Source: Chitinophaga pinensis (GTDB taxonomy: Bacteria; Bacteroidota; Bacteroidia; UKL13-3). From it: a stretch of 64,000 bases of DNA. The translations under genes and the position numbers were made by a program. The notes below the pieces were generated by a model that saw only the letters and a list, made by a program, of their open reading frames with translations, made no database searches and had not been told where the DNA came from. The stretch lies in assembly GCA_945870425.1 (NCBI GenBank), contig CAMBSD010000019.1, positions 1 through 64,000 of the forward strand. The letters are read 5' to 3'. Shown here in pieces: positions 1 through 64,000 of the stretch. Numbering within the stretch: the first letter of the stretch is position 1; each line of letters opens with the position of its first letter.

Positions 1-694
1 CGATGTCGTCTAATGTGCCATTAAAATATACCGTTCCATTTCCATAATTAATATTTTTACCAATTCTAATTGGATAATCACTTCCGATATTTGGAGCAGG
101 AGCACCATAATTGGCAAACGAACAATAATTATTAATTAAACTACCATCTATGTATGTATATAAAGAGTTTACACTTGATGCGTTTTGTGGAAGTATCATA
201 ACAACATGATGAAAGTTATTATTTAAAAACTGATTTGAATTAAATGATACTAATGAACCTGAATTATGAAGCGCAGGCCCATGACATGGCCCGGTAGTTT
301 GTGCTGACCAATAATTGTGTAATATTTCAAATTGTGTTCCCCAATTATTTCCACCATAGCAAAATATACCACCAAGACTAGTTTGATTTGATTTGAACCA
401 ATAAGATAAAGTAATACCAGTTCCAGTTGGACCTGCATTTATAGCATCAATCCAGTTACTCAACCCATTAAAACTATAAGCCTTCCCTGCAACTCCATTC
501 CTATCCGTTGTCAATGTCGCTCCATTCACTATTCCATGATTTCCATTGCCACTTTCGTCATTGGCATTGCCATTAAATGGCCACCAGCCCACCAAGCCGT
601 TTGTGGGTATGTAAGATGGAATTGTTTGCGCTGTTACAGTCATTGCAAATGCTACAATTGCAGTGGCAGCTAATAGTAAATTTTTTATTTTCAT
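1..694 (-). CDS. LamG/concanavalin-like surface protein, 5' part (3' end outside window)
   Basis: An open frame of 231 codons runs from an ATG at 694 off the left edge without a stop. Residues 1-23 form a typical signal peptide (MKIKNLLLAATAIVAFAMTV then TAQ), so the product is exported. The segment GWWPFNGNANDESGNGNHG followed by a Gly/Asn-rich, strand-forming stretch is characteristic of LamG (Laminin_G_3) jelly-roll domains in Bacteroidota extracellular proteins, which bind glycans or act in adhesion. Such proteins usually end in a type IX sorting domain, but that end is not visible here. A structured leader lies directly upstream. The lectin-like fold is well supported; the ligand is unknown. 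Confidence 0.8.
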   Translation of the reverse strand, partial: MKIKNLLLAATAIVAFAMTVTAQTIPSYIPTNGLVGWWPFNGNANDESGNGNHGIVNGATLTTDRNGVAGKAYSFNGLSNWIDAINAGPTGTGITLSYWFKSNQTSLGGIFCYGGNNWGTQFEILHNYWSAQTTGPCHGPALHNSGSLVSFNSNQFLNNNFHHVVMILPQNASSVNSLYTYIDGSLINNYCSFANYGAPAPNIGSDYPIRIGKNINYGNGTVYFNGTLDDI

Positions 695-712
695 GGTGAT
701 GATTAATTATAA

Positions 713-855
713 CATAAAAAAATAGCGTGGGTCATTTCTATTTATCCGATATAGAGGTACTGGTATACCCACGAACGAATAAAGGAAAGCCCACGCATGA
801 CGTGAGCGTTTTACCTTTCTCGTTCGTTTTAAAAATTACCAGTTTTCTATACCGA
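713..855 (-). promoter_or_regulatory. Structured leader, candidate attenuator/riboswitch-like element
   Basis: A long imperfect inverted repeat spans 745-855 upstream of the LamG gene. Outer arms pair around 745-754/847-855 and 760-765/837-842, the inner stem pairs ACGAACGA at 771-778 with 820-827, then AAAGG 781-785 with CCTTT 814-818, and a tip stem pairs 792-795 with 801-804. Read on the minus strand, the element ends in CCCACGC (731-725) followed by seven T residues (722-716), the 3' half of a Rho-independent terminator. Its partner could be GCGTGGG (796-790) or CGTGGG (773-768), both of which overlap the stems above, so terminator and long stem look mutually exclusive. The ligand or trigger is unknown; a palindromic mobile repeat is the alternative. 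Confidence 0.45.
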
Positions 856-961
856 GAATCAGCTTAACGCAAAATATTTTATGTATCGCTTTTTTACATT
901 TTTATATTATTTTTCATACAAATGTATTTGTTTTTATATATTGTTAAAATAATTTTTTTTG

Positions 962-981
962 GGGCGAAACATTTTTCGCCC
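962..981. repeat. Short GC-rich hairpin
   Basis: GGGCGAA and TTCGCCC form a 7-bp stem with a six-base loop. It is flanked on the left by a run of T, so it is not followed by T in either orientation in the way a normal terminator is. Function unknown. Confidence 0.4.
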
Positions 982-1007
982 ACCTAATTGGCATTTTTGT
1001 TTTTGAT

Positions 1008-1234
1008 GAGACGTTTTATAAAACGTCTCTGCGGTTTTTTTTAGACGTTTAATTAAACGTCTCTACGAAATATGCACGGTGCCAACAGCTGTTCCTTCGC
1101 TGCGTTCAGGATGACGCTCGGTTTTGATCGCCATGTTTTACAATGACATTTTATTAATCGTTTTTGTGTTTTCCATTTTTAGACGTTTTATAAAACGTCT
1201 TTACGGTTTTTTTTAGACGTTTAATTAAACGTCT
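1008..1234. repeat. Doublets of AGACGTTT-type palindromes
   Basis: Four near-perfect palindromes occur at 1008-1029, 1043-1062, 1181-1200 and 1215-1234. They alternate between two forms, AGACGTTTTATAAAACGTCT and AGACGTTTAATTAAACGTCT, so the same ordered pair (with a GCGG/ACGG-T8 linker) is present twice, about 172 bases apart. The last copy abuts the stop codon of the CBS gene (TAG at 1237-1235). No T-run follows on the minus strand, so they are not ordinary terminators. They look like small dispersed repeats; the intervening TTCGCTGCGTTCAGGATGACG resembles other intergenic repeat debris. Confidence 0.7.
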
Positions 1235-2596
1235 CTAACTGATTGATTCTATTAGGTCTTGCTTGGTGATGATATGCACCTGACCCATAAAATCCCTTAC
1301 CAATACTGCTGCATTGTCTTTGGTTATCATTTTTGATACATCTTCCATGCTTGATTGCGGATGAACAAATGGAAAACATGGGCTCATCACATCTGCCACA
1401 TGCTTTTGTTTTAGTTCATGGTTCTCAATCAACATACTGTATAAATTGGTATCGTTTAATGAACCAACATATTCACCGGCTTCATTGGTTACAGGCAATT
1501 GTGAAATGGAGAATTTCTTCATCAATTGAACGGCCTCACCAACTTTATCAGTTGTTTTGGCTGTTACCAATTTCAAGTGTTTGTGCCCTTCAATAAGGTT
1601 AATGGCTTTGGTTTGTTCGTTCATCAAGAAGCCTCTGTCGCGCATCCAATCTTCATTAAACATCTTGCCAAGGTAGCGAGTACCATGATCATGGAAAATA
1701 ACCACCACCACATCACCCTCTTTAAACATATCTTTCATTTGCAGCAGACCTGCCATAGCCGAACCCGCTGAGTTTCCCGCAAAAATGGCCTCTTCACGAG
1801 GTATCCTGCGGGTCATCATAGCAGCATCTTTATCTGTTACTTTTTCAAAATGATCGATTAAGCTAAAATCAACATTGGCTGGAAGAAAATCCTCTCCAAT
1901 ACCCTCGGTGATGTATGGGTAGATTTCGTTCTTATCAAAAATGCCCGTCTCTTTGTATTTTTTAAATACCGATCCATAGGTATCTATACCTAATGCTTTT
2001 ATATTTGGGTTTTTCTCTTTTAGGTATTTAGCTGTTCCGCATATAGTACCACCGGTACCAACACCCACAACTAGGTGGGTAATTTTGCCTTCGGTTTGTT
2101 CCCAAATCTCGGGACCTGTTTGCTCATAATGCGCTTGAGAGTTGGATAAATTATCATATTGGTTGGGTTTCCAGCTATTAGGGACTTCGGCAATAAGTTT
2201 TGATGATACTGAGTAATAACTACGAGGATCTTCTGGCTCAACGTCTGTGGGACAAACGATTACCTCAGCACCAAAGGCTTTCAAGGCATCTACTTTTTCC
2301 TTGCTTTGTTTGTCAGTGGTGGTAAATATACACTTGTATCCTTTGATAACAGCGGCTATGGCCAATCCCATACCTGTGTTTCCGCTTGTACCTTCTATGA
2401 TGGTTCCTCCTGGCTTCAAACGACCGTCTTTCTCAGCATCTTCAATCATTTTCAGGGCCATTCTATCCTTAATACTATTGCCAGGATTGGTGGTTTCTAT
2501 TTTGGCTAAAACAGTGCAAGGCAGGTCTTTCACTATTCTATTTAGTTTCACCAAGGGCGTATTTCCTATGGTTTCAAGTACATTGTTTTTCCACAT
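1235..2596 (-). CDS. Cystathionine beta-synthase-type PLP enzyme with CBS domains
   Basis: A 453-residue fold-type II PLP enzyme. Lys43 in GNSIKDRMA is the Schiff-base lysine, EGTSGNTGMG is the substrate carboxylate loop, GVGTGGTICG binds the PLP phosphate, and GNSAGSAMAG holds the pyridine nitrogen. Roughly residues 330-453 form a pair of CBS modules, which separates this from plain cysteine synthase and matches cystathionine beta-synthase (serine or acetylserine plus homocysteine or sulfide). CBS modules usually bind adenosyl ligands and regulate activity. The start at 2596 (MWKNNVLETIGNTPL) is preferred over a longer frame because the family begins there. The gene stands alone. Cysteine synthase activity cannot be excluded. 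Confidence 0.88.
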   Translation of the reverse strand: MWKNNVLETIGNTPLVKLNRIVKDLPCTVLAKIETTNPGNSIKDRMALKMIEDAEKDGRLKPGGTIIEGTSGNTGMGLAIAAVIKGYKCIFTTTDKQSKEKVDALKAFGAEVIVCPTDVEPEDPRSYYSVSSKLIAEVPNSWKPNQYDNLSNSQAHYEQTGPEIWEQTEGKITHLVVGVGTGGTICGTAKYLKEKNPNIKALGIDTYGSVFKKYKETGIFDKNEIYPYITEGIGEDFLPANVDFSLIDHFEKVTDKDAAMMTRRIPREEAIFAGNSAGSAMAGLLQMKDMFKEGDVVVVIFHDHGTRYLGKMFNEDWMRDRGFLMNEQTKAINLIEGHKHLKLVTAKTTDKVGEAVQLMKKFSISQLPVTNEAGEYVGSLNDTNLYSMLIENHELKQKHVADVMSPCFPFVHPQSSMEDVSKMITKDNAAVLVRDFMGQVHIITKQDLIESIS

Positions 2597-2730
2597 AATT
2601 GGGAGCGAAAATATACTAATTACTAAATAATCAAGGAACAAAATATTAACCAAGAATTAGCCATTTTTTTTCTTGCTTTAAGATTTATTTATCCGAAATT
2701 CGCCTTCCAAAAAACGAAACAATATTATTA

Positions 2731-3321
2731 ATGGCATCTATTTACAAATTCAAACTTTCTTTTGAAGACTACGAAGACATTTACCGTGTAATTGAAATAC
2801 AATCTACCAACACTTTTTTAGATTTACATAAAATCATTTTGAAGTCAATTAACTTTGATGAAAAGCAATTGGCTTCATTTTATATGAGTAATGATACTTG
2901 GAAAAAATTTGATGAAATAACTTTGGAGGACATGAGCGATGATCCTGAAAAACCAAAGTTTGAAATGAAAAAAACAAGACTTTGTGATCGCATCAACGAC
3001 CCTCATCAAAAAATTATTTATATCTATGATTTCATCGAATTGTGGACCATGCACCTTGAAATGACAGGCATAGATGTGAAAGAAAAAGCAGGCGTTGAAT
3101 ATCCTAGAATTACCAAAACCGCAGGCCTAGCTCCAAAACAACATGATAAGGTGCAAAGATTTGGGGTGATTGACGACAATGAGTTTGACGAGATAACCAA
3201 AAACTACCTGAACAAAACAGATGATCTGGGTGGCGAAATTTCAGATGATGAAGCAGATGAGCATGGCCTTTTTGAAGATGAAGCTGAAGAAGGGGCTGAT
3301 GAAAATTCCTTCATTGAATAA
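2731..3321 (+). CDS. Plasmid pRiA4b ORF-3-like family protein
   Basis: A 196-residue soluble protein whose first 90 residues (IYKFKLSFEDYEDIYRVIEI, then a FDLH-like helix, then FYMSNDTW) match the pRiA4b ORF-3/IS1096 passenger family common in Bacteroidota. The C-terminal 40 residues are strongly acidic (Asp/Glu runs). Despite the family name there is no transposase or terminal repeat here. The biochemical role of the family is unknown. It is followed after 83 bases by the exonuclease gene in the same direction, possibly one transcript. Confidence 0.75.
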   Translation: MASIYKFKLSFEDYEDIYRVIEIQSTNTFLDLHKIILKSINFDEKQLASFYMSNDTWKKFDEITLEDMSDDPEKPKFEMKKTRLCDRINDPHQKIIYIYDFIELWTMHLEMTGIDVKEKAGVEYPRITKTAGLAPKQHDKVQRFGVIDDNEFDEITKNYLNKTDDLGGEISDDEADEHGLFEDEAEEGADENSFIE

Positions 3322-3404
3322 TAATTAGGTCTGCCCAATTCTGGATCCTACACAAGCTTTTCTGACTTTCGCACTATTAATCACATTCCATTCTTTACCA
3401 ATCA

Positions 3405-4181
3405 ATGAACTTAAATTTAAAACGTCCCCTTGTTATTTTCGATTTAGAATCAACCGGGATTAGCATATCAAAAGATAGGATTGTAGAAATATGTACCATT
3501 AAAATAATGCCTGATGGTACAGAAGAAACACGGACACAGAGGTTCAACCCATTGATACCAATCCCTGCAGAGGTTTCTGCTATTCATGGTATTTTTGATG
3601 AAGATGTGAAAGATAAACCTACCTTTGCTGAAAAAGCTAAAGAATTGGCTAAATACCTTGAAGGCTGCGACTTTGGTGGCTTTAACTCCAATCGATTTGA
3701 TTTCCCCATGTTGGTGGAAGAATTTTTGAGAGCTGATGTGGATTTTGATTCGGAGAATCGAAAATTTGTGGATGCCCAAAGAATTTATCATACCATGGAG
3801 CAAAGAAACCTAGCTGCGGCCTATAAATTTTATTGTGATAAATCACTAGAAAATGCTCATAGTGCTGAAGCCGACACCATTGCCACTTGGGAAGTACTAA
3901 AGGCTCAAATTAACAAGTATGATGAACTAGAAAATAATATTGATTTCCTCCATAAATTCTCAGGTCAAAGCAAAAATGTGGATTTAGCGGGCCGAATGGT
4001 TTTTGACGATAAAGGTCGAGAAACATTCAACTTCGGTAAACATAAAGGGAAAGTGGTAGTTGACATACTTAGATTAGAATCTTCATACTACCAATGGATG
4101 ATGGACAATGATTTTGCATTAGATACCAAAAGAAGACTAACTCAAATTAAATTAAGAAGTCTTGGAAATGTGAAGATATAG
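3405..4181 (+). CDS. DEDDh 3'-5' exonuclease (DnaQ/ExoX-like)
   Basis: 258 residues. FDLESTGIS carries Asp13 and Glu15 of Exo I, a central FDFPMLVEEF region supplies Exo II, and HSAEADTIAT gives the His and Asp of Exo III, so the DEDDh active site is complete. The C-terminal 60 residues (FNFGKHKGKVVVDIL, YYQWMM) match the small domain found at the end of ExoX-like proteins and in DUF3820. The protein probably trims single-stranded 3' ends in repair or proofreading; it is not the replicative epsilon subunit by neighbourhood. The stop lies only 7 bases before the first unit of the repeat array. Confidence 0.85.
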   Translation: MNLNLKRPLVIFDLESTGISISKDRIVEICTIKIMPDGTEETRTQRFNPLIPIPAEVSAIHGIFDEDVKDKPTFAEKAKELAKYLEGCDFGGFNSNRFDFPMLVEEFLRADVDFDSENRKFVDAQRIYHTMEQRNLAAAYKFYCDKSLENAHSAEADTIATWEVLKAQINKYDELENNIDFLHKFSGQSKNVDLAGRMVFDDKGRETFNFGKHKGKVVVDILRLESSYYQWMMDNDFALDTKRRLTQIKLRSLGNVKI

Positions 4182-4188
4182 TAGTTAA

Positions 4189-4492
4189 ACCACCTCAGAC
4201 AACTTAGTTAACCTAAGAAAAAGTTCAGATGTCCTTAGGTTTCTTAGGTGGTGAATTAAAAACAAATAAACCACCTTAGGCACCTTAGTTGAGCTAAGAT
4301 AAACTTAGATGCTCTTAGGTTTCTTAGGTGGTGAATTAAAAACAAATAAACCACCTTAGACACCTTAGTTGAGCTAAGATAAACTTAGATGCTCTTAGGT
4401 TTCTTAGGTGGTGAATTTAAAACAAATAAACCACCTTAGACACCTTAGCTAAGCTAAGATAAACTTAGATGTTCTTAGGTTTCTTAGGTGGT
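4189..4492. repeat. Repeat array, left half: four near-palindromic 63-64 bp units
   Basis: Units at 4189-4252, 4270-4332, 4350-4412 and 4430-4492 repeat every 80-81 bp, separated by an almost invariant 17-base A/T spacer. Each unit begins ACCACCT and ends AGGTGGT, and contains six CTTAG or CTAAG pentamers. Unit 1 is the most diverged; units 2 and 3 are almost identical; unit 4 carries the variant GCTAAGCTAAG shared with the first unit to the right of the gene. Spacers are identical rather than unique, so this is not a CRISPR. Confidence 0.95.
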
Positions 4493-4506
4493 GAAAAACA
4501 AACAAT

Positions 4507-4920
4507 ATGACTAAAGAAGATTTAGATGATTTGGAATATATAGTTACTGGGGCTTGCATTGAGGTTCATAAGGCTTTAGGTCCAGGTTTGCTAGAAAGTG
4601 TTTATCATAAATGTTTGAAACATGAACTGCACCTTCGAAAAATTAATTATAAGTCCGAAGTTATTGTTCCCGTAAATTATAAAGGTTTAGAAGTTGAAGC
4701 AGAGTTGCGTTGTGACTTTTTAATTGAGGATATTTTAGTACTTGAACTAAAAGCAGTAGATGCGGTTCATCCAATACATGAAGCACAGATTCTTACTTAT
4801 ATGAAATTATTAAAAATTCCCAAAGGGCTCTTGGTTAATTTCAATGCAACAAGTATTGTTCAAATTGGCAAGAAATCTTTTGTAAATGAAATATATAAAG
4901 AAAGATATTTAAAAGATTAA
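4507..4920 (+). CDS. GxxExxY family protein (PD-(D/E)xK nuclease-like)
   Basis: 137 residues. The family signature is visible as Gly27-LL-Glu30-SV-Tyr33. A PD-(D/E)xK-type core follows: Asp70 in RCDF, Glu80-x-Lys82 in LELKA, Gln94 in EAQILTYMK, then GLLVNF. This is the fold of many nucleases, and all the catalytic-type residues are kept, so the gene is not decayed. The start ATG lies 14 bases after repeat unit 4 and the stop codon touches unit 5 directly, so the gene replaces a spacer inside the array. Families of this type are often seen beside intergenic repeats. Activity and target are unknown; a role in spread or maintenance of the repeats is my inference. Confidence 0.88.
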   Translation: MTKEDLDDLEYIVTGACIEVHKALGPGLLESVYHKCLKHELHLRKINYKSEVIVPVNYKGLEVEAELRCDFLIEDILVLELKAVDAVHPIHEAQILTYMKLLKIPKGLLVNFNATSIVQIGKKSFVNEIYKERYLKD

Positions 4921-5144
4921 ACCACCTTAGGCACCTTGGCTAAGCTAAGATAAACCCATATGTTCTTAGGTTTCTTAGGTGGTGAATTAAAAACAAATAA
5001 ACCACCTTAGGCACCTTAGTTGAGCTAAGATAAACTTAGATGCTCTTAGGTTTCTTAGGTGGTGAATTAAAAAATAAACAAACCACCTTAGACATCTTAA
5101 TTAAACTAAGATAAACTTAGATGTTCTTAGGTTTCTTAGGTGGT
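4921..5144. repeat. Repeat array, right half: three near-palindromic 63 bp units
   Basis: Units at 4921-4983, 5001-5063 and 5082-5144 continue the array at 80-81 bp period. The unit at 5001 is identical to the unit at 4270. The unit at 4921 is the variant most like unit 4, with GCTAAGCTAAG and ATGTTC. The last unit is diverged, like unit 1. The array ends 15 bases before the ATG of the ABC exporter. Confidence 0.95.
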
Positions 5145-5159
5145 TAAAAACAGAAAAAA

Positions 5160-6905
5160 ATGAAATTATTATTATCCTATTTAAGACGTTACAAAAACCT
5201 CGTCTTTATAGCACTTCTTTTAGCAACTGTCAATCAAACTTTCTCTTTGTTGGATCCATTTATATATGGAAAAATAATCGACCGTTTTGTTTCTCATCCA
5301 AAGGACTTTACCGAAAGTGAGTTTATTAAAGGTGTTTTAACACTTATTGCAGCAGCTGTTGGTGTTGCTATGGTGAGTCGCATTACTAAAGCCTTCCAAG
5401 ATTATTTCACAAGTTTGGTTATTCAAAAACTTGGTGCTGATATATACACAGATGGCCTAAAACATACGCTAAAAATACCCTTCAATGAATTTGAAGACCA
5501 AAGAAGTGGTGAAACATTAAACATTCTGCAAAAAGTTAGAAACGATACTGAGAAATTCATTTCTAGTTTCATCAATATCTTATTTTTTGCCTTGGTAGGA
5601 TTGGTGTTTGTAATTGTATATACAGTTAACGTGCATGGCGCATTAATAGTGGTTTACCTATTAGCTGTAGTGGGATTGAGTATTATCACAAGTTTCTTAT
5701 CTAAGAAAATAAAAATTGTGCAAACGAAGATTGTTGCGGAAACCAAACAATTGGCAGGTAGCACTACAGAAAGTTTAAGAAACATTGAATTGGTAAAAAG
5801 TTTAGGCTTAACACATCAAGAAACACAACGCTTGAATGTAACAACAAGAAAAATCCTTCAACTAGAATTGAAGAAAGTTCGCGATATTCGTAGTATCAGT
5901 TTTATTCAAGGTACCATGGTGAATTTGCTCCGCCAAAGTATTTTATTCCTATTAATTTATCTAGTTTTTCAAGGTAAATTAAGCGTTGGTCAAATCATTA
6001 CTCTCCAATTCTATTCTTTCTTTATTTTTGGACCATTACAAGAGATGGGCAATGTGATTTTAAATTACCGTGAAGCTGAAGCATCATTAAATAATTTCCA
6101 AATCATCATCAACACACCTATAGAAGTAAAACCAGATGCGCCTATTAAAATAAATGAAATTGATAGGCTTAAATTTGATGCGGTTACTTTCAAACACAAA
6201 TCGTCAAACTACAATGCATTAAGCAATATTTCTTTTGAGGTAAGCAAAGGCCAAACCATTGCTTTTGTTGGACCAAGTGGTGCGGGAAAGAGCACATTGG
6301 TAAAACTCCTTGTAGGATTATATGCTGCTCCAGAAGGTAATATTTATTACAACGATATCAACTCCAAGGAAATGGATATTGATGAACTAAGGCATCAACT
6401 TGGATTTGTAACCCAAGACACTCAGTTATTTTCTGGAAGTATTAGAGAGAATTTACTTTTTGTAAAACCCAACGCTACCGAAGATGAAATCAACCTGTCC
6501 CTTGACCAAGCTAGTTGTCGTAATTTATTGGAAAGAAGTGAAAATGGTGTAGAAACCATTATTGGTGAGGGTGGAATGAAATTAAGTGGTGGTGAAAAAC
6601 AAAGATTATCTATTGCCCGAGCATTAATTAGAAAGCCGCGTTTATTGGTATTTGACGAAGCTACATCTGCTTTAGACTCAATAACAGAAGAGGAAATTTC
6701 AAATACCATTAAGGACATTGCCGACAAAAAAGAGCATATAACAGTTCTTATCGCCCATAGACTTTCAACCATCATGCATGCTGATAGTATATATGTATTA
6801 GAAAAAGGCGAGATTATTGAAACTGGTAAACATGAGGAACTATTAGCCGAAAAAGGCTTGTATTATGCCATGTGGAGACAACAAATTGGAGAGAGAAAGA
6901 AGTAA
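5160..6905 (+). CDS. ABC exporter half-transporter (fused membrane and ATPase domains)
   Basis: 581 residues. Residues 1-310 hold about six membrane helices of the type I exporter fold (starting RRYKNLVFIALLLATVNQTF); residues 335-581 are the nucleotide-binding domain with Walker A GPSGAGKST near residue 371, Q-loop TQDTQLF, signature LSGGEKQR, Walker B LLVFDEATSALD and switch His in AHRLST. It would work as a homodimer in the inner membrane; substrate could be lipid, peptide or drug and cannot be read from sequence. The repeat array forms its whole upstream region, so its transcription may start within or read through the array. Confidence 0.9.
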   Translation: MKLLLSYLRRYKNLVFIALLLATVNQTFSLLDPFIYGKIIDRFVSHPKDFTESEFIKGVLTLIAAAVGVAMVSRITKAFQDYFTSLVIQKLGADIYTDGLKHTLKIPFNEFEDQRSGETLNILQKVRNDTEKFISSFINILFFALVGLVFVIVYTVNVHGALIVVYLLAVVGLSIITSFLSKKIKIVQTKIVAETKQLAGSTTESLRNIELVKSLGLTHQETQRLNVTTRKILQLELKKVRDIRSISFIQGTMVNLLRQSILFLLIYLVFQGKLSVGQIITLQFYSFFIFGPLQEMGNVILNYREAEASLNNFQIIINTPIEVKPDAPIKINEIDRLKFDAVTFKHKSSNYNALSNISFEVSKGQTIAFVGPSGAGKSTLVKLLVGLYAAPEGNIYYNDINSKEMDIDELRHQLGFVTQDTQLFSGSIRENLLFVKPNATEDEINLSLDQASCRNLLERSENGVETIIGEGGMKLSGGEKQRLSIARALIRKPRLLVFDEATSALDSITEEEISNTIKDIADKKEHITVLIAHRLSTIMHADSIYVLEKGEIIETGKHEELLAEKGLYYAMWRQQIGERKK

Positions 6906-7087
6906 TATAGAATCAAAAGCGAATGCATGTTTCAATCTAATGATTTGTGATATCTAATCTATGGATAAGGTTAAAAATTGATAGTTGAATTTTTAATACA
7001 TGGTAAATTAAAACATACAAAAACCTATCAATAAATTTTGGTATCAATTCTATTCATTGAATTCAAAAAAAATCATTAGCATTGAGG

Positions 7088-8005
7088 ATGAAAAAATATT
7101 TGCTCCTTTTCCAATTGTTATTATGCCTCTCAGTTTGGGCGCAAGATGTTCAGGTGTCATCAGGAAAGGTAATAAGGCATTCGCTATTTTCATCCAAATA
7201 TGTAGATGCCCGAAATGTGGATGTGTGGTTACAGGAAGACTATCAAACAAGCAAGAAATATGCAGTGCTTTATATGCATGATGGACAAATGTTATTTGAT
7301 TCAACCACTACTTGGAACAAACAGGAATGGGGCATTGATGAAACACTCGCTCAATTAATGAAAGAAAAAAAAATCAGAGATTGTATTGTGGTGGGCATTT
7401 GGAACAGCGGTAAAAACCGCCATATCGACTATTTCCCTCAAAAACCTTTTGAATCAATAGATCCAGAAAAGCAAGACTCATTATACAGTGCCAAAAGAGG
7501 CAATGGCAATTCGGTATTTTCAGGCAAGGTGCAATCAGATGCCTATTTGCGATTTTTAGTAACTGAACTCAAACCTTTTATTGATAGCAGCTATGCGACT
7601 AAAAAAGATAGAGCAAATACCTTTGTAGCAGGCTCAAGCATGGGTGGGCTTATATCAATGTATGCCATCTGCGAGTACCCTGTGGTATTTGGCGGTGCTG
7701 CTTGTCTATCTGCCCATTGGCCAGGCATTTTTTATACAGAAAACAACCCTATTCCAGCCGCTTTTATGAGCTATATGAAGGCAAAACTACCTTCACCAAT
7801 AAATCATAAAATTTACTTTGATTTTGGCACAGAAACCTTGGATGCCATGTATGAACCCTTTCAAATGCAGGTGGACAGTATTATCCAATCAAGGGGATAT
7901 GACAGCAAAAGCTGGATGACAAAAAAATTTATGGGCGAAAACCACTCAGAGCAAGCTTGGAGAAAGCGTTTCAACATTCCTGCTCTATTTTTGTTAAGGA
8001 ACTAA
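7088..8005 (+). CDS. Exported alpha/beta-hydrolase esterase (enterochelin esterase-like)
   Basis: 305 residues from the ATG at 7088 (a TTG six bases earlier is less likely). MKKYLLLFQLLLCLSVWAQ is a signal peptide. YAVLYMHDGQMLFD and the nucleophile elbow GSSMGGLIS are typical of the esterase D/enterochelin esterase-like family, and the C-terminal GENHSEQAW supplies the catalytic His. It is probably periplasmic or surface exposed and hydrolyses an ester; no siderophore genes are nearby, so substrate is open. Confidence 0.85.
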   Translation: MKKYLLLFQLLLCLSVWAQDVQVSSGKVIRHSLFSSKYVDARNVDVWLQEDYQTSKKYAVLYMHDGQMLFDSTTTWNKQEWGIDETLAQLMKEKKIRDCIVVGIWNSGKNRHIDYFPQKPFESIDPEKQDSLYSAKRGNGNSVFSGKVQSDAYLRFLVTELKPFIDSSYATKKDRANTFVAGSSMGGLISMYAICEYPVVFGGAACLSAHWPGIFYTENNPIPAAFMSYMKAKLPSPINHKIYFDFGTETLDAMYEPFQMQVDSIIQSRGYDSKSWMTKKFMGENHSEQAWRKRFNIPALFLLRN

Positions 8006-8024
8006 GCACACACCCATTTATCTG

Positions 8025-8056
8025 TTTCAAATTCTCTTATATTCGCCATACATTTT
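8025..8056 (+). promoter_or_regulatory. Putative promoter of the ABC-2 permease
   Basis: TTTC at 8025-8028, a 20-base spacer and TACATTTT at 8049-8056 match the Bacteroidota pattern TTTG-N19-21-TAnnTTTG with one mismatch per box. The start codon is 18 bases downstream. Confidence 0.45.
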
Positions 8057-8074
8057 CGAATCCATGCTCATTTT

Positions 8075-9400
8075 ATGAATAAAATACTTTTAATCACCAA
8101 ACGAGAATACCTATCGAGGGTAAAGAAAAAATCATTCATTGTGATGACTATACTTTCTCCCCTACTAATCATATTGTTTTATGGTTTGATTTTCTTTTTC
8201 TCCTTCAATAAAGATTTAACTGAAGACAAAAAGAATATTACTGTTTGTGATGAAAGTGGTTTGTTCACTAACAAACTTAAAGACAGCAAAACAATTGTAT
8301 TCAATTACAATGGAAGCATCAAAGGCAATGAAGAAAACTACCTAAAGCAAGGTGATGACTATGGCATTCTTATCATTTCACAATCATCTGGAGATAGCCT
8401 AGAAAAGGTAACCTTCATTTCAAAAGAACAACCAAGCTTATCTACCCAATCCTATATGGAAGACCAAATTGAAAACGTATTGAAGAATATTAAACTAGGT
8501 AAATTTGGTATAGAAAAAGAGCTTTTAGACAAGGTAAATGAAACGAGTGTATCCATCAATACGGTTAAACTAACAGATGAAGGTTTAGAAAAAGGAAACA
8601 CGGGTGTAACCACAGCCATAGGATACTTCTCTGCCTTTCTCATTTATCTTTTCATTTTCCTATATGGGGTGCAAGTGATGCGTGGTGTGATAGAAGAAAA
8701 AACCAATCGCATTGTGGAAGTAATCATTTCTTCAGTGAAACCATTTCAACTGATGATGGGTAAGATAATTGGCATTGCCTTGGTAGGTTTAACACAGTTT
8801 ATTTTATGGGCGCTTTTGGTAATTGTGCTGAGCCCAATGGTTAGCAAACTCATATTATCCTTTATGGATTTGCCTCCTGATGCCATTCAATCCATGTCGG
8901 CTGCTACACAGCAAGGTGCTGCACAAGTAAAACAAAATGGCGTTTTAAACTTCTTATCTGATTTATCGCAATACAATTTCACACTTATCATTGGCATGTT
9001 TATCTTTTATTTCGTTTCAGGCTATTTGTTCTATGGTGCCTTATTCGCAGCCGTTGGTTCTGCAGTAGATAGCGAAACGGATACGCAGCAATTTATGTTA
9101 CCCATAACCATTCCATTGGTATTTTCATTGGTGGTGGCACAAAGTGTGGTTACTTCTTCTCCCAATGGCAATATCAGTTTTTGGTTAAGTATGATACCAC
9201 TTACCTCCCCTATAGTAATGATGGTGCGGCTTCCATTTGGCGTGCCTGCTTGGCAGTTGGGCTTATCTATGTTGTGTATGATAGCAGGTTTTGTAACCGT
9301 AGTTTGGATTGCAGGAAGAATATACAGAATTGGCATCTTGATGTATGGCAAAAAACCAAGCTATAAAGATTTGATTAAATGGATAGGCATTAAGCAATAG
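8075..9400 (+). CDS. ABC-2 type permease (NatB-like)
   Basis: 441 residues. The opening MNKILLITKREYLSRVKKKS followed by a membrane helix, a roughly 150-residue periplasmic loop, and five further helices (AIGYFSAFLIYLFIFLYGVQ, then GVIEEKTNRIVEVIISSVKP just after) is the NatB/ABC-2_3 permease plan. It needs an ATPase partner, which is not adjacent. A NatA-type ATPase without a permease lies at 55106-56011 and is a candidate partner. Likely exports sodium or another small substrate; unproven. Confidence 0.87.
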   Translation: MNKILLITKREYLSRVKKKSFIVMTILSPLLIILFYGLIFFFSFNKDLTEDKKNITVCDESGLFTNKLKDSKTIVFNYNGSIKGNEENYLKQGDDYGILIISQSSGDSLEKVTFISKEQPSLSTQSYMEDQIENVLKNIKLGKFGIEKELLDKVNETSVSINTVKLTDEGLEKGNTGVTTAIGYFSAFLIYLFIFLYGVQVMRGVIEEKTNRIVEVIISSVKPFQLMMGKIIGIALVGLTQFILWALLVIVLSPMVSKLILSFMDLPPDAIQSMSAATQQGAAQVKQNGVLNFLSDLSQYNFTLIIGMFIFYFVSGYLFYGALFAAVGSAVDSETDTQQFMLPITIPLVFSLVVAQSVVTSSPNGNISFWLSMIPLTSPIVMMVRLPFGVPAWQLGLSMLCMIAGFVTVVWIAGRIYRIGILMYGKKPSYKDLIKWIGIKQ

Positions 9401-9522
9401 GATAATGCACAGAGGATTGAGGCAAGAGGGATTAGGTATAAGTGTTTTTTAACTATCCACATAACCCTTTTTGCACTTTTGACTTTCAACTGACAACCAT
9501 CAACTGACAACAAACAACTATC

Positions 9523-10746
9523 TTGGTACTAGCACTATTAAAAGAAAAAGAATACCGATTTTTTATCAGCACAAGATTCTTGCTGACAGTGGCATTGCAG
9601 ATACAAGCTGTAGCTATTGGTTGGGAAATATATAGTATCACGCATGATGTACTTTCCTTAGGCTTAATAGGATTGGCAGAGGCCATTCCCGCGCTTACAG
9701 TAGCACTATTTGCTGGACATGCAGCTGATGTGTACAATCGTAGAAACATCTTACTTTTTGCATTAGGTACCATGTTCTTAGGTGCTTTGGGGGTATTGTA
9801 TATCACACATCCAACTATAAGGAATATGTATAGCCAAACAAGCATTGTCAACTTTCTTTACTTCTTTATCTTTTTAAGTGGAGTTGCAAGGGGCTTTTAT
9901 TCTCCAACAGCATTTGCTTTTCTTTCTCAAATCATTGATAGAAGTAAACTCCCACAAGCAAGTACCATCAATAGTTCTGTTTGGCAAATAGCAGCCGTGG
10001 CAGGTCCGGCAAGTGCTGGATTTTTATATGCTGACGCAGGAATTAGCATTACTTTTATCATCGTATCAGCCCTAATAGGTTTATCCTTTATTTCCATTTT
10101 ACGTATTCAATCCAAACCTGTTTCAGATTTAAAACCTAGTGAAGGCATGATTAAAAGTTTAAAAGCGGGGTTGAGTTATGTGTATAACAATAAAGTTATT
10201 TTGTCGGCCCTTTCTTTGGATATGTTCTCGGTATTATTTGGAGGGGCTGTGGCCTTATTACCTGTATTTGCCGATGAAATTTTACATGTAGGCCCACAAG
10301 GCCTAGGCTTTCTGAGAGCTGCACCATCTCTGGGCTCAGCACTTACCATGATAGTAATTGCGATTTTGCCTCAAATGAATAAGCCAGGTTCAACACTTAT
10401 AAGAGCAGTAGGAGGATTTGGCATTTGTATGTTACTATTCGGCATCAGTACAAATTTTTATTTATCACTGGTCATCCTATTTTTAAGTGGGGTATTTGAT
10501 AGTGTTAGCGTGGTAGTAAGAGGTAACATTCTTCAACTAGAAACCCCTGATGATATGAGAGGAAGGGTATCAGCGGCAAATACCATTTTCATTGGTTCAT
10601 CAAACGAAATAGGAGCTTTTGAAAGTGGATTAGCAGCTAAACTATTAGGGACTGTTTCGTCTGTTATTTTTGGTGGATGCATGACCATGGGCATTGTTGC
10701 CTATACACAAATCAAGGCTAAGAAACTGAAGGAATATAAATTTTAG
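9523..10746 (+). CDS. MFS transporter (MFS_3/EntS-like)
   Basis: 407 residues with about twelve membrane helices. The motifs FAGHAADVYNRRNI (loop 2-3 signature) and the late QLETPDDMRGRVSAANTIFI are characteristic of the MFS_3 group that includes the enterobactin exporter EntS. An in-frame stop at 9505 limits the start to TTG at 9523, since no ATG lies in between and the first helix needs this N-terminus. Substrate unknown. Confidence 0.85.
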   Translation: MVLALLKEKEYRFFISTRFLLTVALQIQAVAIGWEIYSITHDVLSLGLIGLAEAIPALTVALFAGHAADVYNRRNILLFALGTMFLGALGVLYITHPTIRNMYSQTSIVNFLYFFIFLSGVARGFYSPTAFAFLSQIIDRSKLPQASTINSSVWQIAAVAGPASAGFLYADAGISITFIIVSALIGLSFISILRIQSKPVSDLKPSEGMIKSLKAGLSYVYNNKVILSALSLDMFSVLFGGAVALLPVFADEILHVGPQGLGFLRAAPSLGSALTMIVIAILPQMNKPGSTLIRAVGGFGICMLLFGISTNFYLSLVILFLSGVFDSVSVVVRGNILQLETPDDMRGRVSAANTIFIGSSNEIGAFESGLAAKLLGTVSSVIFGGCMTMGIVAYTQIKAKKLKEYKF

Positions 10747-11166
10747 TTAAGGGAAAAATCAACAAACTACTTACCTAAGAACGTTTACTCAAAAAAATCA
10801 GTCAATTAATTTTATGCAATTTGGTTGATTTTAACTACTAGCTGAAGGCTATAAGCGCTGGTTATTCCCTCTTTGAAGGGGGTAGGGGGATGTTCTACAA
10901 TTTTAACTTAGAAGTAATTTCAATCATACAACAATTTCTTTCTCTAACTTTTTCCATTGCTGAAAAAGTCACAAAAAAGCTAGAAAAAAATATGCTTCTA
11001 CCCTCTAGCCTGATGCACGGCCCGTTTCGATTAATCGGGATTTTTCAGCCCAACGCACGCCTAATTTTTGGCCTATTTTCTTGGTTTCGCGCTTGAACAA
11101 CAATGCTACTGAAACTAATTAAAACAAAAGCAAACGACATTTAAATTTAAGCTACCTAAAGCCTGT
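10747..11166. other. Intergenic region with GC-richer conserved-looking block
   Basis: No convincing gene. At 10865-10890 a CCCTCTTTGAAGGGGGTAGG-like stretch resembles repeats common between Bacteroidota genes. Between about 11005 and 11095 the base composition rises well above the surroundings and contains a small hairpin (CCCG...CGGG at 11031-11041 region) followed by ATTTTT on the plus strand. Read on the minus strand one frame gives RETKKIGQKLGVRWAEKSRL and continues to a stop, but no start is present, so it may be a gene fragment or a dispersed repeat. Confidence 0.4.
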
Positions 11167-13803
11167 TTACTTCAATTTATTCTTCAACTCATTCAACTTC
11201 ATCAAAGCTTCAATAGGTGAAATGGTATTTAAATCCATGCTTGACAATTCATCTTTAATGCCCTGCATAATTGGGTCATCCATTTGAAACATGCTTAACT
11301 GAATATTTGAGCTTTTCACTTTGGATAATGTTTGGCGATTATGATCTGCAATTTGTTGATTATGTATAGATGATTTTTCTTTCTCCAGTTCTTTCAAAAT
11401 TTCATCGGCCCTCTGCAAAACCGTTTTAGGTATACCAGCCATGCGAGCCACATGTATACCAAAACTATGTTCACTTCCGCCTAATACCAACCTACGTAAG
11501 AAAATAATTTGCTTATCGGCCTCTTTTATTTCAATATGATAATTCTTAATGCCATTATCTGCTTGCTCCAACTCGTTCAATTCATGATAGTGTGTGGCAA
11601 ATAATGTTTTAGGCTTATAAGGATGCTTATTCAAATATTCAGCAATCGACCATGCAATGGACACTCCATCATACGTAGCAGTACCACGACCTATTTCATC
11701 CAACAAAATAAGACTTTTGGGCGATAGGTTATTCAAGATACTTGCGGTTTCAGTCATCTCCACCATAAAAGTAGATTCGCCTGCACTTAGATTATCGCTT
11801 GCTCCCACGCGGGTAAAGACTTTATCTACCAGGCCAAGACGAGCATATGAAGCGGGCACAAAGCACCCTATCTGTGCCATCAATACGCACAAAGCTGTTT
11901 GACGCAATATGGCCGACTTACCACTCATATTGGGTCCAGTAAGGATAATAATTTGCTGCTTTTCTTTATCTAAAAATATATCATTGGCAATGTAAGTATC
12001 ACCAATTGGCAATTGCTTTTCAATAACAGGATGTCTGGCATCTTTAAGTATTAACTCAGAGCTTTCGTTCAACTCGGGTTTGCAGTAATGATTGCTGTCG
12101 GCCAATTCAGCAAAAGAAAATAAACAATCAATTCGACCAAGAACAATGGCATTTTGTTGAATAGGTAAAACATAATCCTGCAATGCATTTACAAGCTCAT
12201 TATACAAGCGTTCTTCAATGCTCGATATCTTTTCTTCGGCACCTAAAATCTTTTCCTCGTAATGCTTTAATTCTTCAGTGATATAGCGCTCAGCATTGGT
12301 CAAGGTTTGCTTTCTAATCCACTCAGGAGGCACTTTTTCTTTGTGAACATTAGTAACTTCAATATAGTAACCAAAAACATTGTTAAACGAAATCTTAAGG
12401 CTTGTAATACCCGTTCTTTGCTGTTCTTGCTGTTGCAATTGCAACAAGTAATCTTTACCACCAAATGCAATCTTTCGCAATTCGTCCAACTCAGCATTTA
12501 CCCCTTCGCAAATCACATTGCCTTTGTTGGCTATAGCAGGTGCTTCTGCTTGTAGCTCTTTACTCAATTTTTCAACCACCCAAAGGCAAGGATTAAGTTG
12601 ATCAGAAAGTTTGGATAATAAAGTATGTTTCTCTTTGTTAAAATAGCTTTTTACAGGTTCAAGCAATTTCAAAGACCTATTCAATTGTTGCAATTCACGC
12701 GGACTGATGCGTTTCATGGCAACTTTAGAAACCAATCTTTCCATATCACCAACCTGCTTCAACAATTCAACTATTTGATTTCTTAGTTCGGTTTGTTGCT
12801 TGGCATAGTCAACAATATCAAGTCTTTCATTGATAAGCGATAGTTCTTTTAAAGGTAAAACCATCCACTTTTTAAGGAGCCTTGCACCCATAGGTGTGAC
12901 TGTTTTATCAAGCACCGATATGAGAGAAACGCCATTTTCATTGGGAGATGATATAAGCTCTAAATTGCGAATCGTAAACCTATCAAGCCATACATATTTT
13001 TCTTCATCAATTCTTGATAAAGCTTGAATATGGCCAACTTGCTCATGATGCGTTTCGCTTAAATAATGCAAACAAACCCCAGCTGCTGTGATAGACAAAG
13101 GCATCTCTTGTAAACCAAATCCTTTCAGGTTGTGAGTGCCAAAATGATTGGTTAATTTATCAAATGCGAATTGATATTGAAAGACCCATTCATCCAATTG
13201 ATAGCAATAAAATCGATCGTTTAGCTTGGCTGTAAAATCTTTATAGAATTTCTTTGAAATAAGTATTTCTGATGGCTTAAAACTTTGAATAAGTTTATCA
13301 ATATACCCAAACGAGCCCTGTGAAGCCATGAACTCACCCGTTGAAATATCAAGAAAAGCAATGCCATTATCATTATTATCAGCAATACATACGGCACATA
13401 AATAATTATTAGATTTATTATCTAAGATTTTATCATTGTAAGATACACCAGGCGTAATGAGCTCGGTAACTCCTCTCTTAACAATGGTCTTGGTCATTTT
13501 AGGATCTTCAAGTTGGTCGCAAATAGCCACCCTCTGCCCAGCCCTAACCAATTTAGGTAAATAAGTATCCAATGAATGATGAGGAAACCCAGCCAATTCA
13601 ATATGAGAGGCAGAACCATTAGCCCTTTTAGTTAGCACAATGCCCAAAATACCAGAGGCTGTTACAGCATCTTGCCCAAAAGTTTCATAGAAATCTCCCA
13701 CACGAAACAACAACAATGCACCAGGGTACTTCGCCTTGATTTGGTTGTATTGCCGCATCAGCGGTGTTTCATTATCTTCTCCTTCTTTTGATTTTTTTGC
13801 CAT
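11167..13803 (-). CDS. mutS: DNA mismatch repair protein MutS
   Basis: 878 residues, the usual MutS length. The N-terminal mismatch-binding domain has the GDFYETFGQDA motif (Phe-x-Glu intercalating wedge). The ATPase domain shows Walker A GPNMSGKSAI, Walker B ILLDEIGRGT and the ATHYHEL switch. The start at 13803 (MAKKSKEGEDNETPLMRQYN) is chosen over a longer frame because family members begin just before PLMRQY. MutS recognises base mismatches and recruits MutL. It is monocistronic here. Confidence 0.97.
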   Translation of the reverse strand: MAKKSKEGEDNETPLMRQYNQIKAKYPGALLLFRVGDFYETFGQDAVTASGILGIVLTKRANGSASHIELAGFPHHSLDTYLPKLVRAGQRVAICDQLEDPKMTKTIVKRGVTELITPGVSYNDKILDNKSNNYLCAVCIADNNDNGIAFLDISTGEFMASQGSFGYIDKLIQSFKPSEILISKKFYKDFTAKLNDRFYCYQLDEWVFQYQFAFDKLTNHFGTHNLKGFGLQEMPLSITAAGVCLHYLSETHHEQVGHIQALSRIDEEKYVWLDRFTIRNLELISSPNENGVSLISVLDKTVTPMGARLLKKWMVLPLKELSLINERLDIVDYAKQQTELRNQIVELLKQVGDMERLVSKVAMKRISPRELQQLNRSLKLLEPVKSYFNKEKHTLLSKLSDQLNPCLWVVEKLSKELQAEAPAIANKGNVICEGVNAELDELRKIAFGGKDYLLQLQQQEQQRTGITSLKISFNNVFGYYIEVTNVHKEKVPPEWIRKQTLTNAERYITEELKHYEEKILGAEEKISSIEERLYNELVNALQDYVLPIQQNAIVLGRIDCLFSFAELADSNHYCKPELNESSELILKDARHPVIEKQLPIGDTYIANDIFLDKEKQQIIILTGPNMSGKSAILRQTALCVLMAQIGCFVPASYARLGLVDKVFTRVGASDNLSAGESTFMVEMTETASILNNLSPKSLILLDEIGRGTATYDGVSIAWSIAEYLNKHPYKPKTLFATHYHELNELEQADNGIKNYHIEIKEADKQIIFLRRLVLGGSEHSFGIHVARMAGIPKTVLQRADEILKELEKEKSSIHNQQIADHNRQTLSKVKSSNIQLSMFQMDDPIMQGIKDELSSMDLNTISPIEALMKLNELKNKLK

Positions 13804-13991
13804 TTCAATTTCTATTCCACTAAACAACCGATGTTCTGAAAAATAATTAGTTCAAACATCTAAATTGATTAGCGGGTAAATAAAAGAATTTTTCCTAAAT
13901 ATTTATTCAGACATTAAGAACATTCACAACATGGCTTTTCTTTGCCGGAATAATAATTGAACCTCAAAAAATAAAATAAAATAACTTAAAA

Positions 13992-14552
13992 ATGACTATT
14001 AATAAGAACTATAATAACATCGACTATACCCAAAATCGATTTGAAAAAGGAGAATTTGAAAATTGCAATTTTAGTTATTGTAATTTTTCAGGCATTGATT
14101 TATCACAAAATATTTTTAGTGATTGTGTATTCAACGCATGCAATTTAAGTCTTGCAAAACTCAACAAAACTGCTTTCAGGGAAGTTTTCTTCAAAGATTG
14201 TAAGTTGCTTGGATTAAGATTTGAGAATTGTAATGCGTTTTTGTTTGCAGTAAAATTTGAAAATTGTATCCTAAATCTATCCTCCTTTTACAATAGAAAT
14301 ATCAAGAAAACACTATTTATTGATTGTACACTTCATGAAGTAGATTTTAGTGAGGCAGACCTTAGTAATTCTACATTCGAAAATTGCGACCTGAGCATGG
14401 CTAATTTCGACAGCACCAACCTTGAAAAAGTAGATTTAAGGACAGCTTTTAATTACAGCATTTCACCAGAGAGAAACAGAATAAAAAAAGCGAAATTTTC
14501 TAGCCAAGGTTTAGTAGGGTTGCTGCAGCATCATGATATCATTATTGAATAG
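13992..14552 (+). CDS. Pentapeptide-repeat protein
   Basis: 186 residues with about 25 consecutive A(D/N)LXX-type repeats (for example FENCNFSYCNFSGIDL, SEADLSNSTFENCDLSMANF), which fold as a right-handed four-sided beta helix. The C-terminal SPERNRIKKAKFS then GLLQHHDI resembles the tail of Qnr/MfpA-like proteins that mimic DNA and shield gyrase, and of many uncharacterised Bacteroidota relatives. A gyrase-protection role is possible but not shown. Many asparagines and cysteines (FENC) occur at fixed positions of the coil. Confidence 0.85.
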   Translation: MTINKNYNNIDYTQNRFEKGEFENCNFSYCNFSGIDLSQNIFSDCVFNACNLSLAKLNKTAFREVFFKDCKLLGLRFENCNAFLFAVKFENCILNLSSFYNRNIKKTLFIDCTLHEVDFSEADLSNSTFENCDLSMANFDSTNLEKVDLRTAFNYSISPERNRIKKAKFSSQGLVGLLQHHDIIIE

Positions 14553-14685
14553 CTACTGTAATTCTAACTTCACAACAAAAACAATTCATGATTGGCGTCA
14601 AACTTATAGTCAATACGATGAAAAGCGTTGTTGTATTCGTAATCAACTCTGATCAAAATCATGTATAAAGAGGATTCTAAAACAG

Positions 14686-14719
14686 AAAAAAAATCCCCCA
14701 AATCTTTCAATTTGAGGGA
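14686..14719 (-). terminator. Rho-independent terminator of the sugar transferase operon
   Basis: On the minus strand CCCTCAAATTGAAAGATTTGGGGG folds as a stem of about eight pairs and is followed by eight T residues (positions 14693-14686). It lies 21 bases after the stop of the sugar transferase gene. Confidence 0.85.
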
Positions 14720-14740
14720 AATCTTCCATGAATTTTAATT

Positions 14741-15934
14741 CTACACATTTTCTTTTTGAAACAAGGCAGGAATTGTTTTTAATATGAGTTTTATATCACG
14801 ACCAAAAGAATAATCTTTTGCATAGTCATTATCCAACTCCATGCGCTCTTCTTCGCTCATAGCACCTCCTTTACCTCGCATGGTAACTTGCCACAATCCT
14901 GCAATACCAGCTGGAGCAAGAAATCTCAGAGCAAATTGGTCAGTAGTAATTTTCTCCGCCTCATATAATGGCAGTGGTCTATTTCCAACAATACTCATAT
15001 CGCCTTTCAAGACATTAAATAATTGCGGCAATTCATCAATACTTGTGTTACGAATAATTTTACCAAATTTAGTAATCCTCGGATCGTTTTCAATTTTTGT
15101 AAATGTAGCTCTAGTAGCTTGTTTACGGGTTTCAGCAACAATTTTCTCACATACTTTATCGCCATCCATATACATTAAGTTTTGGCACTCTGTATTATTC
15201 GCAATACAAGACTCGCACTTATACGACTTCATAAACTCTCTATTAGACTCTTTGCTAACTTTTGCTGAATATTGGTTTAAATGCTGTAAATCTTTAAGCA
15301 TAGCATCAGCGCCTTGCCTCATCGATCTAAATTTATAAAACTTGAACATCTGATAACCCGTACCAACTCGCTTTGAATAATAGAATACAGGACCTTTACT
15401 CTCTAATCTAATTATTATTGATACAATTAAGAATACGGGTAGAAGAACAATCAATGCCGATAGTGAAACAAGAATATCAAACAATCGCTTCGAAATTGGC
15501 ATGTAATATTTAGGAAAATCATGTTGGTCTTCAAAAATAGATTTATGAAACCTTGGTGGATTTTTTATTAAATAATCAGCCCTGGTAATAAAATCATTGA
15601 TATCGGCAGGATGCTCATAAATATCAGCAAACTGCTCCCTTAAAGCCACATTTTTAACTTGGTCAGATAATCTTTCAACTAAAATTACAAATGGAACATT
15701 TGCTGTATGAGCAATATTCTTGCAGTTTCTTCTCAGGGTAATACCATTAATATCATTTAAGTCAGTGTGGGTAACAATAAGCTTTACGGGCTCATTCTTA
15801 TTAGTCCATTGAACAAAATCATAAATATTATCAAAATTAAAAATTTGATAATGGTGTTTAAAGGTCTGACTAAAATTCAATATGATATCTGCATTATTAC
15901 TAATAAATGCAATGCGTTCGTTATTCGTATCCAT
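14741..15934 (-). CDS. Sugar transferase with N-terminal pseudo-receiver domain
   Basis: 397 residues. Residues 145-397 are a bacterial sugar transferase (WcaJ/PglC-type phosphoglycosyl transferase): membrane helix about 151-177, basic KFYKFRSM, then SIDELPQLFNVLKGDMSIVG and NRPLPLYE. It would transfer a sugar phosphate to undecaprenyl phosphate, starting exopolysaccharide or glycan synthesis at the inner membrane. Residues 5-120 align with receiver domains (LIVTHTDLNDINGI against the IIIADVNMPDVGGI of the adjacent regulator) but the phospho-acceptor Asp is His56, the switch Lys is His108 and the acidic pair is absent. Residues 240-262 insert four cysteines (C-X2-C-X6-C-X11-C) in the catalytic domain. 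It starts 2 bases after the upstream receiver gene, so translation is probably coupled. Confidence 0.88.
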   Translation of the reverse strand: MDTNNERIAFISNNADIILNFSQTFKHHYQIFNFDNIYDFVQWTNKNEPVKLIVTHTDLNDINGITLRRNCKNIAHTANVPFVILVERLSDQVKNVALREQFADIYEHPADINDFITRADYLIKNPPRFHKSIFEDQHDFPKYYMPISKRLFDILVSLSALIVLLPVFLIVSIIIRLESKGPVFYYSKRVGTGYQMFKFYKFRSMRQGADAMLKDLQHLNQYSAKVSKESNREFMKSYKCESCIANNTECQNLMYMDGDKVCEKIVAETRKQATRATFTKIENDPRITKFGKIIRNTSIDELPQLFNVLKGDMSIVGNRPLPLYEAEKITTDQFALRFLAPAGIAGLWQVTMRGKGGAMSEEERMELDNDYAKDYSFGRDIKLILKTIPALFQKENV

Positions 15935-15936
15935 AA

Positions 15937-16320
15937 CTAAACTCTTTTAATACGTCTGAATATATTGTCAATTCTAGCTTCAAGCTCCTCAGGATTAAAG
16001 GGCTTGGTCATATAATCATCAGCTCCAGCTTTCAAACTTTTAATTTTATCTTCACTTTTTTCATTTCCACTTAACATAATTAAGGGTACATCTCTGAAGA
16101 ACCCACTTGAACGGATTTGCATAATAAATTCAATTCCGCCTACATCTGGCATATTTACATCTGCAATAATAATATCTGGAACTACACCTTGTTGCATCCA
16201 CTCCAAAGCATCTTTTCCATTTTGCTTTGAAACAACATTGTATGTTTTCCCGAAGTAAAAGTCAAGTACTTTCAAAATACATGGTTCATCATCTACTGCA
16301 ATAAGAGTCTTTTTCATCAT
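15937..16320 (-). CDS. Stand-alone response regulator receiver
   Basis: 127 residues, a single CheY-like receiver with all active residues: acidic Asp10-Asp11-Glu12, phospho-acceptor Asp54 (IIIADVNMPD), Thr/Ser in MLSG and Lys106 in TKPF. It has no output domain, so it must act by protein contact. It lies between a sigma-54 activator (3 bases upstream) and a sugar transferase bearing a degenerate receiver (2 bases downstream), which makes those two the obvious partners. No histidine kinase is encoded nearby. Confidence 0.92.
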   Translation of the reverse strand: MMKKTLIAVDDEPCILKVLDFYFGKTYNVVSKQNGKDALEWMQQGVVPDIIIADVNMPDVGGIEFIMQIRSSGFFRDVPLIMLSGNEKSEDKIKSLKAGADDYMTKPFNPEELEARIDNIFRRIKRV

Positions 16321-16323
16321 AGG

Positions 16324-17691
16324 TTATTTTGTTAAATTTTGATAAGATTCACTTTTTAATATTCTATAAATAGTCGATTTCCCAATATTAAGTTTCTTGG
16401 CAACCGATATAACATTGTCATCATATTTATCTAGGTATGTTTTAATGATTAGATTGGTATAATCATCCAATGACATCTCTTGCATCAACAAATTATTTAA
16501 TGATTTTCCACTATTAAATGTAATGTTTTCAGGCTCAATAACTGAATTATCACACATCACACATGCCAACTCAACTATGGCTTTTAATTCTCTTACATTT
16601 CCAAGGAAATTATATCCTAATAGCTTTTTTTGAGCCTCGCTACTTAAATTAACTTTTTTGATTGTATTTTCCTTGCAAAACTCATCAATAATATGTTTTG
16701 TTATTAGTATGATATCATTGCCTCTATCCCTTAATGGTGGCAAGCTTATGGGCAAACCAAGCAACCTGTAATACAAATCTTCTCTAAATCTTGAGCCTTG
16801 AACTTCTTCATTCAAATCTTTGTGAGTAGCAACAATTATCCTAACATCTATAGGTATAGTTTGATTTCCTCCTACCCTTGTCACTTCTTTCTCTTGCAAT
16901 ACACGTAATAATTTTGCTTGAATGTTTATGTCCATCTCACCAATCTCGTCTAAGAAAATAGTTCCTTTATTTGCTTGTTCAAATTTTCCAATTCTGCGAG
17001 CGTCTGCGCCTGTAAAGGCACCTTTTTCGTGACCAAATAATTCTGACTCAATCAATTCTTTAGGAATAGCGGCCACATTTACTGCAACAAATGGAAGTTT
17101 TTTTCTATCACTATTATAATGAATCGCTTTTGCTACAAGTTCTTTACCTGTTCCGGTTTCACCCGTAACACTAACTGTGATTTTACTTCCGGCAGCTTTT
17201 TCAATCAATGAATATGTTTTTTTTATGGCATCACTATTACCAATAATGCTGTTACTAAAGTCATATTTTTTAGCAACCTCTTCCCTCAAATCTAAAATTT
17301 CTTCTCTTAAAACTTGGTTGCTTCTGGCATTTTGAATAGAATTAAGCAATCGATTCTTGGTATCTTCATCTTTTAAAATATAATCAAAAACGCCTAGTTT
17401 TAGTAGCTCTACTGCAGTTGAAACATCTTCTTGCCCTGAAATAACAATTATTTGAGAATCGACACTGGCATCTTTTATTTTCCTAATTAATTCGGTTCCA
17501 TTCATGTCTGGCATAGAATAGTCAACCGTTATTAGCTTTGGTTTAAGATGCAGATTATCAAGACAGTCTTTAGCATTAAAAAAAGTTCTAACCGAATACT
17601 CAGGATTAAGTGAAATAACATACTGCAAAAAGTTATTATACCACTTATCATCTTCTACGACAAAAATTTCGTATGTATCTTTTGAAGCCAT
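16324..17691 (-). CDS. Sigma-54-dependent response regulator (NtrC family)
   Basis: 455 residues from the ATG at 17691; a GTG at 17718 is a longer alternative. Receiver domain about 7-120 with Asp57 (TVDYSMPD) and Lys107; AAA+ domain about 145-375 with Walker A GETGTGKE (177-184), the sigma-54 contact loop GAFTGA (224-229) and Walker B TIFLDEIGEM; C-terminal Fis-type helix-turn-helix (VISVAKKLNIGKSTIYRILK). It should activate sigma-54 promoters on phosphorylation. First gene of a three-gene operon with a lone receiver and a sugar transferase, suggesting control of envelope polysaccharide. The cognate kinase is elsewhere. Confidence 0.93.
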   Translation of the reverse strand: MASKDTYEIFVVEDDKWYNNFLQYVISLNPEYSVRTFFNAKDCLDNLHLKPKLITVDYSMPDMNGTELIRKIKDASVDSQIIVISGQEDVSTAVELLKLGVFDYILKDEDTKNRLLNSIQNARSNQVLREEILDLREEVAKKYDFSNSIIGNSDAIKKTYSLIEKAAGSKITVSVTGETGTGKELVAKAIHYNSDRKKLPFVAVNVAAIPKELIESELFGHEKGAFTGADARRIGKFEQANKGTIFLDEIGEMDINIQAKLLRVLQEKEVTRVGGNQTIPIDVRIIVATHKDLNEEVQGSRFREDLYYRLLGLPISLPPLRDRGNDIILITKHIIDEFCKENTIKKVNLSSEAQKKLLGYNFLGNVRELKAIVELACVMCDNSVIEPENITFNSGKSLNNLLMQEMSLDDYTNLIIKTYLDKYDDNVISVAKKLNIGKSTIYRILKSESYQNLTK

Positions 17692-17790
17692 ATTTGCAAA
17701 TTCATGTTTATTTGGCACAAAGTAACAAAATGGGAATTACGTTTTTATGTGTAAAAAAAGAAGTTATACATTTAGTGTATCTTATAATAG

Positions 17791-17826
17791 AAAAACATCT
17801 ACAACCAATGAAGGTGCAGATGTTTT
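17791..17826 (-). terminator. Terminator of the thiolase gene
   Basis: On the minus strand AAAACATCTGCA and a complementary TGTAGATGTTTTT form a stem with about a 10-base loop, the T-run being part of the 3' arm. It lies about 40 bases after the thiolase stop codon. Confidence 0.7.
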
Positions 17827-17867
17827 CAGTACAATATTTGCCTTAAAATAGGCGAAGTAAAATGTAA

Positions 17868-19046
17868 TTAAATTGATTCAATAACTATAGCTGAAGCACC
17901 TCCACCGCCATTGCAAATGCCAGTTACACCATAACGTCCACCCTCTTGTTTTAAAACCGTAGCCAAGGTAGAGACAATTCTAGCACCACTGTTTCCAATT
18001 GGGTGACCAAGGGCAACCGCACCGCCATATACGTTTACTTTCTTATCGTCTAAGCCTAGTATTTTATTGTTAACCAAACCAACCACAGCAAATGCCTCAT
18101 TCAACTCAAAATAGTCGATCTCATTCAATTCTAATCCCGCCCATTTCAAAGCCTTAGGAATAGCAAGTGATGGTGCCGTAGTAAACCACTCTGGAGCATG
18201 CGCGGCATCAGCAAATGCAAGAATTTTAGCTATTGGCTTCACACCTAATTCTTTCACTTTTTCTTCACTCATCAATACCAATGCAGTAGCACCATCATTA
18301 ATGTTTGAAGCATTGGCAGCTGTAATAGTACCGTCTTTTTCAAAGGCAGGCTTTAAAGTCTTTAATTTATCAAAATTGATTTTATTGTAGTCCTCATCCA
18401 CGCTAACAGTAATTGGATCTTTACCTCTTACTGGCACTTGGATAGGAGCTATTTCACTTACAAATTTCCCTCCTTCAACAGCCGCTTTAGCTCTGGTATA
18501 ACTTTCAATAGCAAAATTATCCTGATCTTCACGGCTAAATTTATACTCTCTTGCACAGATCTCTGCAGCACTGCCCATATGAAAGTCTTTGTATACATCC
18601 CATAATCCATCTTTGACTAATCCATCAATTATTTGTCCATGACCCAAACGGTATCCATTTCTTGCTTTGTCTAAATAATAGGGTATATTACTCATACTCT
18701 CCATTCCACCTGCAACAACCACATCATTAATTCCCAACATAATACTTTGAGCTGCCAACATGATTGCTTTTGAACCTGAGGCACAAACTTTATTTATGGT
18801 TGTTGATGGAACTGAGTTAGGAATACCAGCAGCTATCATGGCTTGTGTAGCTGGAGCTTGACCTAAATTTGCTGAGATAACATTTCCCATAAATACTTCC
18901 TGAACCATGTCAGCATGTATGTTTGCTTTTTCAATTGCCGATTTTATGGCGTGCGCACCCAATTGTGGTGCTGATAATGTAGCCAATGCACCATTGAAAG
19001 AACCAATTGGAGTGCGGGCTGTAGAAACGATGTAAACGGTTTTCAT
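17868..19046 (-). CDS. Acetyl-CoA C-acetyltransferase (thiolase)
   Basis: 392 residues, standard thiolase length. Nucleophile Cys88 in NKVCASGSKA, His in GHPIGNSGAR, and the second catalytic Cys in GICNGGGGAS are all present; NEAFAVV completes the NEAF signature. Condenses two acetyl-CoA or cleaves acetoacetyl-CoA, in ketone, butyrate or fatty acid degradation. It has its own promoter and terminator, so it is monocistronic. Specificity for longer 3-ketoacyl-CoA cannot be excluded, though the length and motifs fit the AtoB group. Confidence 0.93.
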   Translation of the reverse strand: MKTVYIVSTARTPIGSFNGALATLSAPQLGAHAIKSAIEKANIHADMVQEVFMGNVISANLGQAPATQAMIAAGIPNSVPSTTINKVCASGSKAIMLAAQSIMLGINDVVVAGGMESMSNIPYYLDKARNGYRLGHGQIIDGLVKDGLWDVYKDFHMGSAAEICAREYKFSREDQDNFAIESYTRAKAAVEGGKFVSEIAPIQVPVRGKDPITVSVDEDYNKINFDKLKTLKPAFEKDGTITAANASNINDGATALVLMSEEKVKELGVKPIAKILAFADAAHAPEWFTTAPSLAIPKALKWAGLELNEIDYFELNEAFAVVGLVNNKILGLDDKKVNVYGGAVALGHPIGNSGARIVSTLATVLKQEGGRYGVTGICNGGGGASAIVIESI

Positions 19047-19065
19047 TTATTTATATTTTGGTGTA

Positions 19066-19094
19066 CAAATGTATAATAATTATACTATCGTCAA
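19066..19094 (-). promoter_or_regulatory. Promoter of the thiolase gene
   Basis: Perfect -7 box TACATTTG on the minus strand (19073-19066) with TTG at 19094-19092, 18 bases upstream. The start codon is 19 bases after the -7 box. Confidence 0.6.
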
Positions 19095-19125
19095 CCAAAA
19101 TTAATTCAGAAATGAAGTGGATGAA

Positions 19126-19371
19126 TTATTTCATTATGTCATCCTTCATTTCACGATAATAATCGTCAAATAAAAAATTAACACCTGGAATTAAATCTAT
19201 AGAAAAACTATATTTAATCTCGAAAATTGCGAATAATACCAATATCGTAGTAACAATTACATACGAAATCATCATTGCATCTTTCAGAAAAAGATACGAG
19301 TATATGATGATGTTTTTAACTTTTGTGAGACGCAATGAATAATGAAGATTAGCAGTAGATGTTTTTTCCAT
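19126..19371 (-). CDS. Small hypothetical membrane protein
   Basis: 81 residues with one long hydrophobic segment (about residues 33-52, MMISYVIVTTILVLFAIFEI). I do not recognise it. It stands between thiolase and the PabC-like gene, has a plausible ATG, and overlaps nothing, but there is no other support that it is translated. Confidence 0.4.
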   Translation of the reverse strand: MEKTSTANLHYSLRLTKVKNIIIYSYLFLKDAMMISYVIVTTILVLFAIFEIKYSFSIDLIPGVNFLFDDYYREMKDDIMK

Positions 19372-19447
19372 GCACTATTAATTACACTACAATGTTATGA
19401 TATTATCCACAATAAAAAAAATAAATTATAAGCTATGGTTATTAATA

Positions 19448-19478
19448 TTTGTTTTACCTAATTCTTATTATAAAATTC
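19448..19478 (+). promoter_or_regulatory. Promoter of the PabC-like gene
   Basis: TTTG at 19448-19451, a 19-base spacer and TAAAATTC at 19471-19478. The box ends six bases before the chosen ATG (19485), so the transcript would be essentially leaderless. This supports 19485 over a start at 19449, which would lie inside the promoter. Confidence 0.5.
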
Positions 19479-19484
19479 GCAAAC

Positions 19485-20183
19485 ATGCAAAGAGCGTTTT
19501 ACTACGGAGACTTATTGTTCGAGAGCATTTCGATAAAAAATGGCGAAATAATGCTAGTGGATAGGCATTTCAATAGACTTATCAAATGCGCAGCGATTTT
19601 GAAATATGAACTTAACTCGAATTTCAATATCAATGAGTTTGTAAAACAAATAAAAAAAGCAATTCAACAATCTCAAATCAAGGAGAAAAAAAACTGTCGG
19701 ATACGATATACACTGCACAGAACTGGTGATGGGTTTTACCTCCCGCTTTCCAATAAAAGTCAATACTTTATCGATGTATTTGAAGATACAACTAACATGA
19801 GTGATGGTTCGTTAAATATTGGAATATACAGAGAAAATTACAAATCCAGAGGTCCATTATCCAACATTAAATCAGGAAATGCACTCATTTATGTTTTGGC
19901 CAGTATTTGGGCCAAACAACATAGCTTAGATGATGCTCTATTGTTAAACGATTTAGGTAATATAATTGAGAGTACAAGGGCAAATATATTTTGGACTAAA
20001 GATAATATTTGTTATACCCCACCACTAAGTGAAGGTTGCATTGCAGGGGTTATGCGTGAAGAAATCATGTCAAAAGAAATGGTAATTGAAAAGGCTTGTA
20101 AAATGGTAGATTTACTAAACGCGGAAAGTATTTTTCTTACCAATGCCCTATCAAACAAAAAATATATTTCGCTTGGATTATAG
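19485..20183 (+). CDS. Aminotransferase class IV, probably aminodeoxychorismate lyase
   Basis: 232 residues of the class IV PLP fold. It starts at MQRAFYYGDLLFESI; the GDGLFE-like motif is kept as YYGDLLFESI. NIKSGNALIYV carries the PLP lysine, and IIESTRANIFW with PPLSEGCIAGVMR matches the cofactor-binding end of PabC and branched-chain aminotransferases. The short length and the N-terminus favour 4-amino-4-deoxychorismate lyase (p-aminobenzoate for folate), but D-amino acid or branched-chain activity is possible. It stands alone behind its own promoter. Confidence 0.75.
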   Translation: MQRAFYYGDLLFESISIKNGEIMLVDRHFNRLIKCAAILKYELNSNFNINEFVKQIKKAIQQSQIKEKKNCRIRYTLHRTGDGFYLPLSNKSQYFIDVFEDTTNMSDGSLNIGIYRENYKSRGPLSNIKSGNALIYVLASIWAKQHSLDDALLLNDLGNIIESTRANIFWTKDNICYTPPLSEGCIAGVMREEIMSKEMVIEKACKMVDLLNAESIFLTNALSNKKYISLGL

Positions 20184-20240
20184 CTTTTTGGTTGCAAGTA
20201 TCAATTAAAATTCTAATTTTGATTTATTATCGTTTTAAAC

Positions 20241-20381
20241 ATGAATGGTATCACCAAACACAATTCAAATGAAGAAAAAACAGTAGTCTGGAAAACAGTG
20301 CAATGTTCCCATTCTACAGATTATTGGAAAGGATTATCCGAAGTTTTCATCCCCCAACTAAAAACTTGGAATCAAACTTGA
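20241..20381 (+). CDS. Possible small hypothetical protein
   Basis: An ATG-started frame of 46 residues (begins MNGITKHNSNEEKTVVWKTV, ends TWNQT) lies in the gap between the PabC-like gene and the CDGSH gene. No family recognised; composition is protein-like but the frame is too short to be certain. Confidence 0.2.
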   Translation: MNGITKHNSNEEKTVVWKTVQCSHSTDYWKGLSEVFIPQLKTWNQT

Positions 20382-20463
20382 TTCATTAAATTCTAAAAAC
20401 ATCAAAGATCAAATTAACAAATACCCTTAAGGCATTAAGATATTCTAAAAAAACCAAACATCA

Positions 20464-20667
20464 ATGGAAGAAACCAAACCCAACTCAGATTGTAATGTTA
20501 TAGTTAGCCCAAACGGACCGCTCATGGTTATCGGTCGAATTGATATTAAGCATGCAGATGGAAGAATTGAAAACAAAGAAAAAACAACTGCATTTTGTCG
20601 TTGTGGAGCCTCGGCAAACAAACCATTCTGCGATGGTAGTCATCGTAAAATTGAATTTATAGGATAA
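20464..20667 (+). CDS. CDGSH iron-sulfur domain protein
   Basis: 67 residues. CRCGASANKPFCDGSH is the complete C-X-C-X8-C-X3-H signature of the CDGSH family, which binds a labile 2Fe-2S cluster with three Cys and one His. The family is linked to iron, redox and cluster handling. The stop codon is 2 bases before the ATG of a VIT-type iron/manganese transporter, so the two are almost surely translated from one transcript, which points to iron homeostasis. Confidence 0.92.
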   Translation: MEETKPNSDCNVIVSPNGPLMVIGRIDIKHADGRIENKEKTTAFCRCGASANKPFCDGSHRKIEFIG

Positions 20668-20669
20668 TC

Positions 20670-21362
20670 ATGAGTCACGAAGAAAAACATTTTGGAGGTA
20701 GCGAAATTGTTCGCGATATTGTAATTGGCATGAGCGATGGACTAACCGTTCCTTTTGCTCTTGCAGCAGGTCTTACGGGCGCAGCTCAGGGAAATGGAAT
20801 TATCGTTACAGCAGGTTTGGCTGAAATTATTGCAGGATCCATAGCTATGGGGCTAGGAGGCTATTTGGCAGGTAAAACAGAAATAGATCATTACGATAGT
20901 GAACTTAGTAGAGAATATGAAGAAGTAGAACTTTTTCCTGAAAAAGAGCGTGAAGAAGTACGTGAGGTTTTTGAAGAATATGGATTAAGTCCCGAATCTC
21001 AACATTTAATTGTAGAAGAATTAGCCAAAGACAAAGACAAATGGGTAAACTTTATGATGCGTTTTGAGTTAGGCCTTGAAAAACCAGATATCAATAGAGC
21101 TCGCCAAAGTGCGTTGACTATAGGTATTTCATACATTGTTGGGGGAATTGTACCACTATCAAGCTATTTCCCTTTTTTCACTTCTAACTCCCAAGATGGA
21201 TTCTTCTACTCTTGCATAGTTACGGCCATTTGTTTGTTTATTTTCGGATATTTTAAAACCAAAATAATAGGTCAACCACCCTTGCAAGGTGCCTTTAAAA
21301 TTCTATTTATCGGAGCGCTAGCAGCTAGTTCCGCCTATTTTGTTGCAAATTGGATAAACTAA
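20670..21362 (+). CDS. VIT1/CCC1-family iron or manganese transporter
   Basis: 230 residues with five predicted membrane helices. The opening IVRDIVIGMSDGLTVPFALA with GLTGA, then GSIAMGLGGYLAGKTEIDHY and the acidic cytoplasmic loop (EEVELFPEKEREEVREVFEE) are hallmarks of the VIT family; the Glu-rich loop binds metal. Exports or stores Fe2+/Mn2+. Its end overlaps the end of the convergent Nudix gene by four bases. Confidence 0.92.
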   Translation: MSHEEKHFGGSEIVRDIVIGMSDGLTVPFALAAGLTGAAQGNGIIVTAGLAEIIAGSIAMGLGGYLAGKTEIDHYDSELSREYEEVELFPEKEREEVREVFEEYGLSPESQHLIVEELAKDKDKWVNFMMRFELGLEKPDINRARQSALTIGISYIVGGIVPLSSYFPFFTSNSQDGFFYSCIVTAICLFIFGYFKTKIIGQPPLQGAFKILFIGALAASSAYFVANWIN

Positions 21363-21958
21363 ATTTCTAATAATATATCTCTAATAGAGGTGTATGTATC
21401 TATTTCCATTGGTTTAATGTCCTTTACATTAGTCCAAATTGCTTCTGTTATACTCTCCTCAGCTTGCGGAATAAGTACTCCACCGAAAAGTGTTTTCATT
21501 TTAAACCAATGGGTAACTTTTATAAATCTATGACCGTGTAATTTGTATGAGTGATAACTAGTTGTAACTTTACTAATAATACTTAGTTGGTTAATTCCAC
21601 ATTCTTCCTCTACCTCACGAATAGCGGCCTCTTCAATGGTCTCACCTGCATCAATTTTACCCTTTGGCAAATCCCATTTTCCAAGCCTTTTAATAAGCAA
21701 AAGTTGTCCTTCAGTATTATAAACCAAACCGCCCGCAGCCACTATTGATTTAAAATATTGATTAAATTCAGTCCATGCCATTTCAAAATCTTCACAAATA
21801 ATAACAGCACCTTTGTGATGTAGCTCCTCGACTTCTCTCACAATACCCATAAGAGATTGGGCTGAAAACTCATGAACAGGCAATGATGCATAAATACCAA
21901 CAGATATTTGACTTTTCGTAAATATTAGGGGCTTATCGTTTATAAAAATTTTATACAT
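21359..21958 (-). CDS. Nudix hydrolase
   Basis: 199 residues. The Nudix box GKIDAGETIEEAAIREVEEE followed by CGI at about residues 100-122 is complete. Residues 1-65 form an extra N-terminal segment not needed for catalysis. Substrate is an unspecified nucleoside diphosphate derivative. The start codon is only 9 bases from the divergent pyrE ATG; a perfect -7 box for this gene lies inside pyrE at 22000-21993. Confidence 0.88.
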   Translation of the reverse strand: MYKIFINDKPLIFTKSQISVGIYASLPVHEFSAQSLMGIVREVEELHHKGAVIICEDFEMAWTEFNQYFKSIVAAGGLVYNTEGQLLLIKRLGKWDLPKGKIDAGETIEEAAIREVEEECGINQLSIISKVTTSYHSYKLHGHRFIKVTHWFKMKTLFGGVLIPQAEESITEAIWTNVKDIKPMEIDTYTSIRDILLEI

Positions 21959-21961
21959 TTG
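21954..21961 (+). promoter_or_regulatory. -7 box of pyrE (leaderless)
   Basis: Perfect TACATTTG ending six bases before the pyrE ATG at 21968, overlapping the start codon of the Nudix gene on the other strand. The predicted transcript begins at or within a base or two of the start codon. Confidence 0.55.
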
Positions 21962-21967
21962 CTGAAT

Positions 21968-22609
21968 ATGGAAGTAAGTAAATCTGTATCGGCAAAAATA
22001 GCAGAATATTTGTTACAAATACATGCGATTAAACTTCAACCCGAAAATCCATTTACTTGGGCTAGTGGTTGGAAAAGTCCGATTTATAGCGATAACCGAC
22101 TATCGTTATCTCACCCCGAAGTTAGAAATTTTATTAAAAAGGAACTTTCACGCTTAATTATAGCCAAATTCCCCCAAACTGAAGCCATCGTTGGAGTAGC
22201 CACTGCAGGGATTGCCCCTGGTGTATTAGTTGCGGACGAATTGTCTCTACCCTTTGGTTATGTTCGCTCTGAGGCAAAAAAACATGGTATGGCAAAACAA
22301 GTAGAAGGTGATATTAAACAAGGTCAAAAAATTTTAGTAATTGAAGATTTAGTAAGTACAGGTAAAAGTAGTTTGCAAGCGGTAAACTCACTGAAAGATT
22401 TTGGTGCTCATGTAATTGGTATGGCAAGCATATTTACCTATGGTTTTGATGAAGCAGTAAAGGCTTTCTCTGATGCCAATTGTGAATACGTGTCATTGTG
22501 CAACTATAACACACTATTAAGTGTAGCTGTGGCAAACAATATTGTAAAAGAAAATCAATTGGAGCTTCTGGCAGAGTGGAGAAATAATCCATCTGCTTGG
22601 AGACAATAA
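21968..22609 (+). CDS. pyrE: Orotate phosphoribosyltransferase
   Basis: 213 residues. The PRPP-binding motif ILVIEDLVSTGKSS and the SGWKSPIYSDNR N-terminal motif identify PyrE, which converts orotate and PRPP to OMP in pyrimidine synthesis. The catalytic flexible loop FGYVRSEAKKHG is intact. ATG at 21968 is preferred over TTG at 21959 because the latter overlaps the -7 box. Followed after 17 bases by plsC with a GTG start, probably the same operon. Confidence 0.95.
   Translation: MEVSKSVSAKIAEYLLQIHAIKLQPENPFTWASGWKSPIYSDNRLSLSHPEVRNFIKKELSRLIIAKFPQTEAIVGVATAGIAPGVLVADELSLPFGYVRSEAKKHGMAKQVEGDIKQGQKILVIEDLVSTGKSSLQAVNSLKDFGAHVIGMASIFTYGFDEAVKAFSDANCEYVSLCNYNTLLSVAVANNIVKENQLELLAEWRNNPSAWRQ
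21993..22000 (-). promoter_or_regulatory. -7 box of the Nudix gene, inside pyrE
   Basis: Perfect TATTTTTG on the minus strand, 34 bases upstream of the Nudix start and within the first codons of pyrE. Confidence 0.4.
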
Positions 22610-22626
22610 TATTTGAAATTTAACTA

Positions 22627-23370
22627 GTGAAAATAAGTAAAAACCCATTAAAAACAATATATGCAGCATGGTTCGGACTATGCACATTAGTTATGTTTTT
22701 AATTCTATACCCAGCTATTTATTACACCCTAAGCAACCCAAAAAGATATACTTGGGGACATCGAATTCGCAGGGTTTGGGGCAAATTCTTGTTACTCACA
22801 GGCTTCATTCGTGTAAAGCAAATTTATGAAGAACCAATAGATCCGAATAAAGCCTATGTGATAACACCCAATCACACTTCACAGCTTGATATCATTACCT
22901 TGACTGTAAAATTAAATCAATTAGATTTTAGTTTTCTTGCAAAAGCTGAACTAGAAAAAATTCCTCTTTTCGGTATATGGTTCCGAACAATTGATATTGC
23001 AGTTGACAGAAAAAATGTGAGAAGAGCGAGTGAAGCGTACCTAAAAACAGTAACCTATATTGAAAAAGGAAGAAGTATGGTGATCTTCCCGGAAGGAACA
23101 ATTTCAAACCAAACACCGAAACTTATAAAGTTTAAAGATGGTCCATTTAGACTTGCCATTGAGACTCAGGTAGACATTTTACCGGTTACAATTCTAGGAA
23201 ATCACCTTGTTTTGCCTGATCAAGGTGTATTTGAGGGCCAACCAGGAACAGTTATTCAATATGTTCACAAACCCATATCAACAAAAGGTATGACACTAAA
23301 TGACTTGGATACCCTGAAAAACCAAGTATATAATATCATCAATAATAAATTAAAAGAATATGGATATTAA
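22627..23370 (+). CDS. plsC: 1-acyl-sn-glycerol-3-phosphate acyltransferase
   Basis: 247 residues starting with GTG. The HX4D motif is NHTSQLD, the second block FPEGTIS binds the phosphate of the acceptor, and an N-terminal membrane helix (LCTLVMFLILYPAIYYT) anchors it to the inner membrane. Makes phosphatidic acid from lysophosphatidic acid. It overlaps gatC by 11 bases and follows pyrE by 17, so the three are likely co-transcribed. Confidence 0.88.
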   Translation: MKISKNPLKTIYAAWFGLCTLVMFLILYPAIYYTLSNPKRYTWGHRIRRVWGKFLLLTGFIRVKQIYEEPIDPNKAYVITPNHTSQLDIITLTVKLNQLDFSFLAKAELEKIPLFGIWFRTIDIAVDRKNVRRASEAYLKTVTYIEKGRSMVIFPEGTISNQTPKLIKFKDGPFRLAIETQVDILPVTILGNHLVLPDQGVFEGQPGTVIQYVHKPISTKGMTLNDLDTLKNQVYNIINNKLKEYGY

Positions 23371-23650
23371 TAACGAAACTATAGATAGATTAGCAGAATT
23401 AGCCAAACTAGAATTCAACACAACCGAGAAGGAAAGTTTGAAAAAAGACCTGAATAGCATTATCTCCTATTTCGAGAAATTAAATGAAGTAAATACAGAT
23501 AATGTTGAACCCCTCATTTTCATGACAGACGAATTTAATAGACTCAGAGAAGATGTGGTATTACAAAACACAAGCAAGCAAGAGGCTCTTCTTAATGCGC
23601 CCGCTAAAGACTCTGACTATTTTCGTGTTCCGAAAGTCTTGGATAAATAA
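23360..23650 (+). CDS. gatC: Aspartyl/glutamyl-tRNA amidotransferase subunit C
   Basis: 96 residues, usual GatC size: IDRLAELAKLEFN at the N-terminus, the IISYFEKLNEVNTDNVEPL middle and the YFRVPKVL end. GatC stabilises GatA in the GatCAB amidotransferase that makes Gln-tRNA or Asn-tRNA. gatA and gatB are not in this window, so the subunits are encoded apart, as is common. Overlaps plsC. Confidence 0.93.
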   Translation: MDINNETIDRLAELAKLEFNTTEKESLKKDLNSIISYFEKLNEVNTDNVEPLIFMTDEFNRLREDVVLQNTSKQEALLNAPAKDSDYFRVPKVLDK

Positions 23651-23711
23651 GGCTAAATTACCACTCAAATAAAACTCATTTAGCCTCATTATCTAAAAGC
23701 TACATTGCAGC

Positions 23712-24398
23712 ATGGCTCAGAAAGTAATCGATATACAAAAAATAGGAAAAACCTACCGAATAGGAACGCAAGAAGTTAATGCGCTTCTATCTGTTGATTT
23801 ACAAATAAACAAAGGTGAATATGTCGCCTTGATGGGTCCATCAGGCTCAGGCAAATCTACCTTAATGAATATTTTAGGTTGCTTGGATACACCATCACGC
23901 GGAAGTTATAAATTAAATGGAACCGATGTGAGCAACATGACTGACAATGAATTGGCCGAAATTAGAAACAAGGAAATTGGCTTCATTTTTCAGACCTTTA
24001 ACCTTTTAGCTAGAAACACCTCATTAGACAACGTGGCATTGCCTTTGGTTTATGCAGGGGTAAGTAAAAAGGAGCGAAGCGACAAAGCCGCTAAAGCACT
24101 GGCTAGTGTTGGGCTTGGAGATAGAATGGAACATAGACCCAACGAGTTATCAGGTGGTCAAAGACAAAGAGTTGCCATTGCTAGAGCCTTAGTAAATCAA
24201 CCTGCAATTATCTTAGCAGATGAACCCACAGGAAATTTAGATTCAAAAACCTCTCACGAAATAATGGATTTATTGGAAGAAATCCATAAAAAAGGAAATA
24301 CAGTAATTATTGTTACCCATGAAGAAGACATTGCAAAAAGAGCCAAAAGAATAGTTCGCCTTAGAGATGGTGTTATTGAAAGCGATTCAGATCAATAA
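23712..24398 (+). CDS. ABC transporter ATPase, LolD/MacB type
   Basis: 228 residues: Walker [11 protein letters not shown]-loop FIFQTFNLL, signature LSGGQRQR, Walker [12 protein letters not shown], switch THE. This pattern is the MacB/LolD/FtsE group that energises extrusion from the outer leaflet of the inner membrane. No permease follows; the next gene is convergent with 5 bases between stops. A TACATTGC box at 23701-23708, 18 bases after TTTA, lies three bases before the ATG. Confidence 0.9.
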
Positions 24399-24403
24399 CC
24401 TAA

Positions 24404-25228
24404 TTATAACTGACAAGTAAATACAGTGTAGTTTTTTTTCACCTCAGATAAATCCGGTAAGGCCTTAAACAAACCCAATAAAGTTGAGCCACTGCCGCTC
24501 ATTGCAGCATACTCTGCCCCCATATCATATAGTTTATTTTTTATATCTTCCAATTCGGGATAGTTTTTAAAAACACTTTCTTCAAAATCATTTTGGATAA
24601 CATTTTTCCATTCATTCATTGGCAATTGAATCAAATCTTTTAGTGAAGCACTCGACTCTCCTCTTTTCTTTACACCTGAAAAGGCTTGTATGGTGCTAAC
24701 GTGTATATCAGGCTTAATCAAACACAAAAAATAATTCTTCAAGTTCAGGCTAATTGGCTCTAATATTTCACCTCTTCCTTTAGCAAATTGTGCACCTCTT
24801 TTAATAAAGTAAGCACAATCACTTCCAAGTTGTGTAGCATATTTTTCCAACTCAAAAGTTGTCAATCGAAGTGAAAACAATTCATTCAAAAGAATGAGAG
24901 CACAGGCTGCATTACTACTACCCCCACCTAAACCTGCCCCCATTGGTATTTTCTTATATAAAAAAACTTTCACTGCAACCAAATCATACTTTTGATGCAA
25001 TAAGTTATATGCTTTTACTACTAAATTGTTTTCAATATTTCCCTCTATGATTAATCCATCCGAAGTAAATTTCACTTGGCCCTTTGCAGATTCATTATCC
25101 CGAACAATTTCAAGCATGTCGCACCATTGAACAGGATAAAAAATGGTTTCCAAGTTATGAAATCCATCCTCACGTTTATTTATAACATGAAGTCCTAAAT
25201 TTATTTTACAACACGGAAATGATATCAT
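24404..25228 (-). CDS. ispE: 4-diphosphocytidyl-2-C-methyl-D-erythritol kinase
   Basis: 274 residues of the GHMP kinase family. PMGAGLGGGSSNAA is the ATP loop, KINLGLHV near residue 10 carries the catalytic lysine region, and AAMSGSGSTLLGLF is motif 3. Fourth step of the MEP isoprenoid pathway. The ATG immediately follows the stop of the RES toxin gene with no gap, so it is likely translated from the same transcript as the toxin-antitoxin pair. Confidence 0.94.
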   Translation of the reverse strand: MISFPCCKINLGLHVINKREDGFHNLETIFYPVQWCDMLEIVRDNESAKGQVKFTSDGLIIEGNIENNLVVKAYNLLHQKYDLVAVKVFLYKKIPMGAGLGGGSSNAACALILLNELFSLRLTTFELEKYATQLGSDCAYFIKRGAQFAKGRGEILEPISLNLKNYFLCLIKPDIHVSTIQAFSGVKKRGESSASLKDLIQLPMNEWKNVIQNDFEESVFKNYPELEDIKNKLYDMGAEYAAMSGSGSTLLGLFKALPDLSEVKKNYTVFTCQL

Positions 25229-25687
25229 TTAATCTAATAATCTTTTATCTATTTGATAAGGCTTCATTCCTATCAATTTTACTTTATTAAAATCTTTATG
25301 CAATGGATTTAGCAATACATTATATTCTACATCCACCACTGCCGATGGCACTTTCAAGGCCAAAGAGTTTTTATTTTGCAACCACAAATCCCCAATTTTT
25401 TTTAAGCTATCTGGTGAGGGATAAGCCTGCCAATTCAGGGGTAATTCATTTTTTTGTAATTCAATAATGGTATTTCTCGTTGGAATATCCAAAATAATAA
25501 ATCCTGTTTTATTCAATGAAAATCCATTACCTGCATTACAAAGCAGTTCTATCAAAGCTAAAGATACACTTTCAGAAGTATAGAGCATTGGTAGACCTTT
25601 GCTATTCCAACGTCCTCCAAATAATTTGGCCCCATTACCACTAATATCGTTAATATATTCAAGCTTACTAAATCTATATAGCAGCAT
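25229..25687 (-). CDS. RES-domain toxin (NAD+-degrading)
   Basis: 152 residues. YRFSKLEYINDISGNGAKLF, GGRWNSKGLPMLYTSES and LIELLCN give the Arg, Glu and Ser positions that name the RES family. Known members cleave or phosphorolyse NAD+ and arrest growth unless bound by their Xre/MbcA-type partner. It follows the antitoxin by 2 bases, the standard order, and its stop abuts ispE. Confidence 0.9.
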   Translation of the reverse strand: MLLYRFSKLEYINDISGNGAKLFGGRWNSKGLPMLYTSESVSLALIELLCNAGNGFSLNKTGFIILDIPTRNTIIELQKNELPLNWQAYPSPDSLKKIGDLWLQNKNSLALKVPSAVVDVEYNVLLNPLHKDFNKVKLIGMKPYQIDKRLLD

Positions 25688-25689
25688 AA

Positions 25690-26217
25690 CTATGAATATA
25701 CACCTTGCTCAATGCGACCCAATACATCCAAAACCATTTGAACACCAAAACTGGTATCAAATAAATCAATTGGTGATACGCCACCCAAAACCTTGAGTGG
25801 GCTTTTAAGCCATTGAATAGCTATCGTTTCATCTTCAAAAACCTGATGCGCTCTAACAATTACTCTTGCCATTTCTATAGTTTGCTCTGTAGTGTATATA
25901 TCTAGAGGCTCGTTATCGTTTAATCTTTGAAAAGTGCGTGCACTCATATGCAATAGGCTGCTCATTTTTTCTTGAGATATATCCAACTTTTGAGAAACCC
26001 TAACAACTGAATCCTTTTTAAGGCCTTTACGAGCAATATCTATATAATCCATTTCATTCATTATGGACGCATTGATTCCTAACATTACCTTAAGATAATT
26101 ACTAGAATCTGAATAGTATTTCAAGGCTGAATCTTCAACCAAACTAATAGTAGAATCAGCCTCTAGAGGGATAAATTCTTTATTTTTTTTTCGAGTTGAT
26201 TTATATGTTGTTGCCAT
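25690..26217 (-). CDS. Xre/MbcA/ParS-type antitoxin (DUF2384)
   Basis: 175 residues from the ATG at 26217; a GTG nine bases upstream is less likely because it overlaps the promoter box. Central residues 60-110 form the Xre-like helical region (VVRVSQKLDISQEKMSSLLH then MSARTFQRL), and the C-terminal part (VFEDETIAIQWLKSPLKVLG, then DLFDT and VLGRIEQGVYS) is the DUF2384 toxin-binding domain. It neutralises the RES toxin and should repress its own promoter. Confidence 0.92.
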   Translation of the reverse strand: MATTYKSTRKKNKEFIPLEADSTISLVEDSALKYYSDSSNYLKVMLGINASIMNEMDYIDIARKGLKKDSVVRVSQKLDISQEKMSSLLHMSARTFQRLNDNEPLDIYTTEQTIEMARVIVRAHQVFEDETIAIQWLKSPLKVLGGVSPIDLFDTSFGVQMVLDVLGRIEQGVYS

Positions 26218-26225
26218 AATCCCCA

Positions 26226-26266
26226 CAAAAATACGACAATTCCCTCAAAAAATAAAATTTTTGTCG
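26226..26266 (-). promoter_or_regulatory. Antitoxin promoter with inverted-repeat operator candidate
   Basis: Perfect -7 box TATTTTTG at 26233-26226, eight bases before the antitoxin ATG. Directly upstream CGACAA (26234-26239) and TTGTCG (26261-26266) form an inverted repeat that brackets the -33 region, a suitable place for autorepression by the Xre protein. It sits between the DUF58 stop codon and the antitoxin start. Confidence 0.45.
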
Positions 26267-27172
26267 CTATTTTATTTTATTTCTTTTCATCAAAAAAGGT
26301 AATAAAATTTGGGTAAAATTGTTCGAGAGTGATGCTTTAACCAATTCAATATGGTATTGGGTGCATTTCAATTTCAGTTGTGCTTCATATTCCTCAAGAG
26401 CTTTCAAATAATTATCTTTTACAACATTTGGATGAAGCTTCAATTTTTCTCCTGATTCACTATCGATAAATTGGTAGGGTCTATTTTTAAAATCAAAAAG
26501 CAACTCAGCATTTTTATCTTTCACATCAAACAAAATAACTTCATGTTTATTGTATTTAAGATGCTGTAGGGCCGCATTCAAATCATCGTTCCCACTTTGC
26601 ATAAAATCGCTAAAAACAATTACCAGAGAACGTTGATGAATGGTTTCGGCAATTTGATGCAATGCTTTTGAAATATTGCTATTGACATTCTTTTGTTGAC
26701 TAGCCAAAATCTGTTCTAGTTTATTGAATAACATCTTAGCATGTACCATGCTCGATTTGGCTTGTGAAACAAATTCAACCTCATCACTAAAAACACTTAA
26801 AGCAACGGCATCTCTTTGCTTTTTCATCAAATAAATTAATGAAGCAGCAGCATAAACTGAAAATCTAATTTTATTAAAACCTTCTTCAGGGAAATACATG
26901 GATGAAGACCTATCAATAATGATATGACACCTAAGGTTTGTTTCTTCTTCAAACCTTTTGGTATAAAGCTTTTCAGTTCTTGCAAAAAGCTTCCAATCAA
27001 TATGCTTGATACTCTCACCTGTATTGTATTGCCTATGTTCGGCAAACTCCACACTAAAACCATGAAAGGGACTCTTATGAAGCCCGGTTACAAAACCTTC
27101 AACAACCTGTTTTGCTAAAAATTCAAGGTTGCCAGTTTGTAATAAATCTTGTTCTGTAATTTGACTTTTCAA
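26267..27172 (-). CDS. DUF58 domain protein (von Willebrand A-like)
   Basis: 301 residues. The N-terminal HIDWKLFARTEKLYTKRFEE block is the DUF58 signature and the following IIDRSSSMYFPEEG is a MIDAS-like DXSXS metal site of a vWA fold. DUF58 proteins usually accompany MoxR ATPases and act in protein assembly or stress pathways; no MoxR gene is here. The gene is 50 bases upstream of the antitoxin gene in the same direction. Confidence 0.87.
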   Translation of the reverse strand: MKSQITEQDLLQTGNLEFLAKQVVEGFVTGLHKSPFHGFSVEFAEHRQYNTGESIKHIDWKLFARTEKLYTKRFEEETNLRCHIIIDRSSSMYFPEEGFNKIRFSVYAAASLIYLMKKQRDAVALSVFSDEVEFVSQAKSSMVHAKMLFNKLEQILASQQKNVNSNISKALHQIAETIHQRSLVIVFSDFMQSGNDDLNAALQHLKYNKHEVILFDVKDKNAELLFDFKNRPYQFIDSESGEKLKLHPNVVKDNYLKALEEYEAQLKLKCTQYHIELVKASLSNNFTQILLPFLMKRNKIK

Positions 27173-27189
27173 TTCAAATGTAAATAAAC

Positions 27190-27216
27190 AAAAAAGACGC
27201 GAATGTTCGCGTCTTT
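27190..27216 (-). terminator. Terminator of trxA
   Basis: Minus strand AAAGACGCG-AACATT-CGCGTCTTT, a perfect 9-bp stem, followed by TTT and a further T. Lies 26 bases after the trxA stop and ahead of DUF58. Confidence 0.9.
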
Positions 27217-27241
27217 AATTCTAAAAAAAATTAAATTTCTT

Positions 27242-27562
27242 TTAAGCCAATTGTGCATCTAGCTTGTTAGCAAGAATATGTTTAGGTACTGCGCCTACTT
27301 GCTTGTCTACTACTTGGCCATTTTTAAAATACAACAAGGCTGGAATACTCATGATACCATACTCTGTAGCAACTCTAGGGTTTTCGTCAACGTTTAATTT
27401 TCCTACAACTGCTTTACCATCATATTCTTTATGTAATTCATCTACCACTGGACCAACCATGCGACAGGGGCCACACCATTCTGCCCAAAAATCTAAAAGT
27501 ACAGGTTTGTCTGATTTTAAAACTAACTCCTCAAAGTTATTGTCTGTTATTTCTAATGCCAT
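27242..27562 (-). CDS. trxA: Thioredoxin
   Basis: 106 residues, the standard size, with the active site WAEWCGPCRM, the cis-proline MSIPALLYF and the terminal KHILANKLDAQL helix. Cytoplasmic disulfide reductase for ribonucleotide reductase and others. Monocistronic with its own terminator. Confidence 0.96.
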   Translation of the reverse strand: MALEITDNNFEELVLKSDKPVLLDFWAEWCGPCRMVGPVVDELHKEYDGKAVVGKLNVDENPRVATEYGIMSIPALLYFKNGQVVDKQVGAVPKHILANKLDAQLA

Positions 27563-27680
27563 TTTTTTATTGTTATTATTATTTATTAGCGCAATTTATA
27601 ATCCATTTACTCTAAACCAAAAAATTGTCATACTAATTTAAACACATTTTATGAAAGTAAAACATTTTTAATGTATATTA

Positions 27681-30600
27681 TTAGTTTAATTTATAGTTAA
27701 GTCCAAAATCATCAAGACTTTTCAGCAAATCATTTGACAAACTAATCTTAAATTTAGATGATACCATATTGACAGCCATGGCATCGTTCGTGTCAGTTAT
27801 TCTAAAACTTAACAAGGCATTTCCAGTATTTGATTTTACTTGTTCCTGAATAAACTGCAAAATATCTGCGTTCAAATCATTCACGCTTAAATCTATAGCC
27901 AAATATTTAATGTATTTCTCTCGAATATCTGGCAACATTTCAATAGAGTTAATCTTGATTTCAAAATCATCATCTTTACCCCAACGGTTTTGAATACGAG
28001 CCTTTATGTATAGAAAATAACCCAACTCAAGGTATTTTCTAAAATTCAAGTAATCATTTCCAAACAAGGTCATCTCATTGGTTCCGCTAAAATCTTCAAG
28101 CACAAAACTACCAAATGGATTTCCCTTTTGTGACACCCGATGATTCACCGATGATACCACACCAGCAAACTTTATTTCTTTATTGGCCAAAGACTTGATA
28201 TCCATCAATTCCGAAAGCTGATGGGTGGTCAACCTTTCTATTTCTAATTTATAAGGATCTAAAGGATGACCCGACAAATAAATACCAATCACCTCTTTTT
28301 CTGCTTTCAATTTATGCATCAACGACCACTCTTCAGCAGGTGGAATAGGAGGTTCAGGAATGGATATACTTGATTCTCCACCAAACAAACTATGTTGCGA
28401 AGCGGACTCATTTTGTTGCATAGCATTGCCATATCTTATGGCTTTTTCTAATAATGAGGCATCATCTGGACCGGGTTGAAAATACTGAGCCCTATGAGTT
28501 CCTTCAAAACAATCGAAGGCTCCTGCATAGGCCAAACTTTCGATTATTTTTTTGTTAGATGCCTTTCCCGAATTACGCTTGGTTAAATCAAATATATTTT
28601 TGTACAAGCCATTGGCTTTACGTTCTTCTACTATAAGTTCCAAAGCGCCCTCACCTGCTCCTTTTATAGCCATTAAGCCAAATCGTAACTCACCTTCTTT
28701 GTTAACAGAGAAAGTTACCTCTGATTTATTAATATCGGGACCCAATACATTCATCCCCATGCGCTTGCATTCATCCATAAAGAAAGACACCTCCTCAATA
28801 TTCCTTGAGGAATTATCAAGCGTAGCCGCCATAAATTCTGCAGGATAATGTGTTTTTAAATAAGCTGTATGAAAGGCTATATAGGCATAACAAACCGAAT
28901 GAGATTTGTTAAATGCATACTGCGCAAATGCCTCCCAATCCTTCCAAATTTTCTCTAATTTATCAGCAGGGTGACCATTAGATTCGCCTCCCTCCATAAA
29001 TTTACTCTTCATTTTATCCAAGGTCTTGCGGTCTTTCTTGCCCATGGCTTTTCGCAACACATCCGCATCTCCCTTACTAAAATTACCTAACTTTTGCGAT
29101 AACAGCATCACCTGCTCTTGATACACCGTAACCCCATACGTTGGCTTTAGGTATTCTTCCATTTCCTGCAAGTCATACACCACATTTTCAAGACCATTTT
29201 TACGCTTGATAAAAGTGGGGATATAAGCTATAGGACCTGGCCTATACAAGGCATTCATCGCAATCAAATCATCAAACTTATCGGGTTTCAAATCCTTCAA
29301 ATGCTTTTGCATACCTGGACTCTCAAACTGAAACACACCATTGGTTTCACCCCTTTGAAATATCTTTTCATAGGTCAACTTATCATCCAGTGGAATTTCT
29401 TCTAACAATAAGTCAATGTCATGATTTTGCTTTATAAATCGCAAAGTGTTTTTAAGAATGGTTAAGTTTTTTAAACCTAAAAAGTCCATTTTAATAACAC
29501 CAGCATCTTCAATTATTTTTCCTTCATATTGCGTAACCACCAAGTCAGAGTCTTTGGCTGTTGCCACAGGCACAATCTCCATCAAATCTTTGGGTGCAAT
29601 AATCAATCCTGCTGCGTGCACCCCCGTTCCTCTAATCGAGCCTTCTAAAATCTCGGCTTGCTTCAAAACCTCTGCTATCAAGTCTGTGCCCGCATAAAGC
29701 TCTCTCACCTTCTTCACATTTTCAATATCCTCGGCCTCGTACTGTTCCTTTTCTTTTAAGCTATTATCACCCTCTAGAGGAGCTTGTAACACACGCCCCA
29801 ACTCAGTTCCAGGCTTGCTTGGAATCAATTTCACCAAGGCATTTGCATCATTCAGCGGTAAATCCAACACACGTGCCACATCCTTGATGCTACTTTTGGC
29901 AGCCATAGTGCCATAGGTAACAATTTGCGCTACTTGGTTTCTACCATATTTATTTATTACGTAATCTATTACCTTTTGCCTACCACTATCCTCAAAATCT
30001 GTATCAATATCGGGCATCGACTTTCTATCTGGATTCAAAAACCTCTCAAAAAGTAGCTCATACTTTATTGGGTCAATATTGGTAATGCCTATGCAATAGG
30101 CCACAGCACTTCCAGCTGCCGAACCACGACCAGGACCAACCCATACACCCAAATCACGACCTGCTTTGATGAAATCTGCTACAATCAAAAAGTAACCTGC
30201 AAAACCCATGGTTTTAATGGTGTGTAGCTCAAAGTTTATGCGTTCTTCCACCTCTGGGCCAATGTCTTTATACCTTTCCTTAGCACCCAAATAAGTGATA
30301 TGATGAAGGTATTCATCTTGGGTAGCAAAGCCTAATGGAATCTCAAAATTGGGTAGTAAAATATCTCGTTTTAAATCTAGGGTTTCTATTTTCCCTACAA
30401 TATCGTTTGTATTATCAATAGCTTGAGGAATATCGTTAAAAAGTTGCGACATCTGCTCAGTGGTTTTGAAAAAAAACTGATCATTTGCAAAGGCAAAACG
30501 CTTTCCTTTTATGTTCACATCATCATCCGAAAAATCGCTCATTTTTGGAGTTGATTGCTTTTCGCCTGTGTTCACGCAAAGCAAAATATCATGGGCATTC

Positions 30601-31265
30601 GCATCTTTTTGGTCCACATAATGAGAGTCATTACTAGCAATCACTTTCACATTGTACTTGGCTGCAAATTTTAGTAATACCTCATTCACCTTGTTTTGGT
30701 CTTCAATATCATGGCGCTGCAATTCAATGTAGTAATCTTCACCAAAAATATCCAACCACCATTTGAATTCAGCTTCTCCTTCTGCCTCCCCTTTTTTCAG
30801 AATTGTGCGAGGCACCAGAGCACCTAAACAACAAGTGGTTGCTATCAAACCCTTGTGGTGTTTCATCACCAATTCTTTATCTATCCTTGGGTATTTGCCA
30901 TACGAACCTTCCGTAAAACCTAGCGAACAAAGCTTAATTAGGTTTTGGTAACCCTCAGCATTTTTGGCCAACAAGAGTTGGTGATAACGTACATCTTTAT
31001 CGTCTTTGGTAAATTGCCTTTTGGTGCGGTCTGATACCACATAAAACTCACAGCCCACAATGGGTTTTACTTTTAGGCTGCCATCCTCATTTTTGTGTTT
31101 ATAGGCTTCGGCCACAAATTCAAATGCACCATACATATTCCCATGATCGGTGATGGCAATGGCAGGCATATTGTCTGCCAAGGCTTTTTTGTATAGCTTT
31201 TTAATATCAGCAGCACCATCAAGCAAAGAGAACTGGGTATGAACATGTAAATGAGAAAATTGCAT
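27681..31265 (-). CDS. dnaE: DNA polymerase III subunit alpha
   Basis: 1194 residues. PHP domain at the start (HLHVHTQFSLLDGAADI), polymerase palm with catalytic Asp pair in MPDIDTDFED, fingers with GPGRGSAAGS, then helix-hairpin-helix and an OB fold near residue 1000-1080 (EIKFAGVVSSV...). The C-terminal tail is short. Replicative polymerase of the DnaE1 type. The PHP metal ligands (HxH, and YGKYPR further on) look intact. Confidence 0.97.
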   Translation of the reverse strand: MQFSHLHVHTQFSLLDGAADIKKLYKKALADNMPAIAITDHGNMYGAFEFVAEAYKHKNEDGSLKVKPIVGCEFYVVSDRTKRQFTKDDKDVRYHQLLLAKNAEGYQNLIKLCSLGFTEGSYGKYPRIDKELVMKHHKGLIATTCCLGALVPRTILKKGEAEGEAEFKWWLDIFGEDYYIELQRHDIEDQNKVNEVLLKFAAKYNVKVIASNDSHYVDQKDANAHDILLCVNTGEKQSTPKMSDFSDDDVNIKGKRFAFANDQFFFKTTEQMSQLFNDIPQAIDNTNDIVGKIETLDLKRDILLPNFEIPLGFATQDEYLHHITYLGAKERYKDIGPEVEERINFELHTIKTMGFAGYFLIVADFIKAGRDLGVWVGPGRGSAAGSAVAYCIGITNIDPIKYELLFERFLNPDRKSMPDIDTDFEDSGRQKVIDYVINKYGRNQVAQIVTYGTMAAKSSIKDVARVLDLPLNDANALVKLIPSKPGTELGRVLQAPLEGDNSLKEKEQYEAEDIENVKKVRELYAGTDLIAEVLKQAEILEGSIRGTGVHAAGLIIAPKDLMEIVPVATAKDSDLVVTQYEGKIIEDAGVIKMDFLGLKNLTILKNTLRFIKQNHDIDLLLEEIPLDDKLTYEKIFQRGETNGVFQFESPGMQKHLKDLKPDKFDDLIAMNALYRPGPIAYIPTFIKRKNGLENVVYDLQEMEEYLKPTYGVTVYQEQVMLLSQKLGNFSKGDADVLRKAMGKKDRKTLDKMKSKFMEGGESNGHPADKLEKIWKDWEAFAQYAFNKSHSVCYAYIAFHTAYLKTHYPAEFMAATLDNSSRNIEEVSFFMDECKRMGMNVLGPDINKSEVTFSVNKEGELRFGLMAIKGAGEGALELIVEERKANGLYKNIFDLTKRNSGKASNKKIIESLAYAGAFDCFEGTHRAQYFQPGPDDASLLEKAIRYGNAMQQNESASQHSLFGGESSISIPEPPIPPAEEWSLMHKLKAEKEVIGIYLSGHPLDPYKLEIERLTTHQLSELMDIKSLANKEIKFAGVVSSVNHRVSQKGNPFGSFVLEDFSGTNEMTLFGNDYLNFRKYLELGYFLYIKARIQNRWGKDDDFEIKINSIEMLPDIREKYIKYLAIDLSVNDLNADILQFIQEQVKSNTGNALLSFRITDTNDAMAVNMVSSKFKISLSNDLLKSLDDFGLNYKLN

Positions 31266-31723
31266 TATCTATAAATTCGTTTGAGCGTGTTTTGGTTTCG
31301 GTTTTTTCAATCTCAAAAATAAGCCATGGACATATTAATGTATGCTTATGTTGAAAAATTAAAAAGGCAGCCTTGATAGGTAGCAAGTTCTAAAAAAGTT
31401 TTCAACTAAAAACAGCTTATTTGTCTTTGATTGCGATTGTTGATTGAATAAACACCTAACTTTATTGCCCAATGATGACACGAGTGTGCCGTTCGTTAAA
31501 ATTTCAATTATATTCAAATATTCCAAAAGTAAAACCTCCACCCGCTTTATCATAAATTATGCGCAGATTGAATAGGAAGGCTATAGCTTTTAAAGGTTAA
31601 TAGAAATTGGAAAAGGGCTGATTTTTTTGGGGATAGATAACCTACATCATATATAAATAAATAATAAAACACCTAAAATGAATTTACTCATATTAGCCAT
31701 ATCTTACTTTTGATGCCTTACAT
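31266..31723. other. Intergenic region upstream of dnaE and the FAD oxidoreductase
   Basis: No convincing gene. It holds the candidate dnaE -7 box TATTTTTG on the minus strand at 31321-31314 (48 bases before the start). A minus-strand frame at 31359-31553 has low-complexity content and no family resemblance, so it was not called. Confidence 0.5.
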
Positions 31724-32815
31724 TTGAAAAGCAAACCCAAAGCACAAGTAAAATTGAACTCACAAAATCAATCAACCCATATAGACTACCTAATAGTAGG
31801 TCAAGGATTGGCGGGAACATTATTAGCATACGAACTATCCAAAATTGGAAAAAGCATACTTGTAGTTAATCAAGAAAAGGAATTTATCTCATCCAAAGTA
31901 GCAGCAGGCATGTTTAACCCCATAAGTGGCAAACGCATGGTGATTGGATGGAAAACATCTGAGCTATTAGAAACTTCTCAAAAAACCTATACTGAACTTG
32001 AAGGCATATTAAACAAACCCTTATTTCACATACAAAATATTTACAATGTTTTTGGTTCGGTAAAAGAGCAAAACGATTTGAGTGTGCGCATAGAAGATGC
32101 TGCTTTTGCTCAATATGTTAGTATGGAAGTGAAAGAAGAAGCAAATGTAAAACAGGCCTTTTCGGCTTTTGAAATCATTGGTTCAGGTTGGGTAAACCTT
32201 CAAAATTTATTGGAAGGATATGCCCAAATTTTGAAAGAGAAGAATAGCCTTCTCAATGAAGCTTTCGACTATACGGATTTAAGATACGAGAATGAGAAAT
32301 GGAATTATAAGAACTTTGTATCAGAAAAAATTGTTTTTTGTGAAGGTTATAAAAACATTGATAATACCTTTTTCAATTGGTTGCCATTTGTTCTCTGCAA
32401 AGGAGATGTTTTGATTATAAAATGTAACATCACAGATAAGAAAATCGTAAAGAAAGGAATCTATTTGGTGTCCATTGGAGAAGGGATTTTTAAAGTAGGT
32501 GCTACTTATGAGTGGAATGATTTATCGGAGGTACCAAGCGAAAAAGGCCGCCAATTTTTAACAGAAAAACTAAACGAATTATTAGATACTGAATACGAAA
32601 TTGTGAATCATATAGCTGGTATACGCCCCACCACCAAAGACCGCAGAGCCATTATTGGCGAGCATCCTGAGCAAAAAAGAATGTATATCTTGAATGGCCT
32701 AGGAACTAAAGGGGTGATGCAAGCACCATATTTGGTAAAAGAGTTAATCTCGTACATGGAAAATAATACGGAACTTGAAAATGAAATTTCCATTAAGCGA
32801 TTTAGTAAAGTATAA
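31724..32815 (+). CDS. FAD-dependent oxidoreductase (DAO family)
   Basis: 363 residues. Residues 22-45 give the dinucleotide fold (YLIVGQGLAGTLLAYELSKI), and near the end GIRPTTKDRRAIIGEHP with LNGLGTKGVMQAPYL is the second FAD-contact block of D-amino-acid oxidase-like enzymes (compare the C-terminal domain of MnmC and glycine oxidase). No ATG is available before the Rossmann motif, so TTG at 31724 is the likely start. Substrate unknown. The stop is 8 bases before the next gene. Confidence 0.85.
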   Translation: MKSKPKAQVKLNSQNQSTHIDYLIVGQGLAGTLLAYELSKIGKSILVVNQEKEFISSKVAAGMFNPISGKRMVIGWKTSELLETSQKTYTELEGILNKPLFHIQNIYNVFGSVKEQNDLSVRIEDAAFAQYVSMEVKEEANVKQAFSAFEIIGSGWVNLQNLLEGYAQILKEKNSLLNEAFDYTDLRYENEKWNYKNFVSEKIVFCEGYKNIDNTFFNWLPFVLCKGDVLIIKCNITDKKIVKKGIYLVSIGEGIFKVGATYEWNDLSEVPSEKGRQFLTEKLNELLDTEYEIVNHIAGIRPTTKDRRAIIGEHPEQKRMYILNGLGTKGVMQAPYLVKELISYMENNTELENEISIKRFSKV

Positions 32816-32823
32816 ATAGAAAG

Positions 32824-33600
32824 ATGGGCAAAAAAGGTATCCAATTCATTTGTATCATTTTGTTTGGCTTATGGTCAAAGAGCTTGTTGGCCCAAGAAAT
32901 TAATATAAAAGGTATTATTACCAACGAAAGCAATAAGGCCATACTCTTTGCCAATATTGTTGTAAAGCCATCAGGAAAAGCATACAATACCAATAATTTC
33001 GGAGCTTTTGTTTTCAAAGCCATGCCTGGCGATACCATTCAAATAAGTGCCATTAGTTATCGAAGTATTAGCATTCCTATTAATTTCAAAAATGATACTT
33101 TACTACGAATTGTTTTGAAAAGACAAAAAGAAAATCCTGCGCCCAAAAGAAAATTTGCCGACCGTGATTCGTTTGCCATCAAAGCTGCCCATACTTTAAA
33201 AACGGACCCACTTCTAAATAACTATTATAGGATAAAGAAATGGCCAGGTAAAAAAGTGGAGTTTACGACAATACATATTGGATCTATTACAACTTTTAAT
33301 GGTGCATATGAGGTTCCTACAAATGGATGTGCAATAACGGGAGTAATTAGTTCCTTGTGGTACAAATACTCAGATAGAGGCAAAGAAATGCAAAAGACAC
33401 TGCACTTACTAGACCTATACAAACAAGAAATGAAGGCCAATGAAAGACTTACATTAGACTTTATTATTGTTGGTTTGGCTTGTAATGAAGCTTTAGCGAA
33501 AAAGATACTAGATAACTGTAAACTGAGTAATGATTTCATTATTAAAGCTAACGATTACGACCTAATTGAATCGTTAAAAAAATGTTCAGAAGGCCTGTAA
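32824..33600 (+). CDS. Exported CarboxypepD_reg-like protein, paralogue A
   Basis: 258 residues. Signal peptide (GIQFICIILFGLWSKSLLAQ), then a carboxypeptidase-regulatory-like beta-sandwich at about 25-100 (EINIKGIITNESNKAILFAN, YNTNNFGAFVF, ISYRSISIPI). The remainder is helical and ends in NDYDLIESLKKC. It is clearly related to the 258-residue protein at 36901-37677 (shared LKTDPLLNNYYRIKKW against LKTDPLLNDYSHIQSW). Function of this pair is unknown; the N-domain is often the plug-side domain of outer-membrane proteins. Confidence 0.75.
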   Translation: MGKKGIQFICIILFGLWSKSLLAQEINIKGIITNESNKAILFANIVVKPSGKAYNTNNFGAFVFKAMPGDTIQISAISYRSISIPINFKNDTLLRIVLKRQKENPAPKRKFADRDSFAIKAAHTLKTDPLLNNYYRIKKWPGKKVEFTTIHIGSITTFNGAYEVPTNGCAITGVISSLWYKYSDRGKEMQKTLHLLDLYKQEMKANERLTLDFIIVGLACNEALAKKILDNCKLSNDFIIKANDYDLIESLKKCSEGL

Positions 33601-33603
33601 TTC

Positions 33604-34146
33604 CTATCTTCTTTTACCTTTTTTGAAATTGAAATTTTTACCCAAACTCACACCATACCAATTTATGTAAGCACCTTCTCTAATATGAGGAGTATAGCTA
33701 ATTCTAAAACAAACTCCATTTCGTTCCATCACTCTAAAACCAAGTATTCCCGTTGGTAAAATTTCGTTAGTTGCATTACTTTTTGATAGCAATGTATAAC
33801 CAAAGCCTAATTCTAATTTCTCTTTATTTGCTCCATACAAAACACTTGTTGCAAATGGAAACATTAAGGTTCCTTGTTCTAAATATATCTTATTAAGAAA
33901 CTTACCTTCAATGGGATTGAAACCAAGTCCTACCCTACCCAACCAAGTAATGTTTTCATTGTTATTTCTGAACAAGTATTTTTCATAGTTTATTGAATAG
34001 AAAAGCCCAGCTCCACCAAATTCAACATACCAATTATTTAAGCCTTGTGGCGCCAGATAGTTATCAGCCATATAGCTTTCATCTTGAGCCAAAAGTGATG
34101 ATGACAAAAAGAATAAAATAAAAAGTATGGATATATAGTTTTTCAT
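33604..34146 (-). CDS. Hypothetical outer-membrane protein
   Basis: 180 residues from the ATG at 34146. Signal peptide MKNYISILFILFFLSSSLLA; then alternating strands rich in Gly and aromatics (NNWYVEFGGAGLFYSINYEK, GFGYTLLSK, ending SLGKNFNFKKGK) as in small beta barrels. No specific family recognised. The start is 23 bases from the divergent UbiA-like gene. Confidence 0.65.
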   Translation of the reverse strand: MKNYISILFILFFLSSSLLAQDESYMADNYLAPQGLNNWYVEFGGAGLFYSINYEKYLFRNNNENITWLGRVGLGFNPIEGKFLNKIYLEQGTLMFPFATSVLYGANKEKLELGFGYTLLSKSNATNEILPTGILGFRVMERNGVCFRISYTPHIREGAYINWYGVSLGKNFNFKKGKRR

Positions 34147-34169
34147 GTTCAAGTTTGCAATATATTTAA

Positions 34170-35000
34170 ATGTCAAAGTTATTACATATTATTTATAGAT
34201 TAATACATTACAGTAGCTTGGATGTAAGCATCTGTTCAGCCCTATTAGCTTGGCCTTTGGCTCAATACTATTGCCCACAATATAATTGGGTTCTTATCCT
34301 TGCTGTAAGCGTTCAAATCATTTATATATCAGATCATATTTTTGATGTTATTCTAAAGAAAACACTAATACTTTCGGAAAGGCATCGCTTTATTAAAGAA
34401 TATTTAAAACTATTTATGCTGGTTTTAGCCTTTTTATTCCTAACTAACATTTATCTCTGCCTTTTATTTCTAAATACAAGTGCGCTTTTAAATGGATTAG
34501 GGTTGTGTGTGGTTGTGCTTATTTATTTTTATAACAACATTAAACTTAAAATAATCCCTAAAGAAATACTTACTGCAATTATTTATTCTATGGGTATTTG
34601 CCTTATACCTTTTTACTTTAACATGACTAACAACAAATTCTTCGAAATTCTTTTTCTAATGATGGGTATATCCATTTGCACATTTATTAACCTAATTTGC
34701 AACAACCTTTTTGAATGGGATGAAGATGAAACGAATTCCGAAAATTCATTTGGTCAAAAAGTGGGTATTTTGCATTCAGAGCGACTGCTTAAATTGTTCT
34801 ATTTAATAAGCTTTTCAGGCTATATTGGAAGTTTATTCTTTAATGATTTTTTCATCAAAGAATTTAGCCTTTCATTGTCATTCATTAGTGTAATACATCT
34901 ATTGATTTATAAATATCAAAACTTGCCTTTTTTAAAAAAATACAAACGAAGTATGTTGGAATGGAGTTTTGCCATACCAAGTCTAATTTATTTATTGTAA
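34170..35000 (+). CDS. UbiA-like integral membrane protein
   Basis: 276 residues, about eight or nine membrane helices. Two polar blocks, IIYISDHIFDVILKK and LICNNLFEWDEDETNSENSF, fall at the places where UbiA prenyltransferases carry their Asp-rich motifs, but neither is a canonical NDxxD or DxxxD. It may be a UbiA relative that has lost or changed substrate binding. No prenyl-quinone genes nearby. Confidence 0.5.
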   Translation: MSKLLHIIYRLIHYSSLDVSICSALLAWPLAQYYCPQYNWVLILAVSVQIIYISDHIFDVILKKTLILSERHRFIKEYLKLFMLVLAFLFLTNIYLCLLFLNTSALLNGLGLCVVVLIYFYNNIKLKIIPKEILTAIIYSMGICLIPFYFNMTNNKFFEILFLMMGISICTFINLICNNLFEWDEDETNSENSFGQKVGILHSERLLKLFYLISFSGYIGSLFFNDFFIKEFSLSLSFISVIHLLIYKYQNLPFLKKYKRSMLEWSFAIPSLIYLL

Positions 35001-35001
35001 T

Positions 35002-35027
35002 AAAAAAAGTCCGCAATTGCTGCGGGC
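35002..35027. terminator. Bidirectional terminator between convergent genes
   Basis: GTCCGCA and TGCGGGC form a 7-bp stem (35009-35027). On the minus strand it is followed by seven T residues (35008-35002), making it a strong terminator for the gene at 35055; on the plus strand it is followed by TTCTTG, weaker. Confidence 0.8.
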
Positions 35028-35054
35028 TTCTTGTGTTTCGGAACATAAAGATAA

Positions 35055-35528
35055 CTATTTTTCTGCAAGGTATTTTGAAGTTATTTGTAAAGGTAATTGC
35101 TCCTCCACATCTACCATCAATTCAACATACCCTGCGTCTGAGGTAATATCTATTTCATTAGCTGTAGCAGGTGATAAAACGATTAATTTTTCAGGAATCG
35201 ATTCAAGTTGATTCAAATCAAACATCACAGAACCGCTATCTGTATTGGCTGTCATTAATATTTTATAGGTATCATCCATAAGCTGTATTGGTAAACCCAA
35301 TTCATCAAAGTCACTGCCTTTTTCATTTGTAATAGGGAGAACTTTAACTGTTAAAAGTTTGCTAATAGCATAGCTGGTGCTTTTATCTATTGTTTTTGTA
35401 TGACTTCTTACTACTCCTGTGTCAGGATTCAAGGTGCTTTTCATAACATCAACAAATGAGAGTTCATTATTAATAAATAAGAACATCGACCCATACATGG
35501 CAATTAGGTACTTGATTAAAAATTTCAT
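35055..35528 (-). CDS. Hypothetical exported protein
   Basis: 157 residues with an N-terminal hydrophobic segment (MKFLIKYLIAMYGSMFLFIN) that may be a signal peptide or anchor. The rest is a predicted beta-rich domain with no motif I know. Own terminator; no obvious partner. Confidence 0.55.
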   Translation of the reverse strand: MKFLIKYLIAMYGSMFLFINNELSFVDVMKSTLNPDTGVVRSHTKTIDKSTSYAISKLLTVKVLPITNEKGSDFDELGLPIQLMDDTYKILMTANTDSGSVMFDLNQLESIPEKLIVLSPATANEIDITSDAGYVELMVDVEEQLPLQITSKYLAEK

Positions 35529-35658
35529 AATGTGAGTATTTATCTTTTTCTCACTTTATCTAAATTTAATCCAAAAATATATCTAACTAAATATCAGTTA
35601 ATTAAATAAAAATTCTGACTGAGTAGCTTTCCCAATTTGAAACTTTTATTCCTAATTA

Positions 35659-36828
35659 TTAATCCACTTGCAACATCAAGCCCTTCAAATATTCACCTTC
35701 AGGATGGTAAATATTAATTGGATGGTCTTCAGGTTGACTTAGTTGTTTAATAATCCTAACATTTCTTTGAGCATCAGCTGCAGCTGAGAATACAATCTTG
35801 CGGAACAAATCTTTGTCAATATGTTGTGAGCAGCTAAAAGTAAAAATCATGCCTCCTGGTGCCACTTTTTTAATGCCTAACAAATTCAGGTTTTTATATC
35901 CACGCGCAGCATTATCAACTGCTCTTGCAGTTTTGGCAAATGCTGGAGGATCTAAAATGATAATATCATAATTATCATCACATGTTTTAAGAAAGTCGAA
36001 ACAATCTTCTACATAACTTTTATGAGCATCTTTTCGGTTTATGATACCAACATTCTGCTCGCAAAGTTGAATCGCGTCTTTTGAGCTATCTACAGAATGA
36101 ACCAAGCTAGCACCACCTTCTAAAGCATAAAGACTAAAACCACCGCTGTAGCAAAATGTATTTAACACTTTTTTACCTTTACTAAACTGACCAACCAATT
36201 TTCTATTTTCACGTTGGTCAATAAAAAAACCTGTCTTTTGACCATGTTCTACATCCACAGCAAAATTTACACCATGCTCAGTTGCCATAACTTGATGTTC
36301 GGGCCTTGCATCGATCCAATTATTACCACCCAAAACACCTTCTAATAACTGCGTGTTTTGTTTAGTCTTCAAATAAATGTAATGATAACCCAATTCGTTT
36401 ATGGCTTTAAAAATATGACTGGAAATACGTTCAACTCCTTTAATCAAGATTTGAACCACTGCTACTTCATTATAAACATCAACTATTAATCCGGGAAAGA
36501 AATCACCCTCAGCGCATATTAACCTAAAAATATTGGTGTTTTCAAAATCGATTACACTTTTACGTAAGCGATAGGCATTGTTTATTTTATCGCGCCAAAA
36601 GTTAAAATCTATCTGCTCATCGACATTAGCAAAACTAAATAGGCGACAAGTTATTTGGCTATTGGGCGAAAAAAAACCATAACCCAGATGCTCATCATTA
36701 TTAGTTACCACTTGCACTATCTCTCCATTATCGGCTTGAGGCATCTGCTTCACAGCACCAGAAAATATCCATGGGTGGCGGTTTATAATAGAACGTTCGC
36801 GACCACTTTTTAAAACTATTTTATTCAA
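35659..36828 (-). CDS. rRNA large-subunit cytosine methyltransferase (RlmI-like)
   Basis: 389 residues. N-terminal PUA-type domain (ILKSGRERSIINRHPWIFSG), then a middle domain, then a SAM methyltransferase fold with VLNTFCYSGGFS (motif I) and ILDPPAFAK (motif IV, NPPF-like), followed by FTFSCSQHID. This is the RlmI/YccW plan, a 23S rRNA m5C methyltransferase; the Cys in FTFSCSQ fits the m5C nucleophile. TTG at 36828 is the apparent start, since no ATG lies upstream in frame. Confidence 0.85.
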   Translation of the reverse strand: MNKIVLKSGRERSIINRHPWIFSGAVKQMPQADNGEIVQVVTNNDEHLGYGFFSPNSQITCRLFSFANVDEQIDFNFWRDKINNAYRLRKSVIDFENTNIFRLICAEGDFFPGLIVDVYNEVAVVQILIKGVERISSHIFKAINELGYHYIYLKTKQNTQLLEGVLGGNNWIDARPEHQVMATEHGVNFAVDVEHGQKTGFFIDQRENRKLVGQFSKGKKVLNTFCYSGGFSLYALEGGASLVHSVDSSKDAIQLCEQNVGIINRKDAHKSYVEDCFDFLKTCDDNYDIIILDPPAFAKTARAVDNAARGYKNLNLLGIKKVAPGGMIFTFSCSQHIDKDLFRKIVFSAAADAQRNVRIIKQLSQPEDHPINIYHPEGEYLKGLMLQVD

Positions 36829-36900
36829 TTTATTCGATTTTGTGGCAAATATGTTACTTTTCTGTCGAAGTATCTTGGAAACATTTTATTTTATTGCGAC

Positions 36901-37677
36901 ATGAAATGTATCAGGCAATTGACAGTCCTTCTTTTTATCGCAACTAGCGGTACATTTCATGCACAATCACAAACAGAAAAAATATTTTTAAAAGGCTTCG
37001 TGATAGGTGCTGACACTAGTAATACCATACCTCTTGCAAATATTTTAAACAAAACCACAGGAGACCGATATGTGAGCAATAGATATGGGGCATTCGGGAT
37101 AAATGTTGAGATCAAAGACACTCTTGTATTTTCAGTTATTGGTTACCAAACTCTGGAGCTTGCTGTGGCTAAATATTCTAAAGTAGACAATGAAATACCC
37201 ATTAAGGTTAGATTAAGACCTACCACCTACAGACTAAAGGGAGTAAATATAAATGCTAACAAAAACCGCCAAGATAGTATGGCTCGCAAGGCAGCCACTA
37301 GGCTTAAAACAGACCCATTATTGAACGATTATTCGCACATTCAGAGTTGGATTAGTGGTAGCACTGGTTCTCCTCTTACTGGTTTATTTGCGGCAAGCAA
37401 CAAAAAACTTCAAGAATATGAAAAATTACAGCATCTTATCGATCTTTATCGCGAGCAACAAGCAGTTGATGAGAGGTATACCAATGATATTATAAAACGC
37501 TCAACAGGAATAGAAGAAAAGCAAATATTAGAGTACAAGCGTTTCTGTAACCTACCCAATTATTTTATACTAAATTCTAACGACTATGATCTCGTGCTTG
37601 CAATCCGCAATTGCTACGAGGAATTCCTTGCAAGTAAAGGTTCTCAAAGGAGGTATAAAAGAGGAAACGATAACTAA
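36901..37677 (+). CDS. Exported CarboxypepD_reg-like protein, paralogue B
   Basis: 258 residues. Signal peptide to about residue 21 (LTVLLFIATSGTFHAQ), carboxypeptidase-regulatory-like domain (LKGFVIGADTSNTIPLANIL, YVSNRYGAFGI, FSVIGYQTLEL), then a helical C-terminus with ARKAATRLKTDPLLNDY and a terminal NSNDYDLVLAIRNCYEEFL. Same length and layout as the protein at 32824-33600, so the two arose by duplication, although about 3.3 kb apart. Function unknown. Confidence 0.75.
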   Translation: MKCIRQLTVLLFIATSGTFHAQSQTEKIFLKGFVIGADTSNTIPLANILNKTTGDRYVSNRYGAFGINVEIKDTLVFSVIGYQTLELAVAKYSKVDNEIPIKVRLRPTTYRLKGVNINANKNRQDSMARKAATRLKTDPLLNDYSHIQSWISGSTGSPLTGLFAASNKKLQEYEKLQHLIDLYREQQAVDERYTNDIIKRSTGIEEKQILEYKRFCNLPNYFILNSNDYDLVLAIRNCYEEFLASKGSQRRYKRGNDN

Positions 37678-37767
37678 TTAAGAATTTTATACACTATTCA
37701 GTTCAGGTAAAAGACAAATGTGATGATATTTTAACCATGTTTTATTGTAGGATATTTCTTTACTAAT

Positions 37768-37802
37768 AAAAAAATGCCCCGAAATTTCTTTCGAGGCATT
37801 TT
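37768..37802 (-). terminator. Terminator of the thrS-infC-rpmI-rplT operon
   Basis: Minus strand AAAATGCCTCGAAA-GAAA-TTTCGGGGCATTTTT, a stem of about 13 pairs with one mismatch ending in a T-run. Lies 25 bases after the rplT stop. Confidence 0.9.
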
Positions 37803-37826
37803 GATATCGTTACTAAAGAGCAGATT

Positions 37827-38171
37827 CTATTTTACAGATTCTACAATGGCTTTAAATGTTTCAGGATGATTCATGGCCATATCGGCTAAAACCTTACGGT
37901 TTAAACCTAAACCTTTTTTATGTACCATACCTATAAATTGTGAATAGCTAAAGCCATACTCGCGAGTAGCAGCATTAATACGAACTATCCATAAAGCACG
38001 GAAGTTACGTTTTTTGGTTTTACGATCGCGGTATGCATAGCCTAAACCTTTATCTATGGTATGTTTGGCTACTGTTAATACATTTTTACGAGCTCCCCAA
38101 TAGCCTTTGGCCATTTTTAGGAGTTTTTTTCTGCGCCTGCGAGAGGCTACGGAGTTGACTGAACGTGGCAT
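37827..38171 (-). CDS. rplT: 50S ribosomal protein L20
   Basis: 114 residues, usual size. [20 protein letters not shown] and [19 protein letters not shown] are the L20 N-terminal extension and globular start; the C-terminus [17 protein letters not shown] is conserved. Binds 23S rRNA early in assembly. Last gene of the translation operon; in other bacteria L20 represses this operon, but no L20-binding leader was identified here. Confidence 0.98.
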
Positions 38172-38354
38172 AATTTAATTTTTGTTTTTTTGAACGTAAG
38201 CGGTCAATCGGTTTTTTTGACTCTTTGGTGCTCTAGCTCGGGTTAATTAATTTTTAAAACTGAACCGATTTTGAGAATTATTAATTTTTAATTTCGAATT
38301 ATCAATTAGGAATTACGAATTGTCAATTCTTAATTTTAAATCCTTAATTACTAA
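38172..38354. repeat. A/T-rich intergenic segment between rpmI and rplT
   Basis: 183 bases holding several copies of AATTCTTAATT/AATTAGGAATTACGAATT-type words, in both directions (38276-38350). It resembles simple intergenic filler repeats rather than a defined element. Confidence 0.45.
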
Positions 38355-38555
38355 TTATTTCCCAATTCCTAATAAACTTTTAACCAAACTCATATCTGGC
38401 TCACTCACGGTAACCATTTTGGTTAATCCGCGTTTTTGCTTAGTTGTTTTTTTGGTCAAAATGTGATTTTTGAAAGCCTGAGCTCTTTTAATTTTACCAC
38501 TAGGGGTAACTTTAAAGCGCTTCTTAGCTGAACTGTTTGTTTTTACTTTTGGCAT
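38355..38555 (-). CDS. rpmI: 50S ribosomal protein L35
   Basis: 66 residues, highly basic ([20 protein letters not shown], then [16 protein letters not shown]). Standard L35 length and motif. 51 bases after the infC stop on the same strand. Confidence 0.97.
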
Positions 38556-38606
38556 AATTGCTTTTCCTTGTTCTTTATACTTTAGTTAACGATATTATTC
38601 ATCAAA

Positions 38607-39218
38607 CTATTTACTACCCTTGCCTTTTGGGCTCAGTTGTAAAATCATTTTCTTTCCTTCTAACTTAGGTAGCATTTCTACTTTTCCTAACTCTGAAAGG
38701 CGTTGAGCAAATTGCAACAACAAAACCTCTCCTCTTTCTTTATATACGATGGCACGACCTCTGAAAAGTACAAAAGCCCTTACCTTGTTTCCTTCACTTA
38801 AAAACTTCTCAGCATGTTTCAATTTAAATTCAAAATCATGCTCATCGGTATTAGGCCCGAAACGAATTTCTTTAACTTCCTGCTTAACTGTGTTGGCTTT
38901 TACTTCTTTAGCTTTCTTTTTACGCTCATACAAAAACTTTTTGTAATCAACTATTCTACACACGGGAGGAACAGCATTAGCGGTAATTTCAACAAGGTCT
39001 AACTCTTGTTCATCAGCCATTTCCAATGCCTGACTCAATTTATAAACTCCATTTTCAACATTATCGCCTACTAACCTAACCTCAGCTGCTCTAATTCTGT
39101 TGTTAATGTTATGCTCAGGCTCCATATTTCTACGTCCTCTGTTAAAAGCCGGACGAGGGGGTGGAGTACTACCAGTTCCTGGTGTAGTTGGTTTGTTTGG
39201 TGGTAATGGTGCTGCCAA
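38607..39218 (-). CDS. infC: Translation initiation factor IF-3
   Basis: 203 residues if it starts at TTG (39218), or 172 from an ATG at 39125 ([13 protein letters not shown]). IF3 N-domain [20 protein letters not shown], linker with [20 protein letters not shown] and C-domain [17 protein letters not shown] are intact. An in-frame stop lies one codon before the TTG. The extra N-terminal 31 residues (Pro- and Gly-rich) are a common variable extension in Bacteroidota. A non-AUG start would match the classic IF3 autoregulation. Follows thrS by 4 bases. Confidence 0.95.
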
Positions 39219-39222
39219 TTAT

Positions 39223-41154
39223 TTATTGATTTATGGTTAATTCTTGTTTAAAATAGTTTATAAAATCTTCTACTTTCATTTTGCCGAGGTCTTCACCTCC
39301 GTGCTTACGAATCGAAACACTCTCTTCAAACATTTCTTGCTCCCCAATGATTAACATATATGGAACTTTTTTGGTCTCTGCATCACGAATTTTCTTACCA
39401 ATCTTCTCGTTTCTCTCATCAAAATGTCCACGAATATCATTAATTTTCAACAAATCTAAAACTTTTTGTGAATACTCATTGTACTTTTCACTTATGGGTA
39501 ATAAGATAATTGGCTCTGGAGTAAGCCAAAGAGGGAAATTACCTGCACAATGCTCAATTAACACAGCCACAAATCTTTCCAAAGACCCAAATGGTGCTCT
39601 ATGAATCATTACAGGTCTGTGTTTTTGGTTATCGCTTCCTGTATACTCTAACTCAAACCTCTCAGGTAGGTTATAATCTACTTGAATGGTGCCCAATTGC
39701 CATTTACGACCAATTGCATCTCTAACCATAAAGTCTAATTTAGGTCCATAAAATGCAGCCTCGCCTAGCTCAACCACAGTATTTAATCCTTTTTCAGCTG
39801 CGGATTCTATGATAGCATTTTCAGCTAAAACCCAATTTTCATCAGAGCCAATATACTTGGTTTTATTCTCCGGGTCGCGTAAGGAAATCTGAGCAGTAAA
39901 GTCTTTAAAATCAAGTGCTTTAAATACATATAGCACTAGGTCAATTACCTTACAAAATTCTTCTTTTACTTGATCAGGACGGCAAAACAAATGCGCATCA
40001 TCTTGAGTAAATCCGCGCACACGGGTTAAACCATGCAATTCTCCTGCTTGCTCATATCTGTAAACTGTACCAAACTCTGCATATCGAACTGGTAAGTCTT
40101 TGTATGATTTTGGTGATGATTTGTATATTTCACAATGATGAGGGCAATTCATTGGTTTTAAGAAAAACTCCTCACCCTCACGTGGCGTTTGAATAGGTTG
40201 AAAGGAATCTGCACCGTATTTTTCATAGTGTCCAGAAGTAACATATAGATTTTTGTGTCCTATGTGCGGTGTAATAACCGGCATGTAACCTGCAGCTACT
40301 TGGGCTTTTTGCAAAAATTGCACTAGTTTCTCACGAAGTGCAGCACCTTTTGGCAACCATAATGGCAAACCCATTCCCACTTTTTCTGAGAAGGTAAACA
40401 ATTCCAATTCCTTGCCTAGTTTACGATGATCGCGCTTTTTGGCTTCTTCGAGCATAAGCAAGTACTCATCCAATTCGGATTTTTTAGGAAAGGTTATGCC
40501 ATAAATACGAGTTAATTGCTTATTTTTTTCGTCTCCACGCCAGTAGGCACCTGCCACAGAGGTTAATTTAATGGCCTTAATAAACCCAGTATTTGGTATA
40601 TGAGGACCGCGGCATAAATCCGTAAAATTTCCTTGTTTATAGAAAGTAATTTGACCATCTTCCAATCCATCAATCAATTCTAATTTGTATTCATCTCCCT
40701 TTTTGGTAAAATAATTAAATGCATCCGATTTGGAAACTTCTGTGCGACTGAAGGCATTTGACTGTTTGGCCAATTCAGACATTTTAGCTTCAACTTTAGC
40801 TAGGTCATCGGTACTAAAACTTTGCCCGTTAAAATCAACATCGTAGTAAAAACCATTTTCAATAGCTGGTCCGATACCAAATTTAGTATTTGGATACAAA
40901 ACTTCAATTGCTTCAGCCATTAGATGGGCTGATGAATGCCACATGGTTTGTTTGGCTTCTTTATCATTCCAAGTTAGAAGAGTCAAATGACAATTTTCAT
41001 GTAAACTTCTTGTAGCATCAACAACGTTTCCGTTAACTTTAGCTGCTAACACATTTCTGGCCAATCCTTCACTTATTGATTTTGCCACATCTAAGGCGGT
41101 GATGCCCCGCTCATACGAACGAACGGAACCGTCTGGTAGGGTAATATTTATCAT
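39223..41154 (-). CDS. thrS: Threonyl-tRNA synthetase
   Basis: 643 residues from ATG at 41154. TGS domain at the start ([17 protein letters not shown]), editing domain with [10 protein letters not shown] and CRGPHIPN-type metal ligands, catalytic class II core ([32 protein letters not shown], then [13 protein letters not shown]) and C-terminal anticodon-binding domain. First gene of thrS-infC-rpmI-rplT. Confidence 0.98.
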
Positions 41155-41162
41155 ATAGGCCT

Positions 41163-41192
41163 GCAATATAATGCAATTATGCGCTGCACAAA
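41163..41192 (-). promoter_or_regulatory. Promoter of the thrS operon
   Basis: TTTG (41192-41189), an 18-base spacer and TATATTGC (41170-41163). Only eight bases separate the -7 box from the thrS ATG, so the leader is at most a few bases, which leaves no room for a T-box-like leader. Confidence 0.45.
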
Positions 41193-41378
41193 AATTTCAG
41201 GTATTTATTAGCCATTTCTTAAATAAATAGTTTAGTTTTAAACATAAGGACACTCAACAAAAATTAAAGGCTCATATTATTGGTAATCAATAGAATTAAA
41301 TAGCAATAATTTCGAAAGAATTTACCCCTTTTTTCTTAAAAATATTGCAACCATTTGGTAAAAAATTAAGTCTATGTA

Positions 41379-41408
41379 TTTGTAATTGTTAATTAATTAC
41401 TAATTTTC
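41379..41408 (+). promoter_or_regulatory. Promoter of the T9SS cargo gene
   Basis: TTTG at 41379-41382, an 18-base spacer and TAATTTTC at 41401-41408; the start codon is 30 bases downstream. Confidence 0.55.
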
Positions 41409-41438
41409 GCCCATTAAATTTTATATAAATAACAAAAA

Positions 41439-42752
41439 ATGAGAAAATTTTATTCAGTTTTAGCTGCTTCTTTATTGGCAGCGTCAGCGTTTGCTCAAAC
41501 AAACATGAACCTTAAAAAAGAAATCAACCCTGTAAAGCGTTCGTTTTCGAATTTAAACAATAAGGAGTTGAGAAAAGCTGATCCAACTTCAAATTGGTAT
41601 TTTCCTTCTGATTTCATTGCAGATCAGGCAACTTACCAATCGTCAATCAATGTTTTGATGGGAGATACTTCTGCAAAATGGATTAATACTGATGGAACTA
41701 TCAGATATGGTAGTGCTGTTGATGGCGCAATGGCTCAAGTAATTGACCCTAAAGATGATAACATTGATTTAATGTCTACTAGCCAAGTTCCAAAACTAAG
41801 TAAATTTACTAATTTCACTGTTGACTCAATAGCATTTCAATACGCTTACGTAAGAAGAGTTGATTCTGTTGACAATGCCTCTGTGGTAGATACACTATTT
41901 GTATACTATTTCAAAGGAACACAAATTAACACTTCGAATGCTTTAGTAAAAGCAGGTGAAACTAAAACTACCAAGTTTGGTATGTTAGGTTGGAACTTTG
42001 TATCTCGTACGCCTGATAATTATATCGGTATAGATACAATCTTATTGGACAAATCATTTGCTACTAAACTCCCAGATGCTAATGGATGGGATGGTTCTTT
42101 AATGAGATGGAAAGTAAAAACTCCAGTATCTGTTAATACGGCTAATGGTACAAGCAGAAACTCTTTGATTGCATACGCAATTAAATTTAAAGCCGGAATG
42201 GCTTACGATACTTCATACGTGTTGGAAGACAGAAGAGATGCAACCCAAATACCTACTGACACTAAATGGGTTAATTATTTCAGCGGTACAGTTAGTTCAA
42301 ATACAGGTCCAGCTATTGAAAACGAAGTATTTTTTAATAGCTACTTAAGTTCACCAGGTGCATTCTCATATGAGAAAAGTAGCCTAGGTTGGACAGGTTG
42401 GTATCCAGGTTATGGTTATGAAAACTATGTATACTCTAGTTTTGGTGCTTTCTTAACTTCAACAAATGTAGGATTACAAGAAAAAACTAACAACTTCGTA
42501 TTGGGTAATGCTTTTCCTAATCCTTCAAATGGTGAAGTTAGCATTTCTTTCAGAATGAAATCTAATGACAATGTAAACATCAGTGTTTACAATTTGTTAG
42601 GTGCAAAAGTGGCTGAAGTTGCTAACGGTACTTTCACAACTGGAGAACATACGGTTAATGCTAACTTGGGTAACTTAAAAGCTGGTGTTTATTTGTACTC
42701 GATGACAACTGGTGCTGCTAGTCAAACTCAAAAATTGATTATTGCTGAATAA
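41439..42752 (+). CDS. Secreted protein with type IX (T9SS) sorting domain
   Basis: 437 residues. Signal peptide MRKFYSVLAASLLAASAFAQ; a 330-residue unassigned body rich in Ser, Thr and Asp; and from about residue 358 a complete T9SS type A C-terminal domain (NAFPNPSNGEVSISFRM, VNISVYNLLGAKVAEV, NLKAGVYLYSM, KLIIAE). It is exported by Sec and T9SS and anchored or released at the surface. The body matches no domain I know. Own promoter and strong terminator. Confidence 0.88.
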   Translation: MRKFYSVLAASLLAASAFAQTNMNLKKEINPVKRSFSNLNNKELRKADPTSNWYFPSDFIADQATYQSSINVLMGDTSAKWINTDGTIRYGSAVDGAMAQVIDPKDDNIDLMSTSQVPKLSKFTNFTVDSIAFQYAYVRRVDSVDNASVVDTLFVYYFKGTQINTSNALVKAGETKTTKFGMLGWNFVSRTPDNYIGIDTILLDKSFATKLPDANGWDGSLMRWKVKTPVSVNTANGTSRNSLIAYAIKFKAGMAYDTSYVLEDRRDATQIPTDTKWVNYFSGTVSSNTGPAIENEVFFNSYLSSPGAFSYEKSSLGWTGWYPGYGYENYVYSSFGAFLTSTNVGLQEKTNNFVLGNAFPNPSNGEVSISFRMKSNDNVNISVYNLLGAKVAEVANGTFTTGEHTVNANLGNLKAGVYLYSMTTGAASQTQKLIIAE

Positions 42753-42772
42753 TTTTTAGTATAAGTTTATTA

Positions 42773-42802
42773 AAAAGCTGCCCTTGAGGCAGCTTTTTTT
42801 TT
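42773..42802 (+). terminator. Terminator of the T9SS cargo gene
   Basis: AAAAGCTGCC-CTTGA-GGCAGCTTTTTTTTT, a 9-bp stem followed by a long T-run, 20 bases after the stop codon. Confidence 0.95.
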
Positions 42803-42867
42803 GACTTTTAAAATCATTATTTCATCAATTCGATTGACAAGTTTATTTTGCACAAAATTTAACGATT

Positions 42868-44529
42868 GTGATTACTTCATTAAAAATAAAAAACTACGCT
42901 ATCATAAAAGAGGTTGAAATTGAATTTGGGGCCAAACTAAATATCATAACAGGTGAAACAGGTGCTGGAAAATCAATTATGATGGGTGCTTTAGGCTTGA
43001 TTTTAGGAGAAAGAGCTGATGTAAAATCTTTAATGAACCAAAATGAGAAATGTATTATTGAATGTAGTTTTGATATCAAAAAGGATAAACTAAAACCATT
43101 CTTTAAACAAAATGAATTGGATTATGAGGACTTATGTATCATAAGAAGAGAAATAACTAATAGTGGTAAGTCACGAGCATTTATTAATGATACTCCCGTT
43201 ACACTAAATCTATTAAAAGATTTAGGAGCTAAGTTGGTTGATATTGTAAGTCAACACGAAACATTAGAGCTAAATGAAGCTGAATTTCAATTAGAGATTA
43301 TTGATGCTATAGCTGAAAACCTTGAGTTATTAGAGGATTATAAAAACACCTACAACCAATATAAAAACTGTTTAAAGCAACTTCAGGAATTAAATCAAAA
43401 AGAAGCCAAAGCAAAACAAGATGAAGACTATTTTAAATTCATTTTAAACGAACTAACTGAAGCCAAAATTCAGGATAATGAACAAGAAGAACTTGAAAAT
43501 ACTTTGAATTTGTTAAGCCACGCTGAAACCATTCAACAAGCTTCCTATACTGCATTTTGTTTATTAGATGGAACTGAAAATTCATTAATTGACCAATTGA
43601 GAGTAGTTAAGTCAAATCTAACAAGTGCACAAAAACACAATAAAGGCATTGAAGAATTGGGTGTAAGATTAGAACAAAGTACCATTGAACTGAAAGACAT
43701 TGCTGCTGAATTTGAAAACATTTCCAACTTATCACATGCCAATCCATCCGAACTTGAAAGAGTTGATAATCGCCTTCAATTGTTGTTTAATTTGCAAAAG
43801 AAACATCGATTAAATAACAACCTTGAATTAATTGATTTTCAAAGAAAATTAGAAAATGACATTCTTGAGATAAGCAGTATTTCCAAAGAAATTGAGCAAA
43901 AAGAGTTTGAATTGAAAAACCATCATGAAAGTGTTTTAAGCAAAGCCAAGGTTCTTTCTGATAAGCGAAAAAATTCTATACCATTAATAGAAAAAAACAT
44001 TTCTAAACTCTTAGCGCAAGTAGCCATGCCCGATGCTGAACTAAAGGTGAAACATACCTCTTTAGATAATGACAATATAAATCAAACTGGAACAGACATA
44101 ATTGAGTTCTACTTTGCAGCTAACAAAGGCAGTCAAATGCAAGCGATTAACAAAGTTGCTTCTGGAGGTGAATTAAGTAGACTTATGTTATGTATAAAAT
44201 CATTAATTAGTGACAAGATTAGCTTACCAAGTATTGTATTTGATGAGATTGATACAGGTATTTCAGGTGAAGCAGCGCTTAAGGTTGGCAATGTAATGAA
44301 GGAGCATGCTAAAAAACATCAAGTACTAGCTATTACACATTTGCCTCAAATTGCCGCCAAGGCAGATAGTCATTTCAATGTGTATAAAAGTCTTGAGAAT
44401 AATATTACACGAACGAATATTCGTAAATTAAATGATACTGAACGACAATATGAGATAGCAGTTATGCTTGCAGGAAACAAGCCTTCAGAGCAAGTATTAC
44501 TAACAGCAAAAGAAATGATGGGCGTTTAG
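42868..44529 (+). CDS. recN: DNA repair protein RecN
   Basis: 553 residues, SMC-like: Walker A ITGETGAGKSIMM near residue 30, a long coiled coil about 155-370, and C-terminal SGGELSRLMLCIK with Walker B IVFDEIDTGISG and LAITHLPQIAA. Acts in double-strand break repair. The start is GTG at 42868 (VITSLKIKNYAI). Confidence 0.96.
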   Translation: MITSLKIKNYAIIKEVEIEFGAKLNIITGETGAGKSIMMGALGLILGERADVKSLMNQNEKCIIECSFDIKKDKLKPFFKQNELDYEDLCIIRREITNSGKSRAFINDTPVTLNLLKDLGAKLVDIVSQHETLELNEAEFQLEIIDAIAENLELLEDYKNTYNQYKNCLKQLQELNQKEAKAKQDEDYFKFILNELTEAKIQDNEQEELENTLNLLSHAETIQQASYTAFCLLDGTENSLIDQLRVVKSNLTSAQKHNKGIEELGVRLEQSTIELKDIAAEFENISNLSHANPSELERVDNRLQLLFNLQKKHRLNNNLELIDFQRKLENDILEISSISKEIEQKEFELKNHHESVLSKAKVLSDKRKNSIPLIEKNISKLLAQVAMPDAELKVKHTSLDNDNINQTGTDIIEFYFAANKGSQMQAINKVASGGELSRLMLCIKSLISDKISLPSIVFDEIDTGISGEAALKVGNVMKEHAKKHQVLAITHLPQIAAKADSHFNVYKSLENNITRTNIRKLNDTERQYEIAVMLAGNKPSEQVLLTAKEMMGV

Positions 44530-44531
44530 GA

Positions 44532-45392
44532 TTATTTCCTACCTAATGCCTCTAAAGTATTCAATAACAAACCTACTCTGGTCATGGGCCCTACACCACC
44601 TGGCACAGGTGTAATCCAACTTACTTTCTCACTTAAATCTTCAAAATCAACATCGCCCAAAAGTCTAAAGCCTTTTTTGCTATTGGCATCATCAACTCTA
44701 GTTATACCCACATCAATCACAACAGCACCTTCTTTAATCATATTGGCTTTTAAAAATTTAGGACTACCAATTGCTGCTATTACAATATCTGCATCTAAGG
44801 TGTATTTTGACAAATCAATTGTACGACTGTGACAAACAGTAACTGTGCAATTCTTTTGTAGCATCAATGCACTCATAGGTTTACCTACAATATCACTTCT
44901 TCCTATTACTACACAATGTTTACCGATCGTTTCAATTTGAAAGTGTTCTAACAATTTAATAATTCCATAGGGAGTAGCAGGTAAAAAAGTAGGAAGACCC
45001 TTGAACATTAATCCTACATTATACGGATGAAAACCATCCACATCTTTTTTATAACTAATTGATTCAGTTATTTTTTTCTCGTTAATGTGCTTTGGTAATG
45101 GCAATTGCACAATCAGCCCATCTATTTCAGGATTGTTGTTTATTTTTTCAATCTCTATTAATAGTTCAGTCTCGGTTATGCTTACATCAAACCTAAGAAC
45201 TGTGCTATCAAAACCTACTTCCTGACAGTCTCTTTCTTTAGCTGCCACATAAGTTTTGCTAGCTCCATCTTCGCCAACTAAAATAGCCGCCAAGTGGGGT
45301 ACTTTTTTACCTTCTGATTTAATTTTCGAAACTTCATCTTTAATCTGTAGTCTGATTACTTGAGATACTTCGTTTCCGTTTAACAAGTTCAT
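44532..45392 (-). CDS. folD: Methylenetetrahydrofolate dehydrogenase/cyclohydrolase
   Basis: 286 residues with KTYVAAKERDCQEVGF (catalytic Lys/Tyr region), GLIVQLPLPKHI, GRSDIVGKPMSAL and PVPGGVGPMTRVGL. One-carbon interconversion, NADP-dependent. It follows the DUF1569 gene by 23 bases on the same strand, probably in an operon with lepA. Stop codon 2 bases from the convergent recN stop. Confidence 0.96.
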   Translation of the reverse strand: MNLLNGNEVSQVIRLQIKDEVSKIKSEGKKVPHLAAILVGEDGASKTYVAAKERDCQEVGFDSTVLRFDVSITETELLIEIEKINNNPEIDGLIVQLPLPKHINEKKITESISYKKDVDGFHPYNVGLMFKGLPTFLPATPYGIIKLLEHFQIETIGKHCVVIGRSDIVGKPMSALMLQKNCTVTVCHSRTIDLSKYTLDADIVIAAIGSPKFLKANMIKEGAVVIDVGITRVDDANSKKGFRLLGDVDFEDLSEKVSWITPVPGGVGPMTRVGLLLNTLEALGRK

Positions 45393-45415
45393 GGATTTAT
45401 GAATTATTGATTTAT

Positions 45416-45865
45416 TTAAACACCAAATTGTTGCAAATGATGATCTAGGTGTTTATATTGGCCTAGTCCATGTTGGGCAGGGCTAAGCTTGCCATAAAAT
45501 GGGTTTGGATGTCTTGTACATTTTGCTTCACCACCTTCTGAAAATTCAGTAACAATGGCTTTTAAATTGGCTTTTTCTTTTTCAAAGTCCTTTTCATAAG
45601 CCATTATAAATTTAGGAGCAGTAGGTGAGTTCTTTGGCCATGGCTTATCATTGTAATATCCCTTTTTCAAGAAAGGTGCTAACAAAATTCCAATTAACAT
45701 TCTAGGCTCATTTATCTTGCCTGTTGCAATTTTTAATGGTTCAACACAATGAGCTAACATTTGTGCAGCATTCATTTTACCCCACAAAGATTTTGAGTTA
45801 GGAGTCAGTTTGTTTATTCTTAATAAAATTTCTTCGAGTGCTTCTGGAGAATATATCGATTTCAT
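45416..45865 (-). CDS. DUF1569 (DinB-like) protein
   Basis: 149 residues from ATG at 45865 (MKSIYSPEALEEILLRI). A longer frame upstream would overlap the lepA end and encodes unlikely sequence. The His motifs AAQMLAHC, HPNPFYGKLSPAQHGLGQYK and HLDHHLQQFG are the metal-site pattern of the DinB-like four-helix fold. Substrate unknown; the family may be thiol transferases. Confidence 0.85.
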   Translation of the reverse strand: MKSIYSPEALEEILLRINKLTPNSKSLWGKMNAAQMLAHCVEPLKIATGKINEPRMLIGILLAPFLKKGYYNDKPWPKNSPTAPKFIMAYEKDFEKEKANLKAIVTEFSEGGEAKCTRHPNPFYGKLSPAQHGLGQYKHLDHHLQQFGV

Positions 45866-45905
45866 TTTTTTTACTTTAAAATTAAATAGAATATGAAGTA
45901 TTTTA

Positions 45906-47693
45906 TTAATCAAGTTTAAGAACAGCCATAAAAGCTGATTGAGGAATTTCGACACTTCCTACTTGACGCATACGTTTCTTTCCTTCTTTTTGTTTCTCTA
46001 ACAATTTACGTTTTCTACTAATATCACCTCCATAACATTTTGCTGTTACATCTTTTCTCAGAGCGCGAATGGTTTCTCGAGCAATTACTTTGGTTCCAAC
46101 CGAAGCTTGAATAGGAATTTCAAATTGATGTCTTGGAATAAGGTCTTTCAATTTTTCACATATCTTTTTACCCCAATCGTAAGCTCTATCTCGGTGAATA
46201 ATGGCCGACAATGCATCCACTATATCTTTGTTCAACAGAATATCAAGTTTAACCAAATAGGATTCACGGTATTCTATAGGATGATAATCAAATGATGCAT
46301 AACCTCTAGAAACCGTTTTCAATTTATCAAAGAAATCAAAAACCACCTCTGCTAGCGGCAATTCAAACATCAACTCAATCCTATCTGTTGTCAAATAATT
46401 CTGATTGATTAATATTCCTCTTTTATTTAAACACAAACTCATGATGGCACCAATATATTCAGTACGCGTTATTATCTGAGCTGAGATAAAGGGTTCTTCC
46501 AATCTATCAATTCTACTCACATCGGGCAAATCACTTGGGTTGTTAACGATAACCATTTCATCATTGGTCATGTATGCATGGTAACTTACGTTTGGCACAG
46601 TAGTGATAACAGTCATTCCAAACTCACGTTCCAAACGCTCTTGGATAATCTCCATGTGAAGCATTCCTAAGAAACCACATCTAAAACCGAATCCCAATGC
46701 TGCTGAACTTTCAGGTTCAAATGTCAATGAAGCATCATTTAATTGAAGTTTCCCCATTGACTCACGAAGTTCTTCAAAATCTTCGGTATCTACTGGATAA
46801 ATACCTGCAAATACCATAGGTTTTACATCCTCAAAACCATCCACACGCTCGGCCGTGGGATTCTCAAGCAATGTGATAGTATCCCCTACTTTTACTTCCT
46901 TGGCATCTTTTATACCCGTAATTACATAACCTACATCTCCCGCATGAATAGATTGTTTTTGTTCCTTACTAAGTTTTAATACACCTACTTCGTCCGCAAA
47001 ATAATTATTTCCAGTGGCCATGAATTTTATCTTGTCATTCTTAGTAATTTTACCATCAATGATTCTGTAGTATGCAATAATACCTCTAAAAGAATCGTAC
47101 ATCGAATCGAAAATCAGAGCCTTCAATGGCGCATCAGGATTACCTTTAGGAGCTGGAACACGCTTAACGATAGCCGCTAATATTTCATGCACACCCGCAC
47201 CTGTCTTTCCGCTGGCTCGCATGATATCTTCATATTTGCAACCAATCAAATCTATAATTTGATCACTTACCTCTTCAGGCATTGAGCTAGGCAAGTCTAT
47301 TTTGTTTAAAACAGGAATAATTTCTAATCCTTGGTCGATAGCAAGGTATAGATTAGAGATGGTTTGGGCTTCTATACCTTGACTACTATCCACAATTAGT
47401 AAGGCTCCATCACAGGCTGCAATAGAACGAGAAACTTCATAACTAAAATCAACGTGACCAGGGGTATCAATCAAATTTAAAATGTATTTCTGACCATCCA
47501 ATTCATAATTCATCTGAATAGCGTGGCTCTTAATGGTAATACCGCGTTCTCTTTCCAAATCCATATCATCAAGAAGCTGCGCTTGCATGTCTCGCTTGTT
47601 AATGGTTTGGGTATATTCTAAAAGTCTGTCTGCTAATGTTGATTTACCGTGATCAATATGTGCTATAATGCAAAAATTTCTTATGTGTTCCAT
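45906..47693 (-). CDS. lepA: Elongation factor 4 (LepA)
   Basis: 595 residues. G1 [11 protein letters not shown]3 [10 protein letters not shown]4 NKIDLPSS, and the LepA-specific C-terminal domain ([20 protein letters not shown] then [16 protein letters not shown]). A ribosomal GTPase that promotes back-translocation or helps subunit assembly. -7 box TACATTTG at 47716-47709. Confidence 0.97.
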
Positions 47694-47708
47694 TTTTTAA
47701 TACGTTGG

Positions 47709-47716
47709 CAAATGTA
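47709..47716 (-). promoter_or_regulatory. -7 box of lepA
   Basis: Perfect TACATTTG on the minus strand, 15 bases upstream of the lepA ATG; no clear -33 TTTG at the expected distance. Confidence 0.45.
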
Positions 47717-47784
47717 GGCTAATTTAGGAGTTTTTAAAAGTAAGAAAACATTAGAAGAAAACCCCTGTAAATAAAACATTTAAA

Positions 47785-48387
47785 CTAATTTTTAGGCCTT
47801 AATGTTTTAATTTTTCGATTCAAAATTTCAGTAGACATAAGCAAATGGTGATCTGCTTGTTGATTTAACAAAATTGAACTCAAAAACATACCAGCAATTG
47901 AAAATGGAAAGAGATAAAATGCACCATCGGGAACTAAATTTATAGGACCACGTCTTCTGGTCATAAGCCCTCTTCTGTTATAATAATTAGCAGATGCAAA
48001 CCAAAACAATGTAATGATTGGGGCTGATATAAGTGTGGTATAACTTGCTAATTTATAATTTTGATACTTTTTAAACTCGATAAGTGCAAGAGGATTTTCT
48101 TGGATAAAAGGTTTGATTTTCCTTCCTAAGAATCCAACAGATTTAAATTCATCGAACTTACTCTCTTTAAAATAAATTCTTTTAAATGGGGAACTAAATA
48201 TGCCAATATTGTGAAAGCTAATTTTCCTGTTGTATATAATATTCCCCATTTTACCCAGCTCTATTTCATATTTCAAGGTATCAGTTTTTTGCCCAAAACT
48301 TAATAATGAAAATAAAAGTAATATACACCAAAGCAATAAACCCTTTGGAAAATATGTGTTTGGCCAATTACTAGAAATATTAATCAT
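47785..48387 (-). CDS. Hypothetical membrane protein
   Basis: 200 residues. Signal-like segment (GLLLWCILLLFSLLSFGQ), a central region with GLMTRRRGPINLVPDGAF, and two further hydrophobic stretches (LASYTTLISAPIITLFWFAS; FYLFPFSIAGMFLSSILL). No family recognised. ATG at 48387 is chosen because an alternative 15 bases upstream would lie inside the -7 box TACATTTG at 48407-48400. Confidence 0.6.
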   Translation of the reverse strand: MINISSNWPNTYFPKGLLLWCILLLFSLLSFGQKTDTLKYEIELGKMGNIIYNRKISFHNIGIFSSPFKRIYFKESKFDEFKSVGFLGRKIKPFIQENPLALIEFKKYQNYKLASYTTLISAPIITLFWFASANYYNRRGLMTRRRGPINLVPDGAFYLFPFSIAGMFLSSILLNQQADHHLLMSTEILNRKIKTLRPKN

Positions 48388-48399
48388 GTATATTGAATT

Positions 48400-48407
48400 C
48401 AAATGTA
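48400..48407 (-). promoter_or_regulatory. -7 box of the 48387 gene
   Basis: Perfect TACATTTG on the minus strand, 12 bases before the chosen ATG. Confidence 0.45.
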
Positions 48408-49185
48408 CGCTATTGTATTAAAATTTATTAAAACATATGGCATGTGCCCTGAAAATCGAATTAATCAATACATATAAAATAAAAATTTCATGTATTATAA
48501 AAAATTTCTGTTGGAAAAAAATAAGGCTAACAAAGCTTACAAGAAATTAATGGAGCACCATCATACAAATTGAAAATTTAATTTACCTTGAAAGTATAAA
48601 ACTATTAGTACAAGGCAAACTTAATAGAATGCCACTAGAAATGAAATTTCAAGTTACATATTCAAGTAATTTAAAACTATGAATAAATTATTTGTGTTTG
48701 AAAGTGCTAATGGCAGTTTTGGATTCTAAGTATAGTAATTTTCTAATCATTGCATGAGTAAAAGTATATAAGGTATAAAAGCATTTGGATTATCAGACCC
48801 ATGAAATGTTTTTTCAACTGGTACATATTGATTGACTATATTTATAGTTGAAGCAACACAATCAAAGTAATCCGAGCATACGAAAATAGGCCCATTGATT
48901 ATTTAATTTAACTAATCATTGTGAAACAAAGGCTACAATAAAAATCAAGAACACCCAAAATATAATAGCTCCAAAACAATTGCGTTAACTGAAAAAGAAA
49001 AAAAGTAAACAAAGTGGCTATAATAGCTTTTGAAGAATTCGATACTAATTTCACTGCTTCACTTGGTAAAAACAAAATCAATTTTAATATAAAACTAGCT
49101 AAGATGTTAATGAAAGAGATCTAAAAAAATAAGATACAAACTATTCATTTAAGATAATCTAGTTACAAACTTCATTATTTTATTA
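48408..49185. other. Gene-poor interval of about 780 bases
   Basis: No frame of convincing length on either strand. A GTG-started 36-codon frame at 49014-49124 (VAIIAFEEFDTNFTASLGKN...) reads like protein but has no partner upstream; it may be the tail of a decayed gene. No hairpin followed by T, no tRNA, no repeats seen. Confidence 0.4.
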
Positions 49186-49770
49186 CTAATCACCATTCAT
49201 TTGCTCATTCCAATCATCAGCAATTTCGTCAAGTGTATTATACCAATCTTCTCCAAACTTTCTAATTAAAGCATCTTTAAGAAAAGCATACACTGGTGTT
49301 TTATTTTTCTCCCCCAAGGCGCATGCAGCTTTACAAATATCCCAACTGTGGTAGTTTATGGCTTCGTATTGCCCAACCTGAGAAATACGGATGGGATATA
49401 AATGACAAGAAATTGGTTTTTTAAATGTTGTTTTTCCATCTACAAAAGCTTGCTCTATTCCGCAAGCTAAAATGCCTTGCTTATCAATGTTAGCAAAATT
49501 GCAAAGTCCGTTTGGTTGGCATGTGGTAACAAAATCTCCATCTTTATCTTTTTCATAAAAACCTCTTTGCTCAATATCTTTTAAAGCATCAACTGATAAA
49601 TAAGGTTTAATATTTTCAAATTGTGATTCAATAATTATCAATTCATCATTATTAAGAGGCGCTCCAGCATCACCCTCAATGCAGCAGGCACCCTTACATT
49701 TTTCAATATCACAAATAAAATTTTTCTCTAATATATCCTCTGAAACCAAGGTATTTTCAATAATTATCAT
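49186..49770 (-). CDS. DUF3109 family cysteine-rich protein
   Basis: 194 residues from the ATG at 49770. Eight or more conserved cysteines in FICDIEKCKGACCIEGDAGA, TCQPNGLCNF, LACGIEQAF, ISCHLYPIR, WDICKAAC point to metal or Fe-S binding (the wider family resembles YkgJ-type zinc/iron-chelating proteins). A start 90 bases further upstream is rejected because the promoter TTTG-N18-TACTTTTG ends four bases before 49770. Role unknown. Confidence 0.85.
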   Translation of the reverse strand: MIIIENTLVSEDILEKNFICDIEKCKGACCIEGDAGAPLNNDELIIIESQFENIKPYLSVDALKDIEQRGFYEKDKDGDFVTTCQPNGLCNFANIDKQGILACGIEQAFVDGKTTFKKPISCHLYPIRISQVGQYEAINYHSWDICKAACALGEKNKTPVYAFLKDALIRKFGEDWYNTLDEIADDWNEQMNGD

Positions 49771-49774
49771 ATTA

Positions 49775-49804
49775 CAAAAGTAAGCAGATAACTGAAATGC
49801 CAAA
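49775..49804 (-). promoter_or_regulatory. Promoter of the DUF3109 gene (leaderless)
   Basis: TTTG (49804-49801), exactly 18 bases, then perfect TACTTTTG (49782-49775). Four bases separate it from the ATG. Confidence 0.7.
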
Positions 49805-49811
49805 AACCTTT

Positions 49812-49819
49812 TACCTTTG
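49812..49819 (+). promoter_or_regulatory. -7 box of rlmN
   Basis: Perfect TACCTTTG ending 10 bases before the ATG at 49830, so the in-frame ATG at 49797 is upstream of transcription. No TTTG is found 18-21 bases upstream. Confidence 0.6.
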
Positions 49820-49829
49820 CAAGCAAACA

Positions 49830-50894
49830 ATGGACAAAAAGTTACAAGACATAAGGGCATTTAGTTTGGATGAATTGAAAGATTTTTTCAAAGAAAAGGG
49901 TGAGGCTGTTTTTAGAGGTAAGCAAGTATATGAATGGTTGTGGAAGAAATCTTGCAACAGTTTTGATGAAATGAGTAATCTACCCAAAGCCACGAGAGAA
50001 TTCTTAAACGAAAATTTTGTAATCAATCATATAAAGGTTGAAGACAAACAAATAAGCAATGATGGAACCATAAAAAGTGGTTTTCGTTTACATGATAAAA
50101 ATTTGGTAGAAGGTGTTTTGATACCTGCTGATGAAAGAATGACTGCCTGCGTATCATCGCAAGTGGGTTGCAGCTTGACTTGTAAGTTTTGTGCTACAGG
50201 AAAACTAAATAGAGAAAGAAATTTAAATCCTGATGAGATATATGACCAAGTTGTGCATATCAGAGATTGGGCAAATACCCACCATAAAAAACCTTTGACC
50301 AATATTGTATTTATGGGTATGGGTGAACCACTATTAAACTATAACAATGTGTTGGCTGCGATAGATAAAATCACATCACCTGAAGGCTTGGGTATGGCTG
50401 CAGATAGAATCACCGTATCTACAGCAGGCATATCAAAGATGATAAAAAAATTAGCCGATGACAAGGTCAGATTTAACTTAGCTTTATCATTGCATGCTGC
50501 CACGGATGAAAAACGCAACATGATCATGCCTATTAACGAAAGTAATAGTTTAGAAGTATTATCAGAGGCATTGCAATATTTTAGTAAGAACACAAAAAGC
50601 AAAATAACATTTGAATACATTGCCTTCAAAGATTTTAATGATAGTTTAGCTGATGCCAAAAACCTATTAGCATTTTGCAAAAAGATTCCAGCTAAAGTAA
50701 ACATCATCGAATACAACCCAACTGGTGATGGTGAATTTGAAAAAGCTGAATCAAATAAAATAGATGCATTTAGGGACTACCTAGAAGCGCATAATGTGAG
50801 AGCTACCGTTAGGAGAAGCAGAGGTAAGGATATTGATGCTGCTTGCGGTCAGTTGGCAAATAAGAAGCATAATGAAGCGCTTATAAAAGAATAA
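49830..50894 (+). CDS. rlmN: 23S rRNA (adenine2503-C2)-methyltransferase
   Basis: 354 residues. Radical SAM cluster motif CSLTCKFCATG (C-X3-C-X2-C), GMGEPLLN, and the second catalytic Cys in RRSRGKDIDAACGQLA. RlmN methylates A2503 of 23S rRNA and A37 of some tRNAs. Divergent from the DUF3109 gene with 59 bases between start codons. Confidence 0.97.
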   Translation: MDKKLQDIRAFSLDELKDFFKEKGEAVFRGKQVYEWLWKKSCNSFDEMSNLPKATREFLNENFVINHIKVEDKQISNDGTIKSGFRLHDKNLVEGVLIPADERMTACVSSQVGCSLTCKFCATGKLNRERNLNPDEIYDQVVHIRDWANTHHKKPLTNIVFMGMGEPLLNYNNVLAAIDKITSPEGLGMAADRITVSTAGISKMIKKLADDKVRFNLALSLHAATDEKRNMIMPINESNSLEVLSEALQYFSKNTKSKITFEYIAFKDFNDSLADAKNLLAFCKKIPAKVNIIEYNPTGDGEFEKAESNKIDAFRDYLEAHNVRATVRRSRGKDIDAACGQLANKKHNEALIKE

Positions 50895-50988
50895 TCCTTT
50901 TCAAAAAAATCAAACTAATAAACAGATTATTTAACTTTTGGGGATCTGTACCTATTATTAAAATATATAGATTTAGACCATATACTTT

Positions 50989-51129
50989 TTATTTTTTGAT
51001 ACGGCCATGTCTATCATATTTTGCAGGCTTACTATTTTCTTCGAAGTTGGCACATTTTTTTGGTTTACATTGAATATATGTAAAAGCTAAGCATAGCGAG
51101 AGAATAATAATAAGTGTTTTTGATTTCAT
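50989..51129 (-). CDS. Small putative lipoprotein, 46 residues
   Basis: ATG at 51129 to TAA at 50989. MKSKTLIIILSLCLAFTYIQ is a signal peptide with Cys21 right after it, though the lipobox is poor. The mature part is CKPKKCANFEENSKPAKYDR then HGRIKK, with a second Cys. Small proteins ending in KYDxxGRIKK follow this style in Bacteroidota. No function known. Its stop lies 95 bases from the convergent rlmN stop. Confidence 0.6.
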   Translation of the reverse strand: MKSKTLIIILSLCLAFTYIQCKPKKCANFEENSKPAKYDRHGRIKK

Positions 51130-51145
51130 GATTCAAATATAAATA

Positions 51146-51173
51146 AAAAGGCCCTGATATTTCAGAGCCTTTT
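51146..51173 (-). terminator. Terminator of the histone-like gene
   Basis: Minus strand AAAGGCTCTGAAATATCAGG then GCCTTTTT, stem of about 10 pairs with one mismatch followed by T. It lies between the Lys/Ala-rich gene and the small lipoprotein gene. Confidence 0.75.
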
Positions 51174-51194
51174 ATTTTTAGTACCTTGACTAAA

Positions 51195-51386
51195 TTATTT
51201 TTTTGTAGCTTTTTTAGCGGCTTTTTTAGGAGCAGCTTTCTTAGCAGCAGCTTTCTTAGGAGCAGCTTTCTTAGGAGCGGCTTTTTTAGCGGCTTTTTTT
51301 GGAGCTGCTTTTTTAGGAGCGGCTTTTTTAGGAGCAGCACTCTTAGTTGGAGCTGCAGCTTTTTTTGTTTTTTTAGTTGTTGCCAT
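51195..51386 (-). CDS. Histone H1-like Lys/Ala/Pro-rich protein
   Basis: 63 residues made almost wholly of KKAAPKKA-type repeats (MATTKKTKKAAAPTKSAAPK onward). Net charge about +25. This is the composition of bacterial histone H1-like (Hc1-type) nucleoid proteins. The frame is certain because of the non-random third-base use and the terminator behind it, though the low-complexity DNA gives open frames on both strands. Binds DNA or RNA non-specifically. Confidence 0.75.
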   Translation of the reverse strand: MATTKKTKKAAAPTKSAAPKKAAPKKAAPKKAAKKAAPKKAAPKKAAAKKAAPKKAAKKATKK

Positions 51387-51949
51387 TTGTTTTAAAAATT
51401 TGATTGATTACGAAAACAAATTTATGCGCATAAAAATAATATTCAAGTAGTGCCTGTATATCAAGTATAAAAAATGATAACTTTTTTATGTTGATAACTG
51501 CAAGTCATCCTTGTTAACTATTGATTTAACTAATAGTTTAAAGGATTTTAAATTTATAAAATATGTGATTAAATATATAAAATTAATTAACAAGATTGGG
51601 ATGAAAAATATTTATTACAAGTATCATTCAACATACAACATCAATATAAATTAAAATAATGAAATCGCTACAAGTATTGATTTTATTATAACTCACAGCC
51701 ATCAACCAAATAATATTTCACAAATCGTAAAGTATAAAATCGTTTGAAAAACTTTTTTTTCAAATCAATATAAAGAATGTTTATTTGTTTCAAATTGACA
51801 AAAATGAGTATAGAAAATTATACAACCCATCAATTTGATATTATATTTAAAATAAAAATTATCGTTGCATTCATTTTATAAAAGACATTTTACAAAACAA
51901 TAAGTAATATGTGTAATATTGAAACAAGATATTGATATACTTTTATAAA
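51387..51949. other. A/T-rich intergenic region before cinA
   Basis: About 560 bases with no frame of interest and no hairpin followed by T. Near the 3' end TACTTTTA at 51938-51945 is a possible -7 box five bases before the cinA ATG. Confidence 0.4.
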
Positions 51950-53191
51950 ATGAATGCTGAAATAATAACCATAGGGGATGAATTATTAATAGGTCAAGTA
52001 ATAGATACTAACTCTGCTTGGCTTGGACAACAACTAAGTGGATTAGGTATTAAACTATGTTACAAGTCATCTATATCAGATAATAAAGTAGCCATACTAA
52101 ATGCCCTAAAGGATGCAGAGTTAAGAAGTGATATAATCATTCTTACGGGAGGACTCGGTCCCACTAAAGACGATATAACCAAAGTTACCATATGCGAATA
52201 CTTCAATACAAGTCTTGTTCAAAACGATAAAGTATTAGAGTGGGTTCAAAGTATTTTTCGATTCAGAAAAATGCCTATGCTAGATGTAAATAATATGCAA
52301 GCACTGGTTCCAGCAAACTGTGAAATATTATGGAATAAAAATGGTACAGCTCCGGGAATGTGGTTTGATGTGAATGATAAAATATTTATTAGTTTACCAG
52401 GTGTACCATTTGAAATGAAAACTATTTTCGAAGAAGAAGCTGTACCTAAAATAAATTCAAAATTTAAATTACCATCCATATTTCATAGAACACTTCAAAC
52501 TGTATCAATAGGAGAAAGTTTTTTAGCAAAAAAAATTGAAGATATTGAAAACAGTTTACCTTCATATATTAAACTAGCATACCTGCCATCAGTTGGTGCA
52601 GTAAGATTAAGATTTAGCGCTTATGGTGAAGATAAAATTAGTTTAGAAAAGGAAGTTGAGGAATATGTAAAACAAGTATATGAAAAAATATCAGATCATA
52701 TTTATGGAGAAGGTGATGCAAGTTTAACCCAGACACTAGGTAATTTATTAAAGGAAAGAAAACAAACCATTTCAACTGCTGAAAGTTGCACAGGAGGATA
52801 CATAGCACATCAGTTAACTTCTGTACCTGGAAGTTCATCTTATTTTATGGGTAGTATTGTTTGCTATGCTAATAAAATTAAAACACAAGAGCTAGGTGTA
52901 AGTGAAGACATATTGCGAAATAATGGTGCAGTAAGTGAAGAATGTGTAATGCAAATGGCACAAGCAGTTAGATTAAAAATGAATACCACATTTGGCATTT
53001 CGTGCAGTGGCATTGCAGGACCCGATGGAGGAACTAATGACAAGCCCTTAGGAACTGTATGGATAGCTATAGCTAGCGAAAAAGAGACCCTTGCACAAGT
53101 ATTTAATTTTGGAGATAACAGAGAACGCACAATTCATAGAACTGGACTTATGGCAATGGATATGCTTAGGAAAAAAATTTTAAAAGGATAA
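51950..53191 (+). CDS. cinA: CinA family nicotinamide mononucleotide deamidase-related protein
   Basis: 413 residues. N-terminal MoCF_biosynth domain (ITIGDELLIGQVIDTNSAWL, LTGGLGPTKDDITK) and C-terminal CinA/PncC domain (TISTAESCTGGYIAHQLTSV, FGISCSGIAGPDGGT). NMN deamidase/ADP-ribose pyrophosphatase activity. ATG at 51950 (MNAEIITIG) preferred over a TTG 18 bases upstream. Confidence 0.93.
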   Translation: MNAEIITIGDELLIGQVIDTNSAWLGQQLSGLGIKLCYKSSISDNKVAILNALKDAELRSDIIILTGGLGPTKDDITKVTICEYFNTSLVQNDKVLEWVQSIFRFRKMPMLDVNNMQALVPANCEILWNKNGTAPGMWFDVNDKIFISLPGVPFEMKTIFEEEAVPKINSKFKLPSIFHRTLQTVSIGESFLAKKIEDIENSLPSYIKLAYLPSVGAVRLRFSAYGEDKISLEKEVEEYVKQVYEKISDHIYGEGDASLTQTLGNLLKERKQTISTAESCTGGYIAHQLTSVPGSSSYFMGSIVCYANKIKTQELGVSEDILRNNGAVSEECVMQMAQAVRLKMNTTFGISCSGIAGPDGGTNDKPLGTVWIAIASEKETLAQVFNFGDNRERTIHRTGLMAMDMLRKKILKG

Positions 53192-53519
53192 CTAATAATT
53201 AATCTTCCATTAATAGAAATTTCGTTAATATATGTAAAGATGAAATAGCCTTACAAAAAAGCACTTGTTTTTTTAAAGTTAAAATTGATTAATAAAAAAG
53301 TTAACCTTAATTTCAATCAATTCATCTACTATTCATTATTTAAATTGCCAATAATATAAATTAATTTTCCAAATGGTCAATTTATTTTGGAAATAATTGA
53401 GGCTTGAAATTCTCGAAATTTTGTAAGTAGGACCATTTTAACTTTAACTATAAATCCAATTATTAGCTTTTTTAGAATTTTATATTAACAAACTAGTTAA
53501 ATATTATTTAAACCAAAAT
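53192..53519. other. Intergenic region, no feature seen
   Basis: About 330 A/T-rich bases between cinA and the E2 terminator. No hairpin, repeat or frame of note. Confidence 0.4.
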
Positions 53520-53547
53520 AAAAAAAGGCCATCTTTCGACAGCCTTT
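53520..53547 (-). terminator. Terminator of the E2 gene
   Basis: Minus strand AAAGGCTGTC-GAAA-GATGGCCTTT followed by T residues; 45 bases after the stop codon. Confidence 0.85.
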
Positions 53548-53591
53548 AAGGTATTAATTACTTTGAAAACTATTGATTAAATAAATCAATT

Positions 53592-54956
53592 TTACATCTC
53601 TCTATTCACATCCCATTGTTCCATATAGTCAGCAACTTTGCGCAAGAAACTGCCACCCAAAGATCCATCTACTACACGGTGGTCATAGCTCAATGACAAG
53701 AACATCATATGACGGATTGCAATCACATCACCATGCTCGGTTTCTAACACAGCAGGTTTTTTCTTGATAGCACCTGTAGCCATTATAGCCACTTGCGGTT
53801 GGTTGATAATTGGCGTTCCCATGATATTACCAAAACCACCCACATTGGTTAAAGTGAAAGTACCACCTGAAATCTCATCAGGTTTCAATTGGTTGGCACG
53901 AGCACGGTTAGCATAATCATTCACTGATTTGGTTAAACCCAATAGGTTCATACCATCTGCATTTTTGATAACAGGAACAATTAAGTTACCACTAGGCAAA
54001 GCAGCAGCCATACCAATATTGATAGCTTTACGTTTGATAATATTAGTACCATCTACTGATACATTTATCATTGGGTAATCTTTTATAGCTTTCACCACAC
54101 ACTCTATAAATATTGGGGTGAATGTCATTTTTTCACCTTCGCGTTTTTCAACCACCTTCTTCATTTTATCGCGCCATATAACCATATTGGTTACATCTGC
54201 TTCAACAAAACTAGTTACATGTGGGCTAGTATGTTTACTCATCACCATATGGTCAGCAATAAGCTTTCGCATTCTATCCATTTCAATCACCTCATCTCCA
54301 CCGCTGAGGCTAATGCTTTGTTTGCCTTGTGCGGGTACCGAAGTTTTTGGTGCTTCCAACACTTGAGGGGTAGTTTTATGTTCAAACACTGGGGCAGCTG
54401 GTGCAGACACACTCACATGGGGTGAAGTAGGAGCTAGAGGAGCACCTGAACGATTTGCCACATAGTTCAATATATCTCTTTTGGTAACACGACCTTCATT
54501 TCCACTACCTGGAATGGTTTCTAATTCAGTCATGCTCACTTTTTCTTCGCGTGCAATGTTTAATACCAATGGGGAGTAAAATCTATTTCCACCCATAACT
54601 GGCGATGCATGCGTGCTTGCAGCTACTACAGTGTTTTCGATATGAGTTACGGCTTCCTTAATTGGGGCTTGAATGACTGGTGCAACTATTGCGGCAGTAG
54701 CAGAAACAGCCGAACCCTCCATATCAATAATTGCGATAACCGCATTTACGGCTACAACATCACCTTCTTTGAAAAGTATTTGTTTCAACACTCCACCTTT
54801 TGGGGAAGGTACTTCTGAATCTACTTTATCAGTAGCTATTTCTAATACCGTTTCGTCAGCTGAAATTTTATCGCCAACATTTTTAGTCCAACGGATGATG
54901 GTTGCTTCTGCAATACTCTCGCCCATTTTTGGCATTACTAATTGAAAATCGCTCAT
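53592..54956 (-). CDS. 2-oxoacid dehydrogenase E2 (dihydrolipoamide acyltransferase)
   Basis: 454 residues. Lipoyl domain 1-75 with lipoyl Lys in EIATDKVDSEV; a long Ala/Pro linker; peripheral-subunit-binding domain about 130-165 (FYSPLVLNIAREEKVSMTEL, GSGNEGRVTKRD); catalytic domain from about 220 with SYDHRVVDGSLGG. Components E1 and E3 are not adjacent. Sequence features fit the branched-chain or 2-oxoglutarate type better than pyruvate, but I cannot separate them. Confidence 0.92.
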   Translation of the reverse strand: MSDFQLVMPKMGESIAEATIIRWTKNVGDKISADETVLEIATDKVDSEVPSPKGGVLKQILFKEGDVVAVNAVIAIIDMEGSAVSATAAIVAPVIQAPIKEAVTHIENTVVAASTHASPVMGGNRFYSPLVLNIAREEKVSMTELETIPGSGNEGRVTKRDILNYVANRSGAPLAPTSPHVSVSAPAAPVFEHKTTPQVLEAPKTSVPAQGKQSISLSGGDEVIEMDRMRKLIADHMVMSKHTSPHVTSFVEADVTNMVIWRDKMKKVVEKREGEKMTFTPIFIECVVKAIKDYPMINVSVDGTNIIKRKAINIGMAAALPSGNLIVPVIKNADGMNLLGLTKSVNDYANRARANQLKPDEISGGTFTLTNVGGFGNIMGTPIINQPQVAIMATGAIKKKPAVLETEHGDVIAIRHMMFLSLSYDHRVVDGSLGGSFLRKVADYMEQWDVNREM

Positions 54957-55105
54957 TTCTATTTAGTTAATTGTTTTTAGTTTTAATTCAAGAGGCTTAT
55001 TCGGGTTGAAAACTGCCATGTATTTAACATCGACAAAAATATTATTTTGATTGAGTTTGACAACTAATATAATTAATGTTTTTAATCTTGTTGAAAAGCT
55101 TTGTT

Positions 55106-56011
55106 TTATTTGCTGTTTTCAACAGCCAAAATGAAGATGTCTTCCATACTAGGTATCACCTCATTGAAAGATAGCACTTCATTATTTTGTAAAAATTCGA
55201 ATAATGCTGTGTTAGAATTTACCCCATCATGCAATTTGATAATGGTTTCATACACACCATCAGTTTTGGAGTTGCTTTCAATCTGCTCAAATGACTGAGG
55301 AGGAATATTAAATGAGCTCTTATGAACGACAGAAAATTTGTTTTGCTTATATTTATTTTTCACTTCACTCACAGCACCATCAAGCACCACATGGGATTTA
55401 TTTATGAGGGAAATATGGTCACAAAGCTGATCTACCGAATCCATGCGGTGTGTTGAGAAAATAATGCTTGCACCATTTTTCTTTAATAGAGAAATCTCCT
55501 CCACCAACAACTGCGCATTAATAGGATCGAAACCAGAGAACGGTTCATCCAAAATAATCAATTTAGGATCATGAAGAACAGTGGCAATAAATTGCACCTT
55601 TTGCTGCATACCTTTGGAAAGTTCTTCAACCTTCTTCCCAAGCCAACCTTGTATTTCAAATTTATCTATCCAATATTTCAGTTTTTGTTTAGCTTCTCTA
55701 GTATTCAAACCTTTAAGTTCTGCAAAATATAATAACTGCTCCCCTACTTTCATTTTTTTATACAAGCCACGCTCTTCGGGCAAATAACCCATATTAAAAA
55801 TATGCTTGGGTTGTAACAGCTCTCCTCCAAATCGCACCTCACCCGAATCGGCTTGTACTATTTGTGTTAATATGCGTATCAGTGATGTTTTACCTGCACC
55901 GTTTGGACCTAATAAGCCAAATATGCTTTGCTCAGGTATTTCAATACTAACATCATGTAAAGCAACATGATTGGTATAGGATTTATGGATATTCTTAGCC
56001 GTTAATATCAT
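55106..56011 (-). CDS. ABC transporter ATPase, NatA type
   Basis: 301 residues. Walker A GPNGAGKTS, signature LSKGMQQKVQ, Walker B LIILDEPFSGFDP, and a C-terminal DUF4162-like domain (residues 215-301). Usually paired with an ABC-2 permease next door; none is here, but a NatB-like permease without an ATPase is at 8075-9400. A TATATTCG box lies about 25 bases upstream. Confidence 0.88.
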   Translation of the reverse strand: MILTAKNIHKSYTNHVALHDVSIEIPEQSIFGLLGPNGAGKTSLIRILTQIVQADSGEVRFGGELLQPKHIFNMGYLPEERGLYKKMKVGEQLLYFAELKGLNTREAKQKLKYWIDKFEIQGWLGKKVEELSKGMQQKVQFIATVLHDPKLIILDEPFSGFDPINAQLLVEEISLLKKNGASIIFSTHRMDSVDQLCDHISLINKSHVVLDGAVSEVKNKYKQNKFSVVHKSSFNIPPQSFEQIESNSKTDGVYETIIKLHDGVNSNTALFEFLQNNEVLSFNEVIPSMEDIFILAVENSK

Positions 56012-56098
56012 GAATGAGGATATTTATCGGACGAATATAATTTTTAAACCCGTACATACACAAATAATTAAGTGTACTATTTCTTAAAAAAACTGACC

Positions 56099-56127
56099 TT
56101 GTAAAATCAGCTAAACATTTATATTTA
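56099..56127 (+). promoter_or_regulatory. Putative promoter of mlaE-mlaF
   Basis: CTTG (TTG at 56099-56101), 18 bases, TATATTTA (56120-56127), 10 bases before the ATG. Confidence 0.4.
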
Positions 56128-56137
56128 CAACCGAATT

Positions 56138-56881
56138 ATGAGATTTTTTCAACACTTTGGGGGGTACATATTGTTTCTAAGTACCGTATTCAGCAAGCCT
56201 GAAAAATGGAAAATACTTTGGAAACAAATCATTATTGAGGCCAATAATATTGGCGTAGGTTCATTTAACATTATATCACTTATTTCTGGTTTTACAGGTG
56301 CTGTATCTACCATTCAAATTGGCTACCAATTGGTAAGTGGATTGGTTCCCGAATACCTTATTGGTAGGATTGTACGCGATTCTAATATTCTAGAATTCTC
56401 ACCTACCATCACTTGTTTGGTATTGGCGGGCAAAGTAGGTTCAAATATTTCATCAGAAATAGGCACCATGAAAGTAACAGAGCAAGTGGATGCATTGGAA
56501 ATAATGGGTGTTAATTCTTCAAGCTATGTGGCTTTGGCCAAAATCATTGCAGGTTTTTTTACCATACCCGCTTTGGTGGTATATGCCATGATGTTAAGTT
56601 TATTGGGGGGTGCTGTTTCAGGGCATTTGTCTGGTATTATCAGTGTTGATTTTTTTGTTAAAGGTTTGCGCTCCGATTTTGAAACATATTCGGTTATCTT
56701 CTGTATGGTAAAAGCATTCACATTTGCTTTTTTAATTACTTCGGTATCATCCTACCAAGGATATCGTACAGAAGGGGGAGCTTTAGAAGTAGGTGAAAGC
56801 AGTACCAAAGCGGTAGTCTATAGCTGTATGGCTATTATTTTCTTCGATTATATTATTTCACAATTAATGCTTTTTAGATAG
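56138..56881 (+). CDS. mlaE: MlaE-type lipid-transport permease
   Basis: 247 residues, five or six membrane helices. GFTGAVSTIQIGYQLVSG, IVRDSNILEFSPTITCLVLA, GKVGSNISSEIGTMKVTEQV and DALEIMGV are the MlaE/DUF140 hallmark. With MlaF it forms the inner-membrane core of the Mla phospholipid transport system. Only 1 base separates it from mlaF. Confidence 0.93.
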   Translation: MRFFQHFGGYILFLSTVFSKPEKWKILWKQIIIEANNIGVGSFNIISLISGFTGAVSTIQIGYQLVSGLVPEYLIGRIVRDSNILEFSPTITCLVLAGKVGSNISSEIGTMKVTEQVDALEIMGVNSSSYVALAKIIAGFFTIPALVVYAMMLSLLGGAVSGHLSGIISVDFFVKGLRSDFETYSVIFCMVKAFTFAFLITSVSSYQGYRTEGGALEVGESSTKAVVYSCMAIIFFDYIISQLMLFR

Positions 56882-56882
56882 G

Positions 56883-57611
56883 ATGATTGAAGTAAGAAAC
56901 ATCAACAAAACATTTGGCGAAAAGCATGTATTGAAAAACATCAGTGCCAGTTTCGAAAAAGGAAAATGCAATTTTATTATTGGTGCCAGTGGTGGTGGAA
57001 AATCTGTATTAATGAAGTGTATGGTGGGATTACTCACCCCTGAATCAGGTGAAATAACCTTTGATAAGCGCGACTTTGTAAGCATGGATTATTATCAAAA
57101 AAAGGAAGTAAGGAAAGAAATAGGTATGCTTTTTCAAGGCACTGCCTTGTTCGACTCATTGAATGTAGAGGACAATGTGGCCTTCCCTTTGCGTATGTTC
57201 ACCGATTGGTCAGAAGAGCAAATTATTGAGCGTGTTAATTTTTGTTTAAGCCGCGTTAATTTAACCAATTCCAATAAACTCTTCCCTTCTAATATTAGTG
57301 GCGGGCAAAAGAAACGTGTGGGAATTGCCAGGGCCATCGCACTTCAACCCAAATATTTATTCTGCGATGAACCAAATTCAGGTCTAGATCCTTTAACATC
57401 AAGGGTTATAGACTATTTAATTAAAGAAATTACCGAGGAATACGATATCACTACCATCATTAATACCCACGATATGAAGAGCTTATTTGAAATTGGAGAT
57501 AATATTGCCTTTATCTACCAAGGTCAAAAATGGTGGGAAGGAAACAAAGAGCGAATTAGAGATTCGGGAAATGAAGAGTTTTTAACTTTTATGAAAGCTA
57601 GTGAGTTTTAA
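56883..57611 (+). CDS. mlaF: MlaF-type lipid-transport ATPase
   Basis: 242 residues. Walker A GASGGGKSV, Q-loop MLFQGTALFDSL, signature ISGGQKKRVG, Walker B LFCDEPNSGLDP, switch NTHDMKS. GGGKSVL is the Mla-type variation of Walker A. The MCE protein MlaD that normally follows is absent; a cytochrome-like lipoprotein follows instead. Confidence 0.93.
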   Translation: MIEVRNINKTFGEKHVLKNISASFEKGKCNFIIGASGGGKSVLMKCMVGLLTPESGEITFDKRDFVSMDYYQKKEVRKEIGMLFQGTALFDSLNVEDNVAFPLRMFTDWSEEQIIERVNFCLSRVNLTNSNKLFPSNISGGQKKRVGIARAIALQPKYLFCDEPNSGLDPLTSRVIDYLIKEITEEYDITTIINTHDMKSLFEIGDNIAFIYQGQKWWEGNKERIRDSGNEEFLTFMKASEF

Positions 57612-57695
57612 TCTCAATTAATTAAAATTTCATACCAATTCATAAAATATTAGACAATATTGTCTTCAATAAAAATTGAAGAGTATTTAAATAAT

Positions 57696-58052
57696 ATGAA
57701 CAAAATAAAAATAATAGTTATTGTAATACTAGGACTAAATTTTAGTGCCTGCTATTATGATAAAGAAGAAACATTGTATCCTAACAATTTTGTAAAGTTG
57801 TCTGATACTAGCACAGTCAGTTATATCTCACTTGTAAAACCTTTGATTGATAGTAAATGTGCGACTAGTGGATGTCACGATGCAAGTGCATCGGGGAATG
57901 TGAAGCTTACAAACTACACTGAAGTTTTTGCGAAAAAAGACAGGATTAAAGCGAGAGCTATAGACAAAAAAGATATGCCTTCTTCTGGATTAAGTTCATC
58001 AAATATCAGTATTTTACAGAGATGGTTAGACCAAGGTGCAAAAAACAATTAA
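57696..58052 (+). CDS. Cytochrome c-like lipoprotein
   Basis: 118 residues from ATG at 57696. Signal peptide with lipobox (VIVILGLNFSAC, Cys20). SKCATSGCHDASASGN contains a C-X4-CH motif, the style of bacteroidotal cytochrome-like domains, and KKDMPSSGLS supplies a possible Met ligand; IQRWLDQGAKNN-like end is the usual helix. Heme attachment by this CX4CH form is expected but unverified. First of three genes with DUF5777 and YceI. Confidence 0.75.
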   Translation: MNKIKIIVIVILGLNFSACYYDKEETLYPNNFVKLSDTSTVSYISLVKPLIDSKCATSGCHDASASGNVKLTNYTEVFAKKDRIKARAIDKKDMPSSGLSSSNISILQRWLDQGAKNN

Positions 58053-58061
58053 GAATAAAAG

Positions 58062-58967
58062 ATGAAAAAAATAATATTTACACTAAGCTTTATATTGATT
58101 TCATTGATAGTAAGTGCGCAAGATGACTTGCTTAATATGCTTAACAGCGAACAACCTAAAAAACCCATTCCTGTTTTTGCTACATTCAAAGCCACTCGAT
58201 TAATTACCATGCAAAGCAATGAAACAGTAGCAAAAAAACATTTGAATTTTGTAATTTTACATCGTTTTGGTGAAGTAAATAAAGGTGCTTATGAATTATG
58301 GGGCATGGATCAAGCTTATATGCGTTTGGCATTTGACTATGGCCTAACAGACAATATACAAATTGGAATAGGTCGAAGTAGCCCCAGCAAAGTATATGAT
58401 GGCAATGTGAAATGGAAAATCATTAAACAAGCTTTAGGTGGCTCTCCTATTGGGATTACTTATTATGGCAATATGGCCTTAAACACAAGTGAATTTTCTG
58501 ATAAAACTATCGATAATTATTTTACATCTAGGCTAACCTATTTTAATCAAATCTTATTTACAAAGAAATTCAATGATGCATTCTCGGTTTTATTGGCCCC
58601 TAGTATGGTGCATAAAAACTTGGTTACTTATAATAAAGACGCAAACACAATATTTTCAGTTGGTGTGGGGGCATCCGTAAAAATAACAAGAAGCACTCGT
58701 TTCAACATTGAATACTATCCAAGATTGAATGGAAGAGATGATTTTTTGGATGTCGCAAAAACTCAAAGTACTTATGATTATCTTGGCCTAGGATTTGATA
58801 TAGAAACCGGTGGACACGTTTTCCAAATGATGTTTTGCAATGCTACGGGCATGTATGAGCAAGCTGCTATTGCGCAAACTACAACCACATGGAGTGATAT
58901 GGGCATAAGATTAGGGTTTAACCTATCTCGTACCTTTTCAATGGGCAGTTCAAAAGATAAAAAATAG
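58062..58967 (+). CDS. DUF5777 family beta-barrel protein
   Basis: 301 residues with signal peptide (IIFTLSFILISLIVSAQ). Repeated amphipathic strands (MRLAFDYGLTDNIQIGIGRS, YYPRLNG, MGIRLGFNLSRTF) fit an outer-membrane barrel. DUF5777 proteins are found next to YceI and c-type cytochrome genes in Bacteroidota, as here. Function unknown. Confidence 0.8.
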   Translation: MKKIIFTLSFILISLIVSAQDDLLNMLNSEQPKKPIPVFATFKATRLITMQSNETVAKKHLNFVILHRFGEVNKGAYELWGMDQAYMRLAFDYGLTDNIQIGIGRSSPSKVYDGNVKWKIIKQALGGSPIGITYYGNMALNTSEFSDKTIDNYFTSRLTYFNQILFTKKFNDAFSVLLAPSMVHKNLVTYNKDANTIFSVGVGASVKITRSTRFNIEYYPRLNGRDDFLDVAKTQSTYDYLGLGFDIETGGHVFQMMFCNATGMYEQAAIAQTTTTWSDMGIRLGFNLSRTFSMGSSKDKK

Positions 58968-58988
58968 TAACCATTAAATAAAAGTAAG

Positions 58989-59531
58989 ATGAAAAAGTCA
59001 ATCACATTAGCACTAGCTATGGTAATCGGAATGTTTGCCCAAGCACAATTGTTTTCAACCCAAACAGGCAAAGTGGGCTTCTTCTCCAAAACACCTATCG
59101 AAGATATTGATGGAACCAGTCTCAGTGTTTTAGCCGTTTTGAATGCCGCTAAGAATGAAATGGCTATTATCATTACCAATACTACCTTTAGTTTTCCTAA
59201 CAAATTAATGGAGGAACATTTTAATGAAAAGTATATGCAAAGTGATAAGTTCCCAACCAGCACCTTCAAAGGTAAAATAAACGAAGTAGTAGATTTATCA
59301 AAAGATGGGGAGTATAAAGTAACTGTTACTGGTAAACTCAACATACATGGTGTAGAAGTTGAAAGAACCATACCTGGAAACATCACTGTTAAAAATGGGG
59401 AAATAAGATTGGTTTCTAACTTCCCTGTAAAAAATGCAGATCATAAAATTCAAATACCTAAATTGGTTGTATCTAAAATTGCAGAAACCTTAGACGTGAG
59501 TGCAGATATTATTTTACTGCCAAAGAAATAA
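58989..59531 (+). CDS. YceI family protein
   Basis: 180 residues, signal peptide (KKSITLALAMVIGMFAQAQ) then the lipocalin-like YceI fold (FPTSTFKGKINEVVDL, KVTVTGKLNIHGVEVERTIP). YceI proteins bind isoprenoids in the periplasm. Same operon as the preceding two genes; strong terminator follows. Confidence 0.88.
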   Translation: MKKSITLALAMVIGMFAQAQLFSTQTGKVGFFSKTPIEDIDGTSLSVLAVLNAAKNEMAIIITNTTFSFPNKLMEEHFNEKYMQSDKFPTSTFKGKINEVVDLSKDGEYKVTVTGKLNIHGVEVERTIPGNITVKNGEIRLVSNFPVKNADHKIQIPKLVVSKIAETLDVSADIILLPKK

Positions 59532-59546
59532 TAAATTATACTTTTA

Positions 59547-59587
59547 AAAAAAGGCCCTCATTGAATTGCAGTAAGGGCTTTTTTTTG
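59547..59587 (+). terminator. Terminator of the cytochrome/DUF5777/YceI operon
   Basis: AAAGGCCCT and AAGGGCTTTTTTTT form a stem with a 15-base loop, followed by T. Lies 16 bases after the YceI stop. Confidence 0.85.
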
Positions 59588-59588
59588 A

Positions 59589-60160
59589 TTAGAATAATAA
59601 GTATCCAACTTTTAGACCCACATTTGGGCTCCATCCACTAAAAGCATAGCTCCAATAAAAGGTATCATATTTTCTGTATAAATGAAAATTTTCACTAGTC
59701 GATGCTTGTATATATGCCAAGCCTACCCAAAAATTTAAAAGGACTCTTCTGTATTTTTGGGTGATTCCTATACTGGTGCTATAGTTCATTTGACTGGATT
59801 TGGCGCTAATTTCACCCAAACGGTATTCATAAAATTGAAGGCCATCATCTGTGTAAGAAAAATAGCTATAATCATTCAATTTAAAATCATAAGTATTATA
59901 GGTTGCTTCAAATCCTACGTAATAATCTTTTAAATCGTTATGAAGAAAATAATATTTGGCACCAAAATGATAACCATTTCCAATAATTTTATCATTAAAC
60001 CTTTTACTTTGGAAAGCATAGCTTATGCTTGATTTTGCAACCGATTCACTTCCTGATGAATTTACAAAACCAATATAGATTTGTCCACCTTCATGTATAG
60101 GAATATTAATAGCATTGCCATTAATCCTACATATTAAATTTTTTCAATCTTAATTTTCAT
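59589..60160 (-). pseudogene. Decayed outer-membrane beta-barrel gene
   Basis: The minus frame is open from 60143 to 59589 (184 codons) and reads as a beta barrel: ICRINGNAINIPIHEGGQIY, GYHFGAKYYF, then the terminal VGLKVGYLLF. It has no start codon and begins directly after a TGA. An ATG at 60160 reads MKIKIEKI then stop, in another frame, and a perfect -7 box TACGTTTG stands at 60186-60179. So promoter and first codons remain but the reading frame and signal peptide are lost, probably by deletion plus frameshift near 60135-60145. Confidence 0.7.
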
Positions 60161-60178
60161 TAGGCTTTTTAATCTAAA

Positions 60179-60186
60179 CAAACGTA
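60179..60186 (-). promoter_or_regulatory. -7 box of the decayed barrel gene
   Basis: Perfect TACGTTTG on the minus strand, 18 bases before the orphan ATG at 60160. Confidence 0.4.
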
Positions 60187-60582
60187 GATGGCTTTTATCC
60201 ATACTAAAACAAGGTAATGTAAAAAGAAAACTATTCAATAAATAATGACAAACCCATAATGAGGTATTCTTTAGCACACAAGAAATTCTATTTCTAAGTT
60301 ATCGTTTTAATATTTACTATTAACAAGAGAATTTTTCTACATTCAAAATACTGAAAATCAAAATAAAAGAGAACAACATAATCTTACCCACACCCCTATT
60401 TTTTTCTTTCATCAAAATCGCATATTTTGCAAGCCATAATCAAATGCTTATCCATTCATGTTGAGAGGTATAGGCGAAAATTTGTAACAGCCCGCTTTGC
60501 GCTAATAGCAATGTATAAGATTTGGATGATACCAAATATGCTCCCTCAGAAAGGAGATAAGGCTCATTAATAATATAAAAAG
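60187..60582. other. Intergenic region upstream of lpxD
   Basis: About 400 A/T-rich bases with no gene. GAAAGGAGATAAGG at about 60549-60562 resembles a Shine-Dalgarno sequence but lies about 20 bases from the lpxD ATG, too far for the usual spacing. A TATTTTGC box near 60421-60430 might be the promoter. Confidence 0.35.
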
Positions 60583-61623
60583 ATGCAAATTACAGTAAAA
60601 GACTTAAGCATACTTCTTAATGGAGAAGTTGTTGGAAATCCAGATGCCATTTTAAGCACAGTGGCAAAAATTGAAGAAGGTAAACCAGAAGCCCTTTCTT
60701 TCTTAGCCAATCCCAAATACGAAAGCTATATTTACACAACAGGCTCAACGGCAGTTTTGGTTAACAAAACATTTGAACCAAGTCAGGAACTTACAACAAC
60801 GCTTATCAAAGTGGATGATGCCTACTCGGCTTTTACTTTTTTATTAGAACAATTTGCTGCTGCAGCAACGCAAAAAACTGGCATTGAACCAGGATCTTAC
60901 ATTTCAGATAATAGTAATGTTGGAACTAATGTGTACGTGGCCTCAACAGCCTATATAGCTGATGGGGCAAGTGTAGGTAATAATACGAAAATTTACCCTC
61001 AAGTTTTTGTTGGAGACAATGCTAAAATAGGTAACAATTGTGTCCTTTTTGCCGGGGTGAAAATTTATAATGATTGTCTAATTGGAGACAATTGCATTAT
61101 TCATGCAGGTACCGTTATAGGTAGTGATGGATTTGGTTTTGCACCTCAAGCAGACAGGTCATACAAAAAAATACCTCAAACGGGTAATGTGATAGTAGAA
61201 AACGATGTAGAGATTGGATCTAATTGCAGCATCGACAGGGCCACTATGGGTAGCACCATTATTCGCAAGGGTGTTAAATTAGACAATTTGATACAAATCG
61301 CACATAATGTAGAAATCGGAGAACATACGGTTATTGCTGGACAAACCGGCATTGCAGGAAGTACCAAAATTGGCAAGCATTGTATCATAGCCGGTCAAGT
61401 GGGTGTTGTTGGACATATTACCGTTGCGGATGGCACTACTATAGGAGCTCAAAGTGGGATAAATTCGACTATCAAAGCTGAAAACCAAAAATGGTTTGGC
61501 TCACCAGCTTTTGAATATAGCGATTCACTCAAATCAAGTGTGATTTACCGCAAATTACCTGACATGATGAAGCGCTTGCAAGAGTTGGAAAAGAAGTTGG
61601 CTGAGTTAGAAAAGAATAAGTAA
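60583..61623 (+). CDS. lpxD: UDP-3-O-(3-hydroxyacyl)glucosamine N-acyltransferase
   Basis: 346 residues. N-terminal uridine-binding domain ([19 protein letters not shown]), a left-handed beta helix of hexapeptide repeats about 105-300, catalytic His in [12 protein letters not shown], and a C-terminal helix. Third step of lipid A synthesis. Start of the lpxD, lpxC-fabZ, lpxA cluster. Confidence 0.96.
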
Positions 61624-61682
61624 GAATTATAAATTAGGAATTGAAGTAATAAAAGACTTCCATTCTCATATCAAAAAATAGA

Positions 61683-63071
61683 ATGAAACAAACGACCATA
61701 AAAAAATCAGTAGAAGTTAATGGTGTAGGATTGCACACTGGACAGAATGTAACTATGATATTTAATCCTGCTGCCGATAACCACGGAATTAAATTTCAAC
61801 GTGTAGATTTACCAGGTCAACCCATTATTGATGCTGATGTTGACAATGTTACTGACCTTTCTAGAGGAACAACCTTAGAGCAAAACGGAGGTAAGGTAGC
61901 CACAGTTGAACATACCATGGCAGCCCTTGCTGCATTGGAAATAGACAACTGTCTTATTCATATCAATGCGGACGAAACCCCTATTATGGATGGAAGTTCA
62001 ATATTCTTTTTTAATGCATTGAAAGATGCAGGAATTAAAGAACTAACTGCTGAACGAGAGTATTTCTCTATCCCACAAAACATATATTATACCGAAGATG
62101 AGCGTGAGGTAGAAATGATAGCTATGCCTTTAGACGACTATCGTTTAACAGTAATGGTAGATTACAATTCACCTGTATTGGGAAGCCAACATGCATCAAT
62201 TACTAGTTTAAAAGAGTTTGAATCAGAGATTGCTTCTTGCCGAACATTCTGTTTCTTACATGAGTTAGAAATGTTATACAATAACAACCTTATCAGAGGT
62301 GGGGATTTAAATAATGCCATCGTCATTGTTGATAGGGTTATTAAAGATGATGAGTTAGATCATTTGGCAAAAATGTTTAACAAGCCAAAAGTAGAGGTAA
62401 AAAAAGAAGGTATATTAAACAATGTTGAATTGCGTTTTCATAACGAACCTGCTCGTCACAAACTGCTTGATTTAATTGGCGATTTAGCCTTGATAGGTAC
62501 TCCAATCAAAGCTCAAATTATGGCAGCAAGACCGGGTCATGCAGCTAATGTGGCCTTTGGCAAAAAGATAAAAGCTTTAATCAAAAAAACACGTAGCCAG
62601 GTTAATGTTCCAAAATACGATCCTAACAAAACGCCATTATACAACATACAAGATGTAGCTAAAATGTTGCCGCATCGTAGTCCGTTTTTATTGGTTGATA
62701 AAGTACTTGAAATGGGTAAGAATCATTTGGTGGCTGTGAAAAACGTTACCTTCAATGAGCCTTTCTTCCCAGGACATTTCCCCAATAACCCAGTGATGCC
62801 GGGTGTTTTAATCATAGAAGCGATGGCACAAGCGGGTGGAGTTTTGGTATTAAGTCAGGTAGAAGACCCTGAAAACTACAATACCTATTTCATGAAAATT
62901 GACAATGCCAAATTTAAAGAAAAAGTGGTTCCAGGTGATACTTTGGTGTTCAGATTGGATTTAACTTCTCCTATCAGACGGGGTGTTTGTATCATGAAAG
63001 GCTCTGCATTTGTGGGCGAAAAATTGGTATGCGAAGCTGAGTTAATGGCTCAAGTAGCCAAAAAGAGTTAA
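61683..63071 (+). CDS. lpxC/fabZ: LpxC-FabZ bifunctional fusion
   Basis: 462 residues. LpxC part about 1-305 with zinc ligands in [11 protein letters not shown] and [15 protein letters not shown]; FabZ part about 315-462 with [17 protein letters not shown] and catalytic Glu in [18 protein letters not shown]. Deacetylase of lipid A plus 3-hydroxyacyl-ACP dehydratase of fatty acid synthesis in one chain; the fusion is a known trait of Bacteroidota. 59 bases after lpxD. Confidence 0.97.
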
Positions 63072-63174
63072 TCTGTTGAGTTTTTATTTTATTTTAACCT
63101 TTCATTATTTTTAAATTAAATATAACAGCATAATTATATTCATTCAGCATACAGAACAATACAAATAATAAAGA

Positions 63175-63957
63175 ATGATTTCAAATTTATCATACATACA
63201 TCCGGAAGCTAGATTAGATAAAAATGTGAGCGTTGATCCATTCACTGCCATATACAACAATGTAGAGATAGGAGAAGGCACTTGGATTGGTTCAAATGTT
63301 ACTATATACTCTGGTGCTCGCATTGGAAAAAACTGCAAAATATACCCAGGCGCTGTGATTTCTGCTGTTCCGCAAGATTTAAAATTTGATGGCGAAGAGA
63401 CTTTTGTGATAGTGGGAGATAATACCACTATTCGCGAATGTGTCACCTTAAATAGAGGTACTAAAGACAAATTTAAAACAGAAGTTGGTAACAATTGTCT
63501 CTTAATGGCTTACGTCCACCTTGCCCATGATTGCATTATTGGCAATGGAGTAATTATAGCCAATGGGGTTCAGGTGGCAGGTCATGTAACTATTGACAAT
63601 TATGCTCGTATCGGTGGACTTTCAGCCATACATCAATTTGTAAAAATTGGTAAAAACGTGATGATAGAAGGTGGTAGTATGGTTACCAAAGACGTTCCTC
63701 ATTTTGTAAAAGCAGGTCGTTATCCTCTAAGTTATGAAGGCTTAAATTCAATTGGCTTGCATCGCGCAGGCTATTCAAATGAAACCATAAACGAAATTCA
63801 AGATATATACCGCATTGTTTTTATTCATAACAAAAATGTAAGCAAAGGGGTAAGTATTGTTGAAGAAACCATGCCACCGTCAGATGTGAGAGATGATATC
63901 ATTCGCTTCATTCGTTCCTCAGAAAGAGGAATCATGAAGGGTTATAGCAAAAAATAA
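63175..63957 (+). CDS. lpxA: UDP-N-acetylglucosamine acyltransferase
   Basis: 260 residues. Hexapeptide-repeat beta helix with catalytic His in VHLAHDCIIGNG, and the LpxA-specific IHQFVKIGKNVMIEGGS and YEGLNSIGLHRAGYS. First acylation of UDP-GlcNAc in lipid A synthesis. Last complete gene of the cluster. Confidence 0.96.
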   Translation: MISNLSYIHPEARLDKNVSVDPFTAIYNNVEIGEGTWIGSNVTIYSGARIGKNCKIYPGAVISAVPQDLKFDGEETFVIVGDNTTIRECVTLNRGTKDKFKTEVGNNCLLMAYVHLAHDCIIGNGVIIANGVQVAGHVTIDNYARIGGLSAIHQFVKIGKNVMIEGGSMVTKDVPHFVKAGRYPLSYEGLNSIGLHRAGYSNETINEIQDIYRIVFIHNKNVSKGVSIVEETMPPSDVRDDIIRFIRSSERGIMKGYSKK

Positions 63958-63967
63958 ATATACCCAT

Positions 63968-64000
63968 TTGAAAATTAAACTCGCAGATATTGGCAAAAAA
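63968..64000 (+). CDS. Start of a further gene, possibly an ABC ATPase
   Basis: TTG at 63968 opens a frame that reads MKIKLADIGKK to the window edge. This resembles the first strand of small ABC ATPases found after lpxA in Bacteroidota. Only 11 codons are visible, so this is a guess. Confidence 0.3.
   Translation, partial: MKIKLADIGKK

Follow-up and report, generated by a model that had tools for sequence, protein, structure and literature searches.

What is a regularly spaced array of palindromes doing around a small nuclease-like gene? The question is raised by a 64,000-nucleotide stretch of a Chitinophaga pinensis contig (the whole stretch analyzed here, referred to as the window), in which seven palindromic 64-bp units with a period of 80–81 bp surround a GxxExxY gene (4507–4920) at positions 4189–5144. 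The array had been noticed in an earlier note made from the DNA letters alone; it proved to be real, and its coordinates were confirmed. Its features are as follows:

4189–4252, no strand, palindromic unit 1 (diverged)
4269–4332, no strand, palindromic unit 2 (type A)
4272–4288, plus strand, left-arm word pair, example from unit 2: CACCTTAG-G-CACCTTAG
4314–4330, minus strand, right-arm inverted word pair of unit 2: CACCTAAG-AAACCTAAG
4349–4412, no strand, palindromic unit 3 (type A)
4429–4492, no strand, palindromic unit 4 (type B), ending 14 bp 5′ of the gene
4507–4920, plus strand, GxxExxY gene, 137 aa, predicted minimal Cas4/RecB-like PD-(D/E)XK nuclease (D70, E80, K82, Q94)
4920–4983, no strand, palindromic unit 5 (type B), adjoining the stop codon
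5000–5063, no strand, palindromic unit 6 (type A)
5081–5144, no strand, palindromic unit 7 (diverged)

Successive unit starts are 80, 80, 80, 491, 80 and 81 bp apart, and the inter-unit spacers are 17 bp long and near-identical to each other. Because the ATG lies 14 bases past unit 4 and the stop codon adjoins unit 5, the gene fills a spacer, as had been proposed. Each arm contains three related words that are inverted in the opposite arm: the first arm reads ACCACCTTAG-N-CACCTTAG-TT-GAGCTAAG and the opposite strand reads ACCACCTAAG-AA-ACCTAAG-AG-CATCTAAG. When as many as three mismatches are allowed, the window contains 14 occurrences of the word pair CACCTTAGNCACCTTAG, all 14 inside array units, compared to 0.31 occurrences expected; no shuffle reached 14. 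Elsewhere in the window (51208–51346), a 15/72-bp tandem repeat (AGCAGCTTTCTTAGG) contains CTTAGG, looks unrelated to the array and probably codes for a Lys/Ala-rich protein tail.

The units are ordered diverged-A-A-B-gene-B-A-diverged. The earlier note had given this order correctly and had taken the mirror symmetry as a sign of a [B-gene-B] cassette. As only two of the five inner units are of type B, their flanking the gene is a 1-in-10 chance and the mirror order carries little weight; the diverged end units 1 and 7 show no resemblance to each other. The argument from order is therefore weak, but the unit-gene-unit form itself recurs in Flavobacterium (L213) and Gemmatirosa (L217).

To what family does the enzyme belong? 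Profile searches assigned the ORF to PF13366 (E 6e-39; 133 bits against a curated cut-off of 22) and to TIGR04256, GxxExxY (E 7e-40; 136 bits against a curated cut-off of 35). Across 82 aligned GxxExxY sequences, G25, G27, E30, Y33, E80 and K82 are invariant and D70 is at least 90% conserved, so that the Asp70/Glu80/Lys82 residues reported as intact are all present and the D-E-x-K active site is kept. An AlphaFold2 model of the window protein (pLDDT 96.7) gave as its nearest solved folds SSO0001, which we take to be Cas4, and then lambda exonuclease, with E-values of 0.002 and above. Cas4-type nuclease profiles matched the protein weakly. Model and profiles together indicate a minimal Cas4/RecB-like PD-(D/E)XK nuclease, sharing fold and D-E-x-K active site with Cas4, RecB and lambda exonuclease but differing in its minimal 137-aa core and in the lack of cas genes among the surrounding ORFs. 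No Y1/HUH (RAYT) enzyme was matched in the profile searches, which returned only PDDEXK_3/GxxExxY and the weak Cas4-type profiles.

The family was present in 122 of 248 sampled Bacteroidota genomes, and nine GxxExxY pairs gave dN/dS values of 0.04–0.19; the gene is under purifying selection. Two GxxExxY genes were found in close tandem at G255:C1:3199646-3200534 and again at G149:C4:68680-69767. Among mobile replicons the gene is rare, with none on 50,697 phage records and otherwise eight plasmid records and two viral contigs, and frequent carriage on phages or plasmids was rejected on these counts.

We then asked whether repeats accompany the gene elsewhere. Eighty GxxExxY loci were collected from genome contigs and reduced to 57 non-redundant loci, in which the 300 bp before and the 300 bp after the gene were compared by alignment alone (inverted match score of at least 15). 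The flanks formed inverted repeats in 43 of the 57 loci compared to 2 of 364 control ORFs from the same contigs, and GxxExxY loci and control ORFs differed with a Mann–Whitney P of 6.6e-34. The association between gene and repeat is strong, and terminal inverted repeats of the sort that define TIR transposons and MITEs do surround the gene. Orthologs without any such repeats, which the earlier note held would speak against a linked system, were a minority: about a quarter of loci have no recognizable paired arms, and of the six GxxExxY genes in the genome that contains the window, three lack arms on both sides.

The design of the repeat is shared across loci and its letters vary, in line with the mention in the earlier note of periodic palindromes near other GxxExxY genes. 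An arm consists of three direct copies of a 7–8-nt word at steps of 9–10 bp, with autocorrelation peaks at lags of 9, 10 and 19 bp. The word is CACCTTAG in the window and CATATAAG, CACATAG, CACAAAAG, CACAGAG or CGCAGAGG in other loci; flank patterns among the 80 loci include ACCATATAAG.CATATAAG..CATATAAG, ACCATAAAAGGCATAAAAG, ACCACATAG.CACATAG and ACCACAAAAGGCACAAAAG. Palindromes are usually 60–140 bp long (64 bp in the window), and the gene is enclosed either by a pair of inverted arms or by a pair of whole palindromes. In a second set, for which the PF13366 genes with the highest scores were taken from diverse Bacteroidota families (arm score of at least 14), 15 of 24 had arms, with words such as CACAGAG, CACGGAG, CGCAAAG and CGCAGATT. 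Plasmid records extended the comparison to other phyla: in Gemmatirosa (L217, Gemmatimonadota) the gene has, as in the window, a whole palindrome on each side, here built of the word CGCAGAGG, a Sphingomonas record has CGCGAAG word repeats upstream only (judged by eye), a Treponema record has only an 11-bp inverted match and a Fusobacteria record has a weak one. Searching for three words between fixed ends proved too restrictive: 19 genomes were matched, several of them by chance and with three unlike words. A word-specific pattern performed better.

Does the word go with the protein? Mapped onto the protein tree, word type required 14 changes, compared to a mean of 52 and a minimum of 45 after shuffling. 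Within Pedobacter, a single word change sufficed for the ten genes of the CACCTAAG type and the six of the CATATAAG type (shuffled mean 5.1; none of 500 shuffles as low as 1), and Pedobacter alluvionis has two genes (L064 and L076), one of each type, and each with the word of its own clade. The word thus tracks the clade of the protein and not the host. Delongbacteria and Neomarinimicrobiota also have the CATATAAG/CATAAAAG words, at a protein identity of about 0.7. As unconstrained intergenic DNA should retain no likeness at protein identities of 0.54–0.70, we infer that the words are under constraint. The arms are also linked to the gene, and part of the match between word and clade is inheritance, which counts against the reading that we favor below; since such linkage alone gives some correlation, the coupling is strong but indirect evidence for recognition. 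With this in mind, recognition of the word by the nuclease, through protein–word binding, is likely on the sequence evidence.

Do the palindromes also occur apart from the gene? The earlier note had called for a search for gene-free units, and the window's own genome, searched by family and by pattern, yielded a diverged array that lacks the gene, together with a lone palindrome of the window's word type on contig C3. Gene-free copies were counted in 200 Flavobacterium genomes using the CATATAAG pair. Genomes with PF13366 (n = 162) had a median of 8 arms compared to 0 in those without (n = 38), and at least four CATATAAG-type arms were present in 102 of 162 compared to 2 of 38 (Fisher P 1.5e-11); gene number and arm number were correlated (Spearman 0.66), in counts that include gene-flanking arms and statistics that ignore phylogeny and genome size. 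Two genomes without PF13366 still carry 12 and 15 arms. Repeat number thus covaries with the gene and, together with the inverted flanks across the family, bears out the proposal of a linked repeat–nuclease system. The solo palindromes are intergenic, with a median length of 82 bp, and are preceded by T-tracts and followed by A-tracts; some are conserved at orthologous sites. No target-site duplication was detected in 42 of them (no excess over shuffled pairs). The scattering of gene-free copies through gene-bearing genomes suggests an unrecognized repeat-and-nuclease system.

Presence and absence of the gene could be compared at one Flavobacterium site, between genes that, from our reading of the flanking proteins, are presumably sufE and sufT. 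Among 30 genomes, nine have the gene with arms (L213 with the unit-gene-unit form of the window), and in the others the site is occupied by a solo palindrome, by half an arm or by an unrelated insert, or is cleanly empty apart from a few bases; these states are interleaved on the sufE tree. L206 (G464:C231) has a second copy of the end of sufE immediately before the GxxExxY element, and a run of N separates the two copies. Gene-bearing and empty alleles therefore both exist at this site, as the homing-like spread suggested in the earlier note would have it. A homing endonuclease would cut gene-free palindromes and have the cassette inserted by repair from a gene-bearing copy, the repeats themselves spreading otherwise. 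Two findings agree with this mechanism: in the window, L213 and L217 the gene has whole units on both sides, and some sites that have the gene in one species have a solo palindrome in a related one. Others count against it: gene-free palindromes far outnumber genes (per gene-bearing genome, arms have a median of 8 and a maximum of 115, and genes a maximum of 12), sufE sites have often decayed to half arms and the multiple genes of a genome belong to different clades instead of being copies of one. We regard homing as improbable.

Another site has, in four species, a CGCAAAG palindrome whose loop contains a CATATAAG palindrome; no relative with the outer CGCAAAG palindrome alone was found for this nested element. 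For the window locus, no orthologous array site was found in its family by conserved gene order, and in the sole other genome of its genus the contig ends at the array.

Could the palindromes instead be operators or architectural sites? GxxExxY or another protein would bind the words, autoregulate and control or organize the loci that bear solo units, and mobility beyond ordinary duplication would be unnecessary. The coupling of word to protein, the intergenic solo units partly retained at orthologous sites and the low dN/dS are all compatible with such a role, as is the gene's setting: a co-directional gene precedes GxxExxY in 86% of loci compared to 63% of controls, with no bias downstream. 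The dN/dS values near 0.04 and the cross-species conservation at the sufE site would likewise suit a host function. A precedent exists in Geobacter metallireducens, in which class 2 sites of three tandem TCTCCGTS octamers, paired on opposite strands at variable distance, were interpreted in 2009 as IHF/HU (global regulator) sites specific to that genome, with no nuclease named in the portion of the paper available (PMC2700814). Read as its reverse complement, TCTCCGTS gives CACGGAG, a word found beside GxxExxY genes, and the Geobacter sites very probably belong to this type of repeat. Plain operators would not, however, be expected to show clean presence and absence at one site among close species, a nested element, a range of 0 to 115 arms within one genus or a partner with an intact nuclease active site, and we consider a purely regulatory role unlikely.

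The palindromes might alternatively act in the transcript, as hairpins for processing or stability, with the nuclease acting on RNA. The units fold at −18 to −25 kcal/mol and the co-directional setting implies transcription through the arms, but G-U-compatible arm mismatches are not in excess (177, compared to 181 mirror-class changes; transversions number 633), Rfam gave no match above threshold and the fold is that of DNA nucleases. Words rather than pairing seem to be conserved, which favors double-stranded DNA sites and makes an RNA role very hard to credit.

Among known systems, the closest likeness is to REPIN/RAYT (PMC3116915). There, too, short palindromes lie between genes in tens of copies, paired as inverted doublets whose loop varies and at times forming tandem arrays; matching copies surround the gene for a DNA enzyme, and enzyme and repeat co-vary. 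Dispersed intergenic inverted doublets that co-occur with an enzyme gene were found here as well. RAYTs, in contrast, are tyrosine HUH transposases and the present enzyme is a PD-(D/E)XK nuclease; a REPIN arm is a short REP hairpin, whereas the arm here is three tandem words and, with its many transversions, is not conserved as a stem. Because of this difference in enzyme fold and because stem pairing is not preserved in the arms, the system is not a member of REPIN/RAYT. MITEs and TIR transposons share inverted terminal arms, gene-bearing and gene-free forms and presence/absence between relatives, but here a transposase and target-site duplications are absent and the arms are built of repeated words. 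CRISPR arrays share a regular array adjoining a Cas4-like gene but differ from the 64-bp palindromic units, which have no cas1 or cas2 among the neighboring ORFs; CRISPR, which requires unique spacers, was ruled out by the near-identical 17-bp spacers.

On balance, we favor a REPIN/RAYT-like partnership in which the nuclease recognizes its clade's word and promotes the spread both of the palindromes and of the cassette that encodes it. The GxxExxY product would recognize this word on double-stranded DNA, the 9–10-bp word steps corresponding to roughly one DNA turn, and would nick or cut at or near palindromes. Through repair or copying, palindromes without the gene could then spread in trans, as could, now and then, the gene cassette, and tandem arrays like that of the window may arise by local unequal exchange. 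Mobilization of the palindromes by the nuclease is the step that we infer. A bolder version, which is conceivable though somewhat doubtful, is that GxxExxY proteins are the dedicated enzymes of a so far unrecognized kind of bacterial DNA, mobile or self-maintaining, that follows a word code: each clade would read its own 7–8-nt word, set three to an arm one DNA turn apart, and move the palindromes built of it; if true, this would be a transposase-free counterpart of REPIN/RAYT across several phyla.

GxxExxY is a named and common bacterial family without known function and with almost no literature, and the repeat supplies it with a testable substrate. No open-licence paper was found that links the nuclease to repeats, and earlier notice elsewhere is possible. 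The link explains many anonymous intergenic palindromes, suggests that PD-(D/E)XK nucleases, besides HUH transposases, may sustain dispersed palindromes and would provide, in the clade–word pairs, natural material from which to learn the basis of sequence choice in a small nuclease.

Several further arrangements were observed. At L281 (G078:C23:61445-62318) and L290 (G312:C4), CATATAAG arms or units bracket a non-GxxExxY ORF with a lipoprotein-like or signal-peptide-like start, as if the repeats were able to capture cargo. At L182–L184 (G137), in a genome with six PF13366 genes, direct same-strand CATCTAAG-type arms have other repeats between them. At L228, L230, L293 and L298 in Flavobacterium, the repeats GCTTCGACTTCGCTCAGCCTGA and TATTTCGCTCCTCTGGAGCTT recur in palindrome loops or at palindrome sites.
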